DNA of 34,194 bases, taken from Spirochaetota bacterium. GTDB lineage: Bacteria; Spirochaetota; UBA4802; UBA5550. The position numbers and the translations under genes were made by a program. The stretch's first letter is position 1. Every line of letters starts with the position of its first letter. The notes beneath the pieces were generated by a model. The model saw only the letters and a program-made list of their open reading frames with translations, was not told where the DNA came from and ran no database searches. The stretch covers positions 1-34,194 of the forward strand of contig QKCL01000044.1 in assembly GCA_003246895.1 (NCBI GenBank), read 5' to 3'. Positions 1 through 34,194 of this stretch are shown here, piece by piece.

Positions 1-437
1 AGTATTTGAAAATATAAAAATATTGTTTGTTTTAATGTAAAAAAATAAATTTTATATACATTCAAAAAAGAATGACTAGCAATTTGACACTGTTTTCAAA
101 CACAGGCGGGCAGAGAATACACTTTCAGAATACTTTGGTAATACTATCATTGAGCAGAATACCGTAATGTTGCAATTATAAATGACAGATGTATCAATTA
201 ATCAACAGCCGAATGCTTCAGTTTTCCTGCAGGTTTTTGCAGGAGAATGATTCCCGAAATTTATGCGGATATTCCGATCAAGACAACTCATCCCCCTGAC
301 ATTAGAACTGGCACACGTTCTCCAGAGAACAACACCTGCTCAATTTAACAAAATAAGGGTTTTCCTTAGTACAAAAATGTTGATATTTACTCCAAAAAAA
401 ATATCATAGTTTTATAAAAAATACAAAAGGGTTTGTT
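1..437. other. AT-rich intergenic region
   Basis: No intact gene is visible on either strand. The first 60 bases are very AT-rich. A TTGACA hexamer lies near 83-88 but no matching -10 is convincing. A 16-base string (GTTTTTGCAGGAGAAT, 233-248) occurs again at 17579-17594 in another gap, so part of this stretch may be a decayed member of a dispersed intergenic family. Confidence 0.5.
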
Positions 438-696
438 ATGAAAAAAATACTATTTTATTCTCTATGTTATCCATGTTTTTAACCGGATATACAACACTCC
501 GTCAGACAGGGACAGTACAAAAATAATTAACTGACCTGAAATTCCCGGAAAAAAAATACAAATTCAAGCACCTATAAACAAAGAAGTTTTCCGGGCAAAT
601 TCCAGAATAACAAGTTTTTACACAGTGACGGGGAGCAAATTTTCCCGCTACAAACAAACAAATACAATGAATATGATACTCCCTATAATCCAATAA
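438..696 (+). pseudogene. Remnant of a small lipoprotein gene
   Basis: The ATG at 438 opens with MKKILF and a hydrophobic stretch typical of a signal peptide. The frame is soon broken. Shifting one frame gives MLSMFLTGYTTLRQ, which looks like a lipoprotein signal whose lipobox Cys (LTGC) has become Tyr. A TAA then follows, and after another frame change an open, coding-like stretch runs to a stop at 694-696. This fits a small lipoprotein gene inactivated by at least one frameshift and one or more stops, directly upstream of a live lipoprotein gene. The family is not recognisable. It could instead be chance reading in AT-rich DNA; confidence is low. Confidence 0.3.
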
Positions 697-707
697 GGAG
701 CAACACT

Positions 708-3635
708 ATGAATACGTTTCTTTTACGCTCAACAGTTAAATCATTTTGTTTTTCTATAATTTTTTCTTTCTTTTTTGCCTGCGGTGGCGGAGGCGGCGGA
801 GGAAGCAGCAGTGCAACCACCCCTGTACCTGATACAACTCCACCGGTTATTGCATCAACAAATCCGATTTCCGGCGCCACAGGAATTGCAAATAATTCTT
901 CAATATCGGTTACATTTAATGAAGGCATGAATGAGACGACATTTGACAATACCTCATTTACTGTAAACGACGGGTCATCAAACCTTGCCGGTACCATTGC
1001 GCTTAGTACAGACAAAAAAACTGCAGTTTTCACTCTTTCTTCAAATATGGCATACGATGTAACACATACAGTTACCGTGAAAAGCACAGTCAAGGATATT
1101 GCAGGAAATGAACTCGGTTCTGATTCAGTATTCACCTTTACGACAGGCGCAGCACCAGACACAACTCCGCCCACAGTTTCAGTCAACCCGGCAAATGGTT
1201 CAGCAGGGTTCAGCGTCTCAGGCAACATTGTCCTTAGCTTTAGCGAGGCGATGAATCCCCTGACAATGACGGACACAAATATCAAGCTCTTTAAAAACGG
1301 CACAACCGAAATAAACGCTAATGTTTCATATGACTCAGGCACTCATACTGCAACAATTAATCCTGCAGTTGATCTTGATTATTCCACATCATACTCAGTA
1401 AAGGTCTATACCGGAGCAACAGATGCATCCGGAAATGCCATAGCATCGGTATTTACTTCCACGTTTACATCTGCTGCTGACACAACCCCTCCGGGAGTAT
1501 CGTCCCATGTGCCACTTTCAGATGCAACCGGCGTTGCAAAGGGTACGAACATTACCATAACTTTCAGTGAAAGGCTCAATGCTTCAACAGTGACAGCTTC
1601 AAATATAACTGTAATTAAACAATCTGATTCGTCTTCAGTTGCCGGGTCAGTCTCATATGACGACGCCACAAAAACCGTGACATTCAATCCGTCATCAGAT
1701 CTTGAAGCAGGGCCGACCGTGTATACGGTTACAGCGAAGACCGGCATTCAGGATATCGCAGGCAACAGCCTGTCTTCCAATGTATCCTGGAACTTCACCA
1801 CTTCCGACGGAACGGGGCCATCTGTAAGCAGTCATACTCCGTTAAATGGGTCGACAGGGGAATCGGTTGTCAACAGCATCACAATAACATTCAGTGAAGC
1901 TATAAATACTTCTACACTCACCACTTCAAATATCACGATCGAAGATTCAGACGGCAATTCTGTTCCAGGTTCGTTCAGCTATGACAGCGCAACCATGAAA
2001 GCTACTTTCATACCGACCTATAACATGAACTATCAGACAGTGTATACTGTAACCGTTGATACAGGGGTTGAGGATATATACGGAAACAGCGCTTCAGGGA
2101 GCACGAGCTGGTCTTTTACAACAAAAGAAAGAAAGTGGACTGTAATATATTACAGTGATGCAGACTGCGATCTTGAATCTGCGCTAATGATGGACGTTGC
2201 TGAAATGAAGAGCGGATATGTGGATGACCAGGGGCTTGACCTTATACTGCTGATCGACAGACATCCAGGTTCTTCAGGAGCTGGCGGTTACAGCTCTGAC
2301 AGTTCAACGCTTGGAGAAGACTTCGATGATACCAGAATTTACAGGATAACACACGGAAAGGCCGAGCGGATATCAGGAGGCACACAGTTCCCGGAAATAA
2401 CAAAGACATCGGACTACGAGGCAAACATGGGTGATGCATCCACTCTGAAAAAATTTATACAGTTCTGCAAGGCAAATTACAGCGCAGGCAAATATGCCCT
2501 GATACTTTCCAATCACGGCGGAGGAGCCAAATCTAGAAAGACTGTTCAGAGCAGTCTGTCATCTATAAAAAACAAAGACTTTGTTGCAACACAGAACAAG
2601 GATATATGTTTTGATGAGACCAGCGGGAATGATTTCCTCTACACTTCCGAAATAAGCGGAACCCTGACATCATCTGAGTCCGTAGACCTTCTGGGGATGG
2701 ATGCGTGTTTAATGTCCTCGGTGGAATTTGCCTATCAGTTCAGGAATGATGCATCAAATACCGGATTCAAGGCATCAATAATGGTCGCATCTGCACCAAC
2801 AGTATGGGGATACGGATGGGCCTATACAAGCATCTTCCAGAGACTTAAAAGCGGTGGCGGAGACAACGGAACCCTTGATTCTGTTGTAGGAGAATTTTCT
2901 GCCAATGAAATGTACTACGATCCTTCTACAATGACGGCAATAGAATTTGGAGGGGTAATTGTTGAGGAGCAGTCTGATTCAACCAGCCTGAATTCAAGCC
3001 AGTCCCTAACCTGTATCGATCTTTCAAAAATTGCTGCCGTAAAAAATGCAGTGGATGCGCTGGCAGTAAATCTTGCCCTTGAGAACGAAAAGACAGATCT
3101 TGAAGCCCTCAGAGGGAGCGGTTCATCTGTTTCTGTGCTTCATTATTTTGATGAATCAGATCAGAACGAGTGGATATTTTACCCTTACTTTGACATATAT
3201 GATCTTGCTGACAAAATATATTGGAGTTCAAATTTCAGTTCAACCATAAAAGGGAATGCATCTACACTTAAAACAGCAGTGGATGCCATGGTTATCTATT
3301 CATTCGGAAACTCAGATTACGGAATTGATTTTTCTTACAATAAGAGCGGTGTTCACATATTTTTCCCCGACGGGGACAGACAGATTACCGTTATTGATGT
3401 TACTGGTGATGGAGTAAATGATCCCGTTAATCTCTGGTACTGGCAGGACTGGTACAATTCCCTCGACATAAGCGGAGAATATACAGGTGCTCCCCTTGGG
3501 CAGCTTGACTGGTGTATTGACGGGATAAATCCGGCAGTAGATACAGTTGGCAACTGGTTTGAGCTGCTTGACAGCTGGTATGATACTCAACTGCCCAATG
3601 ATGCAAGCGGCGGATGGAACTATTATCAGTGGTAA
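708..3635 (+). CDS. Surface lipoprotein: four Ig-like domains plus clostripain-family (C11) protease
   Basis: 975 aa. The start at 708 follows AAGGAG with suitable spacing. A lipoprotein signal ends at Cys25 (FFFAC), followed by a glycine run and a Ser/Thr-rich linker. Four repeats of about 105 residues (roughly 42-465) begin DTTPP or a variant, contain a T/S-F-S/N-E-A/G-M/L-N segment and end F/W-x-FTT. That is the pattern of bacterial SbsA/Big_5 Ig-like domains. The remainder matches the clostripain (C11) cysteine peptidase family: WTVIYYSDADCDLES opens the domain, SNHGGG carries the likely catalytic His603 and MDACLMSSVE the likely nucleophile Cys667. The inferred role is an outer-membrane-anchored secreted protease held off the surface by the Ig stalk. 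C11 enzymes prefer Arg/Lys before the cut, but specificity here is unproven. A hairpin terminator follows directly. Confidence 0.88.
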   Translation: MNTFLLRSTVKSFCFSIIFSFFFACGGGGGGGSSSATTPVPDTTPPVIASTNPISGATGIANNSSISVTFNEGMNETTFDNTSFTVNDGSSNLAGTIALSTDKKTAVFTLSSNMAYDVTHTVTVKSTVKDIAGNELGSDSVFTFTTGAAPDTTPPTVSVNPANGSAGFSVSGNIVLSFSEAMNPLTMTDTNIKLFKNGTTEINANVSYDSGTHTATINPAVDLDYSTSYSVKVYTGATDASGNAIASVFTSTFTSAADTTPPGVSSHVPLSDATGVAKGTNITITFSERLNASTVTASNITVIKQSDSSSVAGSVSYDDATKTVTFNPSSDLEAGPTVYTVTAKTGIQDIAGNSLSSNVSWNFTTSDGTGPSVSSHTPLNGSTGESVVNSITITFSEAINTSTLTTSNITIEDSDGNSVPGSFSYDSATMKATFIPTYNMNYQTVYTVTVDTGVEDIYGNSASGSTSWSFTTKERKWTVIYYSDADCDLESALMMDVAEMKSGYVDDQGLDLILLIDRHPGSSGAGGYSSDSSTLGEDFDDTRIYRITHGKAERISGGTQFPEITKTSDYEANMGDASTLKKFIQFCKANYSAGKYALILSNHGGGAKSRKTVQSSLSSIKNKDFVATQNKDICFDETSGNDFLYTSEISGTLTSSESVDLLGMDACLMSSVEFAYQFRNDASNTGFKASIMVASAPTVWGYGWAYTSIFQRLKSGGGDNGTLDSVVGEFSANEMYYDPSTMTAIEFGGVIVEEQSDSTSLNSSQSLTCIDLSKIAAVKNAVDALAVNLALENEKTDLEALRGSGSSVSVLHYFDESDQNEWIFYPYFDIYDLADKIYWSSNFSSTIKGNASTLKTAVDAMVIYSFGNSDYGIDFSYNKSGVHIFFPDGDRQITVIDVTGDGVNDPVNLWYWQDWYNSLDISGEYTGAPLGQLDWCIDGINPAVDTVGNWFELLDSWYDTQLPNDASGGWNYYQW

Positions 3636-3641
3636 AACACA

Positions 3642-3676
3642 CAGAGCCGCCTTTACGGCGGCTCTGTCATTTATTT
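3642..3676 (+). terminator. Hairpin terminator after the C11 lipoprotein gene
   Basis: A perfect 10-bp stem (CAGAGCCGCC at 3642-3651, GGCGGCTCTG at 3657-3666) with a TTTAC loop is followed by a T-rich tail. It lies 6 nt after the stop codon of the protease gene and just before the ribosome-binding site of the next gene. Confidence 0.75.
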
Positions 3677-3690
3677 GAAAAGGAATAAAC

Positions 3691-4218
3691 TTGAAAATGA
3701 GCATATTAAAGCACCTCATTCTGATGATTATGTTTTGCAGTGCCGGATGCGAATCTTCAAACCAAAGAACAAGCAACTGCAGCAATACATTAAACGTAAA
3801 TCATTCCGTTATTTATTCAAGGAAGGGCACACGTTCGGAAAGCCGAACCGGAAATCTGAAAATAAACGGCATTGAAATTCCCCGGAACTTCACCATGGTA
3901 ATTGCCAAAGGGAAGGTGTATCACTTTAAACCCAAAACAACCCTCTGGGGAAATAACGGCTACTGGCCCTCTGCAGAGATTGATGTTAAATCAAGGACAA
4001 ACAGTTCTGGTATTTTTTTATCTGAAAAAGATCTTAAAAGAGGCTGGAGCGAGGGGTCTATTGTATATACAGATACCCCCTGTGGCTGGATATATGTTGA
4101 GTGGGAACATGGGAAAGCCATGGTTTCAATCCATAAAATAAATAAACTGATTAAAACAAGAAATATTAAATCTCTCATTGAGAAAGACAGTCTTCTCCAG
4201 AAAAGGATAAAGAATTAA
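3691..4218 (+). CDS. Small predicted lipoprotein, function unknown
   Basis: About 175 aa, no family recognised. The N-terminus has Lys residues, a hydrophobic run (LILMIMF) and a good lipobox (CSAGC), so it is probably a lipid-anchored envelope protein. Two starts are possible. TTG at 3691 lies 6 nt after AAAAGGA, and ATG at 3697 lies 12 nt after it. Spacing favours TTG; codon preference favours ATG. The mature part is mixed in composition, with aromatic residues in the middle (NNGYWPSAEID, CGWIYVEWEHG) and a basic C-terminus. This suggests a small beta-rich domain, but that is inference. The terminator at 3642-3676 separates it from the protease gene, so shared expression would need read-through. 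Confidence 0.65.
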   Translation: MKMSILKHLILMIMFCSAGCESSNQRTSNCSNTLNVNHSVIYSRKGTRSESRTGNLKINGIEIPRNFTMVIAKGKVYHFKPKTTLWGNNGYWPSAEIDVKSRTNSSGIFLSEKDLKRGWSEGSIVYTDTPCGWIYVEWEHGKAMVSIHKINKLIKTRNIKSLIEKDSLLQKRIKN

Positions 4219-4525
4219 CCATTTGTCATTTCCTTCTTTATAAAACAGTTTCCGTTTGATTAGTCGGGCATATAAGGATTTGTCCTTAACCTTACAACCG
4301 TTTAAAACTTCCGGGGAGACAGAAAAAGTCTCACCAAGATTATAAACCTATCCTATGCATACCACCCCTGTCCACGATTATAGGAAAGATGGGAATTTTG
4401 TTAATGTTCGATTAAAATAAATACAAAAACCGGAAGTTCATCACTCATCTGTTTTCTTGTAAAACTCTTACATTCCGTCTACGACAGTCTACAGACATAA
4501 TCGGACATCAGGAATCTGCATAGAT
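4219..4525. other. Intergenic region between convergent genes
   Basis: No coding region is seen. Short inverted repeats are present: AACTTCCGG near 4306 and CCGGAAGTT near 4431, about 120 bases apart, and a small AAGGA/TCCTT hairpin near 4276. A 9-bp inverted repeat (GAATCTGCA at 4512-4520, TGCAGATTC at 4545-4553) overlaps the 3' end of the comM-like gene and could form a weak terminator. None is strong. Confidence 0.45.
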
Positions 4526-6049
4526 TCATAGACTATAGTTCCTGTGCAGATTCTTGTACGAAAGTGCCTCCAGCAGATGTTTTCTGCATATATTCTCTGC
4601 ACCTTCTAAATCAGCAATGGTTCTCGCCACCTTAAGCACCTTAAAGTAGGATCTGGCAGAAAAAGACATTCCCGCCACTGCTTTCCTGAAAAATTTTTCA
4701 TCTTCAGAATTGAGTCTGCAATGCCTTTTAAGAAGAGCCTGCGACATTCTGGAATTATACCTCATACCGGTACCGCTAAACCGTTTCAGCTGTATTTCCC
4801 GTGCATTATGCACTCTTTTCAGAATTTCTTCCGATGATTCAGACAATAAATCACAGGCCAGATCCTCATAAGACACCCTGTTAACCAGAACCTCCATATC
4901 TATCCGGTCAGACACGGGGCCAGTTATCTTATTAAAATAATTGAGTCTTTTAAGAGATGAACACTTGCACTCGATATCATCGTCGAAGAGATGGCCGCAC
5001 TGGCATGGATTGCTTGCCGCAATGAGCATAAAATCCGATGGAAAAATTACGGTTCCCGAAGCCCTGGCCACTGTCACCTCATTGTCTTCAAGGGGCTGCC
5101 TCAGGGCCTGTATGACATTGTTCTTAAATTCAACAAATTCATCGAGAAAAAGCACTCCGTTATGAGCAAGAGAGATCTCTCCTGCACTTAAATTCGCCCC
5201 TCCTCCGACCAGCGCCACCTCCGATGAGGTATGATGTGGCGACCTGAACGGCGGCCTCCTCACCATGCCCTGCCCCTCCCTCAATATGCCCGCAACAGAA
5301 TGAACCATTGTAGTTTCTACTGAACTTTCCCAGTCAAGGTCGGGTAGAATGCCTGTTACCCGCTTTGCAAGCATGGTCTTACCTGAACCGGGAGATCCGT
5401 AAAGAAGTATATTGTGATGCCCTGCAGCTGCAATTTCAAGAGCCCTCTTTGCATTTTCCTGGCCCCTGACATCTGAAAAATCGGGTACCGCAGTTATAGA
5501 TTCAGACTTTACGCTTCCGTCATATTCAAAAGGAGGGTATTCATTGCGGAATACACTCTCCATTTCAGAAAAAAATTCAACGGCAAATACAGTCATTCCT
5601 TTTACTGCTGCTGCCTCTACTCCATTTTCCCTGGGAACAATAACTCTTTTGTGGCCAAGCCTGTAAAGTGCTATGACCATGGATATTACGCCTCTAACAG
5701 GTTTAATTCTGCCATCCAGTGAAAGTTCCCCAACCATTGCTATGGTTTCCACGGCAAGATCAGTCTGCCCCGTGGATCTGAGTATTGACATTGCAATGGG
5801 CAGATCAAAGTTCGGGCCTGCCTTCTTAAAACCCGCAGGTGCAAGATTGACAACATAATTTTTCGGAGGGAACTCATAACCTGAATTTTCAACTGCCGAA
5901 CGTATCCTCTCCCGGGACTCCCTGATTGTGGAATCAGGGAGTCCCACTATATTGAAACCGGGAAGCCCTTTCATTATGTCCACTTCCACTTCAACAGGAA
6001 CGGCTTCAACACCCTTTAATGCCAGGGATACAGTCTTTGAAAGCATCAT
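4526..6049 (-). CDS. comM: YifB/ComM-family Mg-chelatase-like AAA+ ATPase
   Basis: 507 aa, the usual length of the family. The N-terminal region (about 1-165) has the Lon-protease-like fold typical of YifB: KGLPGFNIVGLPDSTIRES, then NLAPAG and GPNFDLPIA. The AAA+ core has Walker A GSPGSGKT near residue 218, the chelatase-type segment RPPFRSPHHT, Walker B VLFLDEF, and the Cys-rich NPCQCGH loop with a second Cys pair (CKC). The C-terminal Mg-chelatase lid follows. ComM proteins are hexameric helicases that promote branch migration during integration of transformed DNA in some bacteria. No other competence gene is in the window. The ribosome-binding site AAAGGAG lies 3 nt before the first ATG and 6 nt before the second, so the second ATG (at 6046) may be used. 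The gene diverges from the trp operon. Confidence 0.93.
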   Translation of the reverse strand: MMLSKTVSLALKGVEAVPVEVEVDIMKGLPGFNIVGLPDSTIRESRERIRSAVENSGYEFPPKNYVVNLAPAGFKKAGPNFDLPIAMSILRSTGQTDLAVETIAMVGELSLDGRIKPVRGVISMVIALYRLGHKRVIVPRENGVEAAAVKGMTVFAVEFFSEMESVFRNEYPPFEYDGSVKSESITAVPDFSDVRGQENAKRALEIAAAGHHNILLYGSPGSGKTMLAKRVTGILPDLDWESSVETTMVHSVAGILREGQGMVRRPPFRSPHHTSSEVALVGGGANLSAGEISLAHNGVLFLDEFVEFKNNVIQALRQPLEDNEVTVARASGTVIFPSDFMLIAASNPCQCGHLFDDDIECKCSSLKRLNYFNKITGPVSDRIDMEVLVNRVSYEDLACDLLSESSEEILKRVHNAREIQLKRFSGTGMRYNSRMSQALLKRHCRLNSEDEKFFRKAVAGMSFSARSYFKVLKVARTIADLEGAENICRKHLLEALSYKNLHRNYSL

Positions 6050-6131
6050 TTACTCCTTTAAAAGGCATACGCCTCCCTGATACTGTTAATTAAAAAAATT
6101 TCCTCGTTATCAGAAAAAATTCATTTCAGGC

Positions 6132-6179
6132 TTGACAATATGCGTCATGTTTCTATTTATAGAAACATGACGCATATTG
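6132..6179 (+). promoter_or_regulatory. 44-bp palindrome (candidate operator) at the trp promoter
   Basis: Two arms of 21 bp (6136-6156 and 6159-6179) are exact reverse complements around a TT centre; each contains ATGCGTCATGTTTCTA or its complement. A TTGACA -35-like hexamer at 6132-6137 runs into the left arm. A -10 is not clear but would fall at the palindrome centre. The trpD ribosome-binding site begins 5 nt after the right arm. The position suggests an operator for a dimeric repressor of the trp operon, possibly also acting on divergent comM. If transcription starts upstream of it, it would form a very stable RNA hairpin instead. It does not resemble the E. coli TrpR operator, and no Trp-rich leader peptide is seen. 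Confidence 0.7.
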
Positions 6180-6196
6180 GAACAAGGAGACAAACC

Positions 6197-7213
6197 ATGG
6201 AAAAAGATAAAAAACAGGTTCTTTCAGCTCTTTTTGAGGGAAAATCCATATCTGAGCAGGATTCGGAATTCATTTTCGGTGAAATTTTCTCCGGAAATCT
6301 TTCGGATATTGAACTGAGCGCAATGCTTATTGCACTGAAGATGAAGGGTGAAACCCCGGAAGAAATAAGCGGTGCGGCAAAATCAATGAGAAAATTCTGC
6401 AACAAAATTGATGTGGACAGCCGTGCCGTTTTTGACAACTGCGGCACAGGCGGTGACAGCTCCGGCATGATGAACATCTCGTCATCGGTATCAATAATAC
6501 TCTCCTCTCTGGGAATTCCTGTTGCAAAACACGGCAACAGGTCAGTGAGCGGAAAAAGCGGGTCCACAGACTTCATGGAAGCCATTGGAATACCTGCTGA
6601 CCTGAAAGGAACTGAAGCAGAAAAATATTTCATGGACAAAGACTATATATATATGGCAGCTCCCAATTACCACCCGGCAATGAAATATGCCGTGCCAATC
6701 AGAAAGGAGCTGGCAACAAGAACTATTTTTAACTATCTGGGGCCACTCACAAACCCTGCAGGCACTAAACGTCAGGCAATAGGCCTTTTCAGCCCTGAAC
6801 TTCTCGATAAATATTCGCAAACCGCCAGAAACCTTGATTTTGAAAGGGTCATCGTATACTCCGGCATGGACGGCATGGATGAAGTGTCACCCTTTGAGAA
6901 AACAATGGCATGTGAAATACAGAACGGCGAGATCAGAAAATTTAAAATAGACCCTGCCGGATTTATCGGCACTTCCGAAGCTTCAGCAATTCCAATGCAC
7001 CTTTCTCCCCAGGAAAACGCAGAACTCTTTACAGAAACCATTTCGTCCGGGAAGGTAACAGGCGTCTCAAAACTTCTGGCAATGAACTCAGCACTTGCAC
7101 TGTATGCATATGATGAAAATTCAGACCTTAAAGAAAACTATGAGCGCTCCCTTGCGGCGATGACTGATGGAACCGTAAAGTCAAAAATAGACTCCCTCAA
7201 GGAAATACGATGA
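6197..7213 (+). CDS. trpD: Anthranilate phosphoribosyltransferase
   Basis: 338 aa from ATG 6197, chosen because AAGGAGA lies just upstream; the earlier in-frame ATG at 6140 is inside the palindrome. The enzyme transfers phosphoribosyl from PRPP to anthranilate, the second committed step of tryptophan synthesis. Family signatures are all present: DNCGTGGDSSGMMNIS (PRPP/Mg loop), AKHGNRSVSGKSGSTDF, and RTIFNYLGPLTNP. Length is normal and there is no fused glutamine amidotransferase (TrpG) domain. It is the first gene of trpDCFBA; trpE and trpG are not in this window. The stop overlaps the trpC start as ATGA, indicating translational coupling. Confidence 0.95.
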   Translation: MEKDKKQVLSALFEGKSISEQDSEFIFGEIFSGNLSDIELSAMLIALKMKGETPEEISGAAKSMRKFCNKIDVDSRAVFDNCGTGGDSSGMMNISSSVSIILSSLGIPVAKHGNRSVSGKSGSTDFMEAIGIPADLKGTEAEKYFMDKDYIYMAAPNYHPAMKYAVPIRKELATRTIFNYLGPLTNPAGTKRQAIGLFSPELLDKYSQTARNLDFERVIVYSGMDGMDEVSPFEKTMACEIQNGEIRKFKIDPAGFIGTSEASAIPMHLSPQENAELFTETISSGKVTGVSKLLAMNSALALYAYDENSDLKENYERSLAAMTDGTVKSKIDSLKEIR

Positions 7214-7980
7214 ACCGTTTTTCGCTCCAGGGCATGCGCAGCATAAAGGAAAATGAACTTCCGGAAATTGATTCAGTACTGGAAAGATTCCCCGAAAGAA
7301 AACGGAGGCATCTGCACATAAGGGACTTTTTGCGGGACAGCATAAATATAATTGCCGAAATAAAAAAGTCATCTCCTTCCCTTGGCGATATAAACAGGGA
7401 AACGGACATTCGTGACCAGATGAATATGTATATTGAAGGGGGGGCTTCAGGAATAAGTGTACTCACCGAAAAAAATTACTTCGGAGGTTCCCTTGAAAGT
7501 CTGGGGGAGATCTCTCCTGCCATCAATGTACCGGTACTGTGCAAGGACTTCGTCTATTTCGACAAGCAGATAGATGCGGCAGAAAAACTCGGCGCTGACC
7601 TTGTTCTTCTCATAGTGAAGTCATTGGGCATGGAGGAGATGGAAAGGCTTTATTTCAGGTCTCTTGAATCGGGTCTTACACCACTTGTGGAAGTCCATGA
7701 ATACAGCGAGTTTGAAAAGATAAGACACCTTAACCCCGAGGTTGTGCTTGTTAACATGAGAAACCTTGAAACTCTGGAAATACTATATGAGGTGGGGACA
7801 GAGACCCTGAAAAAAATACCAGATTCCGTAATCAGAGTAAGTGCAAGCGGCATAAACAGCAGCGCTGATATAAAAAACATACTGCGCAAAACCGGTGTAA
7901 ACAATTTTCTCGTGGGAACTTCACTCATGAAAAACGGTGACCCGGCCGAACTGCTTCGGGAGTTTAAAAATGTTTCTTAA
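7210..7980 (+). CDS. trpC: Indole-3-glycerol-phosphate synthase
   Basis: 256 aa TIM-barrel enzyme closing the indole ring from CdRP. Recognisable elements in order: EIKKSSPSLGDIN (phosphate and substrate Lys), ISVLTEKNYFGGS, VLCKDFVYF with the catalytic Lys, LGADLVLLIV, PLVEVHEYSE, and VNMRNL, which keeps the Asn of the usual IN-x-R-D/N-L motif. The usual beta-7 motif (S/A)ESGI reads SASGI here: the Glu matching Glu210 of the Sulfolobus enzyme, a substrate-binding residue, is replaced by Ala. The gene starts on the ATGA overlap with trpD and overlaps trpF by 11 nt. It is a stand-alone TrpC, not a TrpC-TrpF fusion. Confidence 0.93.
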   Translation: MNRFSLQGMRSIKENELPEIDSVLERFPERKRRHLHIRDFLRDSINIIAEIKKSSPSLGDINRETDIRDQMNMYIEGGASGISVLTEKNYFGGSLESLGEISPAINVPVLCKDFVYFDKQIDAAEKLGADLVLLIVKSLGMEEMERLYFRSLESGLTPLVEVHEYSEFEKIRHLNPEVVLVNMRNLETLEILYEVGTETLKKIPDSVIRVSASGINSSADIKNILRKTGVNNFLVGTSLMKNGDPAELLREFKNVS

Positions 7981-8602
7981 ATTCTGCGGATTCACTAGGG
8001 TGGAGGACGTGGAGTACGCGGCAGCACTTCCCCTTTCAGCAATGGGATTTATTTTCTACAGAAAATCAAAGAGATATATTACACCAGAGAGAGCCCGGGA
8101 ACTGGGAAGCATTCTCAAGGGAACAGATATTAAAAAAACGGGTATTTTCGTTGATGACAGTGTCGAGGAAATAAAAAGGATTGCAGATATTGCAGGCCTT
8201 GACATAGTGCAGATCTATGACCGGACAATGGAGCCTGAACTTTCAAAGGAGAGGCAGGTCATTCTCTGTCACAGAATTTCAGGCAGAGAAGACATGGACG
8301 AAATTCTTCCTCCAGAAATGAAGAAGAACCTGCTGCTATTTGACGCATACAGCGGAGACGGTTACGGCGGAACAGGCCATTCATTCGACTGGTCGCTTTT
8401 AAATGACTATAAGTACCTGGACAGGCTTATCGTTGCGGGGGGACTCAACAGCGGAAATGTCGGGGAACTACTGAGAACTGTCTCCCCTTACGGCATCGAC
8501 CTCTCCTCTGGAATAGAGGTTTCCCCCGGGATTAAGTCCAGAGAGAAAATTGACGAAATAATGAAGAAAATCAAGGAGGCCACAGATGGAAAGAGTGCCT
8601 GA
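7970..8602 (+). CDS. trpF: Phosphoribosylanthranilate isomerase
   Basis: 210 aa from ATG 7970. An upstream in-frame ATG at 7937 would overlap trpC by 44 nt and add residues outside the family, and the protein should begin MFLKFCG, matching the family K-I-C-G start with its catalytic Cys. Other marks are [20 protein letters not shown] (catalytic Asp and phosphate region), [11 protein letters not shown] and GIDLSSGIE followed by PGIK. The enzyme converts PRA to CdRP. The N-terminal half is divergent: the usual D-x-V-Q-L-H-G segment reads DIVQIYD. It overlaps trpC by 11 nt and trpB by 17 nt. Confidence 0.93.
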
Positions 8603-9767
8603 TAAAAACGGTTATTATGGTAAATTCGGCGGTAAATTTCTCCCCGAAACTCTCGTGCCTGCCCTTAAACAGATAGAGGAAAGCTACGAAAAATTCATAA
8701 ATGACACAGAAGCGCAGGCGAAACTCAATGACCTTCTGAAAAGATATGCGGGCCGCCCCACTCCAATTTATTTTGCAGAAAATCTTTCCAATCTACTGGA
8801 TGTGGAGATATACCTCAAGAGAGAAGACCTTGTCCACACGGGGGCGCACAAACTGAACAATGCCCTGGGACAGGCTCTCCTTGCGAAATACATGGGCAAG
8901 ACAAGGCTCATCGCAGAGACCGGCGCGGGACAGCACGGTGTTGCAACGGCAACATGCGCAGCCCTCATGGGCATGGAATGCGAAGTCTTCATGGGAAAGG
9001 TCGATGTCGACAGGCAGTCTCCCAATGTAAAAAGAATGAAACTTCTAGGGACAAAGGTTACTCCGGTTTACAGCGGAAGCAAGACCCTCAAGGATGCAAT
9101 AAATGCTGCCATGCAGGACTGGGTTGCAACTGTGCAGAATACACACTACATTCTTGGATCTGTTGTTGGTGCCCACCCATTCCCAATGATAGTGAGGGAC
9201 TTTCAGTCTGTAATAAGCAAAGAAGCTGTTCCTCAGTTCCTTGAAATTGCAGGGCGTCACCCGGACTGTGTGGTTGCTTCAGTTGGAGGAGGGAGCAACG
9301 CTGCAGGAATCTTTGCCAAATACCTTGAGGTTGAAGGAGTCAAACTCATCGGTGTCGAGGCAGGAGGACGTTCCAATAAAGACGGTGACCACAGCGCCAA
9401 ACTGAACTACGGCCGACCCGGAATCGTGCACGGAAACTTTACATACATACTCCAGACAGATGAGGGGAACCTCATGCCTGTACATTCTGTATCTGCAGGC
9501 CTCGACTATCCTGCTGTGGGTCCCGAACACAGTTATCTCAAGGACATAGGCGCCGCAGTATATGAAACCTGCTCAGACAGGGAGGCACTGGATGCATTTC
9601 AGGCACTCTGCAGACATGAGGGAATAATACCGGCACTTGAAAGCAGCCATGCCCTTGGCCATGTCATGGCACATAAAGAGAAATACAAAGGGCAGAAGGT
9701 TCTGATAAACCTTTCAGGCCGGGGCGATAAGGATATGCCTATTATAGAAGAGGAGCTGGGACTATGA
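8586..9767 (+). CDS. trpB: Tryptophan synthase beta subunit
   Basis: 393 aa, canonical TrpB1 type. It begins with the typical [20 protein letters not shown] segment. The PLP Lys lies in [13 protein letters not shown], followed by [14 protein letters not shown], the glycine-rich phosphate-binding GGGSNAAG, and GVEAGG. It condenses indole with serine in a complex with TrpA. A strong AAGGAGG sits 6 nt before the ATG, inside the end of trpF, so beta subunits are probably made efficiently. The stop overlaps the trpA start (ATGA), as expected for subunits made in equal amounts. Confidence 0.97.
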
Positions 9768-10504
9768 CACAATATAACGGATTCTATTTAATGGGAAACT
9801 ATCCCGACAGAGATACATTTATTGAAGCTGCAGCACAGGGTCTTCAGCACTTCGACTTTCTTGAGGTTGGAATTCCATTCAGCGACCCAATCGCAGACGG
9901 TACTGCAATTGCTGAGGCCGCACAAAAAGCACTGGACAGCGGTGTAAACCTTGCAGGCATACTTGAAAGCATAAAGGCGGTCAGAGAAAGAGTAAGTCCT
10001 GAAAAGGACATATATCTTATGACCTATGCGAATATAATATTCAACCACGAAGAGACTCTCAAGAGCGAAGAATTCAAGAAGCTTAATGTGAAGGGGCTCA
10101 TCGTACCCGATGTTCCATCAAGCGAAGACTTCTTCTTCACAGGAGAAAACGCCCTGGACGGCCTGGAGATAATCACATTTCTCACTCCTGAAACTGAAGA
10201 TGAAACAATAAAGAAAGCCTCGGGAAGGTCAAACTCCTTCATATACTTTATCTCAACACGTGGAATCACAGGCGGCTCCATGAAACTCGACAATGACACA
10301 ATGGCAAAAATAGACCTTGCAAAGAGTTCATCAACCTGCCCTGTTGTTCTTGGATTCGGGATCAGGGATTCCGATTCAGCAAAAACTGCACTTGAACACT
10401 GTGACGGATTCATAATGGGAACTGTGCTGATTCAGAAACTGAATGATAAAGGCCTTGATGGATTCAAAAAATTTACGGACGAGCTTTTCGGGGAGCTGGG
10501 GTAA
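9764..10504 (+). CDS. trpA: Tryptophan synthase alpha subunit
   Basis: 246 aa, slightly short of the usual 260-270. It cleaves indole-3-glycerol phosphate to indole, which passes to Trp[18 protein letters not shown] contains both catalytic acids (Glu of LEVG and Asp of PIADG). [26 protein letters not shown] and GFGIRDSD follow in family order. The shortening is mainly at the N-terminus ([14 protein letters not shown] instead of a longer helix 0) and does not touch known catalytic positions. It is the last gene of the operon; a bidirectional-looking terminator lies at 10685-10713. Confidence 0.95.
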
Positions 10505-10543
10505 CCACAGATTAACACAGATTTTTAAAGGAGCTAAACACAA

Positions 10544-10654
10544 ATGGATTGCTCATTTGATTCTGTAGGGCATGAGGATGACATCTGTATTTCAGATATA
10601 ATAGTAAGGGAAAAAAAATATTTTTTAACATTAACTTTCCTTGGACTTGTATAA
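10544..10654 (+). CDS. Possible 36-aa small ORF after trpA
   Basis: An ATG at 10544 follows AAAGGAG by 10 nt and opens a 36-codon frame beginning MDCSFDSVGHEDD and ending in a hydrophobic TLTFLGL. It sits between trpA and the terminator at 10685-10713, so it would be transcribed with the trp operon. A CCACAGATTAACACAGAT repeat unit (10505-10522) precedes it. Nothing in the peptide identifies a family. It may be a chance frame. Confidence 0.2.
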   Translation: MDCSFDSVGHEDDICISDIIVREKKYFLTLTFLGLV

Positions 10655-10684
10655 CTTCCCTAAATTATCTGAATTCATTATATT

Positions 10685-10713
10685 AAAAACTCCGGGGATT
10701 CCGGAGTTTTTTT
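10685..10713. terminator. Bidirectional terminator between trpA and the RHH-like gene
   Basis: Stem AAAAACTCCGG (10685-10695) and CCGGAGTTTTT (10701-10711) with loop GGATT; a T run follows on the plus strand and the A run preceding it gives a T run on the minus strand. It can serve both the trp operon and the convergent gene at 10728-11003. Confidence 0.85.
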
Positions 10714-10727
10714 CTCTTTTTAGAAAA

Positions 10728-11003
10728 CTACTCAAACGTCCGTAGCCCTGCCTCAAGCAAATCTGCTACAACATCATTTATATTTTTATCCTTTTCCCTG
10801 GCAAAATTTTGAATTTTTTCTACCAGATCGATATTGATTTTTACGGCAAAGGGGACCAGACCCATGGCCTGGTCAAGCTTGCGCTGTTCTCTTTTATCCA
10901 ATACTTTGGCATCACCATTGGAAAACAGGTTTGATTCACTCTTAGATTTTACTTTGTTTTGTATTTTATGGCCTAGATTTTTTGCCAGATCTGTTCTTTT
11001 CAT
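10728..11003 (-). CDS. Small putative ribbon-helix-helix DNA-binding protein
   Basis: 91 aa. The first half is very basic and probably unstructured (KNLGHKIQNKVKSKSESN). The second half reads VPFAVKINIDLVEKIQNFAREKDKNINDVVADLLEAGL, which has the spacing of a ribbon-helix-helix fold (short strand, helix, turn, second helix ending in a conserved hydrophobic-Gly), as in the CopG/Arc/ParG groups. It could be a local repressor or a partition-type protein. No partner toxin or ParA gene is adjacent. AAAGGAAATGCG supplies the ribosome-binding site before ATG 11003. The family call rests on pattern only. Confidence 0.6.
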   Translation of the reverse strand: MKRTDLAKNLGHKIQNKVKSKSESNLFSNGDAKVLDKREQRKLDQAMGLVPFAVKINIDLVEKIQNFAREKDKNINDVVADLLEAGLRTFE

Positions 11004-11576
11004 CGCATTTCCTTTAATTTATTCCGGATTAATTTGAAAATCTATATGATTTTATTAAATAAGGCTGTAAAGTGTAAAAATAAAAATTTCACCACAGATC
11101 TATCGGTTGATCAGGAACTAATTATGATTGTGATCAACCGGTTTCACACAGTAAATGCCGAAATCTTACTCTTAACATCCCCTCCTTATACTATGAGGCC
11201 CCTGCATTCCGCTACGCTACTGCAGGGATGGCAGCATCCTAAACCATCTGTATTCATCTTCTTTCAATATATGTGTAAATCTAACGAAGTGAGTGGTGAT
11301 CCTTTTTCTTTTCAGCACATATATTTCATATCCGTGGTTCTAACTCTTTCTCATTGAAAAACACTCTGGCAAAGCAGGCAGAACCATAAAGTCTTAATGC
11401 CACATAGTGCCTTTATAAAAACCAAAGAATACTGTTTTTACAGAATATTCAATCCCTTAGATTGAGTATTATATTTTTTATCTTGATTATACAATATCTT
11501 ACAGTTAAAAGGTATTTTCATAAGAAAAAAAGCCATTCGCTCACTTTCAAACCAGACTATTAAAAAGAAGAACTAA
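11004..11576. other. Gap with degenerate intergenic elements
   Basis: No convincing gene. Contents: TTTCACCACAGAT near 11087; a perfect 10-bp inverted repeat CGGTTGATCA (11104-11113) / TGATCAACCG (11131-11140); a CCCTGCA/TGCAGGG inverted repeat (11200-11206, 11221-11227) flanking TTCCGCTACGCTAC; and an inverted CCGTGGTTC near 11331 that would close a roughly 250-bp element. TTACAGAATATTCAATCCCT at 11438 resembles a stretch at 13431. Confidence 0.5.
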
Positions 11577-11798
11577 ATGGAAAATTTTACAGACATAGAT
11601 GAAAGAATTACAGAACTTGAAATAAGGCTCACCCTTCAGGAAAATATAATTTCAGAATTGAAAGATGTCATTTATTCTCAGCAGAAGAGTATTGATAAAC
11701 TTGAAGCTAAAATTTCGAAACTGGAGACAATTTCCAAAGATATTTCTTTATCCAATGTAAAAGATATTTCAGAAGAATCACCTCCGCCTCATTATTAG
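11577..11798 (+). CDS. slyX: SlyX family protein
   Basis: 73 aa. The N-terminal 55 residues are a continuous amphipathic coiled coil (DIDERITELEIRLTLQEN, then SELKDVIYSQQKSIDKLE), followed by a short linker and the family-typical C-terminal ending PPPHY. SlyX proteins are small and cytoplasmic, with no established biochemical function; the E. coli gene was found next to slyD. The AAGAAG upstream is a moderate ribosome-binding site. The gene stands alone between two gaps, with no slyD nearby. Confidence 0.85.
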   Translation: MENFTDIDERITELEIRLTLQENIISELKDVIYSQQKSIDKLEAKISKLETISKDISLSNVKDISEESPPPHY

Positions 11799-11981
11799 AC
11801 AGTCATGGGCATAGTGATAAAAGTCTGTTAAGGTTAATCGTCAATATAAGACCCGTTTTTTCAGAAATTTTGCGGTGAGGCTGCTGAACCGTTCCCTACC
11901 CTCAAAATTTTTCAACGATGGATAAAATTAAACACAGGGCTTCAGCCGTTGATAATGACAATTCTCATGTTTTATTAAGAC

Positions 11982-12013
11982 GCAGAAACCGATCCATCCT
12001 GACCGGTTTCTGC
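11982..12013 (-). terminator. Hairpin downstream of trpS
   Basis: Perfect 10-bp stem GCAGAAACCG (11982-11991) / CGGTTTCTGC (12004-12013) with a 12-nt loop, about 30 nt past the trpS stop. No T run follows on the minus strand, so it may be a processing or stabilising hairpin rather than a classical intrinsic terminator. Confidence 0.4.
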
Positions 12014-12041
12014 ATATGAAGAGAATCCTTTTCTTGTAGTA

Positions 12042-13127
12042 TTAAAGTTCCATATTCATCGATTTTCTGACTTCTGTCAAAGTGGTTTCTGCAACTTCTC
12101 TGGCTTTCGCAACCCCCTGCTTAAGTACGTCCCGGACGTGATCCAGATTGGCCTCAAGTTCTCTTCGTCTTTCACGGTGAGGCCGAAGGTACTCGTTGAG
12201 TGATTCGGTAAGCATGCTTTTCAGCATTCCCGAACCGCCGTCTCCGATTTTTCCTGCAATAGCTTCCGGCGCATCTCCGGTACACAGAGAGATGAGGAGA
12301 AGAAGATTTGATACTTCCGGTCTGTTTTCTGGATCGTAGGTGATATTCCTTTCAGAATCTGTTTTTGCCTTTTTGATGAGTTTCGCAGTTTCATCCTCGG
12401 TGGAGGAGAGCATGACCGCGTTATTCCGGCTTTTACTCATCTTCTGGGAGCCGTCGAGTCCGAGAATTACAGGAGACTTGCTGAGAAGAGCAAGAGGCTC
12501 CGGAAAAACTGTCTGCTGAGCAGCAAAGCGGTCGTTAAATCGTCGAGCAATTGTACGTGTAAGCTCAAGGTGAGGAAGCTGATCCCGGCCCACGGGCACC
12601 ACGTTTGCTTTGCAGAAGAGAATATCCGCCGCCTGATGAACAGGGTAGGTGTACATCCCTGCATTGATTTTTTTCTGGCCTGCTGCCTGTATTTCTTCCT
12701 TTACTGTAGGATTTCTATCAAGCTCAGCATTGGTTACAAGTGTTAAAAAAGGAATAAGAAGCTGGTTCAGTTCCGGCACATGGCTGTGTGGGAAAATCGC
12801 CAGACTTCTCTTCGATGGATCGAGGCCTGCAGCAAGATAGTCAATAGTCAGCTGGGTTACGTTTTCAGATATATTTTCAAAGGTATCGCGATCAGTAAGA
12901 ACCTGGTAGTCGGCAATAACAATAAATGTTTCTACGCCAAGCTCATGGAGGCGTACACGGTTCAAGAGTGAACCGAAAAGATGGCCGATGTGCAGGCGTC
13001 CCGTAGGCCGGTCTCCGGTAAGAACACGAAACTTTTCAGGATTTGAGACCAGCTGTTTTTCAAGTTCATTGCTTTTTGCAAGTGCAGTTTCAAAGGTTTT
13101 ATAATCAATCTGGGTTTCTTCTCCCAT
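12042..13127 (-). CDS. trpS: Tryptophanyl-tRNA synthetase
   Basis: 361 aa class I aminoacyl-tRNA synthetase that charges tRNA-Trp. RPTGRLHIGHLFGSLLN carries the HIGH signature near residue 47, and KMSKSRNNAVML the KMSKS loop near residue 230. TNAELDRNPTVKEE, INAGMYTYPVHQAADIL and VGRDQLPHLELTR are typical TrpRS active-site segments. The C-terminus is an alpha-helical anticodon-binding region. GAGAGGA lies 5 nt before the start. No T-box consensus was seen in the upstream region. It lies 1.5 kb from the trp operon but on the opposite strand, with other genes between, so common regulation is not implied. Confidence 0.96.
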   Translation of the reverse strand: MGEETQIDYKTFETALAKSNELEKQLVSNPEKFRVLTGDRPTGRLHIGHLFGSLLNRVRLHELGVETFIVIADYQVLTDRDTFENISENVTQLTIDYLAAGLDPSKRSLAIFPHSHVPELNQLLIPFLTLVTNAELDRNPTVKEEIQAAGQKKINAGMYTYPVHQAADILFCKANVVPVGRDQLPHLELTRTIARRFNDRFAAQQTVFPEPLALLSKSPVILGLDGSQKMSKSRNNAVMLSSTEDETAKLIKKAKTDSERNITYDPENRPEVSNLLLLISLCTGDAPEAIAGKIGDGGSGMLKSMLTESLNEYLRPHRERRRELEANLDHVRDVLKQGVAKAREVAETTLTEVRKSMNMEL

Positions 13128-13673
13128 GTCAATCCTCTCATTTAAAAAGTGTAGTAATTTCTGTTAATTTTAATTCAGTACATATTCCGATAAAGTTCCA
13201 TCTTTTGACAATCAAACTTTTATCAGTTTTACTAAAAACAGCTTATTGCGAAAAGGATCAAGAAAAAAAAGATTAAAATTTTTCAGCCTGTATATTGTGT
13301 TCTTTGGATTAATAAGAATTTCTTGGCTATTATTAGCTTCCAGAAGCTCCTTGCCTGAGATTGCTGCAGATCGCCCACTGCCGTACATTTCATCTCTTGA
13401 AAAAACAAATAGAGGATAGAACTGCCCTCTTTACAGAATATACAGTCCCTGAGACTAAATAATTGAAACTTACTAAGTAACCAAGAGAAAACACCTAAAT
13501 CACGGCGGCATCCTCCTTTTAATATGCAGGAGAGATAGAAGGCCTTGAATTATTCCTGCCAATAGTGCAAACGGTTTGACCTTTTTTCAGACCTCCTTTC
13601 ATTTACTGAATGAAGATTAGTATAATCAAGGATTTATGCTAGCTAGCCTGCTTATTTTTTAAACATTTTACAC
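13128..13673. other. Gap upstream of trpS
   Basis: No gene found. TTACAGAATATACAGTCCCT at 13431 matches 11438 over about 31 positions with about 25 identities, so the two gaps share a degenerate repeat. The rest shows no strong hairpins or motifs. Confidence 0.45.
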
Positions 13674-13701
13674 AAAGAGGGATGCTTCAGCATCCCTCTT
13701 T
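13674..13701 (-). terminator. Terminator of the hydrogenase operon
   Basis: Perfect 13-bp stem AAAGAGGGATGCT / AGCATCCCTCTTT with a 2-nt centre, about 55 nt downstream of the hydA stop on the minus strand. The stem's own A/T end supplies part of the U-tract; the tail beyond is only moderately T-rich. Confidence 0.65.
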
Positions 13702-13754
13702 AACATCTATATTTCACAACCCATTGTGCTGTTTAAAGTTTTATTCTTTCATTT

Positions 13755-15488
13755 CTACTTTGCAGTTAAATTTTTCCGATCGGTATATTTCGTATGCAGC
13801 AATTTATGTGATTTTTCTCCAAGAGGCGCAATGAGGAAATATTCATAAATTTCCTTAATTTCAGGATTTTCATGGGATTTTCTGATCGGCATGTTCCTGT
13901 CAACCTCATAGATTGACTCAATACGCTTCTTGCGAATATCAGTGGTTGTTCCATAGGGCTGTCCGCCGCCGCCGATACAGCCGCCGGGACAGCACATGAC
14001 TTCAATAAATGTATAATCTCCTTCACCGGACTTGATCATTTCCATCATCTGTTTCGCATTTGAAAGGCCATGTGAAACCGCAACATTAACATTCTGTCCT
14101 GCAAGGTTGACCGATGCACTCTTAATGCCTTCAAATCCGCGCACATCTTCAAACTCCATTTTTTCAAGTGTCTCACCGGTGACCACTTCATAGACAGTTC
14201 TAAGAGCCGCTTCCATAACTCCGCCGGTTGCACCGAATAATGCCGCAGCGCCCGTTGACTTCCCGAGGGGTGAATCAGGCTCACTATCAGGAAGATCGTC
14301 GAACTCAATACCCGCCTGCTTAATCATCCTTCCAAATTCACGTGTTGTCAATACAATATCAACATCCTGAAATCCACTATCATTCATTTCCGGACGGGCA
14401 GCCTCATATTTCTTCGCCGTACAGGGCATAATGGATACCACACAGATATCCTCTGCGGGAACTCCTGACTTTTCAGCATAGTACGTCTTTGCCACCGCGC
14501 CGAACATCTGTTGAGGCGATTTACAGCTTGAAACATGGGGCAGCATTTCCGGATAATAATGCTCAATATATTTGATCCAGCCCGGACTGCATGATGTGAT
14601 CATGGGTAATACACCGCCATTTTGAATCCGGTGCAGCAGTTCATTTCCCTCTTCCATAATAGTCAAATCGGCACTGAAATTCGTATCAAACACACGATCA
14701 AAACCGAGCATACGAAGGGCTGAAAACATCTTCAAAGTGGAAATCGATCCCGGCGGCATACCGAATTCCTCGGCGATGGATACACGGACCGCCGGTGCGA
14801 CCTGAACGACAACATGTTTTTTAGGATCTCCAATGACATCCCAAACTTCAGCGGTGTTATCCTTTTCATAAATCGCCCCAACCGGACATGCAAGCACACA
14901 CTGACCGCAGAGAACACACGCAACTTCAGAAAGGCTCTTGCCGTATTCCGGAGTGATTTGAACGTCCGTGCTTCTGTAATGAGTAAACAGTATTCCCACC
15001 TGCTGAATATTGTTGCATGCTTCAACACAGCGGCCGCATTTTATACATTTATTCGGATCTCTAACCAGAACATTAGTCGAATCATCAATGGGCAGTTTAT
15101 CATGACGCTTTCTGCCCCGCACATTGCTTATGCCCAGCCGCTGTGACAGTTCCTGAAGTTCACAGGTGCCGTTTCTGATACAGGTCAAACATTCCTGAGG
15201 ATGGTCTGCCAGAATAAGCTCAACAACCGTACGGACCGCACTTCTAACTCTGGGCGAATCTGTTCTGATCTTCATTCCCTCAGCAACTTTCGTAGAACAG
15301 GATGCAACCAGATTTCTTACCCCTTCAACTTCAACCACACAGACGCGGCAATTCGCCTTCACATCCTGATCAGTATGATTACATAACGACGGTATCCTGA
15401 TTCCATTGGCCTTTGCAGCTTCTAAAATTGACAAGTCTTCATTTACAACAACATCTCTTCCGTTTAAATTTATTTGAACCGTTTGCAT
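13755..15488 (-). CDS. hydA: [FeFe] hydrogenase catalytic subunit, HydA/HndD type
   Basis: 577 aa, the length expected for the catalytic subunit of trimeric NAD(P)-linked [FeFe] hydrogenases. In order: an N-terminal [2Fe-2S] domain (Cys36, 47, 50, 64); a His-Cys3 [4Fe-4S] site (HPQECLTCIRNGTC, His96); two [4Fe-4S] clusters (CIKCGRCVEAC at 148-158, CVLCGQCVLAC at 191-201); then the H-cluster domain with TSCSPGW near 298-304, MPCTAKKYE, and EVMCCPGGCIGGGGQP. A C-terminal small-subunit-like helix region follows. The first H-cluster motif has Ser where the textbook form is TSCCPxW. It is cytoplasmic (no Tat signal). The ATG overlaps the hydB stop by one base. Maturases HydEFG are not in the window. 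Confidence 0.95.
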   Translation of the reverse strand: MQTVQINLNGRDVVVNEDLSILEAAKANGIRIPSLCNHTDQDVKANCRVCVVEVEGVRNLVASCSTKVAEGMKIRTDSPRVRSAVRTVVELILADHPQECLTCIRNGTCELQELSQRLGISNVRGRKRHDKLPIDDSTNVLVRDPNKCIKCGRCVEACNNIQQVGILFTHYRSTDVQITPEYGKSLSEVACVLCGQCVLACPVGAIYEKDNTAEVWDVIGDPKKHVVVQVAPAVRVSIAEEFGMPPGSISTLKMFSALRMLGFDRVFDTNFSADLTIMEEGNELLHRIQNGGVLPMITSCSPGWIKYIEHYYPEMLPHVSSCKSPQQMFGAVAKTYYAEKSGVPAEDICVVSIMPCTAKKYEAARPEMNDSGFQDVDIVLTTREFGRMIKQAGIEFDDLPDSEPDSPLGKSTGAAALFGATGGVMEAALRTVYEVVTGETLEKMEFEDVRGFEGIKSASVNLAGQNVNVAVSHGLSNAKQMMEMIKSGEGDYTFIEVMCCPGGCIGGGGQPYGTTTDIRKKRIESIYEVDRNMPIRKSHENPEIKEIYEYFLIAPLGEKSHKLLHTKYTDRKNLTAK

Positions 15489-16768
15489 TATGCTTTCTTC
15501 TCCACATCATCAGTATCGTTTACACAGGCTTCTTCATATTCTTTTCTGTAATGAACCAGAGAAGAAACCAGACTGTTTCCGGCAGCCTGGCCAAGACCGC
15601 AAAATGAAGCCTGCTGCATGGTAACGGCATAACGCTCGAGGGATTCGATATCACTTTTAGCCGCCTTCTCTTCAAGAAAATCCTCCACGATGCCGTCGAT
15701 CTGGCGAAGACCTTCACGACATGGTGTGCATTTCCCGCAACTCTCATGGAGGAAAAATTTAACCCTGTTTTGAACATTTTTAATAATTGAACGCGTATCA
15801 TCCAACACGAAAATCGCACCGGAACCTATGGTAATGCCGACTTCAGCGCATTTATTATAGTCAAGGGGAGTGTCAAGCATCTCCGGCGGCACCAGCACTC
15901 CAGACGCTCCGCCGATATTGACTGCTTTCACAGATCTCCTCGGAAGTGGGCCGCCGCCGAACTGCTCAATAATCTCTGCAAAAGTGATGCCGAAAGGCAC
16001 TTCTGCAATACCACGGTTATTTACATCACCTGATAATGAAATCAATTTTGTCCCTGAACTATTTTCTGTTCCCAGTGATGCATACCAGTCAGCACCCTTT
16101 TCAATAATCCTGGGAATATTTGCGAGTGTTTCCACATTATTGATCAACGTTGGTTTTCCCCATAATCCCGATTGAGTCGGATATGGCGGTTTAACCCTGG
16201 GACGGCCTTTTCGGCCTTCTATAGATGACAAAAGTGCTGTTTCTTCACCGCACAGATAACTTCCCGCACCGGAAAAAATATGCAGATCTAGACTGAAACC
16301 GGTTCCCATAATATTGTTTCCAAGCAGTCCCGCATTTTTTAACGCCTCTAAACTTTCTCTGAGTTTAAGCTGAACTTCAGGATACTCATGCCTCACATAG
16401 ATATAGCCCTTTGATGCACCAACCATATATGCCGCAATGGCAATCCCTTCAATGAGCTGATAGGGCAGGTGTCTCATTATAAAACGGTCTTTAAATGTTC
16501 CAGGCTCTCCTTCATCTGCGTTACATACTATATAGCGTTTTGTTTCTTCGTTTTTACGAACCATTTCAAGTTTAATCCCGGTAGGGAAAGCCGCTCCTCC
16601 CCTGCCCCGCAACCCGGATTTCTTGATTTCTTCAATGGATACTGACGGTTCATTTTCCAATGCCTTTTTTAATGCCGAGAATCCCCCCATGGCCCGATAG
16701 CCTTCCAGGTCTATATATTTATCCGGTTCAATGTCAAAAATGTAGTTTTCTTTCGAAAGTTTATTCAT
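15488..16768 (-). CDS. hydB: NuoF/HydB-like FMN subunit of the [FeFe] hydrogenase, compact form
   Basis: 426 aa. It holds the NADH- and FMN-binding core: SGLRGRGGAAFPTGIK, CNADEGEPGTFKDR, YIYVRHEYP and GAGSYLCGEETALL, then the N3-type [4Fe-4S] motif ESCGKCTPCREG with the distal Cys in CGLG. It oxidises or reduces NAD(P)H and passes electrons to HydA. It is shorter than HydB/HndC of classical bifurcating enzymes (about 600 aa): both the N-terminal thioredoxin-like [2Fe-2S] domain and the C-terminal two-[4Fe-4S] ferredoxin domain are absent, so it resembles NuoF of complex I. It overlaps hydC by 8 nt and hydA by 1 nt. Confidence 0.92.
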   Translation of the reverse strand: MNKLSKENYIFDIEPDKYIDLEGYRAMGGFSALKKALENEPSVSIEEIKKSGLRGRGGAAFPTGIKLEMVRKNEETKRYIVCNADEGEPGTFKDRFIMRHLPYQLIEGIAIAAYMVGASKGYIYVRHEYPEVQLKLRESLEALKNAGLLGNNIMGTGFSLDLHIFSGAGSYLCGEETALLSSIEGRKGRPRVKPPYPTQSGLWGKPTLINNVETLANIPRIIEKGADWYASLGTENSSGTKLISLSGDVNNRGIAEVPFGITFAEIIEQFGGGPLPRRSVKAVNIGGASGVLVPPEMLDTPLDYNKCAEVGITIGSGAIFVLDDTRSIIKNVQNRVKFFLHESCGKCTPCREGLRQIDGIVEDFLEEKAAKSDIESLERYAVTMQQASFCGLGQAAGNSLVSSLVHYRKEYEEACVNDTDDVEKKA

Positions 16769-17237
16769 GTTTGTCTGCCTCCATGATGTTTTTTAAAATC
16801 CCGATAGTTTCTTTGGGCGTCAGATTTCCATAAACCTGGTCGTCAATTTTAATTGCAGGAGACATATAACAGGCACCGAGACAGTTGACACTTTCAAGTG
16901 TAAAAAACTCGTCTTTTGTTGTCTCTCCAATTGTAATACCCAGGGTTTTTTCTATTGTCTTTAATATCTCCGCCTTGCCGTCATTTTCACATGGGGCATT
17001 CGAACAGACCCTGATAAGGTGAAACCCTCTCGGCTTCAATGATATCTCACTGTAAAAAGATGCGGTTGTATAAACCCTGCTTCTCGACACATTGAGCATC
17101 TGCGCGATCTGGTTAATATTTTCTTCGCTTACATAATTCCTGGGATCTGCGTCCTGCACTGAAAGCAAAATCTGCAGTAACGCATTTTTATTCATATCCT
17201 TGGGCTCAATGATGTTATAAATATTTGTTATCCCCAT
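16761..17237 (-). CDS. hydC: NuoE/HydC-like thioredoxin-fold [2Fe-2S] subunit
   Basis: 158 aa, normal for NuoE/HndA/HydC. An N-terminal helical domain (LLQILLSVQDADPRNYVSEE) is followed by a thioredoxin-like [2Fe-2S] domain with ligands in VCSNAPC and NCLGAC, about 40 residues apart. ACYMSPAIKIDDQVYGNLTP is the typical segment after the last ligand. It is the first gene of the hydrogenase operon. GAGGAG upstream of the ATG supports the start. It probably docks on HydB and supplies a [2Fe-2S] cluster near the FMN. Confidence 0.93.
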   Translation of the reverse strand: MGITNIYNIIEPKDMNKNALLQILLSVQDADPRNYVSEENINQIAQMLNVSRSRVYTTASFYSEISLKPRGFHLIRVCSNAPCENDGKAEILKTIEKTLGITIGETTKDEFFTLESVNCLGACYMSPAIKIDDQVYGNLTPKETIGILKNIMEADKHE

Positions 17238-17715
17238 TACAAAAAATCTCCTCGTAAAGTGTATGTACCATAACTGCCAAAATTTATGTCATTATATTCT
17301 TATTTTGGGAATGCAATTCATCAATAAAGACTCTGGTTTCGGTGTACGGTTTGTTAAAAATTTTTTCTCTTGTTTATAATTTAACATTTAAAAACTACTT
17401 ACAGAAAAGTACAGAATTCATGATACTTAATGTCAAGCAAATATAAAAATTCTAAAATTCACAATTGGTTCACTCAGCAACTTAACAATACAATTCCAGT
17501 TCAAATGTAAAGTTTACCAAATTATCCCCTGCCGATGGAACTGTTTTCTTCACCCTGAATTAACAGAATTTTAGTTTTGTTTTTGCAGGAGAATCCGCCG
17601 GCAAGGCAATATAGTCACTGTAGCCGCATACCCTGATCAGGCACAGAATGCACCGTTTGGGAATACCGTTTTTTTTGCAGGAAGTTTACGGAGAGCCTGC
17701 AGATTCGTCCTTCAA
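17238..17715. other. Gap upstream of the hydrogenase operon
   Basis: The half next to hydC should hold the hydrogenase promoter, but no clear -35/-10 pair was picked. From about 17600 the DNA belongs to a diverged repeat shared with 19335-19454 (listed separately). The string GTTTTTGCAGGAGAAT at 17579-17594 also occurs at 233-248. Confidence 0.45.
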
Positions 17716-17732
17716 TTATGTAATTAAAATTT
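17600..17732. repeat. Dispersed intergenic element, copy 1
   Basis: Shares with 19335-19454 a near-identical start (GGCAAGGCAATA here, GGTAAAGCAATA there) and an identical 21-base end beginning TCAATTATGTAATTAAAAT (17712-17732). Between them there is patchy similarity, including CTGCAGGCTCTCC against CGGCAGACTCACC read on the minus strand. The end of the element supplies the last codons of the YkgJ-like gene (ILIT and stop). Confidence 0.55.
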
Positions 17733-18315
17733 GCTGTCTGAATAAGGAATTATTTAGAATTATATCATCATACCCACAGGATACAGGGAAGTAATAAAGC
17801 TCATCACTGTAATCAGTTATTCTGCTTTTTATAATCCAGTCCAGAGTTTGAAAGAATATCTCCTCATATTTTATTTCTTTTAAAAACGGAGAAATAACCT
17901 CCTGCACATCTATATCATCGCAGTCATGGTTTCCCAAACAGCTGTCAGCCAGTCTTGTATAAAAATATTGTGTCCGGCCGGTTTCAGTGTCATACTCCCT
18001 GCTTATTGGTGCGAGTTTGCAGACAAGCGGTTTCGTTTGCGGGTGGATGGAACAGTAACTTTTCAGTATATTATTTTCATCAGGATCATTTATAAGGAAA
18101 GGACAGAATTTATAAGGATAAGTTTTAAAATGTATTTTTGGCAGAAACACGTTGTTCTGCCCTTCTTTTAATTCCACAAACTTTTTATCAAAAAGTTCCT
18201 TTGTGCCTGTCATCTGAAGATGTTTCGCCATTTTATACAGATCATAGTGATTAATAAAGATATCAATATCCCCGGAGCAGCACTCTCCACAGCATAAACA
18301 GTTAAATCTTTTCAT
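17716..18315 (-). CDS. YkgJ-family Cys-cluster protein (putative Zn/Fe-chelating)
   Basis: 199 aa. The N-terminus CLCCGECCSGD is the hallmark C-x-x-C-x-x-CC of the YkgJ/UPF0153 group, followed by KFCPFL, a YCSIHPQTKPLVCKL segment and a later Cys. The Cys set is thought to bind a metal or Fe-S cluster; the biochemical role of the family is not settled. The C-terminal 80 residues are unlike the core family. The start lies 5 nt after the stop of the upstream frame (18321-18671) without a clear ribosome-binding site, suggesting coupled translation. Its last codons fall in a dispersed repeat, so the C-terminus may have been altered by that element. Confidence 0.8.
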   Translation of the reverse strand: MKRFNCLCCGECCSGDIDIFINHYDLYKMAKHLQMTGTKELFDKKFVELKEGQNNVFLPKIHFKTYPYKFCPFLINDPDENNILKSYCSIHPQTKPLVCKLAPISREYDTETGRTQYFYTRLADSCLGNHDCDDIDVQEVISPFLKEIKYEEIFFQTLDWIIKSRITDYSDELYYFPVSCGYDDIILNNSLFRQQILIT

Positions 18316-18320
18316 AGAAG

Positions 18321-18671
18321 TTACAGTATAATATCCGCATCAAATTCAGGATTCCAGCAACTATCCTGCACCGGAAAATCACCGAAATGGAAGTCATTTT
18401 TTATTATCCCTGCCGCGAAGAGACGGTGTTTCGAGAAAGCATCTTCCCTAAATGTATGGGCAGCAGCCCCATCCATGTAAATATTATCAAGTATTAGGTA
18501 AACCATTTTTCTTTCTCTTTTTTCTCTTTCCTGAAAACCATTACGGTAAAGCGATGTAAAACTATAATTCCAAGAGGGATACAAACCACTTATCAAAACC
18601 TGTGAATACTGCTTTTTATTCAGAATAATAGTTACTTGTATAGATACGAAATATTTAGTATTATAACTCAT
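18321..18671 (-). CDS. Uncertain small ORF upstream of the YkgJ-like gene
   Basis: 116 aa with no recognised family. No ribosome-binding site precedes the ATG at 18671. An internal Met (about residue 56, MVYLILDNIYMDG) follows a purine-rich stretch, AGAGAAAGAAAA, and begins the more protein-like half (HTFREDAFSKHR, HFGDFPVQD, WNPEFDADI). The true product may be only about 60 aa, or this may be the 3' remnant of a larger gene. It ends 5 nt before the YkgJ-like start, which is the best argument that it is or was a translated gene. Confidence 0.35.
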   Translation of the reverse strand: MSYNTKYFVSIQVTIILNKKQYSQVLISGLYPSWNYSFTSLYRNGFQEREKRERKMVYLILDNIYMDGAAAHTFREDAFSKHRLFAAGIIKNDFHFGDFPVQDSCWNPEFDADIIL

Positions 18672-18749
18672 CGAACATGATAAAACTTTTCAGGAATAAA
18701 TTTCCGCCGACACAGACATGACAGATACTGTTCAATAAGGAGGCATATT

Positions 18750-19331
18750 ATGAGACACACGATATCAGTTTTTCATGGGAGAATTTTTCTTATTTCTCCA
18801 GGGACTCGACACCCGACCATCCCGGTCAGTGCTTTCCTTCTCATTCCCTGCTCTTTTTTTATCAGTAACTTTTTTCGAAAAACAATGATGCTCATTCTGG
18901 TGGGAGCAACTCTCATAATCAACACGCAATGCACTCGAAGTCTTAACTCAGGCAAGATAACAAGAGACCCTCATAGCTCCAGTGGCTACTGGATAGGCGA
19001 TCACACCTATTGCTACTCAGCAGCCGCTGACCCCAAACGGGGACTTTCAGATAAAATGGCACGAAGGGCCTCTTCATTTAAAAGGGCTGTCGAGAATGCC
19101 CGGCACCTGCTCCGGCAAAGGTTCATAGGCATGTCTCAGGAGATGTGCCCCGGCCCCATGCTGAACGATCCAGAGGCGGTGGAGGCAGCACGTCTGGTTT
19201 CGGAAATTATCAAAAACGGAAAAATCGTAAAAACAGAATATGATACTGATGACAACTGCGAGGTGCTCTTTCAGGTTACTCACTCGAATTTAAAAACAAT
19301 CGTGTATAAAGCGGCATGGAAGCGCGAATAA
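18750..19331 (+). CDS. Putative LPP20-like envelope lipoprotein
   Basis: 193 aa; a strong AAGGAGG lies 6 nt before ATG 18750. The N-terminus is unusual: two hydrophobic stretches, about 28-40 and 45-60, with a lipobox-like INTQC after the second. A start at the internal MMLILVGATL would give a normal lipoprotein signal, but only the upstream ATG has a good ribosome-binding site. The mature part has an Ala-rich helical segment (ARRASSFKRAVENARHLL) of the kind seen in LPP20-type lipoproteins, and two Cys. The function is unknown. The family assignment is by resemblance only. Confidence 0.6.
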   Translation: MRHTISVFHGRIFLISPGTRHPTIPVSAFLLIPCSFFISNFFRKTMMLILVGATLIINTQCTRSLNSGKITRDPHSSSGYWIGDHTYCYSAAADPKRGLSDKMARRASSFKRAVENARHLLRQRFIGMSQEMCPGPMLNDPEAVEAARLVSEIIKNGKIVKTEYDTDDNCEVLFQVTHSNLKTIVYKAAWKRE

Positions 19332-19334
19332 AGC

Positions 19335-19454
19335 GGTAAAGCAATACCGTTATTGTGAAACGATCAAAACCAGGGAGCAGAAACCCCTTTATTACAGAAA
19401 GCCTGGGTGAGTCTGCCGAACTGCCTTCTGCTATCAATTATGTAATTAAAATTT
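19335..19454. repeat. Dispersed intergenic element, copy 2
   Basis: Second copy of the element at 17600-17732. It starts just after the LPP20-like gene stop and ends with the same 21 bases (19434-19454) immediately before the stop codon of the DKNYY pseudogene. The copies are diverged, so duplication is not recent. Confidence 0.55.
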
Positions 19455-19924
19455 TTATTTCCTCTTTTTTAGTTTTTCCCAAAATGAATAGAAGTATCTG
19501 TTATCACTGCCTGTACCCGGACCTGCTTTGTCCGCCCTGAATGTTTCCGGGTCTGTGCCTTTTACCGGCATACCGTCAAAATGAACACCGTTTTGTCTTT
19601 TGCATATCTGATGTCAGGGGCAACAAAACTATCTACGTAAGCATTTTTTACAATGTGATTTTTGGTTTAATAGTAGCAGCAAACATGGTTCTTATCAATT
19701 GCATAATCCTGATTAAGTAGTTTGAAGGCAGCAAGATCAACCCCCTGGAATAAAATGATAAAAATCATAAGCATGATTTTTATCAATGGCAAAATGGGTG
19801 TCTTTAAACGCTTTAAATGTCGCAGAATCAGCTCCTTTAACAAACATAAACGCGTTAAACACCTTGTTTTCATCTTTTGCGTAATCGATGCCCTTAAGAC
19901 TGGAAGTCTGAACAAATGAAACCT
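19455..19924 (-). pseudogene. Broken DKNYY-repeat protein gene
   Basis: Reading the minus strand in three frames restores a protein of the DKNYY family (repeats of about 25-30 residues with D-K-N-H/Y-x-x-Y and a G-A/V-D-x-x-T/A-F-K segment). Recovered pieces include IDYAKDENKVFNAF, GADSATFKAFKDTHFAIDKN, VDLAAFKLLNQDYAIDKNH and VKGTDPETF. Breaks: a one-base change in a five-C run (19741-19745), an in-frame TAA (19667-19669), and a missing A in the run at 19591-19594, after which DKNGVHFDGMPV would be restored. The 5' end is missing: the sequence starts immediately after selD without a start codon. The natural stop is TAA at 19455. The role of the family is unknown. Confidence 0.7.
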
Positions 19925-19932
19925 GACAGAAG

Positions 19933-20985
19933 CTATGGCTTTACTATAATTTTTTCAGAAGTATCTGAAAAAACTTCTCCTATGACAGAAGAATCACTGC
20001 AGCCTGCGGCGAGGAGTTTTTCAAGAGCCAGATCAGCGTCTTTTTCAGAAACACTGAAAAGAAGCCCACCCGAAGTCTGGGGATCGAAGAGGATGTCTCT
20101 CTCCACAGGGCCCAACTTTTCAGAAAATTCTACCATGCATTCCCTGAACTCCCTGTTTTTAAAAGCTCCTGCCGGAACCAGGCCCATGGAGGCGAACTCT
20201 ATTGCCTCCTTCATTACAGGGATGGAGCTGAACTGAAGTTTCACACTGCACCCGGAACCCGGCATCATTTCAGCCATGTGCCCAATAAGTCCAAAACCGG
20301 TAATATCAGTGCATGCATGAACGAGCATTTCTCTCATTGCTTCGGATGCAGATCTGTTAAGTGATGACATGACACGGGTAATATCATGGATAATTGCCTC
20401 TGAAGCCATGCCTCCCTTTATAGCAGTATTTATGATGCCGGAGCCAAGAGGTTTGGTCAAAATCAGTCTGTCACCGTCCTTTAACCCGTGATTGGTCCAG
20501 AATTTATCAGGGTGAACAAATCCTGTTACAGATATGCCGAATTTCAGTTCAGTGTCTTCAATACTGTGACCTCCCACAAGAGCCACATCAGCCTCTTTCA
20601 GTTTGTCAAGTCCGCCTTCAATGATTTGGCGCAGCATTGAAAAATCCATCGTCTTCACCGGAAATGCCGCCAGATTCATGGCGGTTTTTGGCACGCCTCC
20701 CATGGCATATACATCAGATAGGGCATTGGCAACGGCAATCTGCCCAAAGGCATATGGATCATCAACAATGGGCGTGAAAAAATCAACGGTCTGGATCAAT
20801 GCCAGATCGTCTGAGATTTTGTACACACCTGCATCATCGGCCTTTTCCATGCCCACAAGTACGTCAGGATGTTTCGGAATTTCAAGTCCGCAAAGTAAAC
20901 GCTCCAGGTCCCCTGGAGGAATTTTAGACGCTCATCCTGCGCCGGCAACTGTTTCAGTGAGACGCTTTTTTTCTGCTTCAGACAT
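19933..20985 (-). CDS. selD: Selenide, water dikinase (SelD), itself a selenoprotein
   Basis: 350 aa with one selenocysteine. SelD makes selenophosphate from selenide and ATP, the Se donor for tRNA-Sec. The true start is ATG 20985 (MSEAEKKRLTETVAGAG), overlapping the upstream gene by 8 nt. Codon 18 is TGA (20932-20934) in GAG-U-ASKIPPGDLERLL, exactly where SelD has its catalytic Cys or Sec. The downstream body matches throughout: GMEKADDAGVY, TVDFFTPIVDDPY, ANALSDVYAMGG, GGHSIEDTE and ITGFGLIGHMAEM. The usual Cys two places after Sec (U-A-C-K) is Ser here. A hairpin 13 nt after the UGA is a candidate SECIS. An ATG-only gene call would start at 20856 and lose the active site. It is last in the selenium operon. 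Confidence 0.95.
20902..20934 (-). promoter_or_regulatory. Candidate bacterial SECIS element in selD
   Basis: The UGA (20934-20932) is followed by 13 nt and then a 7-bp perfect stem CTCCAGG / CCTGGAG (20918-20902) closing a GGA loop. Bacterial SECIS hairpins bound by SelB lie within the coding frame at this distance and usually carry exposed G residues in a small apical loop. This fits in place and shape, though the loop is very tight. Confidence 0.65.
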
Positions 20986-21859
20986 TGCCTGCCTCCTCTC
21001 CGTTTTTTTCAAGCACCCGGGACAATGCCTGGGGAATTTTCTCTATCAAATCAGAGACCTGTGTTGAAGGATCAGGTTTGGCATAATGACCGATCCATCG
21101 GTTTATCTTTGCAGCAGCAAGAGCCCCTTCTTCTATTCCCAGAGGGCCCGTGCACAAAACAGCAGCAAGTCCTGTTAGGGTATCACCTGTTCCGCCGATG
21201 GCTTCCATTGCATCATGAGAAGGCTCATCCACTGTGTTCAGTATTTCTCCGTCTTTCACAATATAGTCAGTCTTGCCTTTGACAACCATATACTTTGCTG
21301 CGTTCCCATGACTGTATGCCCTGCGGATTAAATTCGGAGCATTATCATCATCATGAAGTATGAATCCGCGTGTATAAAACGGATGTGGAGCGAGTTCATC
21401 TGCCAGAAATGCAAGTTCACCTATATCCGGGGTAAAGAGCTCGTATTGCCCGGCCCGGCCGCACATCTTTGCCACATACATGTATCCTGCATCTGCAATG
21501 AGCACGGGCTTTGATTCCATTGTTTCTATGACATTGTGAATCCTGTCATGCCACTCAGCGATAGGCTGAATATAATGGAAAACAAGTGTACAAAAAGTAA
21601 AATTTGGAAGTGACCTTTCCAGAAACTCATATAATTTACGGCTTCCTTCGCCTTTGCCGGTATCTCCGGCGAGAAAACTGTATATTTCAGGCCCGTTAAC
21701 TATTTCAGATGTTTTCACAGCCGCCGCCAGAAGAGCCGGGGTCCCGCGGTTAATTGTTATTTTCCTGTCTCCCATAATAAGATGACCCTCAGAAAGGCTG
21801 ACCTTTCCGTGAATCAGCGGGAAATCCGGTTCAGGTACAGTACCGATTATTGCGAGCAT
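20978..21859 (-). CDS. Ribokinase-fold protein related to NAD(P)H-hydrate dehydratase, in the selenium operon
   Basis: 293 aa. The diagnostic part is GGTGDTLTGLAAVL near residue 240, the anion-hole/catalytic Asp motif of ATP-dependent YjeF C-terminal (NnrD/CARKD) and ribokinase-superfamily enzymes. TPDIGELAFLAD and VVKGKTDYIV also fit that fold. The N-terminal half diverges from NnrD (INRGTPALLAAAVKTSEIV; FLAGDTGKGEGSRKLYEFL), and no YjeF epimerase domain is attached. It overlaps DUF3343 by 13 nt and selD by 8 nt, so it is translated with selenium genes. Either a repair enzyme is embedded by chance, or it is a kinase-like factor for selenium metabolism; the sequence cannot decide. Confidence 0.7.
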   Translation of the reverse strand: MLAIIGTVPEPDFPLIHGKVSLSEGHLIMGDRKITINRGTPALLAAAVKTSEIVNGPEIYSFLAGDTGKGEGSRKLYEFLERSLPNFTFCTLVFHYIQPIAEWHDRIHNVIETMESKPVLIADAGYMYVAKMCGRAGQYELFTPDIGELAFLADELAPHPFYTRGFILHDDDNAPNLIRRAYSHGNAAKYMVVKGKTDYIVKDGEILNTVDEPSHDAMEAIGGTGDTLTGLAAVLCTGPLGIEEGALAAAKINRWIGHYAKPDPSTQVSDLIEKIPQALSRVLEKNGEEAGNV

Positions 21860-22392
21860 TGTTTCATTATCTCCTCATAGGCAAGTTCAAGTGCATATCC
21901 GCATAAAGTATAGCCCAGGTCTCTGGGCCTTGGTGCTTCTTCAAGTTTTTTCCCAACCAGTTCATTTGCAAGATAAGGAACATCGGGGCATCCTCCGCCT
22001 GAAACATTTACTATGATCCGGCTTCTTTTATCAATTGTAATTTTCATATTTGCAGCTCTGACCATAAGATAATCACCGAAATCCTTTGTGTGAAAAAGGT
22101 CAATGGGAGACAGGAGATGGGATGAAACCGGTACTACCTGAAGGGTTTTAACACCATCATTCCCCAGATGGCGCATAATATCCAGCTCCTCTATAAGGGA
22201 AAATTCTATAACAAGATCACACCCTGTCTGAATTTCAGGGGGAGGTCCCATAACACGTATATTAAATCCAGATTTTTTTAGAACATTTTCGGCCTTTATG
22301 ACTTCACTGGTATGTTCAAAAACAATTATTCCCTTGTCTATGGAAGTATTTCCCTTTCCCGGTCTTATCAGTTTTTTAAGGAAGCTGAACAT
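21847..22392 (-). CDS. DUF3343 (putative Se/S carrier) protein with a C-terminal extension
   Basis: 181 aa. Residues about 20-70 match DUF3343 (FEHTSEVIKAENVLKKSGFN, VMGPPPEIQTGCDLVI), a family repeatedly found beside selenium genes and proposed to carry Se or S on Cys; the usual SSGCG motif reads QTGCD. DUF3343 proteins are normally 70-100 aa. Here a further ~100 residues follow, with VSGGGCPDVPYLANEL and a final Cys-containing helix (CGYALELAYEEI, KQC). Three Cys or Cys-containing loops in the extension suggest a second carrier or metal-binding domain. The ATG is one base after the tusA stop, with AAGGAAAAG inside tusA as ribosome-binding site. Confidence 0.75.
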   Translation of the reverse strand: MFSFLKKLIRPGKGNTSIDKGIIVFEHTSEVIKAENVLKKSGFNIRVMGPPPEIQTGCDLVIEFSLIEELDIMRHLGNDGVKTLQVVPVSSHLLSPIDLFHTKDFGDYLMVRAANMKITIDKRSRIIVNVSGGGCPDVPYLANELVGKKLEEAPRPRDLGYTLCGYALELAYEEIMKQCSQ

Positions 22393-22393
22393 T

Positions 22394-22615
22394 TTACTTT
22401 TCCTTCTTTATGATTATACGGTATCCTTCATTGTCTTGCATCACTTCACTTACCGTGCAGCCGTGACTCACTGCTGCGCGGGAAACATTCTCCTGTGAAG
22501 TTTCCGTGTCCACCAGAACAATTATCTCAGGATCTGTTCCGGACTTAATTTCATTTATTGTAAGGATAACCGGTTGAGGGCATGAAAGCCCTCTTGCATC
22601 AACTGTTGCTGCCAT
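22394..22615 (-). CDS. TusA/YedF-family Se/S carrier
   Basis: 73 aa from ATG 22615, preceded by GAGGAAA; an upstream ATG at 22651 would add an unlikely Asn/Glu-rich leader. ARGLSCPQPVI is the SirA/TusA/YedF signature with its single active Cys. The remaining sequence (LVDTETSQENVSRAAVSHGC, EGYRIIIKK) is the family's two-layer alpha/beta sandwich, with the second Cys (HGC) seen in YedF-type proteins. Placed between YedE and DUF3343, it is most likely the YedF-like partner that accepts selenium from the transporter side and hands it on. It lacks YedF's C-terminal domain; the DUF3343 protein encoded next may take that role. Confidence 0.85.
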   Translation of the reverse strand: MAATVDARGLSCPQPVILTINEIKSGTDPEIIVLVDTETSQENVSRAAVSHGCTVSEVMQDNEGYRIIIKKEK

Positions 22616-22669
22616 ATATTTTTCCTCTCTATTGTTTTGAATGAAGGGCATGAGAATGACTGTATCATG

Positions 22670-23761
22670 CTATGCCTTTTTTTTTGTCATCATGAATGCC
22701 ACTAAAAAACAAAATACAAAACCAGTAATCACTGCTGGTATTGCATATGTACCCAGGCCCTTTGGAGAACTTGCGAGACTAAAGTTGTGGGCAAAACCTG
22801 CTCCCACCAGCATTCCAAGAACAAAAATTGCAGCATCGCCGTCACCCTCTCCTGACAGAAAAAGCTGACGTCCCGGGCATCCTCCGGCAAGTACAAAGCA
22901 GAGTCCCGAAAGAGCCATGCCGATGAAGTTCCATATGTGAAGAGTATGGGCAACGGGCTGGCCTTCAAAGCCGGGTTTAAACTGGTTTAATATTACATTA
23001 GTCACAGCAGCCACAACAAGAAGGGCCAGAAGGCCGCTGAAGAGATGTATCTGTCTGAACAAAATAAGGTCACGGAATGCACCCATTGTACAGAAACGGC
23101 TTCTCTGGGCAAGGAAACCTATGGCAAGGCCGGCCAGAATTGAAATAATCAGAGGTGCATGCATGCTTCCCGGCCCCTTGAGGCTGTAATTGAGAACACC
23201 GTTTTTGGCTTCACCCTGAATCTGCGGGAAAATCAGCACAAGAACCAGCAGTCCGCCCATCATGAGGGGAAGCATCCATCCTGAAACTGGATTTGCACTA
23301 TGGGTTCTTCCCAGGTTATATCCCTTTTTCAGAAATAGTGTTCCGATCCAGATACCGAAAATCAGTCCGGCAATACCGAGTATTGCGTTGAAATCTCCCC
23401 CCGCAAGCCTTAGAAGGGCACGCCATGGGCATCCGAGAAAGACAAGGGCACCGATCATTGCAAATACACCGAGAAAGAAACGGACAATGGGGGAAGAACC
23501 GAGCCTGGGCCTGAACTCCTTAAAAAGATAAGCTGCAACAAGTGATCCCAGAACAAAACCGATAATCTCGGGTCTCACGTACTGTACGACCTTAGCCTGA
23601 TGAAAACCTATGGCTCCGGCAATGTCTCGTTCAAAACATGCAACACATATTCCCATATTTCCGGGGTTTCCCATTTTCTGCAAAAGGGGTGCAAGAACTC
23701 CGATGAGAGCGCCAACTGCAATAATACCCCACCGCGTGGCAAAAACATTTTTTTTAATCAT
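22670..23761 (-). CDS. yedE: YedE-family putative selenium transporter
   Basis: 363 aa integral membrane protein with about ten hydrophobic segments, belonging to the YeeE/YedE (DUF395) superfamily. Conserved Cys-bearing loops are visible: MGICVACFERD, FLGCPWR, SRFCTMGAFRD and AGGCPGRQLFLSGEGD. These repeated Cys/Gly motifs line the pore in thiosulfate-transporting relatives. The selenium-specific YedE subgroup co-occurs with YedF and SelD, as here. It probably imports a reduced selenium compound for SelD. AGGAG lies upstream of the start. The DKNYY remnant is at the other end of the operon. Confidence 0.88.
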   Translation of the reverse strand: MIKKNVFATRWGIIAVGALIGVLAPLLQKMGNPGNMGICVACFERDIAGAIGFHQAKVVQYVRPEIIGFVLGSLVAAYLFKEFRPRLGSSPIVRFFLGVFAMIGALVFLGCPWRALLRLAGGDFNAILGIAGLIFGIWIGTLFLKKGYNLGRTHSANPVSGWMLPLMMGGLLVLVLIFPQIQGEAKNGVLNYSLKGPGSMHAPLIISILAGLAIGFLAQRSRFCTMGAFRDLILFRQIHLFSGLLALLVVAAVTNVILNQFKPGFEGQPVAHTLHIWNFIGMALSGLCFVLAGGCPGRQLFLSGEGDGDAAIFVLGMLVGAGFAHNFSLASSPKGLGTYAIPAVITGFVFCFLVAFMMTKKKA

Positions 23762-23800
23762 GAGTAATAATCTCCTGTTTTAATCTTTTTATAAATAATA

Positions 23801-24040
23801 TCAGCCATTAAAAGCTCTAAAGGGACAGGCAATTTCACTTATATGGTATTTGTGAATCCCCCCACAGAGGGGACAGGGTTCCTCAAGTTCCACTTCGGCA
23901 TCCATTGTTCTGTTTCCATCTTCATCTGTCACTATTCCCCTGTTATCAGAAATTCTAAATCCGGAACAGTTAAAATAACCTCCCATTTCGGGACAGGTAA
24001 AAGTCAGCTCCATGGGATTTTTTTTATCGGTTAATGACAT
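23801..24040 (-). CDS. Small Cys-rich protein heading the selenium operon
   Basis: 79 aa, family not recognised. Cys residues occur as TFTCPEMGGYFNCSGF, PCPLCGG and ACPF, with His in IHKYH; CPLCGG looks like half of a zinc ribbon. No signal peptide. It lies 39 nt upstream of yedE on the same strand, with no terminator between, so it is probably co-transcribed. It may be a zinc-binding structural or regulatory protein, or a thiol-based carrier; no function is claimed. AGAAGAAG precedes the ATG. Confidence 0.6.
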   Translation of the reverse strand: MSLTDKKNPMELTFTCPEMGGYFNCSGFRISDNRGIVTDEDGNRTMDAEVELEEPCPLCGGIHKYHISEIACPFRAFNG

Positions 24041-24376
24041 ATATCTTCTTCTTTAATTAAAGCATGACCTTGAGCTGGTAATGCGTTTATATAATTCCTG
24101 TTTTTTATATAAAAACTATTTAACCCGTATACTGACAGGTTTACATTTATTTTCCCGGGAGAAATAGATTAAACCCGTTACCCGCATTTCAGATTAATTT
24201 AAAATCATATTTATCCGGTTTTTCACATAAAATATGAGAAGGATTTAACATGGTTTTTAAATACAGTTAAGTATGAAGTGATATGGTTTTTAAAAAAATA
24301 TTACAGGGATATTTAAACAAAAAAATCAGGAGCCACTGTCTTTAAGGCATGGCCCCTGATATATAACTAATAACTT
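24041..24376. other. Gap between the selenium operon and the peroxiredoxin gene
   Basis: Very AT-rich. It holds the peroxiredoxin terminator at 24317-24360 and, nearer 24041, presumably the promoter of the minus-strand selenium operon. No clear promoter hexamers or operator palindrome were identified and there is no gene. Confidence 0.5.
24317..24360 (-). terminator. Intrinsic terminator of the selenoprotein peroxiredoxin gene
   Basis: On the minus strand an ATCAGG...CCTGAT stem extended through GGCCA/TGGCT with one mismatch is followed directly by seven T residues (24325 downward). It is about 17 nt past the stop codon, and it separates this gene from the selenium operon downstream. Confidence 0.85.
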
Positions 24377-25102
24377 CTAGTCATCAAAAGCCATCTTCGT
24401 GTTCCATTCTTTCCAAACGTTTCCAACCAGATCGGGTGAGGGCTTCAATGTCTTCTTGCCCGGCTTCCATCCGGAAGGTGTTGCTTCGGTTCCCTGTTTC
24501 TCTCTTACAAGCTGGAAGGCCTGAATCTGACGAAGAGACTCAGAAACATTTCTTCCCACCGGCGGAGAAAGAACCTCAAATCCCTGAATAATTCCGTCAG
24601 GGTCAATGAGAAAACGGCCCCTTGTGTTTACACCGCCTGCCCCATCATAAATTCCATACATTGTACCAATCTTTCCGCCTCCGTCTGAAAGCATTGGAAA
24701 AGGTACTCCTCCATCAACCATCTTTGACAGTTCATGGTCATTCCACATCTTGTGTACAAAAACGCTGTCAACACTCATTGACAGTACTGTTACTCCGAGC
24801 TTCTCAAACTCGCTGTGCTTATCGGCGACCGCCGAAATTTCTGTTGCTCAAACGAAGGTAAAATCCCCCGGATAGAAGCACAGAACTACCCATTTCCCCA
24901 GGTATTCTGAAAGCTTCACTTCCACAAACTCACCTTTGCAGTAAGCAGGTGCCGAAAAATCAGGCGCCTTCTGTCCTACTTTAATCATAGGTTTTTTCCC
25001 CTCCTTAACTGAAGTCTCACCAGCCATGTTTATTTCTGATTTTTCCTCTTCAACAGGACCGGATTGAGGACGGCTGCAACCAGGTTTAAAAGCTTCTGGC
25101 AT
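24377..25102 (-). CDS. Selenocysteine-containing peroxiredoxin
   Basis: 241 aa read through an in-frame TGA at 24848-24850 (residue 85). The segment [28 protein letters not shown] puts Sec exactly at the peroxidatic Cys of AhpC/Prx1-type peroxiredoxins (FYPxDFTFVCPTE). [15 protein letters not shown], the Arg-containing [14 protein letters not shown] and [13 protein letters not shown] are family elements. The usual resolving-Cys motif VCPxxWKPG reads ATPSGWKPG, so the normal C-terminal resolving Cys is absent. The first 40 residues are an extra Glu/Lys-rich leader with one Cys (KPGCSRP). AAGGAGGGAG supports ATG 25102. A SECIS-like hairpin follows the UGA. Its role is peroxide detoxification in an anaerobe; the reductant is unknown. 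ATG-based calling splits it into two false ORFs. Confidence 0.94.
24822..24850 (-). promoter_or_regulatory. Candidate bacterial SECIS element in the peroxiredoxin gene
   Basis: The UGA (24850-24848) is followed by 12 nt and then TCGGC-GGTC-GCCGA (24835-24822): a 5-bp stem with a GGTC tetraloop. The GGUC loop resembles the GGUC apical part of the E. coli fdhF SECIS that SelB reads. Confidence 0.75.
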
Positions 25103-25284
25103 ATCTCCCTCCTTACCTAAAATTATACTTTTGTGCGGTTAAATATTATATAAAGAGTAGTGATTACTATTAAAAAATCAAGTTTTTTTAGGTTTGTCAT
25201 GAATATTGCAGTACACATAAATTAAGTTTACAAAAAAAGTCAATTCCACTTTCATTTTATTATATTAAACACGCATGGTTTCAA

Positions 25285-25314
25285 TTGACTGCAATAATTA
25301 TTGACAGTTATATG
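25285..25314 (+). promoter_or_regulatory. Possible promoter of selC-selA-selB
   Basis: TTGACT (25285-25290) and TATATG (25309-25314) are separated by 18 bp, which would start transcription about 13 nt before the mature tRNA. A second -35-like TTGACA at 25301-25306 lacks a partner. The match is moderate only. Confidence 0.35.
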
Positions 25315-25334
25315 AAACTATCAGAAATCAATAT

Positions 25335-25423
25335 GGAAGCTGATGTGATCTGGTGGTCACTGCGGTCCTCAAAACCGTTTGGTGTCTCGACGGCACTGGG
25401 AGGTTCGATTCCTCCCTCTTCCG
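25335..25423 (+). tRNA. selC: tRNA-Sec (UCA anticodon)
   Basis: Type II tRNA of 89 nt with anticodon TCA at 25369-25371. The D-arm is the Sec type, a 6-bp stem GTGATC/GGTCAC around a TGGT loop. The anticodon stem is GCGGT/ACCGT and the loop CCTCAAA. The long variable arm is GTGTC/GGCAC, and the T-arm GGAGG-TTCGATT-CCTCC. The 5' end GGAAG pairs with CTTCC, discriminator G73, and CCA is not encoded. Oddities: positions 6-7 (CT) face CT, leaving two mismatches in the acceptor stem; position 33 is C rather than U; and only 12 nt, not 13, separate the T-loop from the discriminator. SelA starts 20 nt downstream on the same strand. Confidence 0.93.
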
Positions 25424-25443
25424 AATTATAAAGAGAATCCGGT

Positions 25444-26790
25444 ATGAATAAAAACAGGCTGTCTGCGCTTCCCCAAATAGAAGTACTTGTTCAGAATAAT
25501 ATAATCGAAAAGTATATACAGCCTCTCAGCCGGCCCCTTGTAACAGAAACTGCAAGATCTGTCATTAATAAACTGAGGATTTCCATTCTGAATGATGGTA
25601 TCCATGTGCCTCCTCTTGATGAAATAGTAAACCTCCTTGAACATGAACTTTCAATACTAGAGAAAAACAGGCTCCAGAGAGTGATTAATGGAACCGGTGT
25701 CATTGTTCATACAAACATGGGCCGTTCCCCAATTCTTCATGATGTTTGGAGGGAGGTAGAAAGTATCAACTGCGGTTATTCGAGCCTTGAGTTGAACCTT
25801 GATACAGGAAAGCGGGGAAAAAGAAAGGGCCTTATCCCCAAACTCCTGTCGACACTCCTGAAATGCGAAGATGCACTTGTGGTAAACAACAATGCCGCAG
25901 CGGTTCTCCTGATTCTTGAGACATTTGCCCGGAATAAAGAGGTCATCGTATCACGTGGGGAGCAGGTCCAGATTGGGGGAGGCTTTCGAATTCCTGAAAT
26001 TCTTGAACAGTCCGGAGCAAGACTGGTAGAAGTGGGAACAACAAACATAACCAAAGCAGAAGACTATGTCCGTGCCCTTAGTGAAGATACTGCAATTATA
26101 CTATCGGTTCACAGGTCTAATTTTGCCATAAGGGGATTCACCTCGTCACCGACTCTTGCAGAACTGTCAGATATAAAACCTGAAGGAGTTGTCCTCTGTG
26201 TGGATCAGGGTTCAGGAGTTATGGATGAGGATCTTCCCGGCGAGACCTCTGTGAGAACCCATCTTTCAGATGGGGCTGACCTGGTATGTTTTTCAGGGGA
26301 CAAGGTCTTTGGAGGGCCCCAGGCCGGAATAATTGCAGGTAAGAGGGAGTTCATTGAAAAACTGGAACATCACCCCCTCATGAGGGTTTTCCGTCCTGGG
26401 AAAACAGTCTATTCCCTTCTTGAGTCGATTCTTGTGAAAAAAATGAACGGGGAACAAACCGCCGTGACAGAGAAGCTGGGACGGACTGTTGAGTATATGA
26501 GGGAGATAGGAGAGACCATTATTGCAGGCATAAATCCTGAAGATATATCTATAGTCGAATCCACATACACAACGGGAGGCGGTACAGCCCCCGATGAAAG
26601 CTTTCCGGCTCTGTCTATCCGACTGAATCTGAAAGAACAGCCCCACTGCATACTCAAACGTCTCAGGGACGCCCACCCTCCCATTATCGGCACCATTTCA
26701 AATGACATGGTTCACTTAAATCTTGCAACGATTAATGATACTGACACAGGCCATGTCCGGGCAGAACTTCGGAAGATTCTGGAAAAGTAA
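25444..26790 (+). CDS. selA: L-seryl-tRNA(Sec) selenium transferase
   Basis: 448 aa, typical SelA length (about 460). The PLP enzyme converts Ser-tRNA-Sec to Sec-tRNA-Sec using selenophosphate. NKNRLSALPQIEVLV and the INGTGVIVHTNMGRSPI segment are diagnostic. VVNNNAAAVLL follows, and SGDKVFGGPQAG carries the PLP-binding Lys. The C-terminal domain (PALSIRLN, RDAHPPIIG) is complete. The start is 20 nt after the tRNA, with only a weak AGAGA ahead, so the tRNA and mRNA probably come from one transcript that RNase P and 3' processing must cut. SelB begins 2 nt after its stop. Confidence 0.97.
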   Translation: MNKNRLSALPQIEVLVQNNIIEKYIQPLSRPLVTETARSVINKLRISILNDGIHVPPLDEIVNLLEHELSILEKNRLQRVINGTGVIVHTNMGRSPILHDVWREVESINCGYSSLELNLDTGKRGKRKGLIPKLLSTLLKCEDALVVNNNAAAVLLILETFARNKEVIVSRGEQVQIGGGFRIPEILEQSGARLVEVGTTNITKAEDYVRALSEDTAIILSVHRSNFAIRGFTSSPTLAELSDIKPEGVVLCVDQGSGVMDEDLPGETSVRTHLSDGADLVCFSGDKVFGGPQAGIIAGKREFIEKLEHHPLMRVFRPGKTVYSLLESILVKKMNGEQTAVTEKLGRTVEYMREIGETIIAGINPEDISIVESTYTTGGGTAPDESFPALSIRLNLKEQPHCILKRLRDAHPPIIGTISNDMVHLNLATINDTDTGHVRAELRKILEK

Positions 26791-26792
26791 AA

Positions 26793-28598
26793 ATGCACCA
26801 TATTATAGGAACCGCAGGTCACGTCGATCATGGAAAAACCGCACTCATAGAGGCGCTCACAGGCATTAACGCAGACAGGCTTCCCGAGGAAAAAAAACGG
26901 GGCATGACCATCGATCTGGGATTTGCATATTTTGAGAATGATGACGGCATTAAGATAGGTGTCATAGATGTGCCTGGGCACGAGCGGTTTATCCGGAACA
27001 TGGTTGCCGGGGCATGGAGCCTCTCCTTCGCAATGATAGTCGTTGCTGCTGATGATGGGTGGATGCCACAAACAGAAGATCATGCCCGTGTAATCGAAGC
27101 CATGGGTATTGAGGAGGTTGTCTGTGTTCTGACTAAATCTGATCTTGTTGATGCCATGGGCATAAAAGCAATGGAGTTGGAAACCCGGAAAAATCTCCGT
27201 AGAATATTTGATAAAGACGTGGAGGTTATTTCGGTATCTTCATTCACCGGGCTGGGAATCGATACTCTCCGTAGTCATGTTATAGAAACGCTGTCCGGAG
27301 TTCAGCCTGACAAAAGGGCATTATCAGATTCTGCATATATTCATATTGACCGTGCATTTACCGTAAAAGGGGCCGGAACAGTCATTACAGGTTCTCTTGC
27401 AGGTGGGGAACTTTCAAAAAGCGATGAACTGACAATTCTGCCGGCAGGAATAAAGACACGTGTACGCGGAATCCAGTCATATCATAAAGACATTGAAACA
27501 GCACAGCCCCTATCAAGGGTTGCATGCAACCTCCATGGAATAAAAAAAGAGGAAATAAGCCGTGGATTCATTGCGGCCAGGAATATAAAAGATTTCTGGA
27601 CAAGCAGGGAATTCATTATTCGGTGGGAACCGCTAAAAGTGGGGACTGAGTGCATACGCAATCACATTGAGATTGAACTTGCATGCGGTACAGGCCACTA
27701 TACCGGAAAGATTCATTTTCTTAATGCCGAGGGTTACGCGAGAATAGTTTTCACTGAAGATGTATCCGCCTCATGGCTTCAACCATGCCTTTTTATCCGT
27801 CATGGCGGTCACCGGATTCTGGGCAAGGGGCATTTTATCTGGGGAGAAAAAGCAGACCATATATTCAGGCGGAAAATGGGTGAACTGCTTGTCAAATATC
27901 CGGTACCAGGTTCAATTAAAACACACTCCTCATTCTCCATCATGCTGAATGGCTGGGTAGAATTTAAAAAAGATTCTGAAAGGAAAGGGCTTGAAGTTTT
28001 TTGCGGGCATCAGAATATCAAAATACGTTTTACTCAAAACTGTGCAATACGTGAAGATTATTTTCAGGATTTTATTGCAAGACTCTTCAGTCAGGCCTCA
28101 AAACCGGGAGGCCTTAGCAAATCCGAGTTCGCAAGTTTACTTAATATTCCCGAAGAAATTAAGGAACTACTGGCTAAAGAGCTCCTTGATAAAAAGCCCG
28201 TTGTAATGATAGATCAGCTTTTCATTTCAGAGGAACAGCTTGATTCGGAAGCTGTACTTACACCATTTGGCAAAAAAATTCTCTGCATGATGAATGACAG
28301 AAACAACAGAGGACTTCAATTCAGGGAGCTGAAGTTTCCAGGTGCCAGAAAGGAGTTGCGCAACCTTATCCGCATGGGAAAAGTGCTTTCTCTTGAAGAA
28401 GACATATTCTACAGCAGAGAGACCTTTGACAGACTGGCTGTACTTGTTCTTCAAGGGCATTCACGGGGAGATTTATTTTCCATCCCTGAGGCCAAGGACA
28501 GAACCGGCCTTACCCGACGCTACATGATACCAGTCCTGAACAAGATGGAGGAGAAGGGCATGGTTAAACGTGTGGGTGATAAGCGAATGGTTCTATAA
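26793..28598 (+). CDS. selB: Selenocysteine-specific elongation factor SelB
   Basis: 601 aa, full length. The GTPase domain shows G1 GTAGHVDHGKTAL, a DVPGHERFIRNMVAGA G3 and LTKSDLVD for G4, followed by EF-Tu-like domains II and III to about residue 350 (VKGAGTVITGSLAGG, FIAARNIKDF). The C-terminal half is the string of winged-helix domains that bind the SECIS hairpin (GGLSKSEFASLLNIPEEIK to DRTGLTRRYMIPVLNKMEEKGMVKRVG). It carries Sec-tRNA-Sec to UGA codons with a SECIS, for which selD and the peroxiredoxin gene in this window are clients. It has no own ribosome-binding site and is probably translated by coupling to selA. Confidence 0.97.
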   Translation: MHHIIGTAGHVDHGKTALIEALTGINADRLPEEKKRGMTIDLGFAYFENDDGIKIGVIDVPGHERFIRNMVAGAWSLSFAMIVVAADDGWMPQTEDHARVIEAMGIEEVVCVLTKSDLVDAMGIKAMELETRKNLRRIFDKDVEVISVSSFTGLGIDTLRSHVIETLSGVQPDKRALSDSAYIHIDRAFTVKGAGTVITGSLAGGELSKSDELTILPAGIKTRVRGIQSYHKDIETAQPLSRVACNLHGIKKEEISRGFIAARNIKDFWTSREFIIRWEPLKVGTECIRNHIEIELACGTGHYTGKIHFLNAEGYARIVFTEDVSASWLQPCLFIRHGGHRILGKGHFIWGEKADHIFRRKMGELLVKYPVPGSIKTHSSFSIMLNGWVEFKKDSERKGLEVFCGHQNIKIRFTQNCAIREDYFQDFIARLFSQASKPGGLSKSEFASLLNIPEEIKELLAKELLDKKPVVMIDQLFISEEQLDSEAVLTPFGKKILCMMNDRNNRGLQFRELKFPGARKELRNLIRMGKVLSLEEDIFYSRETFDRLAVLVLQGHSRGDLFSIPEAKDRTGLTRRYMIPVLNKMEEKGMVKRVGDKRMVL

Positions 28599-29205
28599 TA
28601 ACCATATATCCCTGTATAATATTTATTTTATCATGAAATCCAGGCAATGGGGAGCTGCATGCAAAAAGACCCATGCCTTATTGTCTGAATCACGGATTAA
28701 AGCTTAATTCCTTTTATGATTTTTCCTGGATTCCCTGTTGCGTTTGTCTTTTTTTCGGTTTTACTTTTGGATGAGTTTTCTGCTATTTCTTTCCTCTCAT
28801 TGAATCGCCGATATAATAGTCACCGCCGCAGATCCGTGCTTATATTCTACAAATTTATAATCTTTGGAAAGAATCTCCAGCGAGCGCGAGTAATTCCCTT
28901 CACTTTTAAATAATGAAAAAAATCACCACAGGTTGATCGGATAATCATGAATGAATCAAGGTTACAGCCATCAAACCTTATACCCTAAGACCCCGATATG
29001 CCGTTTTGATCCAGCCGGAGGCGACAGATCACCACACCATCCATACTCATCTTCTTTTAAGCCTGAGTTCATCTAAACACCAGCGGGGTAACCCCTTTCC
29101 CCTATCCGTGCAGATCTTTCATACCTGTGATTCATCAATTCTTTGTTCGTGTATTTCGAACTTATGGGGACTATAGCGGCGATCCCTCTCTCCGTAAATT
29201 CCAGC
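28599..29205. other. Gap downstream of selB
   Basis: No intact gene. Near 28643-28684 GGCAATGGG and CCCATGCC can pair and may end selB transcription. On the minus strand at about 28805-28912 a short, start-less but coding-like frame (SKDYKFVEYKHGSAAVTI) and, after a frame change, a Lys-rich tail ending near 28704 may be a decayed gene. From 28921 the sequence resembles the CCACAG element of 11088-11342: ATCACCACAG, GGTTGATC and ACTCATCTTCTTT all have counterparts there. Confidence 0.4.
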
Positions 29206-30435
29206 CTACACCTTCCTGGCAAGCCTGCCCAGGGTCATTCCCTGGACAATGATCGAGAATACAACAATGATATATGTTATGGTAATAATCGTACTCCTTG
29301 CAGGGACTGCAGGAATTGACAGAGCAAGGGCAACAGAGATACCTCCGCGCAGGCCGCCCCAGGTGAGTATCTTTACAGCACCGGGACTAAAAGTCCTGAA
29401 CATGGACATAAACAGTACCGCACCCCCTGCACTGACCCATCTCGCGAACAGGGTAATTAAAATCGCGGCCATTCCCGCGAAAAAAAGTGAAGGTGTAAAC
29501 GGCATTATGAGAACCTCAAGGCCTATCATCATGAAGAGTGTAGCGTTAAGAATCTCATCCACAAGTTCCCAGAAGTCATCAAGACGGACCCTGGTTTTTT
29601 CAGACATGGCAAAGGCCCGGCCGTGATTCCCGATGAGAAGACCGGCGACAACAATCGATATGGGCCCGGATGTATGAATCGAATCGGCAAAGGCATAGGA
29701 CCCCATAACGAGGGCCAGTGTAATGATAATTTCTACCTGATAGTTATCAACACGCTTCAGCATATGATAGGCGATGAATCCAACAAGAAAACCGAGCAGG
29801 GCTCCCCCCGCAGCCTCCTCCATAAATAAAATAAAAACCCGTCCGGCCGTAACATCACCTCCGCCCACGGCAAGCTCGAGTATTATAAGAAAAATTACAA
29901 CGCCCACACCGTCATTGAACAGGGACTCTCCGGCAATCTTGGTCTCAAGGCTCTTAGTCACACCGGCAGTCTTCAGAATACCGATGACAGCCACTGGATC
30001 GGTAGGAGAAATAAGCGCTCCGAAAAGGAGGCAGTATATAAATGAAATTTCGATATTCAGAAGGCCGAGCATCAGCCAGGTTAGTGCCCCCACAACAAAG
30101 GTCGACACCAGGACTCCCACAGTAGCAAGGATGGTGACAACAAATTTCTGGCTCTTCAGGTCATCAAGCTTGATATGCATGGCCCCCGCGAAGAGAAGAA
30201 ATGAAAGCATCCCGTGGAGCAGGGCCTGGTTAAAGTCGATCTCCGACAGAAGCAACGCAATATTCTTCTGCCCCAGGTCCATGCCGAGCCATGCAAAAAC
30301 CACAACACCCAGCGATGAAAGAAGCGAAATAAACATAACACCGATAGTCGTTGGCATATGAAGAAATCTGTAGTTTATAAAACTGAATACGGCGGTGAGG
30401 GCCATCAGTATGGATGTAATTTCGAATAATGACAT
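29206..30435 (-). CDS. CPA1-family Na+/H+ antiporter
   Basis: About 409 aa from the internal Met ([19 protein letters not shown]), which begins the first membrane helix; an upstream start at 30516 would add 27 polar residues not expected in the family. Twelve or so hydrophobic segments are visible. The CPA1/NhaP motifs are present: [12 protein letters not shown] and [14 protein letters not shown] with the Asn-Asp ion-binding pair, then [17 protein letters not shown]. It exchanges Na+ (or K+) for H+ across the inner membrane, for pH and salt balance. A moderate GGGGCAGG precedes the chosen start. It stands alone, with no regulatory TrkA domain. Confidence 0.9.
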
Positions 30436-30618
30436 ATCCTGCCCCGTGATTAATATTTTTTTTACAGAACCATTCCCGGAACCTGAAGTCAAGGATATAA
30501 CTATATTCATGACCATACTTCAATCCGGCTACCCGCTGTTAATCCCGGATAAATATTGACGAACCTGAACAGGGATAATATTTTATAATGGTTTAAATAT
30601 CTGTACCGGGGGGAATCT

Positions 30619-31032
30619 ATGGAAAAAGAATATTCAATTGAAGGGACATGGGCATGGCTTGATGAAAATAGAGGCATGACTGATAAGCATATCGAGTTTA
30701 AAGATAAGGACGGCATCCTGACTCTGACAATGCATGCTGCCGGTGCCGGGCCTGTTGAGTTCAAAAATCTTGAACTTGCAAGTCAGAAGGGAGATGACAT
30801 CACTTCATATTTTTTTACAAATCAATGGAAGGGGAAAAGCAGAAACAGGTTCTTTGGCATGGAGACGCAATTTGTAGATCCCGTACAGGAGGGAGTTTTC
30901 ATCAATGTTTCGGAATATGAGATAATTGATAATGAAACAATGAAACAAAAACTATTCGGCTACAGGTTCGATCCGGAAATGGAGACATGGATGCCTTTCA
31001 GTTATGAAAAGTTTTTAAAAAGAGTATGTTAG
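30619..31032 (+). CDS. Conserved-looking 137-aa protein, function unknown
   Basis: 137 aa, soluble, no signal peptide. GGGGGGAA lies just before ATG 30619. It opens EYSIEGTWAWLDENRGMTDK and is rich in short beta-strand-like stretches (HIEFKDKDGILTLTMHA, FGMETQFVDPVQEG, FINVSEYEIIDNE), ending in a single Cys. The pattern suggests a small beta-barrel or lipocalin-like domain, but no family is recognised. It diverges from the antiporter gene, with which it shares the upstream region. Confidence 0.65.
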   Translation: MEKEYSIEGTWAWLDENRGMTDKHIEFKDKDGILTLTMHAAGAGPVEFKNLELASQKGDDITSYFFTNQWKGKSRNRFFGMETQFVDPVQEGVFINVSEYEIIDNETMKQKLFGYRFDPEMETWMPFSYEKFLKRVC

Positions 31033-31240
31033 TAGAGAATACCTTTCTGTAACCTGCTGCACATGCCCTATCCAGATATTTGATTCATACCCCGAATTTC
31101 GGGCAGCAAGCCAGGCTTCCGGAACAATAGCAGGAGACCGGTAAATATCAACATGCACCGGAACCCGGAAGAATACACTAATTATTTAAAGTCACCGGGA
31201 AAAGGCAGCAATGAAAATTGTTTCAGAATTTCAATAATCG

Positions 31241-33580
31241 TCACATCCTGTAAATTTTTGATAATACTGATTTAACGTTTTCCAGATTATAGGGCTTCTC
31301 AATTTTTTCAGCAAAACCGAATTTTTCAGGTTCAGACAGAACAGGGCTGTTTGAGTAACCGCTTGAAACTATACCTTTAACATCCGGATCAATCTCAAGC
31401 AGTTTCTTCATAACCTCCTCCCCTCCGGACTCTCCCGGAATAGTAAGGTCAAGAAGGACAAGGTCAAAGGGGGTCCCTGAATTCCTGCTTTCCCTGAAGG
31501 TCCTCACAGCCTCATCTCCGGAGAATGTGCATATTACTTCAAATCCGAGGGAACTCAGCATTTCAGATGCGAGCTCACATATAAAATCCTCATCATCCAT
31601 AACCATTACTTTACCTTTAAATTTAGAATTCAGGACTGGATTATTTTCTTTTTCATCCACCGTACTTTTCCCGCAGGATGGAACATAGACTGTGACTGTT
31701 GTGCCCTCACCCGGCCCGGATTCAACCTGTATAGTCCCTCCATGCCTTTTCATGATTGAATATGATGTGGCAAGGCCAAGCCCGGAGCCGGTTTTTTTTG
31801 TGGTAAAGAACGGATCAAATATCCTTGCAATGTTGTTCTTCGGAATGCCCGCCCCCTGATCCTTAATGCTTACTTTCACATAATTTCCCGGAATCAATTC
31901 CGGAACAGATTCAAGACTGCCTTCATTCAGAACAAAATTGGCACAGTTAATTGTTACGGCCCCGCCATCGGGCATTGCCTGCATTGCATTTATAAAAATA
32001 TTGCTGAAAACCTGATGCATCTGATTTTCATCTGCCATTACATTTTCAATGTCCCGATTAATATTTTTTTCAATGATCATATTTGATCCGCTAAAGGCAA
32101 GTTCAGCGGATTCATCAATTATACTTTTAAGGTCGGTAATGCTCATTTCCGGCTTGCCGCCCTTTGAAAAAGTCAGGAGCTGACGTGTCAGATTTTTTGC
32201 CCTGTCAAATGAGTTAAGGGCGTTTCTGATATATTTTTTTGCACTTGAAGACTCTTCAATAAACTGGTTTGCCAGATCGATATTGCCCAGTATTCCACTC
32301 AAGAGGTTGTTAAAATCATGGGCAATGCCTCCTGCCAGTATACCAAGGGATTCGAGCCTCTGGGCATTGCTGAGTTTCTCCGAGGTCTTTTTACGGTCTG
32401 TGATATCTGTAAAAATAACGGCAAACTGTCCCGGCCCGGGCCTGTATGCCGTGACTTCAAAGTGCTTATCCAGTTCCTTTGAATAATTTTCAAATGTTAC
32501 AGGCTCTCCCGTGAGAGCAACATTTCCATATTTCTCTATCCAGTATGATTCAGTTTCAGGCATGGCTTCCAGAACGGTTTTTCCCAGAATGCCTCTGGTG
32601 AGGCCTGTGAGCCTCTCAAAAGATGGATTAATATCCAGAAACCTGTAGTCTACGGGTTTTCCCTTATCATCGACTATGACTTCATGAAGTGCAAAACCGT
32701 CTATCATCTCCTCAAAGAGCATTCTGTACTGGTTCAGTGCATTTTCAATTGGGGTTATATCTCTGGCTATTCCTCTGGCACCCGTGACCTCGTTCTTTTC
32801 ATTCAGAACTCTTTTGCCGCTGAATGAAATGTTTACTATATTTCCTCCCTTGCCTATGTGTACTGTCTTGTAATCCTTGAGATGTTCACCATTCATTATG
32901 TCATAAAAAACTGATGTGTTAGTCTCTGTGTACCCGTCCGGGAGAAAATCCGTAAAGGGCCTGCCCATCATCTCATCGGCTCTATATCCCATGAGGAGTT
33001 CCCATGCAGGATTCAGATAGGTGTATTTCCCATCCATATCTATCTGCCATATGAGAATATCGGGGTTTTCAACAATTTCATTATACAGCTCTTTGTACTT
33101 CCCTGAAGAAGAAATGGTGCTGTTCTCCTTCAATGATTCCTCAATTATGGAGGAGAGAATCTCCAGCTGCAGAACTGCAGAGTCCTCCAGAATATTTTTT
33201 GCACATTTGTCTCCCGCAGAATCCGGATCCCAACCTATAATTACAGCCCCCACAGTATCCTGTTTATATAACAGCGGCCTTGACATGACAGCAAGGGAAT
33301 CTCCGCACATTCCCTTAACAGTTTCACCGGTTTTAACCGATTCTTCGGCAAGGGTTATGCACAGGCTGCGAATTTCAGAACCGCTTTCAGGTCCCGCTAC
33401 CTGCTTCCTGTTCACGAAAAGCTGATCAACTGCAAAGTTCATGTCTTTTTCCAGAACGGAGATTGTAAATACCGATTTGTCAACACAGCACCGGATAATC
33501 CTTTTGAGCAATTCTGTTCCTGCATTGTCTGATATTAAACCCTTTCCTCTAAAACCGGAGGTTTTACCGGGGAATGTCAT
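31241..33580 (-). CDS. PAS-domain hybrid sensor histidine kinase
   Basis: 779 aa from ATG 33580, chosen for AAGGAGAA just upstream; a TTG 69 nt earlier lacks one. No membrane segment remains with this start, so it is probably cytoplasmic. Order: an N-terminal GAF-like sensory region with several Cys (to about 150), PAS1 (about 167-277, WQIDMDGKYTYLNPAWELLM), PAS2 (about 285-400), HisKA with His421 in AGGIAHDFNNLLSG, HATPase (NAMQAMPDGG, DQGAGIPKNNIARIFDPFF, GSGLGLATSY), and a C-terminal receiver with Asp711 in LVLLDLTIPGESGG. The His-Asp pair in one chain makes it a hybrid kinase needing an Hpt or response-regulator partner, none of which is nearby. The input is unknown. Confidence 0.92.
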   Translation of the reverse strand: MTFPGKTSGFRGKGLISDNAGTELLKRIIRCCVDKSVFTISVLEKDMNFAVDQLFVNRKQVAGPESGSEIRSLCITLAEESVKTGETVKGMCGDSLAVMSRPLLYKQDTVGAVIIGWDPDSAGDKCAKNILEDSAVLQLEILSSIIEESLKENSTISSSGKYKELYNEIVENPDILIWQIDMDGKYTYLNPAWELLMGYRADEMMGRPFTDFLPDGYTETNTSVFYDIMNGEHLKDYKTVHIGKGGNIVNISFSGKRVLNEKNEVTGARGIARDITPIENALNQYRMLFEEMIDGFALHEVIVDDKGKPVDYRFLDINPSFERLTGLTRGILGKTVLEAMPETESYWIEKYGNVALTGEPVTFENYSKELDKHFEVTAYRPGPGQFAVIFTDITDRKKTSEKLSNAQRLESLGILAGGIAHDFNNLLSGILGNIDLANQFIEESSSAKKYIRNALNSFDRAKNLTRQLLTFSKGGKPEMSITDLKSIIDESAELAFSGSNMIIEKNINRDIENVMADENQMHQVFSNIFINAMQAMPDGGAVTINCANFVLNEGSLESVPELIPGNYVKVSIKDQGAGIPKNNIARIFDPFFTTKKTGSGLGLATSYSIMKRHGGTIQVESGPGEGTTVTVYVPSCGKSTVDEKENNPVLNSKFKGKVMVMDDEDFICELASEMLSSLGFEVICTFSGDEAVRTFRESRNSGTPFDLVLLDLTIPGESGGEEVMKKLLEIDPDVKGIVSSGYSNSPVLSEPEKFGFAEKIEKPYNLENVKSVLSKIYRM

Positions 33581-33738
33581 ATATAAAATTCTCCTTGGAA
33601 ACAATAGTATAAGGCATATTCCAGCTGACCCTTTAAAAATTTTTTTCAATGACCCCGGTCCGGGATCTTCCTGCAGGAATACTATTTTAACGTTTATATG
33701 TGTAATTAAGCCTAATTAAGGTTCACCGGCAATTAATA

Positions 33739-34194
33739 ATGCAAAAAATATGTCTTTTATGTATTACCGGATGGGCCATGTTTTTTCGGGGACAGTCAGA
33801 ATTCGTGAGCGGACAGTTTTATGGCTCCCGCAGCTCAGGCTCTGGCTGTTGGGAGTGTCCATTCCTCATTAAGGCATCGGAATGGCAGCCATGGGTCGAT
33901 TTGATGCAGTCATGCGTTAATTTAACCCAATGGTGCGTTAAATTAACTCTCGGGAGTATCAAAACGACTCTCCAGACCATGAATATTATGGTCCCGACCT
34001 TAAAATTTATGCTCTCGACCATGAAGTTGATACTCCAGACCATGAATCTGATGCTCTCGACCATGAATCTTATACTCCAGACCATGAATCTTATACTCAC
34101 GACCATGAATCTTATACTCACGACCATGAATCTTATACTCACGACCATGAATCTTATACTCACGACCATGAATCTTATACTCACGACCATGAAT
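33739..34194 (+). CDS. Open frame across the 21-bp array, running off the window
   Basis: A frame open from ATG 33739 to the window end (152 codons, no stop). It starts MQKICLLCITGWAMFFRGQ, with a weakly hydrophobic head, passes through a non-repetitive part with several Cys (GSGCWECPFL) and enters heptads such as TMNLILT. There is no clear ribosome-binding site. Because the repeat unit is 21 bp, all frames of the array tend to stay open: a minus-strand frame (33819-34190) reads MVVSIRF heptads. Either strand, or neither, may be translated. It is listed because the non-repeat part is also open. Confidence 0.25.
   Translation, partial: MQKICLLCITGWAMFFRGQSEFVSGQFYGSRSSGSGCWECPFLIKASEWQPWVDLMQSCVNLTQWCVKLTLGSIKTTLQTMNIMVPTLKFMLSTMKLILQTMNLMLSTMNLILQTMNLILTTMNLILTTMNLILTTMNLILTTMNLILTTMN
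33870..34194. repeat. 21-bp tandem repeat array, decaying leftward
   Basis: Unit GACCATGAATCTTATACTCA plus C. Five identical copies (starts 34080, 34101, 34122, 34143, 34164) run into the window edge with a partial sixth. Copies starting 34059, 34038, 34017, 33996 and 33975 differ progressively, and the 21-nt period is still visible at 33954, 33933, 33912, 33891 and probably 33870. The array continues beyond the window. Each unit equals seven codons. Confidence 0.93.

Follow-up and report, generated by a model that had tools for sequence, protein, structure and literature searches.

A promoter-overlapping palindrome at trp genes of Spirochaetota as the probable operator of a TrpR-family repressor

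The trp operon and its promoter palindrome

The window, the whole stretch of 34,194 nucleotides from a Spirochaetota bacterium that was analyzed, encodes the tryptophan operon trpDCFBA, and a long palindrome sits just 5′ of it. The features of this region are as follows.

6132..6137, plus strand: −35-like TTGACA, identified from the sequence, overlapping the left palindrome arm by 2 nt
6136..6179, no strand: 44-bp palindrome with 21-bp perfect arms around TT, identified from the sequence
6148..6167, no strand: operator core of 20 bp, TGTTTCTA-N4-TAGAAACA, the proposed TrpR site, conserved at relatives' Trp genes
6154..6159, plus strand: probable −10 TATTTA in the palindrome centre, spacer 16, proposed from the sequence and arranged alike in relatives
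6184..6189, plus strand: trpD ribosome-binding site AAGGAG, identified from the sequence
6197..7213, plus strand: trpD, anthranilate phosphoribosyltransferase, the first operon gene (Pfam PF00591, PF02885)
7210..7980, plus strand: trpC, indole-3-glycerol phosphate synthase (PF00218)
7937..8602, plus strand: trpF, PRA isomerase (PF00697)
8586..9767, plus strand: trpB, tryptophan synthase beta (PF00291)
9764..10504, plus strand: trpA, tryptophan synthase alpha (PF00290)
10685..10711, plus strand: intrinsic-terminator-like hairpin 3′ of trpA, identified from the sequence

Each of the two arms (6136-6156 and 6159-6179) spans 21 nt; they are 100% complementary and flank a TT centre. A sequence-only reading of the window had reported a 44-bp palindrome with error-free 21-bp arms around TT that overlaps a TTGACA hexamer, and both descriptions are accurate. 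Four nucleotides separate the palindrome from AAGGAG, and the probable trpD start is the ATG at 6197. The promoter elements likely place the trpD transcription start inside the right arm; no Trp-rich leader peptide was seen in the 17-nt gap between the palindrome and the start codon. The RNA fold predicted for the palindrome region is very stable compared with shuffled sequences (z = −9.1).

In a 451-kb sample of the same genome, from which the background count was drawn, only 24 perfect inverted repeats combine arms of 13 bp or more with a loop of at most 8, and the trpD palindrome and its counterpart at trpE rank among the longest of these. Elsewhere in the window, a perfect 14-bp inverted repeat with a 4-nt loop (5914-5945) lies inside a minus-strand comM/yifB-like (Mg chelatase) gene, and a tandem array with a 21-nt period and eight registers (33928-34179) occupies the window end.

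Operator copies in the genome and its relatives

The core, CATGTTTCTA-N4-TAGAAACATG (GTTTCTA-N4-TAGAAAC), has exactly one further copy in the genome, at G000:C51:7328-7351. This copy is a palindrome with 20-bp arms immediately 5′ of trpE, with trpG after it; the sequence-only reading had proposed a half-site search at these two genes. In the trpD and trpE copies alike, 11 nt separate TTGAC(A/G) from GTTTCTA, and the centre is T/A-rich and resembles a −10 element, reading TATATA at trpE. The second copy and the common promoter layout point to one operator shared by the two trp transcription units of the genome. At zero mismatches the half-site occurs only at the trpD palindrome genome-wide, and the trpE copy differs from it by three mismatches per half-site. 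The half-site search gives 37 hits vs 24 for a reversed-pattern control, so the matches with two to three mismatches elsewhere in the genome are taken as chance; the exception is the trpE copy, in which both half-sites are present. An Lrp/ACT-like gene (L022:2328-2942, assigned by eye) is found some 0.8 kb away from the trpE operator, with an orientation that points away from it. It was set aside as the regulator because trpR bears the site in relatives.

Across Spirochaetota, the same 18-20 bp core is found 5′ of trpE, trpD, trpB, trpB2, trpX (a Trp transporter), DAHP synthase and trpR. Beyond this phylum it occurs in a few MAGs: individual ones bearing the labels Holophagaceae, Aminicenantes, Calditrichaceae, Mcinerneyibacteriota and PVC group carry it before trpR or trpB, exactly or with one to two mismatches. 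If up to three mismatches are allowed, a threshold at which weak matches include chance ones, 28 of 59 relatives have the core. The trpB genes behind operators in relatives share 46-56% identity with the window trpB where the two align. In two pairs of loci (L039/L071 and L041/L077) the site is followed by a TrpR-family gene and then trpB2. The site precedes trpR itself, 20-90 nt upstream and with at most two mismatches, in about two thirds of 30 relatives, where it often takes the form of two adjacent copies with an 18-bp period. A site at a regulator gene, which the sequence-only reading had suggested looking for, is thus present in many relatives and absent from this genome. Three loci (L113, L114, L174) have a TrpR-type operator 5′ of trpX-like tryptophan ABC transporter binding-protein genes; the TrpX scores of the trpX-like proteins lie below the curated cut-off.

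Sites with at most one mismatch in the loci examined precede trpE, trpD, trpB, trpB2, trpR or class II DAHP synthase in 82 of 100 cases, a tally that includes loci fetched for carrying trpR. The unbiased test is an exact-pattern scan of 246 Spirochaetota genomes, which returned 54 sites in 37 genomes, with gene context assigned by hand. TrpR-positive genomes, defined by a PF01371 match over its cut-off, hold 50 of these sites. All but two of the 50 (the G021 site and one G121 site) precede Trp genes, with trpE, as in L098-L100 and L312, and the trpX transporter counted. Each of the four sites from TrpR-negative genomes falls within an ORF. An exact site is present in 33 of 122 TrpR-positive vs 4 of 124 other genomes (Fisher p = 7e-8, kinship ignored). 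It is absent from the remaining 89 of the 122, where the operator must therefore be more degenerate or different. Two exact or near-exact copies also stand 5′ of a 198-aa protein without a Pfam match (L095/L313; G121:C10:115256), possibly a new regulon member. The core is kept at relatives' Trp genes and is not scattered, so the test that the sequence-only reading had proposed for itself gives a positive result.

When 89 sites are oriented and compared, information content is high between −10 and +9, drops sharply beyond ±11 and amounts to about 0.1-0.2 bit at positions 12-13. Positions outside the search pattern are also conserved, namely T at −10 and T/A at −2/+2. The conserved operator thus comprises only about 20-22 bp of the palindrome; the description "much longer than most operators" holds for the 44-bp palindrome but not for this element. 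At trpE/trpD operators, TTGAC precedes the core by 10-13 nt in 20 of 35 cases, and the distance is 31-32 nt where a tandem unit intervenes; in other relatives (L098-L100), TATAAT is directly 5′ of the core. Both arrangements, with the operator after TTGAC or after TATAAT, are predicted repressive positions. In addition, relatives (among them loci L058, L059, L045, L046, L049, L043 and L119) have short trpL-like reading frames 3′ of the operator that contain runs of two to four Trp codons, which suggests that these relatives use attenuation too.

The probable regulator and alternative readings

The candidate in this genome is an 89-aa TrpR-family protein (G000:C37; L065:5964-6233, minus strand) whose PF01371 match has E = 3.5e-16 and 60.9 bits against a Pfam cut-off of 27. 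Its TIGR01321 (TrpR) score is 49.4 bits, below the curated cut-off of 67.25 that relatives (56-61) also stay under, and the protein is therefore filed as a TrpR-family repressor working like TrpR and not as a certified TrpR equivalog. Across the genome's protein and relatives, TIGR01321 (49-61 bits) outscores the YerC/HisR model (25-31 bits) by 25-30 bits. In alignment with E. coli TrpR, with residue numbering and roles taken partly from PMC9413887, T44, R54, R69, T83, R84 and G85 are kept, residue 88, a Ser of the tryptophan pocket in E. coli, is changed, and residues 79-81 change from I-A-T to L-C-K. The recognition helix accordingly reads SLCKITRG here vs GIATITRG in E. coli, and the recovered TrpR proteins bear SLC.[IV]TRG. 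This changed helix goes along with an operator consensus unlike that of E. coli.

The palindrome is very probably a promoter-overlapping operator of a TrpR-family, tryptophan-dependent repressor that recognizes the core, with outer arms that probably stem from template switching. A dimer of the repressor would bind the palindrome, the recognized element being the central 20 bp, and TGTTTCTANNNNTAGAAACA is the putative target of the lineage's TrpR with L-tryptophan. Once it has bound tryptophan, TrpR would cover the −10 in the middle of the palindrome and keep RNA polymerase out, so that trpDCFBA is turned off at the window site and trpEG at the second copy. The outer ten or so base pairs of each arm fall outside the conserved recognition sequence and would be palindromic most likely through template switching seeded by the operator. 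The site, its copies, the genes behind them, its conservation and its co-occurrence with TrpR are direct observations. From sequence we infer binding, repression and the role of tryptophan as co-repressor. Weighing against this reading are the TIGR01321 score under the cut-off, the location of this genome's trpR away from trp genes, the lack of a good site at that gene, the 89 TrpR-positive genomes that have no exact site, and the change at residue 88.

The sequence-only reading had offered two other ideas, a tryptophan regulator of unknown identity at a site not of TrpR type, or a long RNA hairpin near the ribosome-binding site. A hairpin in the trpD leader acting on translation, mRNA stability or attenuation would fit the stable predicted fold and the outer arms that, in 12 of 89 sites, change sequence but keep pairing; the Trp-codon leader peptides of relatives also indicate that RNA-level control exists in the group. 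However, with the conserved TTGACA at the left edge and the −10 in the centre, transcription would start inside the right arm and leave the left arm untranscribed, so classical repression is implied and a hairpin disfavoured. The other 77 of the 89 operators lack paired outer arms, distant relatives place the operator 3′ of TATAAT, and the core sequence itself is kept, as expected of a protein site. The hairpin reading is very improbable, and as the main role it is set aside on account of the likely promoter geometry.

That a tryptophan regulator acts at this promoter agrees with the present results, but the evidence points to a TrpR-family protein, the most likely regulator, and the statement that the site is not TrpR-type is probably wrong, given the conserved sites at trpR itself and the co-occurrence with TrpR; only the consensus differs from that of E. 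coli. A different, non-TrpR regulator deserves thought since TrpR binding is a prediction, since the genome's trpR is unlinked to its trp genes and lacks a good site itself, and since four TrpR-negative genomes hold an exact match. Those four matches, however, all fall in coding sequence, and many relatives carry the site at trpR; TrpR-family operators are moreover known as 20-bp palindromes (PMC9413887). Such a regulator is very improbable. The family member HisR was rejected because the sites stand at Trp genes, not his genes, and their consensus is not that of HisR.

Near-perfect long palindromes can be mobile repeats. This general precedent is all that speaks for a mobile or scattered repeat without a trp role, and none of the present findings supports it. 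Only two copies of the core exist in 3.57 Mb, both at trp promoters, and across genera the core is conserved but the flanks are not. Copy count and placement contradict this reading, and we give it next to no credence.

Known TrpR-family systems and the extended arms

Reconstructions of TrpR regulons come mainly from gammaproteobacteria, and other classes of Proteobacteria are reported to lack TrpR (PMC5343134). The operator consensus of E. coli and gammaproteobacterial TrpR is TGTAcTnGTnnACnAgTACA (PMC9413887), and its regulons are described in PMC5343134. The spirochaete system shares with it a small TrpR-family repressor, a 20-bp palindromic operator overlapping the promoter, targets among trpE, trpR, trp biosynthesis, transporter and DAHP synthase genes, and, in relatives, a combination with Trp-codon leader peptides. 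In contrast, the two consensus sequences have only the outer TGT...ACA and the 20-bp frame in common. The inner half-site is TTCTA in the spirochaete operator and AcTnG in the gammaproteobacterial one, and the recognition-helix residues aligned to 79-81 differ as noted above. An E. coli-type match based on CTA/TAG spacing was rejected, the spacing being CTA-N4-TAG here vs CTA-N6-TAG in E. coli. Also unlike the gammaproteobacterial system, tandem sites abut at 18 bp, the distribution covers Spirochaetota and some other phyla, and the gene set includes trpB2 and trpX.

HisR (YerC), the TrpR-family histidine repressor of Firmicutes, has the consensus cacTTTAnnnnnnTAAAgtg and his targets (PMC9413887). 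It likewise belongs to the TrpR family and has a 20-bp palindrome with a lineage-specific consensus, but it replaces R69 and T83, both kept in spirochaete TrpR, whose profile score favours TrpR. In the literature searched, which left RegPrecise and subscription journals outside, no description of a spirochaete TrpR operator motif was found. The element is a predicted TrpR-family operator whose consensus differs from the one already known. It would mark a regulon of TrpR-family type that uses an operator code of its own in Spirochaetota and, apparently, in some other phyla. For many uncultured bacteria, it would allow predictions of how trp, trpX and DAHP synthase are controlled. The paired change of recognition helix and operator offers a natural experiment on repressor-operator co-evolution.

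Arm length among the 89 sites is two-peaked: most end at 12 or less, and 12 reach 14-22, with outer sequences that vary between sites yet stay palindromic. At least seven extra pairs occur in 11 sites vs 0.3 expected from permuted flanks. Eight of the 12 long-arm sites fall among the 13 sites of one genus subgroup that includes this genome, and the long arms of L043 are explained by tandem half-sites. Perfect stems can arise and persist through template switching (PMC8794818), a process that also operates at E. coli quasipalindromes (PMC7202029). We prefer the view that the outer arms may reflect such homogenization during replication; they may also have a function of their own, for which the lineage enrichment leaves room.

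A similar pattern is observed at CIRCE, the HrcA operator, in the same lineages, where 14 of 84 sites have at least eight extra pairs vs 0.8 expected. HrcA is an unrelated repressor with a different core sequence and different target genes, but its palindromes here likewise extend well past the known half-sites with varying sequence. More tentatively, and with the odds somewhat against it as a whole, we propose a TrpR regulon with an undescribed operator in several phyla, together with TrpR and CIRCE operators that, in this spirochaete lineage, repeatedly seed lengthening into long perfect palindromes, the arms co-evolving by template switching so that compensatory changes would reflect mutation and not RNA structure. 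Such arm extension would mean that paired changes in inverted repeats alone are no proof of RNA structure. An RNA role for the CIRCE extensions may nonetheless exist. Many relatives have CIRCE sites with palindromic, sequence-variable extensions, and in this genome a CIRCE lies inside a 57-bp palindrome with 26-bp perfect arms (L207:7230-7286; G000:C1:47230-47286).
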